DNA of 56,725 nucleotides. It comes from Desulfuromusa sp. GTDB lineage: Bacteria > Desulfobacterota > Desulfuromonadia > Desulfuromonadales > Geopsychrobacteraceae. The notes below the pieces were generated by a model, which made no database searches, was not told where the DNA came from, and saw nothing but the letters and a program-made list of their open reading frames with translations. The DNA is taken from NCBI GenBank assembly GCA_027858895.1, contig JAQIBX010000064.1, positions 1 through 56,725 on the forward strand, read 5' to 3'. Each line of letters starts with the position of its first letter. The stretch's first letter is position 1. Both the position numbers and the translations under genes were made by a program. Shown here in pieces: positions 1 through 56,725 of the stretch.

Positions 1-1246
1 TCATTTGCGAGATGAACCGTTTCCCGGAGTGAAAGTCCTTAGTCTTGATCGGGTTCTCTGTCACGAAATTACGACGCCGATCGCTATTGCAGATTTGATC
101 TGGAGAGAAAAAGATCGGGTCTTTGATCGGGATAAATTGAAGGTTGTAATTGATCATGTCACTCCATCTAAGGATACTAAAACTGCGACTCAGGCCAAGA
201 TTTTGCGGGATTGGGCCCGACGACATGACATCCCCGATTTCTTTGATGTTGGTCGCAATGGTGTCTGTCATGCCCTGTTTCCAGAAAAAGGGTATATCCG
301 TCCTGGATTTACAGTGATCATGGGGGATAGTCACACTTGTACCCATGGCGCTTTTGGTGCCTTTGCCGCAGGAGTTGGCACTACTGACCTGGAAGTCGGG
401 ATTCTGAAAGGGGTTTGTGCTTTTCGCGAGCCCAAGACTTTGCGGGTCAATCTGATGGGGACACTGGCGAAGGGGGTTTATGCCAAGGATGTGATTCTTC
501 AGGTTATCGGTCAGCTCGGTGTCAACGGTGCAACTGACCGAGTGGTCGAATTCCGTGGTCCCGTTGTCGACGTAATGGACATGGACGCACGCATGACACT
601 ATGCAATATGGCGGTTGAAGCCGGTGGAACCTCCGGGGTCTGCATGCCGGACATGACCACGGTCGAATATCTCTGGAAATTCATCAAGGATGAGTTTGCC
701 GACAAGGACGCGGCACTTGCCGAGTACAGCCAATGGGGTTCCGATGAGGATGCCGATTACGATTCGATCGTGGATATCGATGTGTCCGGTCTCGCGCCCA
801 TGGTGACCTACGGCTACAAGCCTGATTGCGTCAAGCCGGTCGCCGAGTTGGCCGGTACTCCGGTCGATCAAGTTTACATCGGCAGTTGCACCAACGGCCG
901 ACTTGAGGATCTGCGCCAGGCCGCCGCTGTGCTGAAGGGTCGCACCATCGCCGATTCGGTGCGTGGTATTGTCTCTCCGGCGACGCCGAAGATTTTCCAG
1001 GAGGCCTTGGCTGAAGGGATTATCCAAACCTTCATGGATTCAGGTTTCTGTGTCACCAACCCAACCTGCGGCGCATGCCTCGGTATGAGTAACGGAGTGC
1101 TGGCTGAAGGGGAAGTGGCCGCTTCAACCACCAACCGTAATTTCAATGGGCGCATGGGCAAAGGTGGAATGGTTCATTTGATGAGCCCGGAATCCGCAGC
1201 TGCAACCGCTTTGACCGGTGTTATCACTGACGCCCGTACTCTTTAA
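1..1246 (+). CDS. leuC: 3-isopropylmalate dehydratase large subunit (5' end cut by window)
   Basis: LeuC with LeuD isomerises 2- to 3-isopropylmalate in leucine synthesis, using a [4Fe-4S] cluster in the cytoplasm. The reading frame is open to the left edge (the first complete codon starts at base 2), and I estimate that only about a dozen N-terminal residues are missing. Seen: the substrate/cluster motifs IMGDSHTCTHGAFGAF and GSCTNGR, and NPTCGACLGM; counting from the TTG at base 5, the three cluster cysteines fall near 295, 355 and 358. The type resembles the roughly 420-residue homoaconitase-like LeuC of Geobacter rather than the longer enterobacterial form. leuD follows after 21 nt, so the two are co-transcribed. 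Oddity: the middle of the gene (roughly 540-1000) is visibly GC-richer than both its 5' part and leuD. Confidence 0.96.
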   Translation, partial: HLRDEPFPGVKVLSLDRVLCHEITTPIAIADLIWREKDRVFDRDKLKVVIDHVTPSKDTKTATQAKILRDWARRHDIPDFFDVGRNGVCHALFPEKGYIRPGFTVIMGDSHTCTHGAFGAFAAGVGTTDLEVGILKGVCAFREPKTLRVNLMGTLAKGVYAKDVILQVIGQLGVNGATDRVVEFRGPVVDVMDMDARMTLCNMAVEAGGTSGVCMPDMTTVEYLWKFIKDEFADKDAALAEYSQWGSDEDADYDSIVDIDVSGLAPMVTYGYKPDCVKPVAELAGTPVDQVYIGSCTNGRLEDLRQAAAVLKGRTIADSVRGIVSPATPKIFQEALAEGIIQTFMDSGFCVTNPTCGACLGMSNGVLAEGEVAASTTNRNFNGRMGKGGMVHLMSPESAAATALTGVITDARTL

Positions 1247-1267
1247 TTAACGATCTGGAGATAAACG

Positions 1268-1798
1268 ATGCAGAAAAATTTTGGTGGATCGGCAATCTTT
1301 CTTGATCGATCCAATATCAATACAGATGAGATTATTCCGGCAAAATATCTGACTGAAGTGACTAAAGAGGCACTTCAGCCATACATTCTTGAAGATCTTA
1401 AGCTGGATGGTTTTGATCCTAATGGGGATGATTTGAAGAATGCCACAGTGGTGATCACCAGGGAAAACTTTGGTTGTGGCTCTTCCCGTGAACATGCTCC
1501 CTGGGTCTTTGAGGTGAACGATGTTCATACAGTGATTGCCGAAAGTTACGCCCGGATTTTCCGTCAGAACATGTTCAATTGTGGAATGTTGGCAATTGAA
1601 TTACCAAAAGAATCGATAGACGAACTGATGCAGTTGCAGGCCTCCGGCAAGGTCTCTGTTGCAATTGACCTGGAGGCAGGACAGATTAAAGCAGTGGCAG
1701 GTGAGCAGGAAAAACAGTTCTCTTTTGCAATCAGCCAATTTGATAAGGCACTGGTTGAAGCTGGCGGTTGGGTTGAATTCGCCGATGCGCGTTATTGA
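1268..1798 (+). CDS. leuD: 3-isopropylmalate dehydratase small subunit
   Basis: Small (swivel-domain) subunit partnering LeuC in leucine biosynthesis. The 176-residue product carries the family signatures NTDEIIPAKYL near the N-terminus and NFGCGSSREHAPW in the middle, the latter forming part of the substrate pocket. The start ATG is preceded by a GGAG-type ribosome site (tctggagataaacg). The length is normal for the short bacterial/archaeal LeuD type. It is AT-rich (about 35% GC locally), unlike the central part of leuC just upstream. A strong terminator follows 18 nt after the stop, so the leuCD transcript probably ends here and leuB has its own promoter about 4.5 kb away. Confidence 0.96.
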   Translation: MQKNFGGSAIFLDRSNINTDEIIPAKYLTEVTKEALQPYILEDLKLDGFDPNGDDLKNATVVITRENFGCGSSREHAPWVFEVNDVHTVIAESYARIFRQNMFNCGMLAIELPKESIDELMQLQASGKVSVAIDLEAGQIKAVAGEQEKQFSFAISQFDKALVEAGGWVEFADARY

Positions 1799-1815
1799 TC
1801 AGAACATCGGAATGA

Positions 1816-1852
1816 CAAAAAAGGCCGGGAGTTATTACTTCCGGCCTTTTTT
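1816..1852 (+). terminator. Rho-independent terminator of leuCD
   Basis: An A6-GGCCGG arm pairs with a CCGGCC-T6 arm around a short loop, ending in six Ts. The A-tract before the stem also makes it usable in the opposite direction. It lies directly behind leuD. Confidence 0.9.
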
Positions 1853-1930
1853 CGTGGCGCTTAACGTATTTGTAGAGAACAGGGTCACATCTTCCCAATA
1901 CATTAAATACAATAAACCAGATTAATACGA

Positions 1931-1942
1931 TAAACTAGTTTA
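1931..1942. promoter_or_regulatory. candidate operator: perfect 12-bp palindrome taaactagttta
   Basis: A perfect palindrome in an AT-rich leader 56 nt before the start of the next gene. The half-site taaactag occurs again at 1974-1981, just before that gene's ribosome site, and a near copy (taaaccag) lies upstream near 1913-1920. Repeated half-sites in front of a gene with a possible ribbon-helix-helix N-terminus suggest autoregulation; this is inference. Confidence 0.35.
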
Positions 1943-1997
1943 CTAATACAGTTATCCAATATATTCTCTTCTTTAAACTAGAAAAGGAGGAATAATC

Positions 1998-2498
1998 ATG
2001 GTGCAGACAATAACCCTATCGGACGAAGTTTTTGCCCGCCTACAAGCACTCGCTAGGCCATTTGAAGACCGAGAGCCCGAAGATGTAATTCGCAGGCTAT
2101 TGGACGGTGACTCCACAAAGAGTGTAGAAATACCTAGCGGTCACAATGTTGCTTCTGATCTTAAGGTTGTAAGGTATCCCCGTGAGCGGGGTGCAGTGGT
2201 TGAGCTTAACGGCGAGAGAATTTCGGCTACAACAGTTCCAGACCTTTGCACAAAGGTAATGAAGTTTATTTACTCAAAGGGCTTATGGAGTCAATTTGAA
2301 AGTTTGGCGCCTTACAAAACTAGTGCTAAACGTTACCTCTTCTCAAAGACCGCAAAACACCCGCAGGGCAATGACTTCTTTGTACCATTGAAGTACAGGA
2401 ATATCCACATGGAGGCTCACAAAAACTACGAAACAACCATCAAGCAATTAGGGCGTCTATTGTATCAATTAGGCGTCACTTTTGAGTATGTGCAATAA
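1998..2498 (+). CDS. uncharacterised protein with possible ribbon-helix-helix N-terminus
   Basis: I do not recognise this 166-residue protein as a named family. Seen: an N-terminal block (residues 1-36, MVQTITLSDEVFARLQALA then an arginine-rich helix ending in IRRLLD) with the strand-helix-helix look of a ribbon-helix-helix or SeqA-like DNA-binding N-terminus, a polar linker (about 37-65), and a C-terminal domain (about 70-166) containing the blocks VMKFIYSKGLW, KRYLFSKTAKHPQG, FFVPLKYRN and KQLGRLLYQLG. A strong ribosome site AGGAGG lies 8 nt before the ATG. The leader holds repeated taaactag half-sites. It sits with a toxin-antitoxin pair between leuD and ilvD, in an AT-rich patch that looks acquired. 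It may be an autoregulated DNA-binding protein, possibly linked to a restriction or mobile system; I cannot assign a function. Confidence 0.8.
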   Translation: MVQTITLSDEVFARLQALARPFEDREPEDVIRRLLDGDSTKSVEIPSGHNVASDLKVVRYPRERGAVVELNGERISATTVPDLCTKVMKFIYSKGLWSQFESLAPYKTSAKRYLFSKTAKHPQGNDFFVPLKYRNIHMEAHKNYETTIKQLGRLLYQLGVTFEYVQ

Positions 2499-2555
2499 GG
2501 AAAAATCCGGGACATCCCCAAGTTTCCAAGATTACGATAACAGACTTGGTCTTCC

Positions 2556-2595
2556 GCAACGTTTCGTTGCACAATGCAATCCATTCTGCTATGTT
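2556..2595 (+). promoter_or_regulatory. toxin-antitoxin promoter with operator palindrome over the -35 box
   Basis: TTGCAC (2567-2572), a 17-nt spacer and TATGTT (2590-2595) form a good sigma-70-type promoter 20 nt before the antitoxin start. The palindrome gcaacg-ttt-cgttgc (2556-2570) overlaps the -35 box, the expected place for an autorepressing antitoxin or complex to bind. Confidence 0.6.
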
Positions 2596-2614
2596 TTCAA
2601 GCAGGAGGTGTCTT

Positions 2615-2842
2615 ATGGCACAGGCAGTGAGAATTAGTGACAATCTGGTAAAGGCTGCAAAAGTCGTAGCAAAAGTGGAACATCGATCAGTGGCGGGGCA
2701 GGTTGAATACTGGACTTCCATTGGCCGCGCGGCTGAGGACAATCCGGATATTCCGTTTTCAGTGATCCGCGAGATACTATTGGCCAAAGAAGAAGCGAAT
2801 GCCGGTCTGGTTGAAGAGTATGTTTTTGGCGAGGGGGGATGA
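2615..2842 (+). CDS. ParD-like type II antitoxin
   Basis: A 75-residue protein beginning MAQAVRISDNLVKAAKVVAK, with EHRSVAGQVEYWTSIGRAAE in the middle: the layout of ParD-like ribbon-helix-helix antitoxins (VRISDxLV strand, then two helices). It should neutralise the toxin encoded immediately downstream and repress its own promoter. I chose the ATG at 2615 rather than an upstream ATG because AGGAGG lies 6 nt in front of it and the family begins there. Its stop overlaps the toxin start (ATGA), giving translational coupling with antitoxin first, the usual order. Confidence 0.85.
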   Translation: MAQAVRISDNLVKAAKVVAKVEHRSVAGQVEYWTSIGRAAEDNPDIPFSVIREILLAKEEANAGLVEEYVFGEGG

Positions 2843-3117
2843 TGCGGAAAGTTTTACAGACTCGCACCTTTGCCAATAGTAAAAAGAAACTGCACAAAAA
2901 ACAGATTAAGGAACTGGATAATGCAATCCGGGACATTCTTAAAAACCCCGAAATCGGAGAGCAAAAGAAGGGTGATCTTCAGGGTGTCTATGTTTATAAA
3001 TGTAACATTACCAAACAGCTTTTTTTGCTGGCCTACCTGTTTGACGAAGAGTCTTTAACGCTACTCATGGTGGGGCCACATGAAAATTTCTATCGAGATT
3101 TGAAAAAGCCGATCTGA
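2839..3117 (+). CDS. RelE/ParE-family toxin
   Basis: A 92-residue basic protein (MMRKVLQTRTFANSKKKLHKKQ at the start, IGEQKKGDLQGVYVYKC in the middle, VGPHENFYRDLKK at the end) with the compact fold pattern of ParE/RelE toxins: two lysine-rich helices followed by a sheet ending in the GxHxxFY-type motif. ParE members poison DNA gyrase and RelE members cleave mRNA at the ribosome; the sequence alone does not decide which. The 4-bp overlap with the antitoxin and the single upstream promoter make a typical type II module. The GPHENFYRDLKK ending resembles the ParE-like toxin group paired with ParD-like antitoxins. Confidence 0.85.
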   Translation: MMRKVLQTRTFANSKKKLHKKQIKELDNAIRDILKNPEIGEQKKGDLQGVYVYKCNITKQLFLLAYLFDEESLTLLMVGPHENFYRDLKKPI

Positions 3118-3330
3118 TCGATTCTTCTTACTGTAAGACAGCGACATGGATGACCGAGGGATCATCAGGTTTGACTCCTTTCTCTCTGACAGTTTATGAC
3201 ACCATCCATTCAATTGTGCTAGTATTCGCCGGAAATCCATACAGGGATACATAGGCCGATTGTTTTGAGGTGATCTCCTGTAAATATCTTTTGTAACTAT
3301 TCTGCACAGTATAATTTAGCACCACGGGGA

Positions 3331-3412
3331 GGGGACTGATTTTATTTTTCATCGTTTCAATATCGGGGACAGAATAATTTTCGCATAAAACCTCGAAAAA
3401 AATTCAGTCCCC
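3331..3412. repeat. 82-nt inverted repeat with GGGGAC ends (REP/MITE-like)
   Basis: The outer arms ggggactga (3331-3339) and tcagtcccc (3404-3412) are perfect inverted repeats, extended by a T-rich/A-rich stretch. A second unit ggggacagaataattttc (about 3364-3381) faces a degenerate partner at about 3421-3442. It lies in the 374-nt gap 3118-3491 between the toxin gene and ilvD; apart from this repeat I see no gene there. Such GGGGAC-tipped hairpins are typical substrates of REP-associated tyrosine (IS200-type) transposases, but none is encoded in the window. Confidence 0.5.
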
Positions 3413-3491
3413 TTGGTTCAGTGAAAAAATTAATCTGTCTCCCGTCTTTATCAATAGTTACTATCTTTTTAACATCAAAAAAGAGGAAACC

Positions 3492-5342
3492 ATGCCAGTT
3501 TATCGATCAGCACAATCAGTTCAGGGAAAAAATATGGCCGGTGCTCGTGCCCTGTGGCATGCAACGGGGGTAAAGCAGAAGGATTTTGGCAAGCCTATCA
3601 TTGCTGTGGTGAATTCGTTCACCCAGTTTGTGCCGGGACATGTCCATTTGAAGGATTTGGGTCAGCTGGTTGTTGCTCAGATTGAAGAGCATGGTGGAAT
3701 AGCCAAAGAGTTCAACACAATGGCGATTTGTGACGGAATTGCGATGGGGCATCAGGGGATGCTTTACAGCCTCCCTTCGCGCGAGCTGATTGCCGACACT
3801 GTTGAATATATGGCCAATGCCCATTGTGTTGATGCTCTGGTTTGTATCTCCAACTGTGACAAAATTACGCCGGGAATGCTGATGGCTTCCATGCGTCTGA
3901 ATATCCCGACAATTTTTGTGACCGGCGGCCCTATGGAGGCCGGTCGCGCAACTGTTCAGGGACAGGATGTTGCGTTGGATCTGGTTGATGCCATGGTTGC
4001 GGCGGCAAACCCCGATGTCAGCGATGATGATGTTGCCATTTACGAGCGGAGTTCCTGCCCCACCTGTGGCTCTTGCTCAGGAATGTTTACCGCCAACTCG
4101 ATGAATTGTCTGACCGAAGCCTTGGGAATGGGTCTACCTGGAAACGGCAGCCTGGTTGCGACCCATGCCGACCGGAAGCAGCTGTTTCTGGAGGGGGCAA
4201 AGCGGATCATGGATTTGATCAAGCGCTGGTATGAAGATGGTGATGAGCGGGTTTTGCCGCGTTCCATCGCCTGTTTCGGTGCTTATGAAAATGCCATGCG
4301 GCTCGATATTGCCATGGGCGGATCGACGAATACAATTCTTCACCTGCTGGCGATTGCCCGTGAAGGTGAGGTGAACTTCACCATGGATGATATCAATCGT
4401 CTGTCCCGTGAAACACCTAATCTGTGCAAGGTTGCTCCGGCAGTCCAGCATTATCACATGGAAGATGTCCATCGCGCCGGTGGTATTTTTGCTATTCTCG
4501 GGGAACTCGATCGTGCCGGGCTGATCCAGCGTGATGTGCTGACGGTTCACAGCGCGACAATGGGTGAGGCGATTGACCAGTGGGATGTTGTGCGTACGGA
4601 TTCGCTCGATGTCCAACAGTTTTATCGTGCCGCACCTGGTGGAGAGCGCTGTATTGAGGCTTTTGCTCAGGGTAAACGCTATTCTTCGCTTGATCTGGAT
4701 CGCGAAAAAGGCTGTATCCGTTCTCTGGAACATGCCTACAGTCAGGATGGCGGCCTGGCAGTGCTTTATGGAAATATGGCTCTGGATGGCTGTATTGTCA
4801 AAACGGCCGGCGTTGATGAATCAAATCTCACTTTTACCGGTCCGGCACGTATTTTTGAAAGCCAGGAAGATGCGATCGAAGGAATTCTCGGTGACAGTGT
4901 GAAGGCTGGTGATGTTGTGGTGATTCGCTATGAAGGGCCAAAGGGTGGTCCTGGTATGCAGGAGATGCTTTATCCCACCAGTTACCTGAAGTCGAAGGGG
5001 CTTGGGAAAGCTTGTGCGCTGATTACCGATGGTCGTTTTTCCGGGGGAACTTCAGGACTGTCGATTGGCCATGTGTCGCCGGAAGCTGCTGAGGGCGGGG
5101 CGATTGCGCTGCTGGAGGAAGGCGATCTGGTGGCAATCGATATCCCGGCACGTAAAATTCTCATGCAGGTTGCCGATCAGGTTTTGCAGCAACGCCAGAC
5201 GGCGATGGTTGCAAAGGGTAAAAAAGCATGGAAGCCGGCACTTCGACAGCGTCAGGTCAGTAGAGCTTTGCAGGCTTATGCGGCGACAACGACCAGTGCT
5301 GCGCGTGGTGCTGTGCGTGATCTGGAGCAATTGCAGTTGTAG
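3492..5342 (+). CDS. ilvD: dihydroxy-acid dehydratase
   Basis: IlvD dehydrates 2,3-dihydroxy-isovalerate and 2,3-dihydroxy-3-methylvalerate, the step before the final transamination of valine and isoleucine and the entry to leucine synthesis. The 616-residue length equals the E. coli enzyme, and key positions line up with it: [12 protein letters not shown] with Asp81, SNCDK with Cys122 and [11 protein letters not shown] with Cys195, the Fe-S ligand region. The C-terminal lid motif [11 protein letters not shown] and [15 protein letters not shown] are intact. A GAGGAAACC ribosome site precedes the ATG. It stands alone between the toxin-antitoxin patch and a convergent gene, with a shared hairpin behind it. 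The gene order suggests it was placed here between leuD and leuB. Confidence 0.98.
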
Positions 5343-5370
5343 ATATAGGGGGGGATTAGCGTTAATAACA

Positions 5371-5408
5371 ACGAAAGAGCTGATGTCGTAACACATCAGC
5401 TCTTTCGT
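5371..5408. terminator. bidirectional hairpin between convergent ilvD and dsbC-like gene
   Basis: A perfect 16-bp stem (acgaaagagctgatgt and its complement at 5393-5408) around a 6-nt loop. The T-tracts after it are short in both directions, so it may terminate weakly but would also protect both 3' ends. Confidence 0.7.
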
Positions 5409-5417
5409 ATTTTAGAT

Positions 5418-6188
5418 CTATTTAGGGACAGCTTGATTGTCTTCAATCAACTTTAACAGTTCTTCCAGAGGGCGGTAACCAGGCGAAATTTGTCCGTTTG
5501 GTAGAATGAGTGTCGGCGTTCCACGAATGCCCAGTTCCTGGGCTAGCGCCAAGTTTTTTTCAATAACATCCGTTTCGCAATTTGCCTCAGGCAGTGGCTG
5601 GCCAGAAAATGCCATTTCAAGTTGTTCCATCGATTTATTGCAGATAATAGTATTGGCGATTTTCTTGGAACTTTGCTTGAGGGGGATCAATTTGGTATGG
5701 AATGCCAAATCGGGGTTTGCTTTAACTGCTTCGTGTAATACTTTGTGGAGTTTACTGCAGTATGGGCAATGGGGATCGGTGAAAACTAAGATCTGCTGTG
5801 TCGCACCTGGAGTGCCGAGAGTTAAGCCCTCATCCAATGGAATACTGGCGAAATCGACAGGATTTAGCTGCTGGAAATGCGCTTCAGTCAGATTTTTGCG
5901 GTCTTTGATTCGAATAATATTTCCTGAAAACAGGTATGAGCCGCTGGCGTCGAGGTAGATAGGTACGATTTTCCCCTGCATTTTCATAGCAACGCGGAAT
6001 AGCCCGGGCATTTCAGCAGGGTCGACTGAGACAACTTCGCCCTGGATTCCCTGTAGGGCTTCGATTGCTGCTGCTTTGGTCAGTGATCGAGGTTCAGCCT
6101 TCTGATCGCTGACATCGGTGTTGTCAGTTGCGTATGCCGGCAGTGAACTTAATATGATGATTAGGAATAAGGGTAGGGCTAGACGCAC
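5418..6188 (-). CDS. periplasmic DsbC/DsbG-like thiol-disulfide protein
   Basis: A 256-residue exported thioredoxin-fold protein with an N-terminal hydrophobic signal peptide ending near PAYA, an N-terminal dimerisation-like region (about 35-115) and a thioredoxin domain with the redox motif CPYC at 141-144 in the context FTDPHCPYCSKLH, plus a cis-proline loop RGTPTLILPNG. This is the DsbC/DsbG isomerase arrangement (E. coli DsbC has CGYC). I chose the GTG at 6188: AGGAGG lies 5 nt before it, while the upstream in-frame ATG at 6212 has no such site and that reading frame itself encodes the ribosome site. Two further cysteines (in IICNKS and EANCETD) sit in the helical insert, as in DsbC. The electron donor (a DsbD) is not in the window. 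Confidence 0.88.
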   Translation of the reverse strand: MRLALPLFLIIILSSLPAYATDNTDVSDQKAEPRSLTKAAAIEALQGIQGEVVSVDPAEMPGLFRVAMKMQGKIVPIYLDASGSYLFSGNIIRIKDRKNLTEAHFQQLNPVDFASIPLDEGLTLGTPGATQQILVFTDPHCPYCSKLHKVLHEAVKANPDLAFHTKLIPLKQSSKKIANTIICNKSMEQLEMAFSGQPLPEANCETDVIEKNLALAQELGIRGTPTLILPNGQISPGYRPLEELLKLIEDNQAVPK

Positions 6189-6335
6189 GTAATCCTCCTG
6201 TTTTTCATCCATGTTTTCCGGATGGGATTATATGAAGTTGCTAGATAGATACGGATACTGTTCGGAGCGGGACAATAACACATCCTGATCTCCGCTTCCA
6301 GCAGTCTAGCAGAATCCTTTATCGAGAGAAATGGT

Positions 6336-6364
6336 TTGACAAAAAACTTCCCTCTTCCTATAGT
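6336..6364 (+). promoter_or_regulatory. leuB promoter, near-consensus sigma-70
   Basis: TTGACA (6336-6341), a spacer of exactly 17 nt and TATAGT (6359-6364). Transcription would start about 50 nt before leuB. A short imperfect GC stem followed by Ts (about 6375-6402) lies in the leader; no leucine-rich leader peptide is visible. Confidence 0.8.
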
Positions 6365-6368
6365 TTAG

Positions 6369-7523
<1,155 letters not shown>

Positions 7524-7541
7524 TCGTGACATTGTGAACCC

Positions 7542-7582
7542 GTATTCTGGGGACACGTAACGAGTACATGTCCCCAGAATAC
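7542..7582. repeat. perfect 14-bp inverted repeat, GGGGACA type
   Basis: gtattctggggaca (7542-7555) and its exact complement (7569-7582) enclose a 13-nt loop. There is no T-tract, so it is not a classic terminator, although it would form a strong 3' stem for leuB mRNA. The GGGGAC core resembles the repeat before ilvD, suggesting a remnant of a mobile repeat family. Confidence 0.6.
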
Positions 7583-7608
7583 TCCCCTGTTGTTTTTGGA
7601 CTCTGGAT

Positions 7609-7744
7609 ATGACTGAAAGTGATTACCGACCTGGAAATAGTTTTCTTTACCGTGTTGACCCACGAGTGAAGTTGCTGTTGTTGCTCGGCTCTGGTTGTAT
7701 CGGTTTCCGGGGTCGTGATGATTTTCCTTCTTTATCAGGGTTGA
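7609..7744 (+). pseudogene. ecfT: relic of ecfT (energy-coupling factor transporter permease), internally deleted
   Basis: An ATG at 7609 begins MTESDYRPGNSFLYRVDPRV followed by KLLLLLG, the characteristic N-terminus of EcfT/CbiQ-type transmembrane subunits. After about 30 residues the family resemblance stops. In another frame a hydrophobic tail (VVSVSGVVMIFLLYQG) ends at a TGA (7742-7744) one base before the truA ATG, as expected for the original C-terminus. I infer that most of the gene was lost by an internal deletion that also shifted the frame. The N-terminal frame runs on to a stop at 7764 inside truA. No other ECF module gene is visible. The product, if any, is non-functional. Confidence 0.7.
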
Positions 7745-7745
7745 A

Positions 7746-8480
7746 ATGGCTAGAATTAAACTGATTGTTGCTTATGATGGAACTAATTATGTCGGTTGGC
7801 AATATCAACCGAACGGTATATCCGTCCAGCAACGATTAGAGCAGGCTCTGCATCAATTAACCGGTATTGTCCACACGGTGTATTCGTCCGGACGAACGGA
7901 TTCTGGTGTTCATGCTCGGGGAATGGTTTGCCATCTGACGACTGAGCGGGATTTACCGTTAAGTGCCTGGCGAGAAGGTTTGAACCGGTTTCTGCCTGAT
8001 GATATTGCTGTTCGCCATGCAGAAGACGTTGATGACCAATTTCATGCGCGGTTTTCAGCACGTGGCAAACATTATCGCTATACTATATTGCGTGATTCAA
8101 TTCGATCACCGCTGGATTGCAAAACAAGCTGGCAGGTCAAGAAGCCTCTTGATCTTGAAAAAATGCAGCAGGTGTCGCAGAATTTTATTGGTCAGCATGA
8201 TTTTGCTGCATTTCGTACCTCTGGTTGTTCAGCCGATACGACTGTTCGGGAGATATTTTCTATCGCTTTCAGTGAAGATGGGTCATTGCTCCACATCGAT
8301 GTTTGCGGCAGTGGCTTTCTAAGAAATATGATCAGGATGATGGTTGGGACACTCGTGCAAATTGGTCGTGGGAAAAGGCCGGAAAACACGATACAAAAAC
8401 TGTTAGAGGGTACCGAGCCTGTGCCCTCGCCATTAACGGCTCCGGCGCAGGGGCTTTGTTTAATGGAAGTTTGGTTTTGA
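7746..8480 (+). CDS. truA: tRNA pseudouridine(38-40) synthase
   Basis: TruA isomerises U38-U40 in the anticodon arm of many tRNAs. The 244-residue protein shows the N-terminal IKLIVAYDGTNYVGWQ, the catalytic SSGRTDSGVHARG motif with Asp52 as nucleophile, and the C-terminal GSGFLRNMIRMMVGTL block. Its start follows immediately after the stop of the ecfT relic, so it inherited that gene's transcription; no good ribosome site of its own is visible beyond the AGGGTT just upstream. In the related genomes I know, truA likewise precedes rplM-rpsI. Confidence 0.96.
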   Translation: MARIKLIVAYDGTNYVGWQYQPNGISVQQRLEQALHQLTGIVHTVYSSGRTDSGVHARGMVCHLTTERDLPLSAWREGLNRFLPDDIAVRHAEDVDDQFHARFSARGKHYRYTILRDSIRSPLDCKTSWQVKKPLDLEKMQQVSQNFIGQHDFAAFRTSGCSADTTVREIFSIAFSEDGSLLHIDVCGSGFLRNMIRMMVGTLVQIGRGKRPENTIQKLLEGTEPVPSPLTAPAQGLCLMEVWF

Positions 8481-8537
8481 CCGTGGTTTTATGGCAGAAA
8501 ACCAGTGGGAAAAGCTGATTTTATGTGTAGAATTTTC

Positions 8538-8566
8538 TTGACAGTCGGAGCTGAGTCGGCTAAATT
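8538..8566 (+). promoter_or_regulatory. promoter of rplM-rpsI
   Basis: TTGACA (8538-8543), 17-nt spacer, TAAATT (8561-8566), about 50 nt before rplM. Confidence 0.75.
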
Positions 8567-8619
8567 GTCCGCTTTGTGAGCCCTACAACCCTTAAGTCAT
8601 AAGTTCAGAGAGGACTGCG

Positions 8620-9048
8620 ATGAGTACTCTGGTCGCTAAAGAGCAAGATATTGTAAGAGATTGGTATGTTATAGACCTTGAAGATGTTGTTCTTGGTCGT
8701 GCTGCAACTGAAATAGCTCGTGTTTTGCGTGGTAAGCATAAGCCGATTTATACTCCAAGTGTTGATACTGGAGATTTTGTAATTGTTCTCAATGCTGAGA
8801 AGGTCAAGTTAACCGGAAACAAAATGGAGGATAAGAAGTATTATCACCATACCGGTTGGCAAGGTGGCATCAAGGAGATCAGCGCTGGGAAATTACTTGA
8901 AAAAAAGCCTGAAACGCTGATTCACAACGCAGTAAAAGGCATGCTGCCGAAAAATACATTAGGTCGTACAATGTTTCGTAAACTCAAGGTTTATGCCGGT
9001 GGAGAGCATCCTCATGCCGCCCAGCAACCTAAAGAACTGACGTTATAA
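8620..9048 (+). CDS. rplM: 50S ribosomal protein L13
   Basis: L13 is an early assembly protein of the large subunit. The product is 142 residues, the standard bacterial length. Seen: [19 protein letters not shown] near the N-terminus, [17 protein letters not shown] and the end [11 protein letters not shown]. It is paired with rpsI after 17 nt, the near-universal L13-S9 operon, under the strong promoter at 8538-8566. An AGAGAGGA ribosome site precedes the ATG. Confidence 0.98.
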
Positions 9049-9065
9049 TACTAGGAGATAGCTAG

Positions 9066-9458
9066 ATGGCTGAGCAGAAGTTTTATGCAACTGGCAAAAG
9101 AAAAACCTCAATAGCACGTGTCTGGATGAAACCTGGTACTGGTGAGATTGTTGTTAATAAGCGTCCTATCGATGTTTTCTTTGGTCGTGAAACCTCCAAG
9201 ATGGTGATTCGCCAGCCATTGGAGTTGACCGATAATCAAGGAAAATTTGATATTTCCGTTAATGTTTCAGGTGGTGGTATCTCTGGCCAGGCCGGTGCTA
9301 TTAAGCATGGCATTACCAAGGCTCTGCTGGAAGTAAACCCAGAATTACGGGCAGTTCTAAAGCAAGCCGGGTTCATTACCCGCGACAGCCGCATTAAAGA
9401 ACGTAAGAAGTACGGACGTAAAGCTGCTCGTGCGAGTTTCCAGTTCTCCAAGCGTTAA
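9066..9458 (+). CDS. rpsI: 30S ribosomal protein S9
   Basis: S9 sits in the small-subunit head, with its basic C-terminal tail reaching the P-site tRNA. The 130-residue product has [20 protein letters not shown] at the start, [15 protein letters not shown] in the middle and the expected tail ending in SFQFSKR, including the terminal arginine. TAGGAGATAG provides the ribosome site, and a strong terminator follows. Confidence 0.98.
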
Positions 9459-9494
9459 TTCCATATTGGCAATTATCTGTTGGATGCGAAAAGA

Positions 9495-9528
9495 AAAAAG
9501 GGAAACCCAAGAGGGTTTCCCTTTTTTC
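9495..9528 (+). terminator. Rho-independent terminator of rplM-rpsI
   Basis: gggaaaccc (9501-9509), loop aaga, gggtttccc (9514-9522), then six Ts; preceded by A6 so it is symmetric. Confidence 0.92.
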
Positions 9529-9582
9529 GTACATGCTGATCCAGTCGCCTGTTAATAACCTAGTTTTGCATACGGAGATCCC

Positions 9583-10620
9583 ATGTTGAAGGTAGCTGTA
9601 GTTGGAGCCAGTGGCTATACCGGTGTCGAGTTGTTGCGGATTTTGGTTGGACACCCAGAGATTGAAATCTGCTGTGTAACCTCACGGCAGCATGAGGGTG
9701 TGCCGATAAATCAGGTCTTCCCATCCCTCAGTGGTTTCTGTGAGTTGGTTTGTGAGCCCCTTGACGTGACTGCCATTTCAACTCGGGCTGATCTGGTTTT
9801 TACTGCGCTGCCGCATAAATCAGCCATGGAGGTGGTTCCTGGTTTTCTTGCAGCAGGGTGTAAAGTCATAGATCTCTCTGCAGATTATCGTTTGAAAGAT
9901 CAGAGTGTTTATGAGCAGTGGTACCAGGCTCATAGCAGTCCGGAACTGTTTGATGAAGCTGTTTACGGGTTACCGGAACTCTATGCTGATAAGCTTCGTG
10001 CTGCCCGTTTAATTGCTAATCCCGGTTGCTACCCGACCAGTGTTATCCTCGCTTTAGCTCCTTTGCTGGAAAAACAGTTGATCAATCTAAAGAGTCTGAT
10101 TGTTGACAGTAAATCAGGTGTCAGTGGGGCAGGGCGTGGTGTTAAGCTGGGGAGTCTTTTCTGTGAGGCAAATGAAGGGTTTAAGGCTTACGGCATTGCC
10201 AACCATCGACACACTCCCGAAATAGAGCAAGAGTTGAGCGGATTGGCCCATGGTGACATCCGATTGAGTTTTACCCCCCATTTACTCCCAGTTAACCGGG
10301 GGATCCTTTCCACCTGTTATGCTGACCTTCTGCAGGATCAGTCTACCGAAGAATTGATTGATGTGTTCCAGCAGCGTTATGCAAATGAAAAGTTTGTCAG
10401 GGTTATGCCGGGCGGACAACTGCCAAATATCGCTTATGTGCGAGGTACAAATTTTTGCGATGTTGGTATTGTCAGTGATCAACGTACTGGCAGGGTCATT
10501 GTGATTTCTGCTATTGATAACTTGGTCAAAGGTGCTGCCGGACAGGCCGTGCAGAACATGAATCTCATGTTTGGTTTCAACGAATCGCATGGACTTGGTA
10601 TCGTGCCGATTTTTCCCTAG
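9583..10620 (+). CDS. argC: N-acetyl-gamma-glutamyl-phosphate reductase
   Basis: ArgC reduces N-acetylglutamyl-phosphate to the semialdehyde with NADPH, the third step of arginine synthesis. The 345-residue protein begins [17 protein letters not shown] (Rossmann nucleotide loop), carries the catalytic cysteine in NPGCYPTS (Cys149), the substrate loop [10 protein letters not shown] and the histidine block [13 protein letters not shown], and ends with [19 protein letters not shown]. Length and motifs are those of the long bacterial ArgC. It starts 55 nt after the rpsI terminator, with CGGAGATCCC as ribosome site. No other arginine genes are in the window. Confidence 0.97.
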
Positions 10621-10689
10621 CTTTTTAAGTCCTATATTCTTATTATGAATAATTAATTTAACTTTTGAACTCGGTTCTAAGGGCTCTGT

Positions 10690-12828
10690 ATGCTTGAAAG
10701 TGGTCACACGGTATTTGATTGTCAAATTGTCAAACCGTTATCGGAAAATGATGTTTATCAAAGTTATCTTGTCAATTGTCCCGATTCTACAGTTGCAAAA
10801 CTGTTTCTACTCCTCCCTGAACCACAGTTTGATCAGAAACAGCGACAATCCTTTTTTGACCACGTTGGCTGGTTGTCAAGCCAGACCTTCCCACGGATTG
10901 GATCACCCCTGAGGGCTGGAGAGATAGAAGGGCAGCCAGCATGTCTCTATCCCTTGCCTCAGGGTAAGCCTTTGACGCAACTTTTCAATGATGGCTTCTC
11001 CGTACGACAATCCGTAGAATTGGTTAAACGTATTGCTGAATGTTTGAGTGTTCCACATAGTGCTGGGCTCTGGCATGGGAATCTTTCACCTGAAACTATT
11101 TATTTAGATGGTGATTCCCCATATCTTGCAGATTTTTCTTTGAGTCAACTGATTAAGCAGGATTACAATTCTGGTATTAATCCTCTGTATACAAGTCCAG
11201 AGCAGGTGCGTGGTGAAACACCAGGAATAGCTGCCGATATTTATAACTTGGGTTGTGTTTTTTATCATTTACTGGTTGGACAGCCGCCCTTTTCCGGTGG
11301 CGATGCCTTTACCACCGCAAAGCAGCACCTTCAGGGGGAGTTTCCATCTCTGCCAGAAGAGTTGAGCATTCTTCAGCCATTGTTGGATTCTTTGACGGAG
11401 GCAGTTGCAGCAAAACGTAGCACCATTGATGAATTAATAGACCAAATTACGCTGTTAGAAGCTGATAAAGAAATTGATCAAATTTGCTTGTCTGTTACGA
11501 CAGTGGATAGTCAATCTGACGCTTCTCCTTCCGGAGAGAAGACTTCTCTTCTTGATGATACAATTGACAATTCTGAAGTAGCGGCGCGCATAGAGGCACG
11601 CTTAAAAGAGCACGCTGGCGAATTTCTGGAACCAGTTCCGGTTGAAAATCCAGCTGAAGAAGATGATGTAACAGCTGAGTTGGATAAAGTCGGTCGTGAA
11701 GGGAAAATTGGTTTCGCCCGATTTGTGCTGATTTTATTGCTTGGTGTTGTTATTGGGTCTGGCCTGTATTTTCTATTTTATAAACAGTCTCCTGCTGTTT
11801 TGCCTATGGTTGTTGAGCCGAGTGTTGTTGAGCCTAAGGTTAATACGGACAATAATTTGACAGCTGGTTTGGATCAGGGGCTCAGGTTGTGGCAGGAAGC
11901 CGATTTTAATGGAGCTGAAATTGAGTTTAAACGGATTATATCAGACTATCAGGAAGATCCTCGAGCCTACAATAATCTCGCTGCGTTTTATGCTGCCCAA
12001 GGAAACTATGATCAGGCCCGTGATTTTCTTGAACAAGCGCTGGCAATAGATGAAAAATATGCCACCGTTTACCGTAATCTGGGATCGGTATATGCGGAAA
12101 TGGCAAGGGGCTCCTACGGTCGCGCGTTACAGTTGGATAAAGCGCAAGCACTCATCTCTTTGCCGGTTTTCTCTAGTTTGGGAGTGGTCAATATGAAGCC
12201 GGCTACAGGTGATCTGGCTGCAACGCAGAAACCTGAACTCAAAGAGGCCGCTAAGTCTCCTAAACAGATAGAGGCAGGACAGAGTGTCGCAATGGCAACA
12301 GAGTCTATTAACGATTCAGATGCCCCTCCGCTAATAATCGTTGAGCAACCGGAGCCATTAAAGGCCGTGGTTGCCGATGAAAGTCCTCAGATTGAAAAAG
12401 AAGAACCACCAGTTGTAGTCGCAAAAGAGGAACAGTTGGAAGCAAGCGAGCCTGGCGATGCCATTACGGCGGTTGCGGAACAGGAATCAGCGGAAGCATT
12501 CTTACAACGCTGGGCACAAGCTTGGTCGGATCAGGATATTGATGCCTACTTGACTTTCTATGCTGATCAGTTTAACCCTCCCGCAGGAATGGCCCGTTCA
12601 GATTGGAAAGCTCAACGGCGGTCTCGTTTGGCCAGACCTAAAGAACTTATGGTTAGCCTGGAGAGCTTTAAATTAATCCTGCAGGAAGATGATCGACTGC
12701 AAATAGAGGTTATTCAGGGTTATCAGAGCGATTTTCTTACTGATCGCACTCGGAAAATATTTGATTTACAGCCGGACGCAAGTAGTTGGAAAATTCTTCG
12801 TGAGCGATCTTTGGGAGTAATACGTTGA
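10690..12828 (+). CDS. membrane-anchored protein pseudokinase with periplasmic TPR and NTF2-like domain
   Basis: A 712-residue protein with three parts. Residues about 8-270 have the shape of a Ser/Thr protein kinase: VAK with Lys37, WHGNLSPETIYLD (128-140) where the HRDLKPEN loop should be, ADFSLS (Asp148) in place of DFG, YTSPEQVRGE, DIYNLGCVFYHLLVGQPPF. The catalytic Asp of the HRD loop is Asn131, so I predict a pseudokinase. One transmembrane helix (about 342-365) follows an acidic linker. Outside are TPR-type helices (about 390-485), a low-complexity Glu/Pro-rich linker and a C-terminal domain (about 600-712) with LQRWAQAWSDQDIDAYLTFY, an NTF2/Cds6-C-like motif that recurs in the next gene. 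The stop overlaps the next start (TTGA), so the two are coupled. No ligand is known to me. Confidence 0.85.
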   Translation: MLESGHTVFDCQIVKPLSENDVYQSYLVNCPDSTVAKLFLLLPEPQFDQKQRQSFFDHVGWLSSQTFPRIGSPLRAGEIEGQPACLYPLPQGKPLTQLFNDGFSVRQSVELVKRIAECLSVPHSAGLWHGNLSPETIYLDGDSPYLADFSLSQLIKQDYNSGINPLYTSPEQVRGETPGIAADIYNLGCVFYHLLVGQPPFSGGDAFTTAKQHLQGEFPSLPEELSILQPLLDSLTEAVAAKRSTIDELIDQITLLEADKEIDQICLSVTTVDSQSDASPSGEKTSLLDDTIDNSEVAARIEARLKEHAGEFLEPVPVENPAEEDDVTAELDKVGREGKIGFARFVLILLLGVVIGSGLYFLFYKQSPAVLPMVVEPSVVEPKVNTDNNLTAGLDQGLRLWQEADFNGAEIEFKRIISDYQEDPRAYNNLAAFYAAQGNYDQARDFLEQALAIDEKYATVYRNLGSVYAEMARGSYGRALQLDKAQALISLPVFSSLGVVNMKPATGDLAATQKPELKEAAKSPKQIEAGQSVAMATESINDSDAPPLIIVEQPEPLKAVVADESPQIEKEEPPVVVAKEEQLEASEPGDAITAVAEQESAEAFLQRWAQAWSDQDIDAYLTFYADQFNPPAGMARSDWKAQRRSRLARPKELMVSLESFKLILQEDDRLQIEVIQGYQSDFLTDRTRKIFDLQPDASSWKILRERSLGVIR

Positions 12829-14180
12829 AATCTAAACGAATTATTATTTCTATCACAATTATTGCTTTGTTTGGCCTGACCGGAGCCAAAGTGGGGGCTC
12901 TTTGGCCGCAGCAGCAAGTTGAAACCGTAGTCCCTCAGCCGGTTCTGCCGGTTCTTGAAAATAATGTAATGGTAACAGATCAGATCCAGATTGATCCCCA
13001 GGCGAAAGCATTACTCGATCGCCTAAATAGCCGTTTGCAGCGTAATCCTGACGATTTTGAAGCCAGCTTGCTGAAGGGGCTGCTGTTGTTTCAAGTCGGT
13101 GGATTAGTTGATGCTATTGCTGAACTACAGTCATTGACAGCGCGAGCACCTAAATTCCAGTTGGCGCATTTGATTCTAGGGGATCTGTTACTCGCTCGAT
13201 TTAATCAGGTTGATGCCTTGGGCTCTAATGCCCTGTTGGAAAAAACAGCTGCTGACCATAACAGAAGCATTGAGCAGTTACAAAGGGAAGCCAGAGCACG
13301 GCTGCAGGGATATCTCTCCTTAATTGATCATGTTGAGGTTCCACGTTCTTTGCTTGCGCTTTCTGGCACGACCAAGTATGCGCTGATCGTCGATAAAAGT
13401 AAGCACAGGCTTTATGTCTATCGCAACTCTGGACCCGGTTTGCCTCCTCAGCTCATTGATGATTTCTATATTGTTTTGGGGAAAAAAATTGGTGATAAAT
13501 TCAGCGAAGGGGATTTAAAAACCCCGAATGGAGTCTATTTCGTAACCAGCTTTCTGCCGGATGAAAAATTACCGCCGCTCTATGGGAGTGGTGCATTCCC
13601 GGTTAATTATCCGAACGAATACGACCGGCGTTTACAGAAAACTGGCAGCGGAATCTGGTTGCACGGTACCGACAAATCACTTTACAGCCGCCCGCCACTC
13701 GATAGTGAAGGCTGTGTTGTCCTTACCAATCAGGAATTCAGCCTAATCAGCCAATATGTTGAAGTGGGACGGACGCCGGTTGTTATCAGCGAGTCGGTTG
13801 ATTGGGTCTCTAGCCGAGAATGGCTTGATCAAAATATTGAAGTCCAGGCCGCCCTTGAAACTTGGCGTCAACTCTGGGAAGAAGCCGATTTAACAGCCTA
13901 TTTGGATATGTATTCACAGGATTTTTGGGCGAAAAAATATGATCGAAAAAGTTGGGGAGCTTACAAAAAACGGGTTTTCTCCGGAAAGACATTTCAGAAA
14001 ATTAATCTCTCTGATATCTCTGTTTTAACCTATCCAGAGACCAATAATAATCAGCCGATGGTCGTGGCTAATTTTATCCAAGACTACCGCTCAAATAATT
14101 TCAACGGAAACATGCACAAGCGGCTATATATGGTGAAAGAACAGGGAGACTGGAAGGTTCTTTATGAGGGGCGGCAGTAG
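12825..14180 (+). CDS. YkuD-family L,D-transpeptidase, Csd6-like, with NTF2-like C-terminus
   Basis: A 451-residue exported protein: N-terminal hydrophobic anchor or signal (about 4-26), a helical region with a TPR-like look (about 50-165), a YkuD catalytic domain (about 185-325) with IWLHGT (His280) and SEGCVVL (Cys297), and a C-terminal domain (about 340-451) containing LETWRQLWEEADLTAYLDMY. The YkuD part, with NYPNEYDRRLQKTGSGIW, resembles the Csd6/DpaA branch, whose known members are an L,D-carboxypeptidase (Helicobacter Csd6, which also has an NTF2-like C-terminus) and an enzyme that releases lipoprotein from peptidoglycan. The exact reaction is therefore open. It starts at a TTG overlapping the pseudokinase stop, with GGGAG upstream. 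Confidence 0.88.
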   Translation: MKSKRIIISITIIALFGLTGAKVGALWPQQQVETVVPQPVLPVLENNVMVTDQIQIDPQAKALLDRLNSRLQRNPDDFEASLLKGLLLFQVGGLVDAIAELQSLTARAPKFQLAHLILGDLLLARFNQVDALGSNALLEKTAADHNRSIEQLQREARARLQGYLSLIDHVEVPRSLLALSGTTKYALIVDKSKHRLYVYRNSGPGLPPQLIDDFYIVLGKKIGDKFSEGDLKTPNGVYFVTSFLPDEKLPPLYGSGAFPVNYPNEYDRRLQKTGSGIWLHGTDKSLYSRPPLDSEGCVVLTNQEFSLISQYVEVGRTPVVISESVDWVSSREWLDQNIEVQAALETWRQLWEEADLTAYLDMYSQDFWAKKYDRKSWGAYKKRVFSGKTFQKINLSDISVLTYPETNNNQPMVVANFIQDYRSNNFNGNMHKRLYMVKEQGDWKVLYEGRQ

Positions 14181-14194
14181 AGAGTTCCTGCCAC

Positions 14195-14416
14195 TCAGTT
14201 TGTAACTGCTTGATTTAATTTTGCAAGTAACTCTGATAGATTTAAATTGTATTTTCCGGCAACGCGCTGCACCGGTTCAAATAGCATCTGGCAGCAGATA
14301 CATTTCCCAACTTGTTCATCGTAAGATCTGAAAACGGCTTCTGTTCCTGGATATTCGCTGACAACATCCAGCACCGTCATGTTAGCGGATATGTTTTGTC
14401 CTTCTTTCATGTTCAT
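14195..14416 (-). CDS. DUF1858-type small redox-disulfide protein
   Basis: A 73-residue protein matching the DUF1858 pattern: ISANMTVLDVVSEYPGTEAV, then a cysteine cluster CICC where the family usually has CxxC, and the C-terminal YNLNLSELLAKLNQA. Family members are small cytosolic helical proteins, some linked to hybrid-cluster or redox proteins; no firm function. An AAGTGAG ribosome site lies upstream on the minus strand. It is convergent with the L,D-transpeptidase gene (14 nt apart), and the IS91 element lies directly upstream of it, so its promoter region may have been altered by the insertion. Confidence 0.8.
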   Translation of the reverse strand: MNMKEGQNISANMTVLDVVSEYPGTEAVFRSYDEQVGKCICCQMLFEPVQRVAGKYNLNLSELLAKLNQAVTN

Positions 14417-14546
14417 AACTCACTTCTTTGCCCGATAGATGTAATTTAAAACTGCTATACTCAGCTTATCGAGGTTGTTGAACGAAGCCGCTAGCGCGGC
14501 GGAAAAAGCCAAGTCATAATATCACCGATCACTTTAGTCAGGGTAT

Positions 14547-14595
14547 AACTCCTTCAAATAGACTGATGCCCGGCATTGGGCTATTTGAAGGAGTT
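14547..14595 (+). promoter_or_regulatory. hairpin sequestering the recombinase ribosome site
   Basis: aactccttcaaatag (14547-14561) is perfectly complementary to ctatttgaaggagtt (14581-14595), a 15-bp stem. The right arm contains GAAGGAG, the ribosome site of the ATG at 14600. Transcripts entering from outside the element would fold this hairpin and block translation, a device known from other insertion sequences; that it works so here is inference. Confidence 0.55.
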
Positions 14596-14599
14596 TATC

Positions 14600-15503
14600 A
14601 TGGATCTATCGGAACAATCCCGCTTTGACGATCTCTACCAACGTCACTTAAGAATGCTGAAGCTGCAGGGCAAGAGTGATAAGACCATCGATGTCTATGC
14701 ACGGGCGGTTCGACGTGTTACGACCCATTTCGATTGTTGCCCTGATCGGCTAACCCCGGAACAGCTGGAAATCTACTTTGGCCAGCTGGTTGATTCCCAC
14801 TCCTGGAGTACCGTCAAAGTCGACCGCAATGGCCTGCAATTCTTCTGGCGCCATGTCCTCAAGCTTGACTGGCAATGGGTCAACATTATCAAGCCGCCTA
14901 AGGTTTATACAATCCCTGATATTCTGACGCTTGCGGAGGTTGAGAAGCTGATCGGGGCCGCCCGCAAATTGCGCTACCGGGTGTTTTTCTTAACCACCTA
15001 TTCTTTGGGCCTGCGCCTGGAGGAAACCCTGTCGCTGCAAGTTGGTGATATTGATGCGCAGCGAAGAAGGGTTCATGTCCGTCGTGGCAAGGGGCATAAA
15101 GATCGTTTGGTTCCATTGCCCAAGCTTACTTACCTGGCTTTGCGGGCTTTGTGGTGCAAGCATCGACACCCGTATTTACTCTTTCCCAGCGCCCAGGGCA
15201 AACTTGAAACGGTCTGCCAGGCGACAACCCACATGAATCGTGGCAGTACTCAGGTGGCCATGAAAGTGCTGGTTCAAGAGTGCGGGATTAAAAAAAATCT
15301 CAATCCATTCCCTCCGCCACAGTTTTGCGACTCATCTTCTCGAACGGGGCTTGAGCCTGCGTCATATTCAGAGTTTGCTCGGCCATTCCAGTCCCACCAC
15401 CACCGCTCGCTATGCTCACCTGACCGAGGTGACGGAGCAAGATAGCTTGAGCGCTATCGATAACTTGATCAATGGCCTTCATATCGATTTACGGAGGTTG
15501 TGA
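14600..15503 (+). pseudogene. tyrosine recombinase of IS91 element, frameshifted at an A8 run
   Basis: The product begins MDLSEQSRFDDLYQRHL (ATG with GAAGGAG upstream), has an N-terminal SAM-like core-binding domain (about 10-95) and a catalytic domain with LGLRLEETLSLQ carrying the first catalytic Arg. At the A8 run 15290-15297 the frame is lost. One base further on, the rest of the enzyme continues in another frame: [15 protein letters not shown], the HxxR box, then [18 protein letters not shown] with the catalytic Tyr, ending at the TGA 15501-15503. With seven As the whole gene would be one frame of about 300 codons. Either it is inactivated, or the slippery run is rescued by transcriptional slippage, or the base is a sequencing error. 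Confidence 0.8.
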
Positions 15504-16555
15504 TGGTGGATTTTATCTCTCTTGTTGAGCAATTTCAGGATGCTTTTATCGCCAAATATACGAACCGGCTGCTTCCCTGTCACCTGAATGCACTGCATGC
15601 CATCAGGCGTTGTCGCACTGCCGATTCGGGAGAACTTCGGGTGCGTTGCACCGAATGTGGTCAAGCTGAATGGCGGCCGCTTTCCTGTGGGTATCGCAGT
15701 TGCCCCAAATGTCAGAACCATGAAGCGAGCCAGTGGCTGGATCGGCAACAGGCCAAGCTGTTACCGGTTCCTTACTTCATGGTGACGTTTACCCTGCCTT
15801 ATAAACTTCGCCCGCTGGCCTGGCAATTTCAAGAAAAGATTTACGCGATTCTGTTCGCTTGTACCATCAGCACCCTGAAAGATTTTGGACTGAACCCCAA
15901 ACATCTGGGGGCGGATATGGGAATGACAGCGGTACTCCACACCCAGACCAGACGACTTGATTATCATCCACATATTCATGTCATCGTGCCCGGTGGTGGT
16001 GTCGATAAGCTCAGACGACAGTGGAAGAAGGTGAAGGGGAAATACTTGTTCAACGAGTTCGCCCTGGCCCGGGTCTTTCGCGGGCGCTTCTTAGCAGCGC
16101 TCAACCAGGCGGATCTGACGATCCCGGTCGGTGCTCCCCCAAAATGGGTGGTCAACTGCACCCATGTTGGCAACGGTCTACCAGCCTTGAAATATCTGTC
16201 CCAATATCTTTATCGTGGTGTCATCAGCGAGAAAAACATCCTCTCCTGCCGGGATGGAGAGGTGACTTTTTCCTACATTGAAAGCAAGTCAGGTCAAAAA
16301 TGCACCCGAACCTTGAAAGGGGAAGATTTTCTGTGGCAGGTCCTACAGCATGTCCTACCCAGAGGCTTTCGCCGGGTCCGTGATTATGGCTTTCTGCACG
16401 GCAATGCCAAACACCTTTTATCGCTGGTGCAACTTATCTTGCGGGTCATGTTTGAGTCGATCCCGCCAAGGCCAAGACCGGTATTTAGATGTCCCTGCTG
16501 CAAAGCGATGATGCAGATTACCGCCTTTCGGCGACCGGCATGGATGTCGGGATAA
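15503..16555 (+). CDS. IS91-family HUH transposase
   Basis: A 350-residue rolling-circle transposase: N-terminal zinc-binding region (CTECGQAEW ... CGYRSCPKCQNHEA), the HUH metal motif HPHIHVIVPGGG, and the tyrosine motif YLSQYLYRGVI with two Tyr four residues apart. It ends with a C-terminal cysteine pair (CPCCKAMM). The frame is complete. Start: ATG at 15503 overlapping the recombinase stop (TGATG), with ACGGAGG upstream; a GTG at 15500 is also possible. Expression is likely coupled to translation of the recombinase, which is frameshifted, so output may be reduced. Confidence 0.93.
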   Translation: MVDFISLVEQFQDAFIAKYTNRLLPCHLNALHAIRRCRTADSGELRVRCTECGQAEWRPLSCGYRSCPKCQNHEASQWLDRQQAKLLPVPYFMVTFTLPYKLRPLAWQFQEKIYAILFACTISTLKDFGLNPKHLGADMGMTAVLHTQTRRLDYHPHIHVIVPGGGVDKLRRQWKKVKGKYLFNEFALARVFRGRFLAALNQADLTIPVGAPPKWVVNCTHVGNGLPALKYLSQYLYRGVISEKNILSCRDGEVTFSYIESKSGQKCTRTLKGEDFLWQVLQHVLPRGFRRVRDYGFLHGNAKHLLSLVQLILRVMFESIPPRPRPVFRCPCCKAMMQITAFRRPAWMSG

Positions 16556-16856
16556 TTTGAAATAACCGGCATCGCATTGCTTTAAACCAGTAAAACGGGA
16601 GGATCGGAAGTTCTAACGGAAGGAGGAAGAATCAGCGAAATTGTTAGCCTGCCGCAGGTGACGGCCCCCGCACGCCCTCAAAAAATGGTCTAAAAGATCA
16701 AGACCTTAACAACTCTAAAATCAAAAATAGATATTTGCTTTATATGTATGGTGACCGGGCTTGTCCAACCACAGGATAAGATCGCGGCTCGTGCCTCGCG
16801 CTATCTATCCTTATTCGTTCTGCAAGGCCATTAACTTGATCAATATTTTCAACATG
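16556..16856. other. gene-free stretch: right flank of the IS91 element
   Basis: No credible reading frame. The first 130 nt are GC-rich and G/A-rich (ggaggatcggaag, ggaaggaggaag) and probably belong to the element's right end; the rest is AT-rich chromosome. I could not define the exact junction. Confidence 0.4.
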
Positions 16857-16890
16857 CAAAATAACCGCTTCTTCAGTAGCAGAAGCGGCT
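16857..16890 (-). terminator. terminator of the cytochrome lipoprotein gene
   Basis: On the minus strand, an 8-bp stem (ccgcttct/agaagcgg, 16865-16872 with 16881-16888) is followed by the T-rich ggttatttt. It lies 29 nt behind the cytochrome stop. Confidence 0.6.
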
Positions 16891-16918
16891 ATACAGACCC
16901 ATTGGAGTGAATACACAC

Positions 16919-17602
16919 TTATTTTTTGTGACAGCCGCTACATTTAATCGGGCCACCTTGCTCCTTATGGCAATCTTTGCACAGGGCGTGTGCGGCGTCT
17001 TTCCCTAGCTCAAATGCTCCTGGGGTCGCATCACCATGACAGGGTGTGCACCCGTAGAGTTTTCCGTGTTCGGCATGGGGCAGAGATACCTTTCCATTTT
17101 TGTTTTCGATCACAAGAATTTCTGAAATCTGCACATCTGGATCAGCCTTGCTGGTACCGGTTTGGGTTGCGATATTCGACATCAGGTTGTTGCTCTGGGT
17201 TTCGCTCTCACTAGTTTTTTTAGGCAAGCCACTTAACAGCTGTGATCCTTCCTGCTTAAGCTGATCCGTTACTTCGACCACCGGTTGTTTGGTGTTGTCG
17301 ACAATTTCTGCTGTTTTTTGGTTGACAACTTCTGCTACAGCAGCGACATCGTCTGTTGCCGTTGCCACCACTTCTTTAATTGCCTGCTCCGCCGCCGCTC
17401 CGCTATCCTTGACGAGCTGGGTCCCCGTTTCTACCAGTTCAGCTGTTTGCTTAGCGACATTGCTGGCTGTTTCTTGGACCTGTTCTGCCGCTGTTGGTTT
17501 TGCCTCTGGTACTGGTTGTGGTTCAGTTGATGTTACGGTTTCTTTCTCACATCCGGTCAGTAATAATCCACAGACTAAAAAAATTACCCAATATGTCCTC
17601 AT
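16919..17602 (-). CDS. triheme c-type cytochrome lipoprotein with long helical stalk
   Basis: A 227-residue exported lipoprotein: signal sequence with lipobox LLTGC (Cys18), a long Ala/Glu/Lys/Val-rich amphipathic segment (about 35-140, apolipoprotein-like repeats such as AKQTAELVETGTQLVKDS), and a short C-terminal domain with three CxxCH haem sites (185-189, 208-212, 221-225). The histidines in PHAEHGK and AAHALC could be distal ligands, as in c7-type triheme domains. Haem attachment implies a periplasmic or outer-surface location. A role in electron transfer across the envelope fits a metal- or sulfur-reducing bacterium, but no partner gene is adjacent. It has its own promoter and terminator. 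Confidence 0.88.
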   Translation of the reverse strand: MRTYWVIFLVCGLLLTGCEKETVTSTEPQPVPEAKPTAAEQVQETASNVAKQTAELVETGTQLVKDSGAAAEQAIKEVVATATDDVAAVAEVVNQKTAEIVDNTKQPVVEVTDQLKQEGSQLLSGLPKKTSESETQSNNLMSNIATQTGTSKADPDVQISEILVIENKNGKVSLPHAEHGKLYGCTPCHGDATPGAFELGKDAAHALCKDCHKEQGGPIKCSGCHKK

Positions 17603-17669
17603 GTTTTCCTCCTTTGGAAAGCTATACAGCTAAGATGGCCGCTAGGCTGTAGAAAAACTGTAGGATTCA

Positions 17670-17698
17670 ATTCTAAATCTTAAAGGTTGATTTGTCCT
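17670..17698 (-). promoter_or_regulatory. candidate promoter of the cytochrome gene
   Basis: Read on the minus strand: AGGACA (17698-17693), 17-nt spacer, TAGAAT (17675-17670), 68 nt before the start codon. The -35 box is weak. Confidence 0.35.
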
Positions 17699-17858
17699 TA
17701 AGTTTCTTTACAAGGTTACATCTTTAAGCGAAAGAAGTTTGGATTTTGTCCAGTACTTATCTGTGTTAAGGCTGTTCTGTCTCGGTGGAAAGAAATTGAC
17801 ATTGGTAGGGTTATATGATCTTCTGTGTCGCTGTTTGACTTAATTTGGACTTGCCTTA

Positions 17859-20035
<2,177 letters not shown>

Positions 20036-20088
20036 CTCTACCGATATGGCAATATTCTAACTGAAACACATTCAAGGAGGACAATCTT

Positions 20089-20397
20089 ATGGCAACAGAA
20101 GCTTTTGCAATGGCAGGGGGCGCGGCAGCCCAAGGTTCAGGTGGACAATATCAGGGAATCATTATGCTGGTGGCGATGTTTGCTATCTTCTATTTTTTAC
20201 TGATTCGCCCGCAGCAAAAACGGGCCAAGCAACAGAAGGAATTAGTGGGTGGTCTTAAGGCTGGAGATAATGTTGTGTCTGCCGGTGGTATCCATGGCAA
20301 AATTACTGCCGTTGAAGAAACCACTGTAACCGTTGAGGTTGCAACGGGTGTAAAGGTTAAGCTGAATCGTGGTTCAGTCACCGAGGTTAAACAATAA
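20089..20397 (+). CDS. yajC: Sec translocon accessory protein YajC
   Basis: A 102-residue single-pass membrane protein: one transmembrane helix (about 23-41, IIMLVAMFAIFYFLLIRPQ) followed by the cytosolic PQQKRAKQQKEL charge cluster and a small beta domain (GDNVVSAGGIHGKI). YajC associates with SecDF. The N-terminus is Ala/Gly-rich. AAGGAGG precedes the ATG. Confidence 0.95.
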   Translation: MATEAFAMAGGAAAQGSGGQYQGIIMLVAMFAIFYFLLIRPQQKRAKQQKELVGGLKAGDNVVSAGGIHGKITAVEETTVTVEVATGVKVKLNRGSVTEVKQ

Positions 20398-20450
20398 TCT
20401 AATCAGCCATTTGATTTGCCCATAAATGCTTAAAGGGAGATACAACGCAA

Positions 20451-22049
20451 ATGTCCAAGAGTCTTAAATTCAGGAGTGTGCTGGTTTCGCTCTGCCTGCT
20501 TCTGTCATTTTTTGCCATTGCTCCAACACTGATGGGGAGTAGCTTGCCCAAGTGGTGGACTGATTCTTTCAGCCCGATCCAACTCGGACTTGATTTGCAG
20601 GGCGGTATGCATCTGGTGCTAGGAGTTGATGTTGATAAGGCGGTTGAAAGTCGCATTGACACCATCATTGATCAGACAGAAACCCAGCTACGCGAGAAGG
20701 ATATAATTTTCAAGCGACTGGAGCGGCGCCAGGGCGACCGGCTAGTGATCCTTGTCTACGATGACGATGAAGGTGCCAAGGTTGATGCGTTGATGGCGGA
20801 CGATTATCCATCACTGGAAGCTGAAACTTTTACCGGGGATGGTGGTTATATCGAAAAACATTTTCGGTTAGGCGATACCGAAATTGAAAACATCAAAGAT
20901 TACGCTGTGCGCCAGGCTCTGGAGACTATGCGTAATCGAGTTGACCAGTTTGGTGTCAGTGAGCCGACCCTTCAGCGCCAGAGCGGGAACCGTATCCTGA
21001 TTCAACTCCCCGGAGTTGAAGATCCGGAACGCGCAATTGCTCTGCTCGGTAAAACTGCCCGGCTGGAATTCAAAATGGTTGATGAAACGGCCAATGTCCA
21101 GGATGCTGTTGCGGGCAAGTTGCCGGACGGCACTCAGCTGCTTTATGAGCGGAATATCAATAAGGCCACCGGAGGCTTGACAGAAACCCCCCTGGTCGTT
21201 GTCGATAAAACTGTCCTGACTGGTGATCTGCTGTCTGATGCTAATGTCCGGATCGATACACGCTTCAATGAGCCCTATGTTTCGATTGAGTTCAACGCGG
21301 TTGGAGCGAAGCGCTTTGATCAGATTACCGCCGCTAATGTTGGCAAGCGGATGGCCATTGTCTTGGATGGTACGATCTATTCTGCCCCAGTCATCCGCGA
21401 GCGGATTGCTGGAGGCAGCGCGCAAATTTCGGGTTCTTTTACGTCTCAGGAAGCAACCGATCTGGCCATTGTTTTGCGGGCTGGCTCTCTGCCTGCTCCG
21501 GTTAACATCCTGGAAAATCGGACTGTTGGACCGTCTCTTGGGCAGGATTCCATCGATAAAGGAATCAAGTCGATTTGGGTTGGTGCGATGCTGGTTGTCC
21601 TGGCGATGATCGTTTATTACCAGCTATCGGGCATCGTCGCAATTATTGCCCTTTCGCTTAATCTGGTGTTTATTACTGCCATGCTATCGCTGTTCGGGGC
21701 AACCCTGACTCTGCCTGGTTTGGCCGGTATCGTTTTGACCATTGGTATGGCGGTGGATGCCAATGTTCTTATTTTTGAGCGAATTCGTGAAGAAGTTCGT
21801 CTCGGCAGGGCGCCGAAACTGGCTTTGGAGTCGGGTTATAGTAAGGCCTTTATGACAATTATTGATGCTAATATGACAACTCTACTGGCGGCTCTGGTTC
21901 TGTTCCAGTTTGGTACTGGGCCGGTTCGAGGTTTTGCCGTCACCCTGTCTATCGGTATCATTGCCTCATTATTCACCGCAATTTTTGTTTCTCGGGTTGT
22001 TTTTGATATTTTCTTGAAAGGCCGCGAAGTTAAGCGGCTAAGTATATAA
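20451..22049 (+). CDS. secD: protein translocase subunit SecD
   Basis: SecD with SecF uses the proton gradient to pull proteins through SecYEG on the periplasmic side. The 532-residue protein has an N-terminal membrane helix (about 8-27), the D1 motif LGLDLQGGMHLVLGVD, a large periplasmic P1 domain (about 45-350) and five C-terminal helices containing GMAVDANVLIFERIREE, the conserved D4-type motif, and DANMTTLLAALVLFQFGTG. Length is that of the shorter bacterial SecD, separate from SecF. An AAAGGGAGA ribosome site precedes it. Confidence 0.97.
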   Translation: MSKSLKFRSVLVSLCLLLSFFAIAPTLMGSSLPKWWTDSFSPIQLGLDLQGGMHLVLGVDVDKAVESRIDTIIDQTETQLREKDIIFKRLERRQGDRLVILVYDDDEGAKVDALMADDYPSLEAETFTGDGGYIEKHFRLGDTEIENIKDYAVRQALETMRNRVDQFGVSEPTLQRQSGNRILIQLPGVEDPERAIALLGKTARLEFKMVDETANVQDAVAGKLPDGTQLLYERNINKATGGLTETPLVVVDKTVLTGDLLSDANVRIDTRFNEPYVSIEFNAVGAKRFDQITAANVGKRMAIVLDGTIYSAPVIRERIAGGSAQISGSFTSQEATDLAIVLRAGSLPAPVNILENRTVGPSLGQDSIDKGIKSIWVGAMLVVLAMIVYYQLSGIVAIIALSLNLVFITAMLSLFGATLTLPGLAGIVLTIGMAVDANVLIFERIREEVRLGRAPKLALESGYSKAFMTIIDANMTTLLAALVLFQFGTGPVRGFAVTLSIGIIASLFTAIFVSRVVFDIFLKGREVKRLSI

Positions 22050-22062
22050 GGAGGCTGACGGC

Positions 22063-22968
22063 ATGCAGCTGATCAAGCCAGATATTAATATAGATTTTGT
22101 GGGAAAACGGAAGCTGGCGTTAATTGTTTCCGTGGTTTTGATAGTGATCGGATTGACTTCTTTGTTGGTTAAAGGTCCAAATTACGGAATCGACTTTGCT
22201 GGTGGAACCCTGGTTCAAGTACAGTTTGCTCAGCCGACCGACGCTTCTGCCATAAAAAAAGCACTCTCAGGGCTCGAACTTGGTAGTCCGGTGGTTCAAA
22301 GCTTTGGAGATAATCAGAATGAGTTTCTGGTTCGGGTTGAACAGGCTTCTGGCGAATTGAAAGGACTTTCTGTCCAGATTCAGGCTGCACTTGAGCAAAC
22401 CTATGGAAAAGGCGATATTGATATTCGTCGGGTTGAGATGGTTGGACCACAAGTTGGGAAAGATTTGCGTAATAAGGGGTTAAAAGCACTCTTTTATGCA
22501 ATGTTGGGGCTTCTGGTTTATATCTCGTGGCGTTTTGAGTTCCGCTTTGCCGTGGGCGCAATTATTGCCCTTGTCCATGACGTGCTCATTACCCTCGGAG
22601 CGTTCAGCCTCTCAGGTAGGGAGATTGATCTTCCAATTATCGCGGCATTTTTAGCGATTATTGGTTATTCGTTGAACGATACGATTATTGTTTATGATCG
22701 GATTCGTGAAAATCTTGGAAAACATAACAAAGAAAGTTTTTTGTTTGTGGTTAACCGCAGTATCAATGAGACTCTCTCACGGACTTTACTGACATCAGGA
22801 ACCACTTTGCTGGTTATCCTGGCGTTATTTGTTCTTGGTGGCGGGGTCATTCATAATTTTGCTTTTGCCATGCTGATCGGTGTATTGATTGGTACTTATT
22901 CGTCAATTTTTGTTGCCAGTCCGGTGTTGATTTTTTGGCAGCAGAAGGTCGCAGCTCGCTCTAAGTGA
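22063..22968 (+). CDS. secF: protein translocase subunit SecF
   Basis: Partner of SecD, 301 residues with six predicted membrane helices. Seen: an N-terminal helix, YGIDFAGGTLVQVQF, the periplasmic domain (about 50-130), and the transmembrane motif IGYSLNDTIIVYDRIREN that carries the conserved Asp. The start is 14 nt after secD with AAGGAGG, so the two are translated together. A TPR gene follows after 19 nt. Confidence 0.97.
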   Translation: MQLIKPDINIDFVGKRKLALIVSVVLIVIGLTSLLVKGPNYGIDFAGGTLVQVQFAQPTDASAIKKALSGLELGSPVVQSFGDNQNEFLVRVEQASGELKGLSVQIQAALEQTYGKGDIDIRRVEMVGPQVGKDLRNKGLKALFYAMLGLLVYISWRFEFRFAVGAIIALVHDVLITLGAFSLSGREIDLPIIAAFLAIIGYSLNDTIIVYDRIRENLGKHNKESFLFVVNRSINETLSRTLLTSGTTLLVILALFVLGGGVIHNFAFAMLIGVLIGTYSSIFVASPVLIFWQQKVAARSK

Positions 22969-22987
22969 GTGAGAGATTGACATCTAA

Positions 22988-23563
22988 ATGAAGAAAGAAA
23001 CGATCCTGTTTGTTGCTCTTGCTCTGGCTGCAGGTATTTTGATTGGGGTCATTGTCACCAATTCAAAAAAAGATTCTTCTCCTGCTGTTCCTGCTGTAAG
23101 TCAGGTACCGGTACCGCTGCTAAAACAGCAACAGCAGACTGCTATACTGGAAGGAATTGTCGCTCGTGAGCCGGACAATCGCAATGCCTGGATTAAACTC
23201 GGACATGACTATTTTGATTCCGATCAGCCGATGAAAGCGATTGAGGCTTACGCAAGGGCTCTTGAACTCAACGGGAATGATCCTAATGTTTTGACGGATC
23301 AGGGGGTGATGTATCGTCGCCTTGGTTGGTTTGATAAGGCCATCAACAATTTTGAAAAAGCCAATAAAATTGATAATAATCACCAGCAGAGCCTTTATAA
23401 TCTAGGTATTGTTTATCGTTATGATCTGCAGGATTTTGCCAAGGCCATTGCGACCTGGGAACGATTTATTGCTATTAATCCAAGTAGCTCTGGAGCGGAG
23501 CAGATTCGTTCAGAGCTGGAACTTTTAAAGAAACATCCTGAAATTCCAAAGCAACCGCAATAA
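22988..23563 (+). CDS. membrane-anchored TPR protein
   Basis: A 191-residue protein with an N-terminal hydrophobic anchor (about 5-26), a Pro/Val/Gln-rich linker and three to four TPR units (about 55-175), e.g. NAWIKLGHDYFDSDQPMKAI and LYNLGIVYRYDLQDFAKAIA. TPR folds bind partner proteins; with one N-terminal helix it should face the periplasm. It ends the yajC-secDF operon, which suggests a role near exported proteins, but I do not know its function. A terminator follows 10 nt after the stop. Confidence 0.85.
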   Translation: MKKETILFVALALAAGILIGVIVTNSKKDSSPAVPAVSQVPVPLLKQQQQTAILEGIVAREPDNRNAWIKLGHDYFDSDQPMKAIEAYARALELNGNDPNVLTDQGVMYRRLGWFDKAINNFEKANKIDNNHQQSLYNLGIVYRYDLQDFAKAIATWERFIAINPSSSGAEQIRSELELLKKHPEIPKQPQ

Positions 23564-23572
23564 TCTGAAACT

Positions 23573-23607
23573 ACAGGCCGGGTAATACTCCCGGCCTGTT
23601 TTATTTT
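23573..23607 (+). terminator. Rho-independent terminator of the secDF operon
   Basis: acaggccggg (23573-23582) pairs with cccggcctgt (23590-23599) around a 7-nt loop, followed by a T-rich tail (ttttattttc). Confidence 0.9.
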
Positions 23608-23697
23608 CAGCACGATTCTGGATTGCTCCTGAAATAACAAGTACAAGCTGGAGCCCATCAATTCAGAACCAAGCTAAAGTCACCATGTGAGATATAG

Positions 23698-25434
23698 ATG
23701 CAACCTGTAAATTTACGCAAATGGATGCTCCGTGGTGAGCAACCGGAAGAAAATCAAATTGCACAATTAGCTCAAAAACTTGCTATCCAAAAAGTAACCG
23801 CTCAAGTTTTGCTCTTCAGAGGGATTGTAACAGAGGAGCAAGGCGTTGAATTTCTGCAGGCGAAGCTATCCGCATTGCCCGATCCAGATTTGTTACCCGA
23901 TATGGGCATTGCTTGCTCCCGGCTAGAGCAGGCGTTAGTTCAGGGAGAAAAAATTGCAGTTCATGGTGACTATGATGTCGATGGTATCACTGGTTGTACT
24001 CTCCTGGTTGAATCACTCCGTGCTATGGGGGGTGAGGTTGAATATCATATCCCACTTCGATTGAAAGACGGCTACGGCCTTTCTGCTGATGCTATTCGGC
24101 AGGCGAAAGAGAGTGGTTGTTCACTGATCATTTCCGTTGATTGTGGAGTTTCTGCTCAAGTGGAAGCTGCTCTGGCTGCTGAATTGGGTTTAGATCTGAT
24201 TATCACCGACCACCATCTGCCTCCTGCTAAACTTCCTGCCTGCCTGGCATTAATTAACCCACACCTGCCGGCAAATCATTTTCCCTGGCAAGAACTCTCT
24301 GGAGTTGGTGTTGCATTTTTTCTCCTGGTTGGATTACGTCGACATTTGCGAACAAATGGTTATTTTTTTAAAAGAGATGAGCTTGATTTACGTCAAGGCC
24401 TTGATCTTGTCGCCCTCGGAACCATTGCCGACATCGTTCCTTTAGGTGGGGTTAATCGTATCCTGGTTCGTAGTGGTTTGCAGCTTTTAGAGACGGGTGT
24501 TCGGCCAGGTGTTGCTGCATTGAAACGGGTTGCAGATGTTAAACAAGTCAGCAGTGGAGTGGTTGGTTTTCGGCTGGCTCCGCGCTTGAATGCAGCAGGA
24601 CGCCTGGAGGATGCGGCTTTGGGGGTTAAGTTGTTGCTGGGTGAAGACCCACAGGATATTGACCCTTTGGCAGATCTCCTGGATGGTTTCAATCGGGAAC
24701 GGCAGAAAATAGAACAGCAGACTTTGGTTGAAGCGATTGCTCTGGTCGAGGAGCAGAACCGCCCGGATCGTTACAGCATTGTTCTGGCCAGGGAAAACTG
24801 GCATTCTGGAGTTATCGGAATTGTGGCCAGTCGCCTGGTTGAACGCTATCACCGTCCAACTATTCTGATTGCTCTGGAGGGTGGTCAGGGAAAAGGATCA
24901 GCCCGCTCAATCAATGGTTTTCATCTCTATCAGGCGTTACAAGAGAGCGCTATGCCTTTGGCTGGTTTTGGAGGGCACGCAATGGCCGCAGGCTTGTCGA
25001 TTGTTGAAGAGAATCTGGAAAGTTTTATAATCGCTTTTGAACAGGTGGCCCGTTCCCGTCTTTCTGCGGAAGACCTGTTGCCGGCTTCATTTTACGATAG
25101 TGAAGTTGTTCTATCCATATTCACGTTGCCCTTACTCAAAGAGTTGGAAAATCTGAACCCTTATGGTGCAGGCAATCCCCAGCCGGCTTTTGTCAGCCGC
25201 AACTGTCGGGTTTATGCGCCCCGAATTCTGGCGGATAAACACTTGAAGTTTGATGTAGAACAGGATGGTTTCAGGGTTGGTTGTATTGCCTTCGGGCAGG
25301 CTGAATATTTTGAAGAATTGAACAGTGAAATTGATCTGTTGTATCGTCCGGGGATTAACCAGTGGCGTGGAAAGGAATCAATTCAATTGCAAGTTGTTGA
25401 TTTTCGCGCTTCAGATTGTAGCCATGATGTCTGA
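23698..25434 (+). CDS. recJ: single-stranded-DNA-specific exonuclease RecJ
   Basis: RecJ degrades single-stranded DNA 5' to 3' in recombination and mismatch repair. The 578-residue protein shows the DHH phosphoesterase motifs in order: VHGDYDVDGITG, SVDCGVSA, ITDHHLPP, then the DHHA1 domain motif GFGGHAMAAGLSI, and a C-terminal OB-like region (about 465-570). All metal-binding aspartates and histidines are present. No strong ribosome site or terminator is visible around its start. Its last codons overlap the murB start. Confidence 0.96.
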   Translation: MQPVNLRKWMLRGEQPEENQIAQLAQKLAIQKVTAQVLLFRGIVTEEQGVEFLQAKLSALPDPDLLPDMGIACSRLEQALVQGEKIAVHGDYDVDGITGCTLLVESLRAMGGEVEYHIPLRLKDGYGLSADAIRQAKESGCSLIISVDCGVSAQVEAALAAELGLDLIITDHHLPPAKLPACLALINPHLPANHFPWQELSGVGVAFFLLVGLRRHLRTNGYFFKRDELDLRQGLDLVALGTIADIVPLGGVNRILVRSGLQLLETGVRPGVAALKRVADVKQVSSGVVGFRLAPRLNAAGRLEDAALGVKLLLGEDPQDIDPLADLLDGFNRERQKIEQQTLVEAIALVEEQNRPDRYSIVLARENWHSGVIGIVASRLVERYHRPTILIALEGGQGKGSARSINGFHLYQALQESAMPLAGFGGHAMAAGLSIVEENLESFIIAFEQVARSRLSAEDLLPASFYDSEVVLSIFTLPLLKELENLNPYGAGNPQPAFVSRNCRVYAPRILADKHLKFDVEQDGFRVGCIAFGQAEYFEELNSEIDLLYRPGINQWRGKESIQLQVVDFRASDCSHDV

Positions 25435-26431
25435 CCAATTATCCGAAAATCTAGAAAAGTTAGCAGCAAAAGAGATCGGCAATGTTGTTTTTGATGAGCT
25501 GCTTTCTCGCCACAATAGTTGGAAAATTGGCGGCTCGGCAGATCTGTTTGTTGAGCCGGATAGTGCCTACCAAATAGCTGAAATACTCCGTTTTTCTGTT
25601 GCGAAGGAAATCCCTCTGGTGGTTATCGGACAAGGAACAAACCTGCTTTTTGATGATGCCGGAGTGCGTGGGGTTGTTTTGAAAATCGGTAACCGGATGG
25701 CAGATATCAACATATCAGGAAGTACGATTGTCGCTGGAGGAGGAGCTTGGGTTCCCAGATTGGCACGGATGTCAATGCAGGCAGGATTAAGTGGTTTGGA
25801 ACATTGTATCGGGATTCCCGGAACTGTTGGCGGGTTGGTGATGATGAATGGTGGCAGCCAGCGTAGAGGGATTGGTGAAAATGTTGTCAATGTCTCAATT
25901 GTGGATCAGGTTGGCAGGGCAAAGCAGTTGACGCGTTCTGAGTGTGATTTTTCCTACCGATATAGTGCATTGCAGGGAACTGGCTGCGTTGTTGTCAGTG
26001 TCGAGTTGAATTGTTCTGCGGGAGATGTCAAAAAAATTCGGCAGGGCATGGTTCAGGATCTTTGCCTCAGGCGTCACAAATTCCCCCGAAAATTACCTAA
26101 TTGTGGTTCGGTTTTTCTCAGTAGTACAGAAATGCACACAACAGTCGGCCCTCCGGGTCAAGTTATCGAAGCTGCCGGGCTAAAGGGGCAGCGAGTCGGG
26201 CAGGCAGAAGTATCGCAGCAGCATGCCAACTTTATTGTTAATCTGGGCGGAGCGAGCTCGATGGATGTCCTTTTGCTGATTGCCCGTATTCGTCAGATTG
26301 TACAAGAGAAAATTGATTTTGATCTGTGTTGTGAAGTCCGCTATGTCAGCCCGCAAGGGGAAATAATTCCTGCCCATATCAAGGCTGATAAGGCTGATAA
26401 GGCTGATCAGTTTGGCGCATCAGGAAAATAG
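25424..26431 (+). CDS. murB: UDP-N-acetylenolpyruvoylglucosamine reductase
   Basis: MurB reduces UDP-GlcNAc-enolpyruvate to UDP-MurNAc with NADPH, a committed step of peptidoglycan synthesis. Seen: HNSWKIGGSADLFVEP, the FAD-binding VIGQGTNLLF, GLEHCIGIPGTVGGLVMMNGG, the catalytic region NCGSVFLS with its Ser, and EAAGLKGQRVGQAEVS followed by QHANFIVN. The reading frame is open further upstream, but two ATGs at 25424 and 25427 fit the family start; both overlap recJ by a few bases. The C-terminus is extended by a Lys-Ala-Asp repeat encoded by a 9-bp tandem repeat, and the end overlaps the convergent gene by 12 bp. Confidence 0.95.
   Translation: MMSDQLSENLEKLAAKEIGNVVFDELLSRHNSWKIGGSADLFVEPDSAYQIAEILRFSVAKEIPLVVIGQGTNLLFDDAGVRGVVLKIGNRMADINISGSTIVAGGGAWVPRLARMSMQAGLSGLEHCIGIPGTVGGLVMMNGGSQRRGIGENVVNVSIVDQVGRAKQLTRSECDFSYRYSALQGTGCVVVSVELNCSAGDVKKIRQGMVQDLCLRRHKFPRKLPNCGSVFLSSTEMHTTVGPPGQVIEAAGLKGQRVGQAEVSQQHANFIVNLGGASSMDVLLLIARIRQIVQEKIDFDLCCEVRYVSPQGEIIPAHIKADKADKADQFGASGK
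26381..26407 (+). repeat. 9-bp tandem repeat (aaggctgat x3) at the 3' end of murB
   Basis: Three exact copies encode (K-A-D)3 in the non-conserved C-terminal tail of MurB. Copy-number change in units of nine would stay in frame. Confidence 0.85.
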
Positions 26432-27517
26432 CGCATCCAGTTTATCAAAATCAAAGCGAAGCTCTGATAGCTTTTTTATCATATCAATCTTTTCCTTGTC
26501 TTCTGCCTGCAATTTATAAACATCTTCATTGATAATGCGATAAAGCTTGCCGGTTGTGTGGCAGGTGGTTCTTAGGTAGGGGATCTTACTTCGGTCGATA
26601 ATCTGTTGAGTGATATTACTGATATTGTGGATTCCGGGAATGAGCAGCCCGACAATTTTATTCCGATAGGCGGGAATCTGGTACATGTTTGATAATGTAA
26701 CCAGTAATTCATCTCGACTGCTGGTGACAATTAAAAGAGTGTCTTCGCGAAGCAATTCGGTTACTCGCTGAGTGGATGGTGCACCAATCTGTAGATAATG
26801 GATTATCCGTTTCGCATCACGTTTGTTGCCGATGATATCCAGGCCAAGGATTTTTGCGACGCGGGTTAAGGTTGGATTTGCCAACACGGGTTGATAATTA
26901 AAGCCGCCTACAACTTGAAAAGATTCACCGGAAAACGCCTTTTCCAGATAAGTAAGAGTGCTCTCTCGTTTTTCCGGTAAAAGTTTATTGGGCATAATAG
27001 CGCGAATTTCAACCCCCTCTTTTTCAAACAGGGCTTTATTCATAGAGACGTTGTCTATCACGTTACCGATACCACCACCGGTGATCATTAAAACCTTGGC
27101 TCCCAATAGCTTAGCGATCCGAGCATTGGACAGATTGACAACTGATCCAACTCCTGGATGTCCAGAACCTTCGATAATCAGAAAATCACATTTTTTTTCC
27201 AGCTCTGCACATGCTTGTAAAATCATTTGTTCCAGACTCTGTAGATCAAGTTCTCCATTCAGTGCTTTGCGGGTTGTGTCGGGATAGATGACCACCGGTG
27301 ACATGTATGGCAGGTTGCGCCCCATGTTGAAGACTTGACAGATAACTGCAGCATCCTTGTCAACTGTGAGCCCTTTATACTCGGTCACCTTAGGACCTAG
27401 TGGCTTGATAAAACCGACCCGGCGATATTTCTTTTTTGCCAGATGAACCAATGACAGGCTTGCCGTCGTTTTTCCGATATCTTGACCGGTTGCCGCAATG
27501 AAAAGTTTTTTAGCCAT
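26420..27517 (-). CDS. BioD-like/DRTGG domain P-loop protein of unknown function
   Basis: A 365-residue cytosolic protein resembling the N-terminal part of long phosphotransacetylases: a dethiobiotin-synthetase-like P-loop domain (about 1-200) with IAATGQDIGKTTASLSL, LIIEGSGHPGVGSVVN and ITGGGIGNVIDN, then a DRTGG-like domain (about 215-330; LLREDTLLIVTSSRDELL, VGLLIPGIH). The phosphotransacetylase catalytic domain is absent, so it is not an acetyl-transfer enzyme by itself. I chose the ATG at 27517 (MAKKLF) because a GGAG site lies 7 nt upstream; the frame could be read 32 codons further back but overlaps the upstream gene. It follows the aminotransferase gene at 53 nt on the same strand. 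A nucleotide-binding regulatory role is possible but unproven. Confidence 0.82.
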   Translation of the reverse strand: MAKKLFIAATGQDIGKTTASLSLVHLAKKKYRRVGFIKPLGPKVTEYKGLTVDKDAAVICQVFNMGRNLPYMSPVVIYPDTTRKALNGELDLQSLEQMILQACAELEKKCDFLIIEGSGHPGVGSVVNLSNARIAKLLGAKVLMITGGGIGNVIDNVSMNKALFEKEGVEIRAIMPNKLLPEKRESTLTYLEKAFSGESFQVVGGFNYQPVLANPTLTRVAKILGLDIIGNKRDAKRIIHYLQIGAPSTQRVTELLREDTLLIVTSSRDELLVTLSNMYQIPAYRNKIVGLLIPGIHNISNITQQIIDRSKIPYLRTTCHTTGKLYRIINEDVYKLQAEDKEKIDMIKKLSELRFDFDKLDALFS

Positions 27518-27570
27518 CTCTGGTCTCCAGATTGTAAAAATTTGTGCCAGTTGAATTATCCGGAATTTAA

Positions 27571-28761
27571 TCAGCGTGCGGATAGTCCCGCTTCGTGGGC
27601 AAGTTCTTCCCATCGGGGTAAGCTATTTATGATCATTTCATCTTCAACACAATAGGCAATACGGAAAAAACCTGGTGCTCCGAACCCTGATCCCGGCACC
27701 AGTAAAATCCGGTATTTTTGTGCCATCCGGATAAAATCCATTTCGTCTGCTAGAGGTGATTTGGGAAATAGGTAAAAACCGCCGCCCGGCTTGACCACCT
27801 CAAAGCCGAGTTCCGTTAATTTGTTGTAGAGTAAATCACGTTTATAACGGTATTCTTCGATATCGACACTGATCCGCTGTAAATTTGTCACCAACCGCTG
27901 CATCAGTGCCGGTGCATTGACAAACCCAAGCACTCGGTTAGAGAAAATCGCCCCCTGCATAAATAGCCCAACATCTGTCATGGCTGGATTTGCTGCCAGA
28001 TAGCCTATTCGATCTCCCGGTAGAGCCAGATCTTTGGAGTGTGAAGTGACAACAATTGAATTTCGGATAGAGCTGAATATACACGGCACCAACTCGCCAA
28101 AGCTGATTCGTGCATAAGGCTCATCAGAAATTGCCAGAATCGTTGTGCCATATTCCTGTTCTTTTTGCATTAATAACTCACCCAGGGCTATTAAAGCTGG
28201 TTCAGGATAGATGACTCCGGTTGGGTTGTTCGGAGAATTGACAATAATGGCCCGGGTTCTTGAATTGATAGCAGAGGCGATGGCATCCAGATCTGGCTGG
28301 AAATCATCTTTGGTGACAACTTCGACAGCTACACCACTATGGTTGTCGATGTAAAATTTGTATTCGACAAAGTAAGGGGTAAGAATAATGACTTCATCTC
28401 CTGGGTTAAGCAGTGTTTTCAGAACCACATTCAAGGCCGCTCCAGCGCCGCAGGTCATGACAATATGGGTTGCTGTGACCGGTTGATTACAGTTTTCGGC
28501 GATCACTTCAGCGACAGCGGCGCGGGTTTCTTCGTACCCTGCGTTGTTCATATAACGATGCATCCCGGGAATTGGATTCTCGGCTATTTTTTTCAACTCC
28601 CGGTGAAGTTCTTCTGGCGGTTCCATGGTCGGGTTGCCGAGGGTGAAGTCAAAAACGTTTTTATCTCCAAATTGCTGTCTTAAAGAAGCACCTTCTTCAA
28701 ACATTTTTCGAATCCAGGAGGAATGTTCGATATGCTCTTTAATTTTGGTTGCGATTGGCAT
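27571..28761 (-). CDS. class I/II pyridoxal-phosphate aminotransferase
   Basis: A 396-residue fold-type I aminotransferase: FTLGNPTMEPPEEL at the N-terminus, RYMNNAGYEETRAAVAE, NSPNNPTGVIYP, SDEPYARI with the conserved Tyr, the cofactor lysine in SHSKDLALPGDRIGYLA, and a C-terminal FRIAYC with the carboxylate-binding Arg. The amino donor cannot be told from sequence; aspartate or aromatic acids are likely given the divergent pheA-tyrA-aroA genes 214 nt away, where an aromatic aminotransferase would complete phenylalanine and tyrosine synthesis. An ATG with GGGA upstream gives the start. Confidence 0.92.
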   Translation of the reverse strand: MPIATKIKEHIEHSSWIRKMFEEGASLRQQFGDKNVFDFTLGNPTMEPPEELHRELKKIAENPIPGMHRYMNNAGYEETRAAVAEVIAENCNQPVTATHIVMTCGAGAALNVVLKTLLNPGDEVIILTPYFVEYKFYIDNHSGVAVEVVTKDDFQPDLDAIASAINSRTRAIIVNSPNNPTGVIYPEPALIALGELLMQKEQEYGTTILAISDEPYARISFGELVPCIFSSIRNSIVVTSHSKDLALPGDRIGYLAANPAMTDVGLFMQGAIFSNRVLGFVNAPALMQRLVTNLQRISVDIEEYRYKRDLLYNKLTELGFEVVKPGGGFYLFPKSPLADEMDFIRMAQKYRILLVPGSGFGAPGFFRIAYCVEDEMIINSLPRWEELAHEAGLSAR

Positions 28762-28975
28762 CTGGGAGTTCCCTTTGCTGATAAGTTATCTAATGGCACT
28801 GTAATAAAATTAGGATGATGGAGTTTAACTGTGGAAAATCAATGGGTCAAGTTGGTTTGTTGTTTTCGATTAGCCCTCTGTGTCAATCGACAATGGTCTA
28901 TAAATTGATTTTTAGAGCTGATTAAGTTACATTTCTTCGTCTTTCTCCTTCCCTATTGTTTAGAAAGTTACCTTT

Positions 28976-30076
28976 ATGGCTACACAGGGTTTGAATAAAC
29001 TGCGGCAACAGATCGATCTGATTGATAATCAGATCCTTGATCTCCTCAATCAGCGAGCCAAGGTGGCCATTGCTGTTGGTAAGACCAAGAAAGGGAGTGA
29101 AAAGTCTTTCTATGTTCCGAGTCGGGAAAAAGCGATTTACGAGCGCTTAACCGGGCAAAACCCCGGACCATTCCCCAATGAAGCGGTCTGTAAGGTTTTT
29201 CGTGAAATTATTTCAGCATCCTTGAACATGGAAATGCCGATGCAAGTGGCCTTTCTCGGCCCGTCATCGACATTTACTCATATGGCAGCTATGTTGCAGT
29301 TCGGCTTATCCGCACAGTTAGTTCCTTTGAAAAGTATTCCAGCGGTTTTTGAAGAAGTTGAAAGGGGTCGTGCTCATTATGGAGTGGTTCCGGTTGAGAA
29401 TTCGACCGAAGGTGTTGTCAATCACACTCTGGATATGTTTTTTGATTCTGAACTGCAGACGATTGCTGAAGTTATGCTGGAAATTTCACATAACCTGCTT
29501 TCAAAATCAGGAAACCTTGGGAAGATAACAAAAATTGTTTCCCATCCTCAGCCCTTGGCACAATGCCGGCACTGGCTTGAAACCAATATGGCGGATATCC
29601 CCCTGCTGGATGTTGCCAGTACCGCAGCAGCAGCCCAGCTGGCTGCCGAAGATGAATCGGTCGCAGCGATTGCGAGTCATGCGGCTGCAATTCAATATGA
29701 TCTGCAAGTTGTCAAAGCTAAAATTGAAGATAATCCCCATAACTTTACCCGATTTCTGGTGATCGGTAAGGAGACTCCAGAGAAGAGTAGGGCGGATAAA
29801 ACCTCAATCATGTTTAGCGTTAAGGATGAACCGGGGATTCTCTATCGGATGTTGGAACCTTTCAGCAAGCGACAGATCAATCTGGCCAAGATAGAGAGTC
29901 GGCCGATGAAGCAGAAAGCCTGGGAGTACATTTTCTTCCTCGATTTGATTGGTCATGTCGATGATCCGGAAATCTCGGCTGCCATAGAAGAGTTGCGCGG
30001 CCACTGCCATTTTCTCAAGATTCTCGGTTCCTACCCGATCGCTCGTAATGAAAGTTTGTCCGGAGAGAAACAATAA
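28976..30076 (+). CDS. pheA: bifunctional chorismate mutase / prephenate dehydratase
   Basis: A P-protein: chorismate to prephenate to phenylpyruvate. 366 residues in three domains: chorismate mutase (about 5-90, LRQQIDLIDNQILDLLNQRA), prephenate dehydratase (about 93-270, VAFLGPSSTFTHMA, VPVENSTEGVVNHTLDMF, NPHNFTRFLVIG containing the Thr-Arg-Phe motif), and a C-terminal ACT regulatory domain (about 280-355, DEPGILYRMLEPF and the ESRP motif) expected to give phenylalanine feedback inhibition. Its TAA overlaps the tyrA ATG, so the genes are coupled. The 214-nt intergenic region shared with the divergent aminotransferase gene probably carries both promoters. Confidence 0.97.
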   Translation: MATQGLNKLRQQIDLIDNQILDLLNQRAKVAIAVGKTKKGSEKSFYVPSREKAIYERLTGQNPGPFPNEAVCKVFREIISASLNMEMPMQVAFLGPSSTFTHMAAMLQFGLSAQLVPLKSIPAVFEEVERGRAHYGVVPVENSTEGVVNHTLDMFFDSELQTIAEVMLEISHNLLSKSGNLGKITKIVSHPQPLAQCRHWLETNMADIPLLDVASTAAAAQLAAEDESVAAIASHAAAIQYDLQVVKAKIEDNPHNFTRFLVIGKETPEKSRADKTSIMFSVKDEPGILYRMLEPFSKRQINLAKIESRPMKQKAWEYIFFLDLIGHVDDPEISAAIEELRGHCHFLKILGSYPIARNESLSGEKQ

Positions 30077-30945
30077 TGTTTGACAATATCTTAATCCCGC
30101 GTTTGACAATTATCGGTGTCGGCTTGATTGGTGGTTCCCTGTCTCTGGCTCTGAAAGAGGCCGGGGCTGTTGGCGAAGTCATTGGTTGCGGACGCGGGAA
30201 GCCGAACCTGGAAAAAGCGATCGAGCTTGGCGTGATTGACTCTTACAACCGTGACCCTGTAGAGGCAGTTAAAGATGCTGATGTGGTTTTTCTGGCGACA
30301 CCGGTCAAAACTTTAGCATCGGTTACACAGCGTTGCTTGCCAGGTTTGAAATCGGGAGCGATTATCACCGATGGTGGTAGCGTTAAGGGGGCTGTGGTCA
30401 AAGCAATTGAGCCATTGTTGCCCAAAGGGATTCATTTTGTGCCAGGACATCCGATTGCGGGTACAGAGAACAGTGGCGCAGAAGCCGCTTTTCCAAGTCT
30501 ATATCATGGTAAAAGCTGTATTTTGACGCCAACGGAAAATACCGATCCCCGAGCACTTGAACTGATTAAACAGATGTGGACAGTTGTTGGCAGTGATGTG
30601 GTTCAAATGACACTGGAAAAGCATGATAAGGTGCTTGCCGCTATCAGTCATCTGCCGCATATGGTTGCTTACTCTCTGGTCAACGCGGTTGGATCATACG
30701 ATCATTACGAGGAAAATATCCTTGAATATTCCGCCGGGGGGTTTCGTGATTTTACCCGGATAGCTTCGTCCGATCCGACTATGTGGCGAGATATCGCTGA
30801 AACTAATCGTGAGGCATTGCTGGAAATGATGGAGCAGTTTGAGGGTTTTTTTGCTGAATTAAAAGCAGATATCGCTGCAGGGAGTGGTGATAAGTTGTTG
30901 GAATTTTTTCAGCGTTCAAAGCAACTTCGGGATGCAATTTTATAA
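30076..30945 (+). CDS. tyrA: prephenate dehydrogenase
   Basis: TyrA oxidatively decarboxylates prephenate to hydroxyphenylpyruvate on the tyrosine branch. 289 residues, with the NAD(P)-binding IGVGLIGGSLSLAL, VKGAVVKAIEPLL, the catalytic-region GHPIAGTENSG, ISHLPHMVAYSLVN and FRDFTRIASSDPTMW. There is no chorismate mutase or ACT domain, unlike enteric TyrA, which fits the separate mutase in PheA. It starts inside the pheA stop, and aroA follows after 21 nt. Confidence 0.96.
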   Translation: MFDNILIPRLTIIGVGLIGGSLSLALKEAGAVGEVIGCGRGKPNLEKAIELGVIDSYNRDPVEAVKDADVVFLATPVKTLASVTQRCLPGLKSGAIITDGGSVKGAVVKAIEPLLPKGIHFVPGHPIAGTENSGAEAAFPSLYHGKSCILTPTENTDPRALELIKQMWTVVGSDVVQMTLEKHDKVLAAISHLPHMVAYSLVNAVGSYDHYEENILEYSAGGFRDFTRIASSDPTMWRDIAETNREALLEMMEQFEGFFAELKADIAAGSGDKLLEFFQRSKQLRDAIL

Positions 30946-30966
30946 ATTATTTGAGGGTCAAATCTG

Positions 30967-32268
30967 ATGCATAAACTTGAGTCCAGAACTGTTGTGCCAA
31001 CAAAGGGTTTGCACGGGGAGATTGTTGTCCCCGGCGATAAGTCGATTTCTCATCGGGCGATCATGTTTGCCTCACTGGCTCAGGGGAAAAGCCGTATCCG
31101 TGGGTTGTTGCGCGGCGAGGATTGCCTGTCAACCCTGCAAGCGTTTCGCAGCCTGGGAATCGAGGCTATTGAACCGGCTGACGATGAATTGATCATTCAG
31201 GGACGTGGGTTGGCTGGTTTGCAGGAGCCGACTGATATTATCGATTGCGGCAATTCAGGAACCACAATGCGCTTGATGTGTGGAATTCTGGCAGCTCAAC
31301 CATTTTTTTCCATCCTGACCGGTGATGAATATTTACGTAAACGCCCAATGGGGAGAGTGATTAATCCGTTAAGCGCAATGGGGGCCAAAATACTTGGCCG
31401 AGACGATAACTCTAAAGCTCCCTTGGCCATTGATGGGGGTGGTTTGAAATCTGCAGAATACTATTCACCGATTGCCAGCGCCCAGGTTAAATCAGCTGTA
31501 TTACTTGCCGGGATGCAGGGTGATGGCACAACGACAGTATACGAACCGCATCTTTCGCGGGATCATAGTGAACGAATGCTACGTTATTTCGGGGCTGACC
31601 TTGAGTCTTTTCCTGGCGGAGCCAGGGTGAACGGTCGGGTGGAGCTGACAGGGCAGGAGGTTGTAGTTCCGGGAGATATCTCTTCGGCAGCCTTTTTTCT
31701 GGTCGCTGGTTTAATTGTCCCCGATTCAGTATTATTACTGAGAAACGTTGGTATTAATCCGACCCGGAGTGGCGTTATTGATATTCTGCAACAGATGGGT
31801 GGCTCCATCGAATTGCTGAATCAGCGCGAACTCTCAGGGGAACCGGTTGCCGATCTGTTGATCAAAAGTAGCCATTTGTGTGGCATAGAGATTGGCGGAG
31901 AAATGATTCCAAGAGCCATCGATGAACTTCCTGTTGTCAGTGTAGCCGCTGCTTTTGCTGAGGGGGTGACAACGATTCGTGATGCTAAGGAATTACGTGT
32001 CAAAGAGACGGATCGAATTGCCGCTATGTGTGAATGTTTAGGTACCCTCGGGGCTGAAATAGAGCCACTGAATGACGGCATGCGGATTGTTGGTGGGAAG
32101 CGATTGACTGGCGGTCAGGTCAGCTCTTTTGGTGATCATCGTATTGCTATGAGTTTGGCGGTTGCGACGTTGGGTGCTGCAGCTGAGGTCAAAATTTTAG
32201 ATACCGCTTGCACCGAAACCTCGTTTCCCGGTTTTTGGGAACTGTTGATTCAGGTAGCCAAAGGGTGA
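30967..32268 (+). CDS. aroA: 3-phosphoshikimate 1-carboxyvinyltransferase (EPSP synthase)
   Basis: AroA joins shikimate-3-phosphate and PEP to make EPSP, two steps before prephenate. 433 residues: VPGDKSISHRAIMFASLAQG with the substrate-binding Lys, DCGNSGTTMRLMCGILAAQ, RPMGRVINPL, RDHSERMLRYFG, DELPVVSVAAAFAEG with the catalytic Asp, KETDRI, FGDHRIAMSLAVA. The DCGNSGTTMRL and internal Ala-rich pattern look like the class II (Bacillus/Geobacter-type) enzymes. It follows tyrA directly, with a GAGGGTC ribosome site. Confidence 0.97.
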   Translation: MHKLESRTVVPTKGLHGEIVVPGDKSISHRAIMFASLAQGKSRIRGLLRGEDCLSTLQAFRSLGIEAIEPADDELIIQGRGLAGLQEPTDIIDCGNSGTTMRLMCGILAAQPFFSILTGDEYLRKRPMGRVINPLSAMGAKILGRDDNSKAPLAIDGGGLKSAEYYSPIASAQVKSAVLLAGMQGDGTTTVYEPHLSRDHSERMLRYFGADLESFPGGARVNGRVELTGQEVVVPGDISSAAFFLVAGLIVPDSVLLLRNVGINPTRSGVIDILQQMGGSIELLNQRELSGEPVADLLIKSSHLCGIEIGGEMIPRAIDELPVVSVAAAFAEGVTTIRDAKELRVKETDRIAAMCECLGTLGAEIEPLNDGMRIVGGKRLTGGQVSSFGDHRIAMSLAVATLGAAAEVKILDTACTETSFPGFWELLIQVAKG

Positions 32269-32273
32269 TCCAT

Positions 32274-32960
32274 TTGAAAAATAAACTGATTATCGCAATT
32301 GATGGCCCGTCTGGCGCGGGGAAAAGTACTTTAAGTAAGGCCCTGGCCAGCCAACTTGATTATTTGAATATCGATACGGGTGCTATGTATCGATCTGTTG
32401 CATTATTAGCTCAGCAACGAAGAATCAATCCGCATGATGAATCTGCACTTAAAGCACTCTGTGCTGACCTGTCTATTGAGTTTATACGCAGAGAGAGCTC
32501 TGAACGGGTTTTAGTCAATGATGTTGATGTTTCGGCAGCGATACGCACGCCAGAAGTAAGTCTGTTAACAGCTCAGGTTGCAGCTTCTCCTGCAGTACGA
32601 GAAGCAATGCTGCATCTGCAGCGTAAAATGGGAGAAGCCGGCGGTGTTGTTCTTGAAGGGCGAGATATTGGTACGGTCGTCTTTCCCCGTGCAGATGTAA
32701 AGTTTTTTCTTTCGGCAACTGCCGTAGAAAGAGGTCGCCGGCGCTTTGAAGAATTGCAGGCACAGGGAATTACGGTAGATCTGCAACAAACGATTGCCGA
32801 GGTTGAAGCTCGTGATGCTGCGGATACCGCTCGAACACTTGCTCCGTTGATGCAAGCGGATGATGCGTTGGTCGTCGATTCAACGCAGTTATCGATTGAA
32901 GAGGTCCTTAATAAAATGTTGAAAATTGTGAAAGATAAGGAAGCTGGACTTGCTGAATAA
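32274..32960 (+). CDS. cmk: cytidylate kinase
   Basis: Cmk phosphorylates CMP/dCMP. 228 residues from the TTG at 32274: AIDGPSGAGKSTLSKALA (P-loop), YLNIDTGAMYRSVALLA, VVLEGRDIGTVVFP and the lid region RGRRRFEELQAQG. I chose TTG 32274 because AAAGGG lies 8-9 nt upstream and the length equals E. coli Cmk (227 residues); a GTG at 32265 overlapping the aroA stop is the alternative. The aroA-cmk-rpsA order is widespread. In the Geobacter genomes I remember, ispH lies between cmk and rpsA; here only 124 nt separate them. Confidence 0.94.
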   Translation: MKNKLIIAIDGPSGAGKSTLSKALASQLDYLNIDTGAMYRSVALLAQQRRINPHDESALKALCADLSIEFIRRESSERVLVNDVDVSAAIRTPEVSLLTAQVAASPAVREAMLHLQRKMGEAGGVVLEGRDIGTVVFPRADVKFFLSATAVERGRRRFEELQAQGITVDLQQTIAEVEARDAADTARTLAPLMQADDALVVDSTQLSIEEVLNKMLKIVKDKEAGLAE

Positions 32961-32989
32961 AAGAGAATAACTACTTGATAAATATTGGT

Positions 32990-33018
32990 TTGTTTTTTCT
33001 CAAAGGCTGTGCTAACTT
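32990..33018 (+). promoter_or_regulatory. rpsA promoter
   Basis: TTGTTT (32990-32995), 17-nt spacer, TAACTT (33013-33018) with an extended -10 TG one base upstream; about 60 nt of leader before rpsA. Confidence 0.5.
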
Positions 33019-33084
33019 GCGCAGTCTCAAATTGAGTCCGCCGTCGAGAGGCGTCGGGAAATTCGTAAGGGGGTAACATCTCCA

Positions 33085-34809
33085 ATGGTAGAAGATAAAG
33101 ACATGCAAGACGAAGACGAAATGGAAATGCAGGACGGCGAGTTCGAAGAAAGCTTTGAAGAGCTGCTGAAAGAGTATGAGCAGAGCGGCCTGGAACTAAA
33201 GCGCAACGATGTTGTTGAGGGAACAATCGTTCAGGTGAACCCTGACTCGGTTGTTGTCGACGTCGGATACAAATCGGAAGGTGTCATATCTCTCCGTGAG
33301 TTTGCCGACGAAAAGGGAAACATTGACGTCAAAGTTGGTGATGTTTACGATGTCCTGTTCGGTGGTGGTGAAAGCGACAGCGGTCTGATTGTTCTTTCAA
33401 AAGAAAAAGCTGATCGGCAGAAGATCTGGAATTCTCTTGAAGAGGATGCTGTGGTCGAAGGTCGGGTTATCAGTCGCATCAAGGGCGGTCTGTCTGTTGA
33501 TATTGGTGTTACTGCTTTCTTGCCCGGATCTCAGGTTGATCTGCGTCCAGTACGTAATCTGGATAAGGTAATCGGGCAAACTTTTGATTTCAAAATCATC
33601 AAACTGAACAAGCGACGTGGAAATATCGTTCTGTCGCGGCGGGCTCTGCTCGAAACAGAGCGCGCATCACATCGCAGTGACACCCTGAAAACACTTGAAG
33701 AAAGTCAAGTTGCCGAGGGTATCGTCAAGAACCTGACCGATTACGGTGCATTTATCGATCTTGGTGGTATTGATGGTTTGTTGCATATTACCGACATGTC
33801 CTGGGGACGTGTTAAGCATCCATCTGATATTTTGGCGGTCGGCGATAAAATTAATGTCAAAATTCTTAAGTTTGATAAAGATAAAGAGCGGGTTTCTCTG
33901 GGTCTTAAGCAGATTGCACCCGATCCATGGCTGGATGTTGCAGCCAAGTACCCAGTTAAGACCAAGGTGCTAGGTAAGGTTGTAAGCCTGACCGATTACG
34001 GTGCATTTATTGAGCTTGAAGAGGGTGTTGAAGGCTTGATTCATATTTCTGAAATGAGTTGGACCAAGCGGGTTAAGCATCCGAATAAGGTTCTTGCGAT
34101 TGGTGACGACGTTGAATCTATTGTGCTGGCACTGGATACAGATAATCGGCGTATCTCACTCGGATTGAAGCAGATTGAGCCGAACCCCTGGGATGTTATT
34201 GGCGAGAAATTCCCGATCGGGACCATCATTGAAGGTCAGGTTAAAAATATTACCGATTTCGGTGTTTTTGTCGGTGTGGATGAGGGAATTGATGGCCTGG
34301 TTCATATCTCTGATCTATCTTGGACAAAGCGGATCAAGCATCCTTCCGAGGCTTATAAAAAAGGCGATCTGGTCAAAGCTGTTGTCTTGAATATCGACCG
34401 TGAAAATGAGCGTTTTTCCCTTGGTTTGAAACAATTGAGCACTGATCCGTGGGAGACTGTTCCCACTCGTTATCCTCGTGGCACCATTGTGAAGGGTAAA
34501 GTGACTTCAGTCACTGATTTTGGTGTTTTTATTGAACTTGAAGAGGGCATTGAAGGGCTGATTCATGTTTCTGAGTTGAGTAAGGAAAAGATCGAAAGCC
34601 CGAAAGATTTTGCTGAAGTTGGTGCTGAGCTTGAGGCGGGGGTTTTGCAAGTTGACACCGCTGATCGAAAGATTGCCTTGTCGATCAAAAACCTTGATGT
34701 TCAGAAAGAAAAAGCAGAAGTGAACGAATTCATGGGCGCACAAAAAACAGCAACATCAAATTTTGGTGATCTGCTGCAAGGTGCTATGGGTCGTAAGTCT
34801 GAAGATTAA
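33085..34809 (+). CDS. rpsA: 30S ribosomal protein S1
   Basis: S1 binds mRNA leaders and helps initiation on structured messages. 574 residues: a very acidic start (MVEDKDMQDEDEMEMQDGE), then six S1/OB repeats at about 41-107, 125-190, 211-279, 296-366, 383-453 and 470-539. The core motif recurs as DYGAFIDLGGIDGLLHITDM, DYGAFIELEEGVEGLIHISE, DFGVFVGVDEGIDGLVHISD and DFGVFIELEEGIEGLIHVSE. Six domains match the proteobacterial form. The acidic N-terminus is longer than I expect for E. coli S1. A possible ribosome site AAGGGGG lies rather far (about 12 nt) from the ATG, as is common for rpsA, which is often autoregulated through its leader. Confidence 0.97.
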   Translation: MVEDKDMQDEDEMEMQDGEFEESFEELLKEYEQSGLELKRNDVVEGTIVQVNPDSVVVDVGYKSEGVISLREFADEKGNIDVKVGDVYDVLFGGGESDSGLIVLSKEKADRQKIWNSLEEDAVVEGRVISRIKGGLSVDIGVTAFLPGSQVDLRPVRNLDKVIGQTFDFKIIKLNKRRGNIVLSRRALLETERASHRSDTLKTLEESQVAEGIVKNLTDYGAFIDLGGIDGLLHITDMSWGRVKHPSDILAVGDKINVKILKFDKDKERVSLGLKQIAPDPWLDVAAKYPVKTKVLGKVVSLTDYGAFIELEEGVEGLIHISEMSWTKRVKHPNKVLAIGDDVESIVLALDTDNRRISLGLKQIEPNPWDVIGEKFPIGTIIEGQVKNITDFGVFVGVDEGIDGLVHISDLSWTKRIKHPSEAYKKGDLVKAVVLNIDRENERFSLGLKQLSTDPWETVPTRYPRGTIVKGKVTSVTDFGVFIELEEGIEGLIHVSELSKEKIESPKDFAEVGAELEAGVLQVDTADRKIALSIKNLDVQKEKAEVNEFMGAQKTATSNFGDLLQGAMGRKSED

Positions 34810-34829
34810 TTTATAGATGAACCTGAACA

Positions 34830-34862
34830 GGGGCTCCAGATATACCCGGAGCCCCTTTTTTA
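34830..34862 (+). terminator. Rho-independent terminator of rpsA
   Basis: ggggctcc (34830-34837), 10-nt loop, ggagcccc (34848-34855), then a T-run. It ends 10 nt before the sppA start, so sppA depends on read-through or on an unseen promoter. Confidence 0.9.
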
Positions 34863-34871
34863 TTGGCTGAA

Positions 34872-35762
34872 ATGAAAAAACGTCCTTTTTTAATCGCATC
34901 TCTTACAGTCGGTGGAATATTCTTATTTTTTCTATTGGTTGTTTTCACCGCTGGAATGTTTCTCTCCGGTTCGGTTGCTGTCTCTGTTGGTGATAGGATT
35001 GGTATCCTTGAAGTAGAAGGTACCATTGTTGATGCTCGCAGGATGACTGAACAAATTAAAGAATTTCGTGATCGCAGCAATATCAAGGCGGTTGTCATCA
35101 GGATTGACTCTCCCGGTGGAGGCGTTGGCCCATCACAGGAAATTTATGCCGAACTGAAGCAGTTAGCGAAAGAGAAGCCACTGGTTGTCTCAATGGGTTC
35201 AGTTGCTGCTTCAGGTGGTTATTATCTCGCCGTTGCAGGGGAGCGGATATTTGCAAACCCGGGAACGATTACCGGAAGCATTGGTGTTATCATGTCTTTC
35301 CCTAATTATCAGGAATTGATGGGTAAGATAGGGGTACAGACTGAAGTGGTGAAAAGTGGACGATTTAAGGATATTGGTTCGTCTACCCGGGAATTTTCAT
35401 CAGCCGACCGGGCATTGCTACAAGAGATGATTAACGATGTTCATATGCAGTTTGTTGAAGCTATTAGCGTTGGACGAAATATGCCAATAGAAAGGCTTCA
35501 ACCTTTTGTAGATGGTCGAATCTTTACCGGCAGACAGGCTAAAGATGCTGGCCTGATAGATGAACTCGGGACTTTCAGTGATGCAATCAAGTATGCTGCC
35601 AAAACTTCCGGTATTGATGATGATTCCGATCTGGTTTATCCTGAGCCGGAAAAAACTAATTTAATTGATCGATACTTGAAAGGTTCCGTTAGTCACTATC
35701 TTGGAATCGATCTTAATGCAAAAAAAATGATTGGACCACAGTATCTCTGGAATAACTATTGA
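34872..35762 (+). CDS. sppA: signal peptide peptidase SppA (short form)
   Basis: A membrane-bound serine protease that digests cleaved signal peptides. 296 residues: N-terminal membrane anchor (about 6-32), then one ClpP-like domain with IDSPGGGVGPSQEIY, the nucleophile region MGSVAASGGYYLAVAG, FANPGTITGSIGV and the general-base lysine in VVKSGRFKDIGS. It is the single-domain form of about 300 residues, as in Bacillus, not the 618-residue E. coli form. I start at the ATG at 34872; a TTG at 34863 lies in the terminator tail. Ribosome-site quality is poor. ihfB follows after 30 nt. Confidence 0.94.
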   Translation: MKKRPFLIASLTVGGIFLFFLLVVFTAGMFLSGSVAVSVGDRIGILEVEGTIVDARRMTEQIKEFRDRSNIKAVVIRIDSPGGGVGPSQEIYAELKQLAKEKPLVVSMGSVAASGGYYLAVAGERIFANPGTITGSIGVIMSFPNYQELMGKIGVQTEVVKSGRFKDIGSSTREFSSADRALLQEMINDVHMQFVEAISVGRNMPIERLQPFVDGRIFTGRQAKDAGLIDELGTFSDAIKYAAKTSGIDDDSDLVYPEPEKTNLIDRYLKGSVSHYLGIDLNAKKMIGPQYLWNNY

Positions 35763-35792
35763 ACATTATATTGAAGTGTGTGGAAGGTGAAG

Positions 35793-36071
35793 ATGACAAA
35801 GAGTGAATTGATCGAGCTACTTTCAGATGGGCATGAAATTCTTAATAAAAGGGATGCCGAAACAGTTATTAATCTGATTTTTGGCGGGATCGGAAATGCC
35901 CTTGCCCAAGGTGATCGAGTTGAAATCCGTGGGTTTGGTTCTTTTTCAGTGCGTGAACGTGACGCTCGTGAAGCGAGGAACCCCAAAAGTGGTGAGTTGG
36001 TTAAAATTCCATCACGAAAAACACCATTTTTTAAAACGGGTAAGGAATTGCGTGGTCGGGTTGATGAATAG
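35793..36071 (+). CDS. ihfB: integration host factor subunit beta
   Basis: A 92-residue HU/IHF-family DNA-bending protein: MTKSELIELLSDGHEILNKRDAE... opening, RVEIRGFGSFSVRERDARE containing the GFGSF signature, and NPKSGELVKIPSRKTPFFKTGKEL with the beta-arm Pro. The RGFGSFSVRxRxAR context and the position behind rpsA-sppA favour IHF-beta over HU. The ATG at 35793 has GGAAGGTG upstream; an earlier GTG would add five residues. IHF needs the alpha subunit, which is not in this window. Confidence 0.92.
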   Translation: MTKSELIELLSDGHEILNKRDAETVINLIFGGIGNALAQGDRVEIRGFGSFSVRERDAREARNPKSGELVKIPSRKTPFFKTGKELRGRVDE

Positions 36072-36095
36072 TAATAGATTATATTGAGAGAGAAA

Positions 36096-36130
36096 AAAAA
36101 AGGCCCTGAGATAATTTCAGGGCCTTTTTT
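36096..36130 (+). terminator. Rho-independent terminator of sppA-ihfB
   Basis: ggccctga and its complement (36102-36109 with 36117-36124) flanked by A and T runs; six Ts at the end. Confidence 0.92.
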
Positions 36131-36416
36131 ATGGAATGCTCTCCGGGATGCCGGTATAATTCTGTACGATGACCTGAACAAAAAGTTTGTCTCCGGAAAA
36201 AATTTTAGGCGTCCTGCACGTGGGCCGGCTTGCACACCATTTCTTCACGTCATGACAGGTCATAAAAAACGTTGGTCAAAGGATCAGAACCAATCCATGC
36301 ACCCCAGAAATTCAAAGATCTATATCGTAAGTTGATAATAGCAATTTCATGGGTTAAGTCAAGTTTTAAATTAGATTCTATGAATACTATATCTCAATAT
36401 ATGGGCATTTGAACTC
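36131..36416. other. gene-free stretch between ihfB and the pseudouridine synthase
   Basis: No convincing gene, RNA fold or promoter. Part of it is GC-rich (cctgcacgtgggccggcttgcacacc) with an inverted gtgcagg-type half, and the last 80 nt are AT-rich and should contain the promoter for the next operon. The short frames here have no family resemblance. Confidence 0.4.
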
Positions 36417-37343
36417 ATGAAGTGGACAATCCATCGCTTACAAGTAACTCATGAAAAGGTTGGCCTGAGACTTGATCATTTTCTGGCTGATTCTTCAGAC
36501 GAATTATCCAGAACTCAGGCAAAAAAGATTATTGATCTTGGTGGGACTCACATCAACGGCCGAAGAATTAGAAGCTGTTCGACTTCTGTTTGTAGGGGCG
36601 ATTTGGTGGAAGTTTATATAGATCAGTTACCTTTAGATCCCTATCGGATTGCGAAACATGACATTCTGTTTCAGGATCAATTTATCATTGTTTTAAATAA
36701 ACCGGCACTTGTCGATACTCAACCTACCCACGCACGCTTTAAAGGAACAATGTTTGAAGCCCTGCAATGGCATCTGAAAGATCCGTTTCGTCCGCAACAA
36801 AAAGCTGAAATTGGTATGGTGCAGCGTTTGGATAGGGGTACTTCAGGGATTATTGTCTTTTCGATTCATCCCAGAGCACATAAAGAAATGAGCAGGATTT
36901 TTCTGGAACACGAAGTCAAAAAGGATTATCTTGCTCTGGTTCATGGTGTACCGGCACCGAAGCAGGGAGAGATTAGGTCATTGCTGGCTCGTTCAAGACG
37001 TGACAATCGTGTTAGATCTGTCGCAAAGGGTGGTAAGGAAGCGATCACCCAGTTTAATCTGGTAGAACAGTTGATAGATTATTCGTTATTGAATGTTGAA
37101 ATATTAACCGGTCGCTCCCATCAGATTCGAGCTCATATGGCGGAACAGAATTGTCCTTTGGTAGGCGATTGGCGCTACGGTGGATGTTCACTCGTTGATG
37201 GTATAGGTATATCACGACCGCTGTTGCATGCTGAAAAACTGGCTTTTCGGCATCCAGTGTTGAATCAGGCTATGGCTTTTACTGTTCCCGTCCCTGAAGA
37301 TATGCAAAATATTATCAACAGTTTGAGAAAGAGAAACTTATGA
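36417..37343 (+). CDS. RluA-family RNA pseudouridine synthase
   Basis: A 308-residue protein with an N-terminal S4 domain (about 13-70, LRLDHFLADSSDELSRTQAK, KIIDLGGTHINGRRI) and a RluA/RluD catalytic domain: VQRLDRGTSGIIVFS with the nucleophile Asp, KKDYLALVHG, TGRSHQIRAHMA, CPLVGDWRYGG, LLHAEKLAFRHP. In most members the nucleophile motif is HRLDxxTSG; here the His is Gln. The target site (rRNA position) is not deducible. It heads a tight operon: its stop overlaps lgt (ATGA). Confidence 0.92.
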   Translation: MKWTIHRLQVTHEKVGLRLDHFLADSSDELSRTQAKKIIDLGGTHINGRRIRSCSTSVCRGDLVEVYIDQLPLDPYRIAKHDILFQDQFIIVLNKPALVDTQPTHARFKGTMFEALQWHLKDPFRPQQKAEIGMVQRLDRGTSGIIVFSIHPRAHKEMSRIFLEHEVKKDYLALVHGVPAPKQGEIRSLLARSRRDNRVRSVAKGGKEAITQFNLVEQLIDYSLLNVEILTGRSHQIRAHMAEQNCPLVGDWRYGGCSLVDGIGISRPLLHAEKLAFRHPVLNQAMAFTVPVPEDMQNIINSLRKRNL

Positions 37344-38119
37344 ATTTCCCGCAGATTGATCCAATTATATTCAGCCTCGGTCCACTCGCGGTCCGTTGGT
37401 ATGGGATGATGTATCTGCTGGGTTTTGTCGGTGGATATTTCATGATGTGTCATATCGCCAGACTCCGTGAGATGCCAATTAAAAAGGAGGCTATCTCTGA
37501 TCTTTTGTTTTATGCGGTTCTTGGTGTGGTTATTGGCGGGCGTCTCGGTTATACCCTGTTTTATAACTCCGGTTACTATTTAAAGCATCCTCTGGAAATC
37601 CTTTATGTCTGGGAAGGGGGGATGAGTTTTCACGGTGGACTGCTAGGGGTCCTGCTTGTTCTATCAATTTTTAGTTGGCGGCGTGATTTGCCAATATTGT
37701 TAGTTGCCGATTTGGCTGTCTCTGCCGTGCCAATAGGGCTCGGTTTCGGGCGGATTGGTAATTTTATTAATGCTGAACTCTGGGGAAGGGTGACTGATCA
37801 TCCTTGGGGAGTCATCTTTCCTGGTGCGGGTCCATTGCCGCGCCATCCGAGCCAACTCTATGAAGCCGGACTCGAGGGGCTGGTTCTGTTGATTTTGATC
37901 TATCTTCTCCATCGCTTCGGTGTTCGGCGTGGCATTCCCGCTTTTAGTTTTATCCTTTTTTATGGAATATTCCGTTTTCTGATTGAATTTGTTCGCCAGC
38001 CGGATAATCACCTTGGTTTTCTCTGGGGAGGGGCTACTATGGGGCAGCTTCTGTCTTTGCCAATGATTTTGTTTGGACTAGGTGGATTGATCTATGTACT
38101 GAACAGGAATAAGTTATGA
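37340..38119 (+). CDS. lgt: prolipoprotein diacylglyceryl transferase
   Basis: Lgt attaches diacylglycerol to the lipobox cysteine of prolipoproteins, the first step of lipoprotein maturation; several lipoproteins in this window are its substrates. 259 residues, about seven membrane helices: LAVRWYGMMYLLGF, YVWEGGMSFHGGLLG with the catalytic His, and the signature GRIGNFINAELWGRVTD containing the conserved Arg/Asn, then RHPSQLYEAGLEG. It overlaps the pseudouridine synthase and the downstream phosphatase by 4 nt each. Confidence 0.97.
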   Translation: MNFPQIDPIIFSLGPLAVRWYGMMYLLGFVGGYFMMCHIARLREMPIKKEAISDLLFYAVLGVVIGGRLGYTLFYNSGYYLKHPLEILYVWEGGMSFHGGLLGVLLVLSIFSWRRDLPILLVADLAVSAVPIGLGFGRIGNFINAELWGRVTDHPWGVIFPGAGPLPRHPSQLYEAGLEGLVLLILIYLLHRFGVRRGIPAFSFILFYGIFRFLIEFVRQPDNHLGFLWGGATMGQLLSLPMILFGLGGLIYVLNRNKL

Positions 38120-38736
38120 GCCGGATCGAGGCGGTGATTTTTGATTGCGATGGGGTGATGTTCGAAAGTCGTCAAGCAAATCTGGCATACTACAATCGAA
38201 TTCTGGGGCAGTTTTCTTATCCACCGGTTTCTACTGAGCAACATGATCTGGCACGGTTATGTCATACTGCCAGTTCACCAGAAGTGTTGGCACATCTTCT
38301 TCGTGAGGAAGATTTATCGCCAGCCCTCAGTTTTTCGGCCACCTTAGATTATCGTGAATTTATCCCACATATGGAGCCAGAGCCGGACCTGACAGAACTA
38401 CTAATACAGCTTACCGGTCAATACCCTTTGGCAATTGCCACGAATCGAGGTAAGAGCGTTGTTGCAGTTCTGGATCATTTCAATTTACGGGATTATTTTT
38501 TAACAATTGTAACAAGTCATGATGTCGAGCGGCCGAAGCCTGCTCCAGACATGTTATTTCTGGCAGCAGAAAAACTTAATATCGCACCTGAAAACTGCAT
38601 TTTTATTGGTGATTCTGAGCTTGATAAATTGGCCGCTGCCGGCGCAAATATGCAGTTTGCTGGCTATGGTGGAATTGTTTCGGCAGCAATTTCACTTTCT
38701 AACCATTTGGATTTGCTGGACTATTTGGCAGGGTGA
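38116..38736 (+). CDS. HAD-family hydrolase, phosphoglycolate-phosphatase-like
   Basis: 206 residues with the four HAD motifs: I, IFDCDGVMFES (nucleophile and acid Asp); II, AIATNRG (Thr); III, the Lys in ERPKPAPDML; IV, IFIGDSELDKLAA. A small helical cap (about 18-85) puts it in the phosphoglycolate phosphatase or beta-phosphoglucomutase group, but the substrate cannot be told. It overlaps lgt by 4 nt and ends the operon, convergent with the RsbW-like gene. Confidence 0.88.
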   Translation: MSRIEAVIFDCDGVMFESRQANLAYYNRILGQFSYPPVSTEQHDLARLCHTASSPEVLAHLLREEDLSPALSFSATLDYREFIPHMEPEPDLTELLIQLTGQYPLAIATNRGKSVVAVLDHFNLRDYFLTIVTSHDVERPKPAPDMLFLAAEKLNIAPENCIFIGDSELDKLAAAGANMQFAGYGGIVSAAISLSNHLDLLDYLAG

Positions 38737-38808
38737 TAATCTCGAAAGTTATCAATTTACTTTTAGGCGTAAGCTGCAGAACTACTGGAAAATTTGAAGC
38801 TGAAACTA

Positions 38809-39231
38809 TTAATGGAGATGTTTGGTCATCTCTAAAACATTTCTGTCTCCCTCCTGCGTATATCTTACCTGATCCATCAACTTGAAAATAATCTTGATGC
38901 CACGCCCCCCTTCATCGCTGGCACATGCTTTAAGTTTAGCCAGTGTTTCGATGTCAAACCCCTGCCCCTGATCGAAAACCTTGATTACCAGATCTTGATC
39001 AGAGGCTGAGATCGATACCCTTATATCCTTGTCCGGGTCACAGTCGTTGGCGTGGCGCATGGCGTTTGCTAAGGCTTCAGTCAGTACCAGGTTAAGCTGA
39101 TAGGCGAACTCGCGGCGGTTTCCTTGATAACTCTCCAGGGAATAAGCCAAGCTTTCGCCGATCCGTCCAATCATCCCAAGATATTTGGTCTGATTCGGAA
39201 CCGTTATGTCAATCTTAACCAGTTTTGACAT
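38809..39231 (-). CDS. RsbW-like anti-sigma/serine kinase (HATPase)
   Basis: A 140-residue GHKL ATPase of the anti-sigma type: N box LTEALANAMRHAND, G1 region VFDQGQGFDIE, G2 region DEGGRGIKIIFKLMD. Such proteins bind either a sigma factor or other targets and phosphorylate a STAS partner on Ser/Thr. I start at the ATG at 39231 (MSKLVKIDI); an upstream TTG at 39249 is possible. The neighbouring STAS gene, 30 nt upstream on the same strand, is the obvious partner. No sigma factor gene is present in the window, so the output may be a distant sigma or a non-sigma target. Confidence 0.9.
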   Translation of the reverse strand: MSKLVKIDITVPNQTKYLGMIGRIGESLAYSLESYQGNRREFAYQLNLVLTEALANAMRHANDCDPDKDIRVSISASDQDLVIKVFDQGQGFDIETLAKLKACASDEGGRGIKIIFKLMDQVRYTQEGDRNVLEMTKHLH

Positions 39232-39261
39232 GTGTATCTTTCTGCGCAAATTAGTTGCTGA

Positions 39262-39597
39262 TTAAAAGCTAGCCAAGGCTTCATCCTGGGTTGAGAAGAT
39301 TTCAAATACGCGATGGAGGCGTGTCAGTTCAAACATTGAACGAACTTGGGGCTGAAGGCAGCATAGTTTGAGGCTACCTTCGCGTGCGCTGGCATTTTTG
39401 AAGCCGGAAACCAGAGAGCCGAGACCGGACGAATCGATAAAGCGAACCGCGGTCAAGTCAATCACCAGGTTGCATTTCCCTTCATCAAACAGTTGGAGCA
39501 TCTGTTCTTTGAGATCCCCGCTGTTATGGGCATCCATGCGCTCTTCCTCGATGCTGATTTTAACAATGTCGCCCTGTTCGGTCATGTTCAACTGCAT
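39262..39597 (-). CDS. STAS anti-sigma factor antagonist
   Basis: A 111-residue STAS domain protein (SpoIIAA/RsbV type): NLVIDLTAVRFIDSSGLGSL contains the conserved phosphorylatable serine (the DSSGLG motif), followed by LKLCCLQPQVRSMFELT. Unphosphorylated, it would bind the RsbW-like kinase and free the kinase's target; phosphorylation by the kinase would reverse this. AAGGAG lies 7 nt before the ATG. It sits between the phosphatase fusion (100 nt upstream) and the kinase, in the order phosphatase-antagonist-kinase. Confidence 0.94.
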   Translation of the reverse strand: MQLNMTEQGDIVKISIEEERMDAHNSGDLKEQMLQLFDEGKCNLVIDLTAVRFIDSSGLGSLVSGFKNASAREGSLKLCCLQPQVRSMFELTRLHRVFEIFSTQDEALASF

Positions 39598-39697
39598 GTG
39601 GTTTCTCCTTCTTTGAAGTTTAGTGGTATTTACAATACCTTTTTGATTGTACCCTATTTATTTAAGAGGGTGACTGATAAATGGATGATTCTGGTTA

Positions 39698-42600
39698 TTA
39701 TTTTAAAACCTTCATGACAACCAGGGTAACATCATCGTTGAAATGACGCATTCCAGTGAAAATACGTCCCTGAATCATAATCCGGTCAATGAGCTCTTGT
39801 GGATCTAAATCCTCACACTCTTCAAGTAGCTTTCCCAGTCTTTCAATGCCGAAAAAAACGTTATCCTTATTCTCGGCTTCGATAATTCCATCGGTATAGA
39901 GAAGCAGAATATCTCCTGTTTCCAGGTCAGTAGCATTCTGTTCAAAGGTGATGTTGTTTTTGATGCCGAAAATCAACCCTTCAGCATCCAGATTCATAAT
40001 CTTCCGTTTCCGCTTTTTCCAGAGCAGGGGAGTGTTGTGCCCGGCATTTCCGTAAATCAAGCGGTGATTGACGGGGTTATATTGCAGGTAAAACATAGTA
40101 ACGAACAGTTCAGAACGATCCAGATCTTTGAGGAAATAGCTGTTGAGTGCCTGTAACATCTTAGCCGGTTGTTTGATGTTGTGCATACGAGCATGGATGA
40201 AGGTGCGTGTTTCTGCCATGATCAGTGCTGAACCAATATTGTGTCCTGATACATCGGCTATAATCAGGTCATATGAGGTGCTGTTGCGCTCAATAAAGTC
40301 GTAATAATCTCCTCCAACCTGATGGGCCGGGACACACAACCCTGCAATGGCAATATTTCCCAAGGTGGGCAAGTTTGTTGGGAGCAGACCTTTCTGAATA
40401 TCTTTAGCAATCTGCATTTCCCGTTCTTGTTCACGACCTTGGAGAAGTTTCTGTAACTGCTGATCGTTACGCCAGGCAATACCTATCTGCCCAGCCAGGT
40501 TTTCGAACAGAGCAATGAATTCATTGGTAAAAATCCCTTTGGCTGTTTTGGAAAAGGCCGACAGAATTCCGATGGGCTCTCCTTCGAAAACGATCGGAGT
40601 ATGCGCTAAACAGGTAATCCCATCGCGCTTGATATGCTCTGCCGAAGCTGGCTTTTCGATATGGGCGGTATCGTTGACAACGGTGGTGGCGTTAGACATA
40701 AATGCCTGACCAATATAGGTCTCCATATTGAGGTTGCGTTCAAATTGACCAAAATGCTCGGAAGATGTTCCAACCAAACTTTTGACTATCAGTGTCATGG
40801 ATTCCGGTTCCAGAAGGCGGATCACGCAGAGATCAAATTTGAATTGTTGGGCGAGTAATTCCAGGATGTTATCTAGGGTTTCCTGAAAATCTACTTCGCT
40901 GGAAACAATTTGTGCTGCATCGTAGAGCACACTCAGTTGCTCTCGGCTGGAAGCGTGGCTAATAGTGACCGTGCCAAAGATATCGAAAACATCTTCCATT
41001 TCACTACCGCGAGCGGACAGGTAATTATCCAGGATGATGCGTGCCGGAGCGGCTCCTACATGACCGGCCAGGGTGCGCTCGGCAAAATTTTTCAGGTTAG
41101 GGATTTCGTGATCTGAAAGATTGCCTTTGGCACTGATATCCTGCTGGCTCAAATATTCGGTTATGGCGGTCTGAGCAGGTTTTTTGCCAATGAATTTGGC
41201 CATCAGCTCAACAAATTCCATGATGGTAGGTGCTTTACTTATACGCTTCAATTTGCCCGGTTTAAGCGACTTTTCCACAAAAACATCGACAAATTTTTCA
41301 GCTTGAATTCTTTCTGACTTGGTCTGCGTGGCGAAGAAAGATAATGTTAAATAGGCAGCCAGGTTGAAAAGCATACTCCAGAACAGGGAGTGAGTATGAA
41401 TATCAAAACCGCGCAGGCCAAACAGTTCCAGAGGGTTCAGTAGGTGGATGCCATATGGGCCGTTTTGTAAAATATCTGAGTGGAGCCAGCCAGAGCGGAC
41501 AAATGCTGGAATTAACAGGGTATAAAACCAAAGGACAAAGCCGAAACTGATTCCAGCAATTGCCGCCTTGCTATTGGCTCTTTTCCAAAAAAGTGCGCCA
41601 ATGACGCCAGGTGCGAACTGAGTGGCTGCAGCAAAGGAGATCAGCCCAATATTGACCAGGGCGTAGGAATCACCAATGACCTTGAAATAGAAATATCCGA
41701 CGAAGATGACTCCGATAATCCCAAGTCGTTTGATGTTGATCAGTAACCCTGGAAAATTTTGCGCTTGAACATTCATTTTTAAAATAATTGGCATGACCAG
41801 GTGGTTGAGAATCATTGTTGCTATCGTCACCGAAGAAACCATGACCATCCCGGCAGAGGCAGATACTCCCCCGATAAAGACCAACAGGGCTAACCAGGGC
41901 TGTCCCGAAGAGAGCGGCAGAGTCAAAACAAAGTAATCAGCCTGGGTTGCGTCACCACCATTGAGTATTAACCCTCCAAGCGCAATTGGCAGGACAAACA
42001 GGTTCATCAGGAAAAGGTAGGCCGGAAATTTCCACATTGCTGCTTTGATATGTTGCTCATCAACATTCTCAGTAATCATGATGTGAAATTGCCGGGGTAA
42101 AAACATCACCGCTGCCATCGACAGGATAATAAGGGTAAACCATTTGGTGTAGGGGGTCTGCTCGGTGCCAAGGGTAAGTAAATCGCGACGTTCCGGGAAT
42201 TGTTCAAGAAAGCGCTGGAAAATATCAATGAAGCCATCGAATAAGCCATAGGTCACAAAAATCCCTACGGCAAGAAAAGCGATCAATTTCACTATAGATT
42301 CAAAGGCAACCGCAACGACCAGCCCTTCATGCTTTTCCGATGAATCAAGGGTTCTGGCACCAAACAGCATGCCGAAAATAGCTAGCAGGATGGCAACCAG
42401 AAATGCCGTGTCGATAGTTCCGGGCAGTTTAGACGCGTATGCGTATAAACCGGTGCCGGGAACGGCTAATGGTCCGGAAAGGATATCTAAAGTGTGGGAA
42501 ATGGCTTTTAGCTGCAGGGCAATGTACGGGGTGATCCCAAAAACTGCGAACAGAGTGACAATTGCGCCAAGAACGCTGGAACGATCATAGCGACTGGAAA

Positions 42601-42949
42601 GAAAGTCAGCAATGCTGGTAATATTCTGTTGTTTGCAGATGCGCACCATCTTGCGCAGTAAAAACCACCAGGCAAATGCAATCAGGGTTGGTCCCAGGTA
42701 GATCGGGAGAAATTCCAAACCACTGGTTGCTGCTTTGCCGACGCTGCCGTAAAATGTCCAACTTGTGCAATAGACAGCAAGCGACAACGAATAGACATGT
42801 GAATTTTTCAGCAGGCGGTGGCCGGTTTTTCGGCATCTTTCAGCATACCAGGCAACCAGAAACAACAGTGCAAAATAGCCAAGTGAGACGAGCAGAACGG
42901 TTTGTGTGGAAAAGATCGACATGAAGAAAATGGTCTTTGCCGGAATCAT
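39698..42949 (-). CDS. Na+/solute symporter-STAC-GAF-SpoIIE phosphatase fusion
   Basis: A 1083-residue membrane protein. Residues about 1-555 form an SSS/SLC5-type sodium symporter with some 13 helices, beginning MIPAKTIFFMSIFSTQT and containing YSLSLAVYCTSWTFYGSVG and ITENVDEQHIKAAMWKFPAY. About 569-648 is a four-helix linker (AERTLAGHVGAAPARIILD) matching the STAC type found between such transporters and histidine kinases. About 667-835 is a GAF domain (LYDAAQIVSSEVDFQETLD). About 845-1083 is a PP2C-like SpoIIE/RsbU phosphatase with EMQIAKDIQKGLLP, GGDYYDF (Asp881), IADVSGHN (Asp899) and DDVTLVV. Transporter-phosphatase instead of transporter-kinase is unusual. The target should be the STAS protein downstream. 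Solute unknown. It is coupled by ATGA to the small membrane protein upstream. Confidence 0.93.
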   Translation of the reverse strand: MIPAKTIFFMSIFSTQTVLLVSLGYFALLFLVAWYAERCRKTGHRLLKNSHVYSLSLAVYCTSWTFYGSVGKAATSGLEFLPIYLGPTLIAFAWWFLLRKMVRICKQQNITSIADFLSSRYDRSSVLGAIVTLFAVFGITPYIALQLKAISHTLDILSGPLAVPGTGLYAYASKLPGTIDTAFLVAILLAIFGMLFGARTLDSSEKHEGLVVAVAFESIVKLIAFLAVGIFVTYGLFDGFIDIFQRFLEQFPERRDLLTLGTEQTPYTKWFTLIILSMAAVMFLPRQFHIMITENVDEQHIKAAMWKFPAYLFLMNLFVLPIALGGLILNGGDATQADYFVLTLPLSSGQPWLALLVFIGGVSASAGMVMVSSVTIATMILNHLVMPIILKMNVQAQNFPGLLINIKRLGIIGVIFVGYFYFKVIGDSYALVNIGLISFAAATQFAPGVIGALFWKRANSKAAIAGISFGFVLWFYTLLIPAFVRSGWLHSDILQNGPYGIHLLNPLELFGLRGFDIHTHSLFWSMLFNLAAYLTLSFFATQTKSERIQAEKFVDVFVEKSLKPGKLKRISKAPTIMEFVELMAKFIGKKPAQTAITEYLSQQDISAKGNLSDHEIPNLKNFAERTLAGHVGAAPARIILDNYLSARGSEMEDVFDIFGTVTISHASSREQLSVLYDAAQIVSSEVDFQETLDNILELLAQQFKFDLCVIRLLEPESMTLIVKSLVGTSSEHFGQFERNLNMETYIGQAFMSNATTVVNDTAHIEKPASAEHIKRDGITCLAHTPIVFEGEPIGILSAFSKTAKGIFTNEFIALFENLAGQIGIAWRNDQQLQKLLQGREQEREMQIAKDIQKGLLPTNLPTLGNIAIAGLCVPAHQVGGDYYDFIERNSTSYDLIIADVSGHNIGSALIMAETRTFIHARMHNIKQPAKMLQALNSYFLKDLDRSELFVTMFYLQYNPVNHRLIYGNAGHNTPLLWKKRKRKIMNLDAEGLIFGIKNNITFEQNATDLETGDILLLYTDGIIEAENKDNVFFGIERLGKLLEECEDLDPQELIDRIMIQGRIFTGMRHFNDDVTLVVMKVLK

Positions 42950-43197
42950 GGGTCGCTCTTGTCCCCCACTATAGCGGAACTATCTTGCGAGCCACTTTCT
43001 ATGTAGCGTACAAAAAACCAGATAACGGCTATTGAGGCCGGCCAGCCGATAAAGAAATAGAGAACCAGAATCGGGATACCAAAAATCAGCCGTACGGTAT
43101 TGAATATTTGAATAAAAGGAAAATTGATCATGATCAAGCCAAGAATCAGGCAGAGAATCCAAGCCTCTCTGATTGAGCTTCTTTGTGACTCTTTCAT
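42946..43197 (-). CDS. small two-helix membrane protein upstream of the symporter
   Basis: 83 residues with two transmembrane segments (about 10-32 and 34-60: WILCLILGLIMINFPFIQIF, IFGIPILVLYFFIGWPASI) and a charged C-terminal tail. It resembles in size and place the small DUF3311/DUF4212-type subunits that precede SSS symporters. I start at the ATG at 43197 with AAGAGGT upstream; the stop overlaps the symporter start (ATGA). Probably an auxiliary subunit or assembly factor; no direct functional evidence. Confidence 0.75.
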   Translation of the reverse strand: MKESQRSSIREAWILCLILGLIMINFPFIQIFNTVRLIFGIPILVLYFFIGWPASIAVIWFFVRYIESGSQDSSAIVGDKSDP

Positions 43198-43379
43198 CGA
43201 CAGACCTCTTTTGAGCCTAGTAACTCCAAAAATCGACAACGATACATTTTGTTTTGACTGCACATGTTATAGACTAATCCCGAAAGAATAGAATTACAAC
43301 AATAATTACAAGTTACACATAGTAGAAAATTGTCTGTAATTTTAACTCTATAAAGTTGATTAGGCGATTTTTTAAGCAT

Positions 43380-43408
43380 TTGACGCTCACAAAAATGAGT
43401 GTGCTACT
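43380..43408 (+). promoter_or_regulatory. candidate promoter for the TPR-lipoprotein/peptide transporter operon
   Basis: TTGACG (43380-43385), 17-nt spacer and GCTACT (43403-43408) with an upstream TG (extended -10). A short inverted repeat ctcacaaaaatgag overlaps the spacer. It lies in the 273-nt divergent gap 43198-43470. Confidence 0.3.
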
Positions 43409-43470
43409 TATCGATAATTAACGTTTTTCATATTTATTCCCTATGTCCGCTTGTCTGAAGGAACAATTTT

Positions 43471-45210
43471 TTGAAGATTCAACGTTTTTTGAGCATAAAA
43501 AAAATAGTTTTCTGCTTGGTTCCAATCCTGTTTTTTATCTCTGGTTGTGTCGCTGTCAATCAATCTCGGTTGTCTGGCGAGGATAGTCTCCGATCCGTTC
43601 AATATCGGTCGGAAATAATTGATCCTGAAGCGAAGGCGCTTTTTTCTTTCAGTGAATTCAGACTGTTGGGCGCAGAAAATCGATGGGAAGAGGCGATTGC
43701 TGCCCTGAACCGAGCCATCAGTTTTGATCCGAACTCAGATTATTTACAACTGATTTTGGCCAAGGCATATTTGCACCGACAGCAGCCAGAAAAAGCGGTC
43801 GCTACTTTGGAACTTTTGCTGGACAGAGATCCAGAAAATGTGGCGGGGCATGAATTGTTAGGAGATGTTCTTAGCTATCAACAGAATTATATTCTCGCCA
43901 TCGACCACTTTCGCCGAGCATTACAGCTGGAGCCTGAAGATGAGGCATTGAAACTGCGCCTGGCTATGGCTTTTGCACGACTCGAACGGACCGATGAAGC
44001 GATAACTGTATTGGCGTCGCTGCTGGAGCAGTCTCCTGGCGCTGCCCTTGCCCGGCTGGCTCTGGCTCGCCTTTATCTGGGAAAAAAGCAAACCGGCAAG
44101 GCCACTGAAGCGTATCAGCAGCTGTTAGAGTGGCATCCGGACCAGTTACAGGCGGTTCTGGAATATGGAAAATTGTTGGAACAGAAGGATCAAGGTGCCG
44201 CCCTTGAACTATATCAATCTTTTATTAACCGGAATCCAAGGGCTGCGGCAGTGCGGCAACAGTTGTCGCAATATTTTCTATCCCGACACCAGCTTAGCGA
44301 TGCCCTCGCGCAACTTCAAGCGGTACGGCAACAGTTTCCCGCTAATTTACAAATTATTAACCGCATCGGATTGATTCAACTGGAGCTGGAAAACTGGGTT
44401 GAAGCTGAGAGTGCTTTTCGCTTGCTGTTGGAGTCGGACGACGATCAGGGTCGCAGTCGTTATTATCTAGCCATGGCCTTGTCAGGACAGGGGCAGGCTG
44501 TGGAAGCGATCACTATATTAGCGCCGATCAGCAGAGACTCACCAATTTACACTGAGGCTAAATTGCAGTTGGCTTACCTGTACAAACAGTCTGATCAGAA
44601 CGATCAAGCGATCGCAACGTTAAAGCAGACTATTGAGCAGGATATCCATCACCCTGATCTGTATTATTACCTGGTGGCTTTTCTTGGAGATAGTGGCGAC
44701 CACGAACAGGCTCTAAACGTTGCACAAAGGGGTGTGGAGAAAAACCCCGATGAAACTCAATTACTTTATCAATTGGGAGTGTTGTACGAAAAACTAGACA
44801 AGCGTCAGACCGCGGTGCAGGCGATGGAGAAAGTTCTTTTGTTGGATGATGCCCACTCCGATGCATTAAATTTTCTCGCATATGATCAGGCGGAGAATGA
44901 TATAAATCTGGAATTAGCTTTAGTCCGGGCGCAAAAAGCTTTAGCGATCAAGCCTAGCGGTTATATCGTTGATACTCTGGGATGGATCTATTTCAAGATG
45001 GGTCGCTATCCTGAAAGCCGTGAGCAACTTGAAAAGGCAACCGAATTGCACCCCAATGATGCTGTGATTCAGGAGCATCTGGGGGATCTTTATCGTGCTA
45101 TGAATCTTTGGCAGCAGGCAGTGGCTGCGTATCGACGTGCGTTGGAGATAGATCCACAAATGACGCAGGTTGAAGAAAAACTTCAAGTGTTATTGTTGGA
45201 AACACAGTGA
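43471..45210 (+). CDS. TPR-repeat lipoprotein
   Basis: A 579-residue outer-membrane or periplasmic lipoprotein: signal ending in lipobox FFISGC (Cys26), then about 14 TPR motifs filling the rest, e.g. AGHELLGDVLSYQQNYILA, AIDHFRRALQLEPEDEAL and VDTLGWIYFKMGRYPESRE. Such solenoids bind partner proteins and resemble scaffold lipoproteins of secretion or polysaccharide systems (PilF/BamD-like). The start is a TTG with GAAGGA 8 nt upstream. The downstream LolB-like gene overlaps its stop (TGATG), so they form one unit. No specific partner is evident. Confidence 0.9.
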   Translation: MKIQRFLSIKKIVFCLVPILFFISGCVAVNQSRLSGEDSLRSVQYRSEIIDPEAKALFSFSEFRLLGAENRWEEAIAALNRAISFDPNSDYLQLILAKAYLHRQQPEKAVATLELLLDRDPENVAGHELLGDVLSYQQNYILAIDHFRRALQLEPEDEALKLRLAMAFARLERTDEAITVLASLLEQSPGAALARLALARLYLGKKQTGKATEAYQQLLEWHPDQLQAVLEYGKLLEQKDQGAALELYQSFINRNPRAAAVRQQLSQYFLSRHQLSDALAQLQAVRQQFPANLQIINRIGLIQLELENWVEAESAFRLLLESDDDQGRSRYYLAMALSGQGQAVEAITILAPISRDSPIYTEAKLQLAYLYKQSDQNDQAIATLKQTIEQDIHHPDLYYYLVAFLGDSGDHEQALNVAQRGVEKNPDETQLLYQLGVLYEKLDKRQTAVQAMEKVLLLDDAHSDALNFLAYDQAENDINLELALVRAQKALAIKPSGYIVDTLGWIYFKMGRYPESREQLEKATELHPNDAVIQEHLGDLYRAMNLWQQAVAAYRRALEIDPQMTQVEEKLQVLLLETQ

Positions 45211-45965
45211 TGCGGTGGCTGTTTTTTCTCTTGCTGATTGGGCTGACTGGTTGTATCCGTCCGCCGGAACCGGTTTGGACTGAAATTCCAACTGCAGATC
45301 AGTTGCTGACCAAACTTGCATCTGCATCGGGTCGTTATTCATCACTGGATGGTGCCGCGAGTGTTTCCCTGACAACCGGAGATAAGTTTTTTTCCAGTCA
45401 ACAGTTTTTATTATTGCAAAAACCAAATCGCATGCGAACCGATGTGTTAACTGGCTTTGGTCAGCTGGTTCTACAGATGACTTCTGATGGTGATAACCTG
45501 TCAGTATTGCTCAAGACGACTGTTCCTGGACGTTTTCTGAGCGGCCCGGCCAGTTATGAAAATGTTTCCCGTTTTGTCAGGGTTCCACTAGCGACCGAGG
45601 ATCTGTTGACCCTGTTGCTGTATGATCCACCACTGATAGTCCATCAACGTTCCAGGGTTGACTTCTCGGCTGATACCTTGACGCTGATTCTGTCGAACAG
45701 TAATAACCATCAAGAACTGCTGTTTGATCGGCAGTTGCAGCTGATAGGTAGTCGCTATTTCAAATCTGGGGAACAGTATCTCTCGGTTGGTTATGAAAAT
45801 TTTTCCGGGAAGGATCAGTTTCCGTATATGATCAAGATTTCGATGCCCCTAGAGCAGACAAAGGTTAAGGTGAAATTTTCTGAACTGAAGGTCAATGAGA
45901 ATATTGATATAGCTCAGTTTACTCTAAAAAAACCTGCGAATATCCTGCTTGAACCATTGCCATGA
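45210..45965 (+). CDS. LolB/DUF4292-like outer membrane lipoprotein
   Basis: A 251-residue lipoprotein: lipobox GLTGC (Cys15), then a beta-sheet domain of LolA/LolB-like look (SRYSSLDGAASVSLTT-type start, FLLLQKPNRMRTDVLTGFGQ, a hydrophobic-binding fold) consistent with DUF4292. LolB accepts lipoproteins from LolA at the outer membrane; no classic LolB signature lets me say it does so here. It overlaps the TPR lipoprotein gene (TGATG) and is followed by a peptide-transporter operon. In the related genomes I know, such a pair is common upstream of other loci, so the link to peptide uptake is weak. Confidence 0.8.
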   Translation: MRWLFFLLLIGLTGCIRPPEPVWTEIPTADQLLTKLASASGRYSSLDGAASVSLTTGDKFFSSQQFLLLQKPNRMRTDVLTGFGQLVLQMTSDGDNLSVLLKTTVPGRFLSGPASYENVSRFVRVPLATEDLLTLLLYDPPLIVHQRSRVDFSADTLTLILSNSNNHQELLFDRQLQLIGSRYFKSGEQYLSVGYENFSGKDQFPYMIKISMPLEQTKVKVKFSELKVNENIDIAQFTLKKPANILLEPLP

Positions 45966-45984
45966 ATGAAACGGTCATGACCTG

Positions 45985-47619
45985 ATGAAAAAAACTTTTT
46001 TCTATAATCTGTTATTTGTTGCAACTGTCCTGTTGTTGCTTAGTGCCTGCAACAATACCGATGAAGTTAACCATCCGGGAGTTGCAGAAGCGCTGACCCC
46101 CGAATTTGGTGATACCTTTATTGAAGCTTCAATCGGGGATGCCAGTACATTGTTGCCGGTATTGGCTTCAGATTCCGCTTCCAGTTCGATTAATGGCCTG
46201 ATTTATAGCGGTTTGGTTCGATACGATAAAAATCTGCAGATAGAGGGAGAACTGGCTGAATCCTGGGACATCTCAGATGATAATCTGACCATCACTTTTC
46301 ACCTCCGTAAGGGTGTGATTTGGCACGATGGTGTTCCCTTTACCGCAGCAGATGTTGAATTTAACTATCAGCTTTATATTGATCCGCAAACTCCGACAGC
46401 TTACGCCGAATCGTTCAAGCAGGTGATCGGGGTTGAAACACCAGATCCCTATACTTTTATTGTTCATTACGACAAGCCTTACGCTCCGGCACTGATCAGT
46501 TGGGCGATGTCGATTCATCCGAAACACCTGCTGGACGGGGAGGATATCACCAAAAGTCGATTGGCGCGCCAACCCGTTGGAACAGGTCCATACCGGTTTG
46601 TTGAGTGGTTGGGGGGCGAGAAAATTGTCCTTGAGTCGAATCCCGACTATTTTGAGGGGCAGCCCTACATTAAGCGGGTGGTGTATCGGATCATTCCTGA
46701 TATCTCCACTCAATTTCTTGAATTACAGACCGGCAGTCTCGATTATATGGGTCTATCGCCATTGCAGTTTTCACGGCAGACTGATACCCCTGCTTTCAGG
46801 CGGTTGTATAATAAATATCGCTATCTGAATTTTGGCTATACTTATCTTGGCTATAATCTAAAACGCCCGATGTTTCAGGATAAGCGGGTCCGGCAGGCTC
46901 TTTCCTATGCGATCAATAAGCAGGAACTGATTGATGGTGTTTTGCTCGGCTATGGTACCGTTGCGACCGGTCCGTATAAACCCGATACCTGGGTCTATAA
47001 TGCGGATGTTCCAAAATATTCGTATAATCCGGACAAAGCTCGCCAGCTTTTAGCGGAAGCTGGCTGGCAGGACACCGATGGCAATGGCATTCTGGATAAA
47101 AATGGCCAGGAATTGTCTTTTACTATTGTCACCAACCAGGGCAACGATCTGCGCTCAAAAACTGGTGAAATTATTCAACGCCGTTTCAAAGAGGTTGGAG
47201 TCGCAGTGAAATTGCGGATCATTGAGTGGGCGACTTTTCTCAAAGAGTTTATAAACCCCGGAAATTTTGATGCAACAATTTTAGGTTGGACTGGTGGTCC
47301 AGAACCTGATCAGTATAATATCTGGCATTCCAGTAAGACTGATCCCCGTGAACTCAATTTTATTGGTTTCAAAAATGCTGAGGTTGATAGCTTACTTGAA
47401 GGTGGACGACGGGTTTTTGATCTGCAACAGCGTAAGGTTTACTACGATCGTTTTCAGCAAATATTAGCTGAGGAGCAGCCGTATACCTTTCTGTATGTTG
47501 GAGAGGCTTTGCCAGCAGTTTCCAAACGGTTTCGCGGGGTAGAGGCCGCTCCAGCAGGAATTCGCTATAATTTCAACCAGTGGTTTGTGCCGCAGGTGGA
47601 ACAAAAATATGTCAGGTGA
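45985..47619 (+). CDS. oligopeptide ABC transporter substrate-binding lipoprotein
   Basis: 544 residues, family 5 solute-binding protein (DppA/OppA-like). Lipobox LLLSACNN (Cys22); signature blocks GLIYSGLVRYDKNLQIEGEL, DNLTITFHLRKGVIWHDGVP, TGPYRFVEWLGGEKI, KRPMFQDKRVRQALSYAIN and LLAEAGWQDTDGNGILDKNG. It captures peptides (or similar solutes) in the periplasm and delivers them to the permeases encoded by the next genes. The stop is followed by 41 nt and the first permease. Confidence 0.95.
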   Translation: MKKTFFYNLLFVATVLLLLSACNNTDEVNHPGVAEALTPEFGDTFIEASIGDASTLLPVLASDSASSSINGLIYSGLVRYDKNLQIEGELAESWDISDDNLTITFHLRKGVIWHDGVPFTAADVEFNYQLYIDPQTPTAYAESFKQVIGVETPDPYTFIVHYDKPYAPALISWAMSIHPKHLLDGEDITKSRLARQPVGTGPYRFVEWLGGEKIVLESNPDYFEGQPYIKRVVYRIIPDISTQFLELQTGSLDYMGLSPLQFSRQTDTPAFRRLYNKYRYLNFGYTYLGYNLKRPMFQDKRVRQALSYAINKQELIDGVLLGYGTVATGPYKPDTWVYNADVPKYSYNPDKARQLLAEAGWQDTDGNGILDKNGQELSFTIVTNQGNDLRSKTGEIIQRRFKEVGVAVKLRIIEWATFLKEFINPGNFDATILGWTGGPEPDQYNIWHSSKTDPRELNFIGFKNAEVDSLLEGGRRVFDLQQRKVYYDRFQQILAEEQPYTFLYVGEALPAVSKRFRGVEAAPAGIRYNFNQWFVPQVEQKYVR

Positions 47620-47660
47620 GATGGTTTTCTTAACCATCAGTTTTTTCTTGTGAGAGTATT

Positions 47661-48656
47661 ATGTTGAGCTACATTATCAAACGTCTTTTGCTGCTTGTGC
47701 CATTATTGTTGGGAATCACTCTGATTTCATTTGTGGTAATCCATCTGGCACCGGGAGAGCCGACGGACCTTCAGACTCAACTCAACCCGCAGGCCAGTTC
47801 CGAATTGCAGCAGCGGTTGCGTTCTCAATACGGACTCGATCAGCCTCTTTATATCCAGTATGGCCAGTGGCTATCACGTTTGGTGAGGCTTGATTTTGGT
47901 GAATCCTTCGCGACCGACCGTCGGCCGGTTCTGGACAAAGTTCTGGAACGTTTGCCGGTCACTATTTTGCTCAATGTTCTTTCGATTATATTGATTCTTG
48001 CTGTATCCGTCCCACTGGGGATTCTTTCAGCGATTCAGCGTAACTCTGTTTTTGATCGCACCACTACGATTCTGGTTTTTACTGGTTTTGCCATGCCATC
48101 GTTCTGGTTGGCACTGTTGCTGATGGATTGGTTCGGTGTCCGGCTAGGTTTCTTGCCGGTCTCTGGATTGAAGTCCCTGGGTTATGAATATTTGAGCTGG
48201 GGGGGGCAGCTGCTTGACCGGATAAGTCATTTGATTCTGCCAGTATTTATTTCTGCGATTGGTGGTTTGGCAGGTTTTTCCCGTTATATGCGTTCTAATA
48301 TGCTTGAGGTGATAAGGCAGGATTACATTCTCACTGCTCGGGCTAAAGGTCTGTCGGAACGGACGGTGATTTATAAGCATGCTTTGCGGAATGCATTGTT
48401 GCCAGTGATTACTATTCTGGGACTTTCGGTGCCGGGGTTAATTGGTGGAAGTGTTATTTTTGAAACAATTTTTGCTATTCCTGGAATGGGTAAACTTTTT
48501 TACGATGGTGTTATGATGCGGGACTATCCGTTGATTATGGGGATTCTGGTGATGGGCGCTGTGCTGACACTGCTTGGGAATCTATTAGCGGATATTTGTT
48601 ATGCCCTGGCAGATCCACGTATCCGTCATAGTCACCAAGGAAGAGGCTCTAGCTGA
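47661..48656 (+). CDS. peptide ABC transporter permease (DppB-like)
   Basis: 331 residues with six membrane helices and the DppB/OppB signatures: start [38 protein letters not shown]-type region [13 protein letters not shown], the permease EAA-like loop [20 protein letters not shown] followed by [10 protein letters not shown], and the end [17 protein letters not shown]. It forms the channel with the DppC-like protein; the ATPases are not encoded here. A short MshEN-type gene separates the two permease genes. Confidence 0.95.
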
Positions 48657-48686
48657 TGAAAACATGCAAGAAAGACAGGGGGATCT

Positions 48687-49301
48687 ATGCAAGTTAATGT
48701 AAATCGTCTGGGAGAAATGTTGTTGGAGGCGGGGCTGATTGATCAGTTTCAACTTGAATCAGCACTCTCTATGCAGCGGAATCTAGGTGGTCGGATTGGC
48801 AGTGCTTTGGTTAAACTAGGCTATTTGCCTGAAGACACGATTTTGGAATTTCTGGAATCTCAGGAAAAGTACTCTCGGGTGTCTCTGCAGGATCAGGAAG
48901 TTCCAGCGCAACTCATGTCGCTGTTGGCGCCTGCCCGGATGTTGGAATTGATGGTGATTCCAATTGAATTACGGAAATCTGGCAATGAAAAATTGTTGCG
49001 CGTCGCCATGACCGATCCGACTAATCTCAAGCTGATTGATGATCTGCAGTTTGCAACCGGCTGTAAAGTTATTCCGGTATTGGCCGTAGAAGCTGAAATC
49101 AGCCAGGCGATTAAAAAGAATATGCCCAAAGAGCAACCAAAACCGCCTGAACTGAAGGTCGAAAGCAACATTATTGAGCATGGCATGGTAAATTTTGAAG
49201 AAATTAACTCCGATGACCCGCGTCTTGACCGTTTGCTTGATATTTTGAAGGCAAAGGGTGTACTGAGTGTGCTTGATGTCGAACGGGTGAAATTTAACTG
49301 A
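48687..49301 (+). CDS. stand-alone MshEN/GspE N-terminal domain protein
   Basis: 204 residues: an N-terminal MshEN domain with two tandem motifs, NRLGEMLLEAGLIDQFQLES followed by ALSMQ, and GGRIGSALVKLGYLPEDTI followed by LEFLESQ, the pattern that binds cyclic di-GMP in MshE-type ATPases. A GspE N-terminal-like helical/beta region follows (LLRVAMTDPTNLKLIDDLQF), then a Pro/Lys-rich linker and a C-terminal region (DPRLDRLLDILKAKGVL). No ATPase domain is present. GGGGGATC gives the ribosome site. It lies between dppB- and dppC-like genes and shares its stop with the dppC start (TGATG). It is likely soluble, and its job is unknown. Confidence 0.85.
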   Translation: MQVNVNRLGEMLLEAGLIDQFQLESALSMQRNLGGRIGSALVKLGYLPEDTILEFLESQEKYSRVSLQDQEVPAQLMSLLAPARMLELMVIPIELRKSGNEKLLRVAMTDPTNLKLIDDLQFATGCKVIPVLAVEAEISQAIKKNMPKEQPKPPELKVESNIIEHGMVNFEEINSDDPRLDRLLDILKAKGVLSVLDVERVKFN

Positions 49302-50158
49302 TGGTGTTACGATCTAAGCGCACTTTTTTTCTTGACGTTATCTGGCAGCAGTTACGCCATAACCGCATGGCTCTTGTTGGTGCCGGGATCGTTTTGCTTA
49401 TGTTCCTGATGGCTGTGGCTGCTTCCTTCACCGGTGTTGACCCTGCGGCTATAAATATCGGCCAAAGTCTTTTGCCCCCAAGCATAACACACCCTTTTGG
49501 CACTGACGATTTGGGACGTGAGGTGTTGGTGCGGATGCTGTACGGCGCACGGATTTCACTGCTGGTTGGATTTGTTGCGGTCGGGATCTCAACATTGATC
49601 GGCATAATTCTCGGGGCACTAGCCGGATATTACGGCGGATGGATCGATGCGCTGGTGATGCGTTTTGTTGATATCATGCTCTGTTTTCCTACTTTCTTTC
49701 TCATCCTCGCAGTGATCGCATTTTTAGATCCGTCGATCTGGAATATTATGATTGTGATTGGCTTGACCAGCTGGATGGGGGTGGCACGTTTGATCCGTGC
49801 TGAGTTTCTCAGCTTGCGTCAGCGTGATTTTGTTCTCGCCGCCCAGGCCTTAGGAGCCACCGATCTGCGGCTTATTTTTCGACATATTTTGCCCAATGCC
49901 ATGTCACCGGTGCTGGTGTCTGCCACCCTTGGCGTTGCCGGTGCTATCCTGACAGAAAGCGCCCTGTCGTTTCTCGGTATTGGAGTGCAGCCGCCGACGC
50001 CATCTTGGGGCAATATGCTGATTATCGGTAAGCAGACCCTTGGTAGCGCCTGGTGGTTGTCGGTCATTCCCGGGTTGGCAATTCTAATAACTGTTCTGGG
50101 TTATAACCTTCTCGGCGAAGGGATTCGTGATGCATTGGATCCCAGGTTGAAAGAATGA
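49301..50158 (+). CDS. peptide ABC transporter permease (DppC-like)
   Basis: 285 residues, about six helices, with DppC/OppC signatures: LRHNRMALVGAGIVLLM, HPFGTDDLGREVLVRMLYGAR, GALAGYYGGWIDALVMRFVD, the EAA loop DFVLAAQALGATDLRLIFRH, and the end NLLGEGIRDALDPRLK. Second channel subunit for the peptide uptake system. It starts inside the stop of the MshEN gene and ends overlapping the small NTF2-like gene (ATGA), so the block from the MshEN gene to the NTF2-like gene is translationally chained. Confidence 0.95.
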   Translation: MVLRSKRTFFLDVIWQQLRHNRMALVGAGIVLLMFLMAVAASFTGVDPAAINIGQSLLPPSITHPFGTDDLGREVLVRMLYGARISLLVGFVAVGISTLIGIILGALAGYYGGWIDALVMRFVDIMLCFPTFFLILAVIAFLDPSIWNIMIVIGLTSWMGVARLIRAEFLSLRQRDFVLAAQALGATDLRLIFRHILPNAMSPVLVSATLGVAGAILTESALSFLGIGVQPPTPSWGNMLIIGKQTLGSAWWLSVIPGLAILITVLGYNLLGEGIRDALDPRLKE

Positions 50159-50562
50159 CAGCGCACCAGTTTTTAGAAACCCGTTTTGCCGCTTTATGCG
50201 CTGGTGATTATGCAGTGGTCTATGACAGTTACCATGAAGATTCGCCATTTCTACAGCAATTCAGTGGTCGCAACGCCTATATTCATTTTGCCCAACAACA
50301 GCTAGGTTCCATTGCAATTACAAGCTGGCGCTGTTTGCGGCAGCGAGTGCTTGATGAAAAACGGTTGGAAGTGCTTCTCGTGATGGATCTAGGGATAGAC
50401 GCTGACTCTCAGTTTTTTTATGAACTCGCTTTGCTGATCGAAACTGAACGAGGTTGGCATTACCATTCAGCACAGAAATTGGGTGCTGACGACTATCACG
50501 GTTTGCCGGATCAGGTCGATTTTTGCCACTTTGATAGCGCACTACAAAAGATCCGGTTTTGA
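50155..50562 (+). CDS. NTF2-like (YchJ-type) small protein
   Basis: 135 residues starting MTAHQFLETRFAALCAGDY, with the alternating helix-strand pattern of the NTF2-like fold (an RFAALCAGDYAVVYDSYH helix, then strands around RLEVLLVMDLGIDAD and GWHYHSAQKL). The start resembles the YchJ/UPF0225 middle domain. The cysteine-rich SEC-C motif of YchJ is not seen. It overlaps the DppC-like permease gene by 4 nt. Function unknown. The 105-nt gap behind it contains repeated aaggctgaag words but no gene. Confidence 0.72.
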   Translation: MTAHQFLETRFAALCAGDYAVVYDSYHEDSPFLQQFSGRNAYIHFAQQQLGSIAITSWRCLRQRVLDEKRLEVLLVMDLGIDADSQFFYELALLIETERGWHYHSAQKLGADDYHGLPDQVDFCHFDSALQKIRF

Positions 50563-50667
50563 AAACAGCAGAACAAAGGCTGAAGCAAAAACAAGGCTGA
50601 AGGGGTTTACCTAAAAGCCTACAGCCTAAACAACCTTCAACCTGAACCGCTTTCACCTGAATTTACT

Positions 50668-51483
50668 ATGCCTGAATTGCCTGAAGTTGAAACTACGCTA
50701 CGCGGGATTGCTCCCCATGTGACTGATCGCACCATTCTTGAGTGTGTATTTCGAACCGCGAAATTACGCTGGCCACTCGATTTGGCTCTCTGTTATCATC
50801 TTCCCGGCCAAAAAATCCGCAAAGTTGAACGACGGGCTAAATATCTATTGTTGTCCTGTGACCTGGGTACAATAATTTTACATTTGGGGATGTCGGGCAG
50901 TTTGCGGATTGTTCAAGCTGGGACAACCGAACGGAAGCATGATCATGTCGACCTGATTTTTACTGATGGTCAGTGCCTCCGATTGACCGACCCACGCAAA
51001 TTTGGTGCATTTATTTATACCGATTCCGATCCATACAGCCATAAGTTACTTCATAGTCTTGGGCCAGAGCCCCTGACGGATTTTTTTTGTGGGGATTACC
51101 TTTACGCTATGGCTAAAGGGAGAAAACTTGTAATCAAGCAGTTTATAATGGATCAAAAAACGGTTGTCGGAGTGGGGAATATCTACGCAAGTGAGGCTCT
51201 GTTTCGTGCCGGTATCCGTCCTGATCGAGCGGCAGGAAGGATTAGCCTTAAGCGTTATGAAAAACTGGCGTGCGCAATTAAGGAAATTCTGCACCAAGCG
51301 ATAACGGCTGGTGGAACAACGATCAATGATTTCAGCCAGGCTGATGGTAAACCGGGTTATTTTGCTCAACAATTGCAGGTTTATGGTCGCAGCGGTGAGC
51401 CCTGTTCAATCTGTGGTCTGCCCATCCACAGCCAGCGGTTGGGTCAACGTTCGACCTTTTACTGCTCCAGGTGTCAGATTTGA
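50668..51483 (+). CDS. mutM: formamidopyrimidine-DNA glycosylase (Fpg)
   Basis: MutM excises 8-oxoguanine and FaPy lesions. 271 residues with the catalytic N-terminus PELPEVETTLRGI (Pro2 nucleophile, Glu3), RRAKYLLLSCD, LHLGMSGSLRI, LTDPRKFGA, the helix-two-turn-helix region VGVGNIYASEALFRAGI, and the C-terminal zinc finger with CSICGLPIHSQRLGQRST then YCSRCQI. All expected residues are present. mutM starts after a 105-nt gap and is followed by a thioesterase gene at 15 nt. Confidence 0.97.
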   Translation: MPELPEVETTLRGIAPHVTDRTILECVFRTAKLRWPLDLALCYHLPGQKIRKVERRAKYLLLSCDLGTIILHLGMSGSLRIVQAGTTERKHDHVDLIFTDGQCLRLTDPRKFGAFIYTDSDPYSHKLLHSLGPEPLTDFFCGDYLYAMAKGRKLVIKQFIMDQKTVVGVGNIYASEALFRAGIRPDRAAGRISLKRYEKLACAIKEILHQAITAGGTTINDFSQADGKPGYFAQQLQVYGRSGEPCSICGLPIHSQRLGQRSTFYCSRCQI

Positions 51484-51498
51484 TGGTGAGAATGCGCG

Positions 51499-51909
51499 AT
51501 GAATGATTTTTCTTTTCAGTTTGCCTACCGCGTCGGCGTTGCAGACATCAATTACGGCGGTCATGTTGCCAATTCAGCCGTATTGAATTTCTTTCAGGAT
51601 GCCCGGATTGCCTATCTGGCCGGTCTTGGCCCCTACTCTGAGATTGATCTTGGTGGTTGCGGACTTATTATGCCGGAAGCACATGTTTTTTACCGTAAAG
51701 AGATGTTTCATGGTGATCAGCTTAATATCGGCGTTAAGTCGAGGGATTTGAAGCGTTCCAGCTGGATGATGGAATATCGTATCGAACGTGGTGCTGAATT
51801 GACTGCGGAGGGGGAAACCCCGTTGATTTGTTTCAACTATCAAACTCGCAAACCATGCCGTATCCCACCCGATTTTCGCGCTACTCTGATCGCATTTGAA
51901 GAGTTGTGA
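51499..51909 (+). CDS. 4HBT-family (hotdog) thioesterase
   Basis: 136 residues of the YbgC/4-hydroxybenzoyl-CoA thioesterase type: RVGVADINYGGHVANSAVL resembles the catalytic D-x-x-x-H-x-x-N region, then FYRKEMFHGDQLNIGVKSRD. Acyl-CoA substrate unknown. It lies behind mutM and before lysS without a clear terminator. Confidence 0.82.
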   Translation: MNDFSFQFAYRVGVADINYGGHVANSAVLNFFQDARIAYLAGLGPYSEIDLGGCGLIMPEAHVFYRKEMFHGDQLNIGVKSRDLKRSSWMMEYRIERGAELTAEGETPLICFNYQTRKPCRIPPDFRATLIAFEEL

Positions 51910-52006
51910 CAGAAGGTTTTCAGAATGGATTCAAGGCCTTATTTTTGTCAATCTATTCTGCCTGAATTTGTATTGATGTTTTGAGTTCTTTAGGGGGCTT
52001 TCTGCC

Positions 52007-52036
52007 TTGACGCAACGTAGCTGCCGAGGTTATCGT
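52007..52036 (+). promoter_or_regulatory. candidate lysS promoter
   Basis: TTGACG (52007-52012), 18-nt spacer, TATCGT (52031-52036), about 36 nt before the lysS start. Confidence 0.4.
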
Positions 52037-52071
52037 GCGACTCCAAATTTAAGCTGTTAAGGAATGAAATC

Positions 52072-53556
52072 ATGGAAGAATTGAACGAATTACTGCAGCA
52101 ACGTCGCGCTAAAGTTAAAAGTTATCAGGATGCCGGTGTTAACCCTTTTGCCAACGATTTTGTGGTAAATCACAACGCGCAGCAGGTGCTAGAAGCCCAT
52201 ACTGACGATGATAAAGAAACTCTTGAAGAAGTGGAAGCTACCTATCGTATTGGCGGCCGCATTATGGCGCGTCGCGATTTTGGCAAAGCAGCATTTTTAC
52301 AGCTGCAGGATGGCAGCGGGCGGATTCAGGTCTACGTTGCGCTAAATCAGGTGGGAGAAGAAGCTTTTGAGAATTTCAAGAAACTAGATATCGGTGATAT
52401 TATCGGAGTCTCCGGCTCCCCCTTTCGCACCAAAACAGATGAACTTTCCGTGCGCGCTGCAGAAATACGATTGCTGACCAAATCGCTCTTGCCTCTGCCT
52501 GAAAAGTGGCACGGGTTGACCGATGTAGAAATTCGCTATCGCCAGCGCTATCTTGATCTGATTGTCAATCCCGATGTGCGCGCTGTATTTCGCAAGCGCA
52601 GCCAGATTGTTAGTTTACTGCGTGAATACATGCTTGCAAGTGATTACCTGGAAGTTGAGACGCCAATGATGCATCAGATTGCTGGCGGTGCGACAGCCAA
52701 GCCGTTTGTCACTCACCACAATACGTTAAAGATGGATTTGTTTCTGCGGATTGCTCCAGAACTCTATTTGAAACGATTGGTGGTTGGCGGTTTTGATCGG
52801 GTATTTGAGATCAATCGTAATTTTCGCAATGAAGGAATCTCAATTCAGCATAACCCCGAATTTACCATGATGGAATTTTATCGGGCTTACGCTACCTATA
52901 GCGATTTGATGTATTTTACTGAAGAATTAATATGTCATCTGGCAAGTAAGGTCTGTGGTAGCCTGGTGATTCCTTATGGAGAAAAAGAAGTTGATCTGAC
53001 TCCGCCATGGGATCGTTTAACTTTGAAAGAGTCTATTGTCAAGTATGGGACTGCTGATATGCCTGTCCTGGAGGATCGAGATCAATCATTCGCTTATGCT
53101 CAAACGCTCGGTTTGGCTTTGGACAGTAATATCGGGCACGGCAAACTGCTGGCAGAAATCTTTGACGAGGTGGTCGAGCCAAAACTCTGGCAACCGACAT
53201 TTATTACCGAATATCCAACCGAAATTTCACCTTTGTCACGCAAAAATGACCAAAATCCCGAAGTTGTTGATCGATTTGAGTTGTTTATTGTTGGTCGTGA
53301 ATTGGCTAATGCTTTTTCTGAGTTGAATAATCCATTGGATCAGAAGGAGCGTTTTCTCCAGCAATTAGAAGAAAAAGCTGCGGGGGATGAAGAGGCCCAC
53401 GGTATGGATGAGGATTACATCCGTGCCCTAGAATATGGCTTGCCACCGACAGCAGGTGAGGGGATCGGCATTGATCGCTTGGTGATGCTGCTGACCAACT
53501 CGGCTTCGATTCGCGACGTCATTTTATTTCCTCAGTTACGCCCTGAAATCAGCTGA
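52072..53556 (+). CDS. lysS: lysyl-tRNA synthetase (class II)
   Basis: 494 residues. N-terminal anticodon-binding OB domain (about 60-165; [19 protein letters not shown]) and class II catalytic core: motif 1 around [10 protein letters not shown], motif 2 [13 protein letters not shown] followed by [14 protein letters not shown], and motif 3 [13 protein letters not shown]. Length is standard. AAGGAATGAAATC gives a weak ribosome site. The lolC-lolD-bamA genes follow, suggesting one transcript into the outer-membrane assembly genes. Confidence 0.98.
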
Positions 53557-53577
53557 TTAGAGCTGAGACGGATACTA

Positions 53578-54828
53578 ATGTCCTACGAATGGTTTATCAG
53601 CTTTCGTTATCTGCGCGCCAAGCGGAAGCAGACCTTTATATCGGTCATATCCTTTATCTCGATTGCCGGGGTTACCCTTGGGGTGGCGGCATTGATTCTG
53701 GTTTTAGCGGTGATGACCGGTTTTACCGACGGCGTTCGCCAACAGATTCTTGGTAATGTTCCGCATGTTTTAATGCAGAGTTTTGGTGAGGGGATTGATA
53801 ACCCGGAAGAGCTGGTAGCGGCCGCCAAACAAACGCCACATGTCCTTTCAGCGACTCCATTTGTCTCTAAAGAGGCCATGCTGCTCTCCAAGGGGAATGT
53901 GTCGGCGGTCAGTGTCAAGGGGATTGGATCGGCGCATAAAATATTTTCACAATCATTACTGACCCTGGATGGCCAGCCGGCTACTGAACAGTTTTTCTCT
54001 GCTACAGCTGATCGGCCAGGAATTATCGTTGGGCTCGATACTGCAAGCAGTCTGGGTGTTTCTGTCGGCGACTCCATCAATGTTATCCCGCCATTATTTA
54101 CCATGACCCCTTTCGGGATGATTCCGAAGATGAAACCGTTTCAGGTGGTTGCCATTTTTGAGAAGCAGAGTAGCTTGGTTGACAGTTTTTACGCTTATAT
54201 CCCCTTGTCAGTTGCGCAAAACTTTTTTGATCTAGAAGGAATTGTCAGTGGTATTGAGCTTGAAGTTGATCGTTATGACCAGGCTCCTCAGGTTGCAGAG
54301 TTGCTGAGTGCTCAATTTGAGTTCCCCACTGTCATTCGCCCCTGGCAAAGTCTTTATGGCTCCTTTCTCTCGGCACTAAAATTGGAAAAGTTAGGTCTAT
54401 TTATTATTCTGGGTATTATTGTGCTGGTTGCGGCTTTTAATATTGCGACAACTCTCATTATGGTGGTCATGGAGAAAAATCGTGATATCGCCATCCTGCG
54501 AGCCATGGGAGCAAATGCTCGTAGCATCATGAAAATATTCATTATGGAAGGTTTTATTATTGGCACAGTTGGAACCGGGATAGGAACTGCGTTAGGCGTT
54601 CTGCTGGCAAATTATGCCGATGCCGCGATCAAATTTCTCGAGCAGATTTTTGGCATACGGATATTTGATCAATCTGTTTACGGTATGGAACATTTTCCTT
54701 CGGATATTATCGCCAGTGACGTGGTTATTGTGACGCTGATGGCAATGAGTATTTGTCTGTTGGCAACCATTTATCCGGCTTGGAGAGCTTCGCGCATGGA
54801 TCCCACCGAGGCCCTCCGTTATGAATGA
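53578..54828 (+). CDS. lolC: lipoprotein-releasing ABC transporter permease LolC/LolE-type
   Basis: 416 residues: an N-terminal membrane helix (about 22-50, AGVTLGVAALILVLAVMTGF), a large periplasmic domain (about 52-265), then three C-terminal helices (about 275-400). It begins YEWFISFRYLRAKRKQTFIS, the typical LolC/E opening, and ends [17 protein letters not shown]. One permease gene is present, so the transporter may be a homodimer (LolF-like) rather than LolC plus LolE. It overlaps lolD by 8 nt. Confidence 0.94.
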   Translation: MSYEWFISFRYLRAKRKQTFISVISFISIAGVTLGVAALILVLAVMTGFTDGVRQQILGNVPHVLMQSFGEGIDNPEELVAAAKQTPHVLSATPFVSKEAMLLSKGNVSAVSVKGIGSAHKIFSQSLLTLDGQPATEQFFSATADRPGIIVGLDTASSLGVSVGDSINVIPPLFTMTPFGMIPKMKPFQVVAIFEKQSSLVDSFYAYIPLSVAQNFFDLEGIVSGIELEVDRYDQAPQVAELLSAQFEFPTVIRPWQSLYGSFLSALKLEKLGLFIILGIIVLVAAFNIATTLIMVVMEKNRDIAILRAMGANARSIMKIFIMEGFIIGTVGTGIGTALGVLLANYADAAIKFLEQIFGIRIFDQSVYGMEHFPSDIIASDVVIVTLMAMSICLLATIYPAWRASRMDPTEALRYE

Positions 54829-55513
54829 TGCGGCGATGATTGAAGTGTCCGGGTTAGGTAAGAATTTTACGACTCCAGGTGGCGTTATTGAGGTGCTTCG
54901 CGGGGTTAATTTAAAGATCTGTGCCGGCGAGCGAGTTGCCGTGGTCGGGACATCGGGAGCGGGAAAAACAACCATGCTGCACATTCTTGGAGGACTGGAT
55001 CGTCCGACATCTGGTGATGTGCTGTTTGAGGGTGATAATCTTTTTGCTTTACGTGGTGCCGAACTGGATGCTTTTCGTAACCGGACAGTTGGATTTGTGT
55101 TTCAATTTAATCAGTTGTTGCCAGAATTTACCGCTGTGGAAAACGTCATGATGCCCCTCTTGATCGGTGGTGCCAGACGAACTGATGCTGCACAAAGAGC
55201 TTCTGCTATTTTAGTAGAAGTTGGCTTAGAGCATCGTTTGACCCATAAACCAGGTGCCCTGTCAGGTGGAGAACAACAGCGAGTTGCCATTGCACGGGCT
55301 CTGATTCGCGAACCACGGTTGTTGTTGGCAGATGAACCGACTGGAAACCTGGATAGCCGTATTTCTGATGAAATCATGCTGCTGCTGAATCGAATGCATC
55401 AGACTCGCGGTCTGACTATGATCATTGTCACGCATAATACCTCTCTAGCCAATAGCCTTGACCGGACATTGCGCATCGAAGACGGTATTCTTGCTGCGGA
55501 TAATTTAAATTGA
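54821..55513 (+). CDS. lolD: lipoprotein-releasing system ATP-binding protein
   Basis: 230-residue ABC ATPase that powers extraction of lipoproteins from the inner membrane. Walker [22 protein letters not shown]-loop [16 protein letters not shown] (LolD-type), signature [15 protein letters not shown], Walker [13 protein letters not shown] and the switch His in IVTHNTSLA. It is coupled to lolC, and bamA follows after 64 nt. Confidence 0.96.
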
Positions 55514-55577
55514 AGTTCTCTATGTGATTTTCTATAATCACCCCTTTATTTTTGTATTTTTACGCTGAGGATAATAA

Positions 55578-56725
55578 ATGTTGAAAAAAGGATTATTGAC
55601 ACTTTTCCTGTTGAGTATTGCAGTGTTTGCTTTTGCGCAGGATTTTCTCGTGTCAGACATTCAAATAGAGGGGAACAGTCGAATTGAAACCTCTTCAGTT
55701 CTAGCATTGATTTCTATTAAACCAGGCGATTTGGTTTCTCTCGAAGATATAGATCAGGCGATTCACAGCATCTTTACCTTGGAACGTTTTGATGACATTT
55801 CTGCCGAATTGACGGAGGTGCAGGGAGCAAAAATTCTCACTTTTGTGCTGACCGAACTCCCATTAATTCGCCGAATTGAGTTTTCAGGTAATGATGAGCT
55901 TTCCAAAGATAAACTTCGACCACTGGTGAAAATGAGAACGCCTTCAATTTATAACCGAGCCAAGGTTGAGGAAAGTATCCAGGAAATAAAAAATGCCTAT
56001 ATTGAAGATGGTTATCATGCTGCGAAAATAAAACCGGAATTGCAAACTGATATAAAGAATGAGGCTACACTTACTTTTGACATCGTTGAGGGGAAGAAAG
56101 TTCTTATCCGCGATATTAAGTTTGTTGGCAATACGGTTTTTGATAAAGGTGACCTGATCAAAAAAATCGAAACCCGGGAACGCTGGTTTCTGTCCTGGAT
56201 TACTGATCGGGGTGCTTATCTTGAAGACACCATGGATCTGGACATAGAGAGGATTAAGGCGGCATATCATGATGAAGGTTATCAGGATGTTAAGGTTAAA
56301 CCGGCTCAGGTTTCTCTGATTGAAGATAAGTCTCTGGATATTCTGATAGAGATTGATGAGGGGGCGCAGTATATAGTCGGAAAGGTCAATGTGTCCGGTG
56401 ACTTGATGTATACAGAAGAGCAACTGTTGGGTCTGGTCAAATTGAAACCTGGGGATATCTTTAGTAGAGCTATATTGCGCGATAGTATTCTGGCATTGAC
56501 AGATTTATATGCAGACAATGGTTATGCTTATGCAAACGTTGCACCATTGACGAACAAGGATAAAAAACTACAACTGATAGACCTGAATCTTGAAGTCGAA
56601 CAGGGAATCCAAGTTTTTATTGAGCGGATTGAAGTCAGTGGCAATACAAAAACCCGTGACAAGGTTATTCGCCGGGAAATACCGCTGGTTGAAGGTAATC
56701 TTTTTAGTGCGAAAAGGGTTAAGGA
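55578..56725 (+). CDS. bamA: outer membrane protein assembly factor BamA (3' end cut by window)
   Basis: The frame from the ATG at 55578 stays open to the right edge (382 full codons). Signal peptide (about 1-19, LFLLSIAVFAFA, then Gln-Asp), followed by tandem POTRA domains recognised by repeats such as VSDIQIEGNSRIETSSV, IRRIEFSGNDELSKDKL, IRDIKFVGNTVFDKGDL, VGKVNVSGDLMYTEEQL and IERIEVSGNTKTRDKVI. That makes five POTRA units, as in proteobacterial BamA; the beta-barrel lies beyond the window. It inserts beta-barrel proteins in the outer membrane. A GAGG site is just upstream. Confidence 0.95.
   Translation, partial: MLKKGLLTLFLLSIAVFAFAQDFLVSDIQIEGNSRIETSSVLALISIKPGDLVSLEDIDQAIHSIFTLERFDDISAELTEVQGAKILTFVLTELPLIRRIEFSGNDELSKDKLRPLVKMRTPSIYNRAKVEESIQEIKNAYIEDGYHAAKIKPELQTDIKNEATLTFDIVEGKKVLIRDIKFVGNTVFDKGDLIKKIETRERWFLSWITDRGAYLEDTMDLDIERIKAAYHDEGYQDVKVKPAQVSLIEDKSLDILIEIDEGAQYIVGKVNVSGDLMYTEEQLLGLVKLKPGDIFSRAILRDSILALTDLYADNGYAYANVAPLTNKDKKLQLIDLNLEVEQGIQVFIERIEVSGNTKTRDKVIRREIPLVEGNLFSAKRVK

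Follow-up and report, generated by a model that had tools for sequence, protein, structure and literature searches.

An SLC5-STAC-GAF-SpoIIE fusion encoded with STAS and RsbW-like proteins in Desulfuromusa sp.

How the transporter communicates with the output domain in the SLC5-STAC family is an open question, for which kinases, CbrA and CrbS among them, have been the principal models. In the case of Pseudomonas CbrA, the accessible part of one report describes no impact of histidine on kinase activity, yet a modulation of autophosphorylation kinetics by the SLC5 domain (PMC7096432); in the accessible parts of two others signal perception is said not to require the SLC5 domain (PMC9100948) and the cytosolic PAS domain is a favored sensor (PMC7918813). 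CbrA is accompanied by CbrX, a small two-helix protein encoded upstream with an overlapping start (excerpts of PMC6591292 and PMC13022988), and dispensable for growth on histidine according to an excerpt of PMC13022988. As for phosphatases, SSS proteins with GAF and PP2C_SIG domains have been noted in Actinobacteria (PMC7918813, in part), and the available text of PMC12143880 describes helical linkers that dimerize and switch PPM phosphatases, as well as sensors exchanged between kinases and phosphatases.

In this study, we describe an operon of Desulfuromusa sp., found in a stretch of 56,725 nucleotides (the window), that encodes an SLC5-SpoIIE fusion beside STAS and RsbW-like proteins. None of the publications listed in our literature searches concerns such an arrangement.

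Gene layout and natural dissection of the operon

Four open reading frames (ORFs) lie on the minus strand from 43197 to 38809, where the initial annotation had placed them, and encode a two-helix membrane protein, the fusion, a STAS protein and an RsbW-like kinase, with the following features:

42946..43197, minus strand: small two-helix membrane protein, 83 aa, CbrX-like accessory subunit (ORF; predicted helices; family conservation)
39698..42949, minus strand: SLC5-STAC-GAF-SpoIIE fusion, 1083 aa (ORF, Pfam, 10ed_A match, alignment, folded model)
41270..42949, minus strand: SLC5 transporter domain, about residues 1-560 (10ed_A match, residue mapping, SLC5 folds)
40955..41269, minus strand: STAC-like two-hairpin linker, residues 561-665 (CbrA STAC colinearity, model helices, HMM)
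40460..40942, minus strand: GAF domain, about residues 670-830 (Pfam GAF_2, Foldseek 2qyb)
40385..40525, minus strand: long helix connecting GAF to phosphatase, residues 809-855 (predicted model, block pLDDT 65-80)
39701..40432, minus strand: SpoIIE/PPM phosphatase domain, about residues 840-1083 (Pfam SpoIIE, structure matches, invariant D residues)
39262..39597, minus strand: STAS anti-sigma-antagonist-like protein, 111 aa (Pfam STAS, TIGR00377, alignment, structure matches)
38809..39231, minus strand: RsbW-like serine kinase/anti-sigma-like protein, 140 aa (Pfam HATPase_c_2, invariant motifs, RsbW 6m36)

The small protein likely starts at the ATG at 43197, the longest frame opening with a GTG at 43263. 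The genes had been called tightly spaced, which is true of two joins, the 4-nt overlap between the small-protein stop and the fusion start and the 30 nt from the STAS gene to the RsbW ATG, but not of the 100-nt gap between fusion and STAS. Promoter and terminator scans yielded no more than they did in shuffled sequences. Judged by eye, no ORF flanking the operon resembles a sigma factor, in agreement with the earlier statement that none is adjacent.

A check of gene order across genomes, as proposed at the outset, finds it conserved: all four genes stand in order at 43 of the 46 fusions with enough flank among the loci of 50 fusions, window included, and at 36/39 named loci, a set that shares genomes with the former. 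Among 244 genomes of the class, 227 have RsbW matches. Of the 244, 209 have both RsbW and fusion, 18 RsbW only, 6 a fusion-like match only and 11 neither (Fisher p 7.5e-08 with relatedness ignored, nine of the 29 genomes that lack a fusion match having been identified by elimination).

The operon has also been taken apart naturally. Two genomes (G168 and G210) keep phosphatase, STAS and RsbW at loci without SLC5 or small-protein match, and a second lineage has STAS and RsbW only, without phosphatase; the small protein, sought in frames from 30 aa (best score 3.7 bits), and the transporter are absent from all five loci examined in the two lineages. RsbW occurs without a fusion match in 4/5 sampled genomes of the group g63 and in 12/12 of the family f4, and therefore the switch can apparently run without the fusion. 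There is no match to STAS or RsbW next to two full-length fusions of L044 and one of L059. From these patterns of loss we take phosphatase, STAS and RsbW to be the core of the system and CbrX, SLC5, STAC and GAF to be its sensor. The transporter-less variants, with a bare phosphatase or with no phosphatase, are ready-made controls.

Parts of the fusion and its partners

The domain order first read from the 1083-residue protein (SLC5, STAC, GAF, SpoIIE) is borne out by Pfam together with the match to CbrA. Fusion residues 13-646 match the solved CbrA SLC5-STAC chain 10ed_A (1.2e-77), and the folded model matches SLC5 structures over about residues 11-561 (Z 22-30 among the matches listed). Because of these two lines of evidence the assignment to SLC5 stands, whereas the Pfam SSF model (PF00474) that would mark an SSS symporter has no match in the fusion at E values up to 0.1 and thus does not reach its cut-off. 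K221 aligns with K196 of the CbrA Na2 site, and residue mapping places a lysine there in 32/32 fusions. With a front end of this kind the SLC5 domain is probably coupled to protons rather than to sodium. Most CbrA pocket residues are kept, with serine replacing F248 and threonine replacing S53 and A56.

The linker was called STAC-like from the beginning, a description that we retain because it is colinear with that of CbrA, is predicted to form two hairpins (helices 576-587, 589-600, 616-631 and 633-645, at low confidence, block pLDDT 51-77) and gives an HMM that matches relatives with kinase output at the corresponding place. Searched alone against the PDB the segment has no match, and the same HMM gives CbrA only 6.8 bits, though it is colinear. 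SLC5 followed by STAC, with a lysine at Na2, gives the fusion the layout of an SLC5-STAC transceptor; Pfam finds neither HisKA nor HATPase in it, the output being SpoIIE.

The GAF domain (Pfam, residues 686-826; GAF_2 1.2e-14) is related by Foldseek to 2qyb, the GAF domain from a putative membrane protein of Geobacter sulfurreducens (43% identity, rmsd 1.6); it is kept in 32 aligned fusions and has kinase-output counterparts in other deltaproteobacteria. SpoIIE covers residues 892-1081 (Pfam, 2.1e-46), and among the phosphatase structures listed the matches are to the SiaA PP2C (Z 27.3), the RsbU-RsbW protein Rv1364c (Z 25.6) and RssB (Z 24.9). The motifs GGDYYDF and IADVSGHN of the phosphatase and DSSGLG of the STAS protein are present as first noted, with D881, D884, D899, D1020, D1072 and D1073 invariant in 32/32 fusions and STAS D55-S56-S57 invariant in the 22/22 orthologues aligned. 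The STAS protein matches Pfam STAS (1.4e-22), TIGR00377 above its cut-off and anti-sigma-factor-antagonist structures; the RsbW-like protein matches HATPase_c_2 (3.5e-22) and, as its closest structure, RsbW 6m36 (3e-17 with a profile), with E52/N56, D87xGxG91 and GRG109-111 invariant in 22/22 aligned. The invariant acidic residues of the phosphatase, the STAS serine and the kinase N-box residues, positions of functional importance in such proteins, speak for the switch proposed below. A PPM phosphatase, a STAS protein with a phosphorylatable serine and an RsbW-type kinase are thus encoded together, as in a partner-switching module. That the adjoining STAS and RsbW are the likely partners of the fusion, as initially supposed, is supported by the conserved gene order, by the lineage in which a phosphatase without transporter stays together with STAS and RsbW, and by the genome itself, in which PF01740 (STAS) has one match and the RsbW type one strong match as a stand-alone protein.

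The genome also encodes a separate dCache-HAMP-SpoIIE protein resembling SiaA; PF09345, for a SiaC-type substrate of this second phosphatase, had no match in the genome or in the controls, a result that does not speak for absence.

The first gene does encode a small two-helix protein, as annotated (predicted helices 6-33 and 37-73, mean pLDDT 74), for which no Pfam or NCBIfam family was found. Small-membrane families were tried on 30 members and rejected: DUF2852 matched 8 (best 0.0034), DUF3311 2 (0.029) and DUF4212 1 (0.028), and none matched the window protein. The family stands upstream of the SLC5 gene in 58/61 phosphatase-output, 34/35 kinase-output and 4/6 cut cases, with the exact 4-nt overlap in 31/49 loci, and none of its 96 matches falls elsewhere in 1.29 Mb. 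By this distribution we consider it a partner of the transporter and not of the switch. As a small protein of two membrane helices whose gene precedes and overlaps that of an SLC5-STAC receptor, it is CbrX-like. By sequence it is homologous to hairpins beside other CbrA-like kinases; a search of the PDB for a CbrX chain found none, and the likeness to Pseudomonas CbrX is one of layout. CbrX, so far a Pseudomonas oddity, is therefore a probable general companion of SLC5-STAC receptors.

A phosphatase output arose at least twice. Joining the phosphatase outputs in a single clade is rejected (p-AU 2.6e-06) in a test on 34 hand-picked rows of 97 (11/61 of the main phosphatase group, Streptomyces L119, 18/27 HK and 4/8 GAF-HK), picked after an earlier tree had been seen, with 6 cut rows outside both trees. 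Kinase labels in the trees follow tail length and an H-box motif (L123 has neither motif; six are confirmed by Pfam). L119 combines SLC5, GAF, SpoIIE and RsbW-type domains in a single chain, and its SLC5 domain groups among those of kinase-output proteins.

A model for the switch and its alternatives

We propose, with a probability of about 0.6, that the fusion is a CbrA-type transceptor in which a partner-switching phosphatase output replaces the histidine kinase. The CbrX-like hairpin protein would pack against the SLC5 domain, which would bind, and perhaps carry, a small solute with protons, as the Na2-site lysine suggests. The SLC5 conformation, transmitted through STAC, and the ligand or state of the GAF domain would together set the order of the helix leading into the SpoIIE dimer. 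The active phosphatase would strip phosphate from the adjoining STAS protein, and the bare STAS would capture the RsbW-like kinase, making it release its target; with the phosphatase at rest, RsbW would rephosphorylate STAS and rebind the target. To the parts, their conservation, the gene order and the modular loss, all of which are read in the sequence, the proposal adds catalysis on the adjoining STAS, dimerization through the helix and coupling of the transporter state to activity, with its sign, which we infer. A broader version, which we consider less likely than not, is that a transporter is the direct input of the switch throughout the class: STAS phosphorylation would be set by whether a proton-coupled SLC5 domain with an obligate CbrX-type subunit is occupied or turns over, as read via STAC, the RsbW target would be neither RpoS nor FliA, and SLC5-STAC-CbrX would be a portable receptor that has been combined with phosphatases and kinases on more than one occasion.

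Since no impact of histidine on the CbrA kinase was seen and CbrA reportedly can perceive its signal without the SLC5 domain, control by the transporter may be weak. These reports, with the preference for the cytosolic PAS domain, make the GAF domain a serious candidate sensor by analogy, and its retention among the fusions, like its kinase-output counterparts, agrees with this. It may then be that GAF is the real sensor, of a cytosolic metabolite or of redox state, with SLC5-STAC anchoring the protein in the membrane, framing the dimer or acting as a slow modulator, and with transport being incidental. We regard this as less likely, as the conserved SLC5 pocket and Na2 lysine of the 32 fusions, and a CbrX-like subunit nearly always found with SLC5, suggest that the membrane part is more than an anchor, and the kinetic effect of the CbrA SLC5 domain points the same way. 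It is highly unlikely that the fusion is instead a transporter controlled by the phosphatase attached to it, with STAS and RsbW feeding back on uptake and no transcription factor being released: although neither a sigma factor nor another obvious target lies near the operon, and some genomes with the operon lack an RpoS-like factor and others FliA, STAS and RsbW persist in transporter-less loci (f4, g63 and the dissected lineages above), so that they seem to have a job independent of the transporter.

The preferred transceptor reading calls for a target of RsbW. None is apparent beside the operon among the 25 largest neighbor clusters (shadow frames dropped by eye): the conserved neighbors, judged by eye (lgt, a HAD phosphatase, a TPR lipoprotein and opposite-strand peptide-uptake genes), represent synteny, and a further cluster, that of an APH/AAA_33 kinase-like gene lying upstream in 28 loci (with Pfam run on three such genes), does not have the look of a target. 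In Shewanella, RpoS is reportedly held by such a switch, CrsA/CrsR. The same could apply here, as the genome has an RpoS-like factor (best match RpoS, under the curated cut-off) beside a gene that is nlpD-like by eye, only three other PF04542 sigma factors are present, and in a 25-genome test at least two RpoS/RpoD-type matches were found in 12/12 genomes with RsbW, a single match being found in 3/13 without it. We nevertheless find RpoS an unlikely target. G078, a single contig 100% complete, has RsbW and two fusion matches with a single RpoS-model match at RpoD level, and G067 and G052 likewise have one each, with the caveat that RpoD also matches the model and a diverged RpoS could escape it. 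In G061 and G068, both of which retain RsbW and the fusion, FliA is not matched at 1e-35. RpoS-like and FliA factors thus each look dispensable, and neither appears to be the obligatory target.

Comparison with known systems

The phosphatase version of an SLC5-STAC receptor, with its likely substrate and the opposing kinase in one operon, offers a soluble, measurable readout. Through the fusion, the uptake of a nutrient or some internal cue might be converted directly into altered gene regulation. Its switch resembles RsbU/RsbV/RsbW and SpoIIE/SpoIIAA/SpoIIAB of Bacillus in the SpoIIE-type phosphatase, the STAS protein with DSSGLG and the RsbW-type kinase motifs, but here the sensor is a membrane transporter and no sigma factor is adjacent. 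The SiaA/SiaB/SiaC/SiaD system of Pseudomonas aeruginosa likewise has a membrane-bound PP2C, that of SiaA giving the top Z among the phosphatase matches listed, whereas here the sensor is SLC5-STAC-GAF and STAS and kinase are of the RsbV/RsbW type. The Actinobacteria SSS-GAF-PP2C_SIG-HATPase proteins (PMC7918813, in part) share the SLC5 front, GAF, SpoIIE and RsbW-type domain, in the order found in Streptomyces L119; there, however, the kinase-type domain is in the same chain, with no STAS match within 700 nt downstream. CbrA with CbrX is colinear with the fusion over SLC5-STAC and shares the Na2 lysine, most pocket residues and a small two-helix protein encoded upstream. CbrA continues into PAS and a kinase that works with a response regulator, whereas the fusion continues into GAF and a SpoIIE phosphatase, with STAS and RsbW as partners.

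Operon layout and domains of the fusion protein

The open reading frames place four consecutive genes on the minus strand and, together with the Pfam domains, confirm the order small protein, fusion, STAS and RsbW-like protein proposed in the initial annotation:

43197 to 38809, minus: four-gene operon (ORFs)
43197 (ATG), minus: small protein, 83 residues, first gene of the operon (ORF)
42949-39698, minus: fusion, 1083 residues (ORF)
39597-39262, minus: STAS protein (ORF)
39231-38809, minus: RsbW-like protein (ORF)

Pfam detects SpoIIE and GAF domains in the fusion, and STAS and HATPase_c_2 in the two downstream proteins. Although Pfam did not find an SSF domain in the fusion, its transporter part is clear, since it aligns, over residues 13-646, with the structurally solved SLC5-STAC region of the Pseudomonas histidine kinase CbrA (191 identities over 590 aligned residues). 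The predicted model of the fusion (mean pLDDT 78, pTM 0.53) resembles SLC5 transporters (Z 22-30 among the matches listed), the SiaA phosphatase (Z 27.3) and the GAF domain 2qyb of Geobacter sulfurreducens (Z 22.9; 43% identity), the last belonging to a 'putative membrane protein' that is probably the orthologue of the fusion or a paralogue with kinase output. The STAC-like linker of the initial annotation stands in part: the segment is colinear with the CbrA STAC, forms two helical hairpins in the model, at low confidence, and the STAC profile matches the kinase relatives, but the segment searched alone gave no match, and support for this assignment is weaker than for the SLC5 part. A predicted helix at 809-855 corresponds to the kind of helical linker through which, as argued in PMC12143880, sensors are exchanged between kinases and PPM phosphatases; that paper mentions no symporter or transporter.

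Conservation and natural dissection of the operon

All 60 genomes searched, including the window's own, hold some fusion match, several of them fragments at contig ends and two (G039, G059) weak or through the phosphatase domain only. Across the class, a fusion-like match at 1e-100 was found in 215 of 244 genomes and RsbW at 1e-15 in 227 of 244, own genome included in both; weaker fusion matches (G182, G187, G193, G230) may be kinase-output relatives. The best 80 of at least 590 matches to named records include Desulfuromusa, Desulfuromonas, Geopsychrobacter, Malonomonas, Geothermobacter, Geobacter, Citrifermentans and Geomonas. The full order on one strand is seen in 43 of the 46 fusions with enough flank, drawn from 50 in the loci of the 60-genome search, window included; the count takes in frames of at least 950 residues and so excludes, for example, the broken L047 gene. 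The three exceptions are extra paralogues, two on one contig stretch of locus L044 and one in L059, with no STAS or RsbW match beside them, in genomes that also hold a complete operon (L043, L032). Among named loci, which share some genomes with the former set, the order is kept in 36 of 39, the exceptions being a split profile match whose small protein is present (L100), a Streptomyces protein (L119) and a locus without small protein, STAS and RsbW (L074). In-frame stops or broken frames in the fusion gene of L017, L047 and L096, each in a single genome, may reflect true decay or assembly error.

In family f4, RsbW occurs with no fusion-like match in all 12 sampled genomes, and the three f4 loci inspected (L161-L163) carry STAS and RsbW at the same syntenic place, judged by eye, with the fusion absent. 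Of five genomes sampled from group g63, four have RsbW but no fusion match and the fifth has neither; the two loci inspected here (L170, L171) encode a SpoIIE protein without a sensor part, followed by STAS and RsbW. Neither the small-protein profile nor the SLC5 profile found anything in any of the five loci (best 3.7 and 3.8 bits, respectively). The dissected loci offer the best evidence that SpoIIE would act on the neighbouring STAS, the core reaction, which we consider likely (probability about 0.85), and that the small protein would belong to the transporter. Across the class, genomes without RsbW also tend to be without a fusion match (fusion match absent in 11/17 genomes without RsbW vs 18/227 with it; Fisher p 7.5e-08, a value too small because the genomes are related; 9 of the 29 fusion-less genomes were found by elimination).

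Many relatives (L161-L171 and others) have, upstream of the operon, an APH-like gene that encodes an AAA_33 kinase domain and that remains beside STAS-RsbW in loci without the fusion; the window's operon lacks it at this place.

Transporter pocket, small protein and output swapping

The histidine-pocket residues and Na2-site lysine of CbrA, taken from PMC13022988, were transferred to the fusion through the CbrA match alignment. Y51, W55, F71, Y75, F406 and K196 are identical in the window fusion, S53 and A56 are replaced by threonine and F248 by serine; all 32 fusions compared retain the lysine, 28 the serine and 30 the threonine at S53. As the pocket is mostly kept and the lysine conserved, the symporter sites, whose possible degeneration had been raised in the initial annotation, are not degenerate. 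The state of these residues makes sodium, by analogy with CbrA, an unlikely coupling ion and suggests that the substrate is probably not histidine.

No named family was found for the window's small protein. A relative lies directly upstream of 58/61 phosphatase-output SLC5 genes (Streptomyces L119 among the 61), 8/8 GAF-kinase genes, 26/27 other kinase-output genes and 4/6 cut genes, a few genomes being represented by two loci. Beyond these 96, no profile hit reaches 15 bits in 1.29 Mb, and thus the background is nil. Both sub-families share the columns N, P, F, P, W and I, with I and N nearly invariant in the kinase set. Pseudomonas CbrX is described as a 58-residue hairpin whose gene overlaps cbrA and which sits on the SLC5 domain in a cryo-EM structure (PMC6591292, PMC13022988). 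The window's 83-residue protein, whose stop overlaps the fusion start by 4 nt (as in 31/49 loci examined), is, judged from its place, size and shape, the putative counterpart of CbrX.

An SLC5 tree of 97 rows joins 61 phosphatase fusions (support 94, not starred), whose source records almost all carry names of Desulfuromonadales kin or the vague label Deltaproteobacteria. The Streptomyces protein, with the chain SLC5-(weak STAC)-GAF-SpoIIE-HATPase_c_2, falls among the kinase-output rows. One clade of all phosphatase rows is rejected (p-AU 2.6e-06, 34 rows), which indicates that a phosphatase became joined to this transporter type at least twice. The same sensor cassette with another output, a histidine kinase, is found in SLC5-STAC-GAF receptors of Desulfobulbaceae and other deltaproteobacteria (L103, L104, L107, L110, L113-L115; Pfam for L103 and L110).

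Probable switch partners and relation to known systems

In the window's own genome (98.7% complete), PF01740 gives a single STAS match. One of the PF13581 hits is a strong RsbW-type match; eight more are weaker and lie in longer frames (419-774 residues), one of these eight passing the cut-off. The genome encodes two SpoIIE proteins, the second (L042 1912-4083, contig C49) being like SiaA in its dCache-HAMP-SpoIIE order; its three scanned neighbours are RdgC-, DnaJ- and PilZ-like, none STAS or RsbW. The second SpoIIE protein may share the window's STAS, which would then receive two inputs. As initially annotated, no sigma factor is adjacent to the operon. The four PF04542 factors of the genome are RpoD, an RpoS-like protein (below the curated RpoS cut-offs), a FliA/WhiG type and an ECF. 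Among genomes keeping RsbW and fusion, G078, G067 and G052 gave no separate RpoS-like match and G061 and G068 no FliA match; conversely, in a 25-genome test, an RpoS-like match was present in 12/12 genomes with RsbW and missing in 3/13 without it.

Control by transporter state is plausible, at roughly even odds; for CbrA, PMC7096432 and PMC9100948 warn that sensing may take place inside the cell. All together, the system is real, conserved and coherent, with a CbrA-like receptor on its input side and an RsbU/V/W-like switch on its output side. It follows earlier notices of SSS-GAF-PP2C proteins in Actinobacteria (PMC7918813) and of STAC joined to diguanylate cyclases (PMC5715377).
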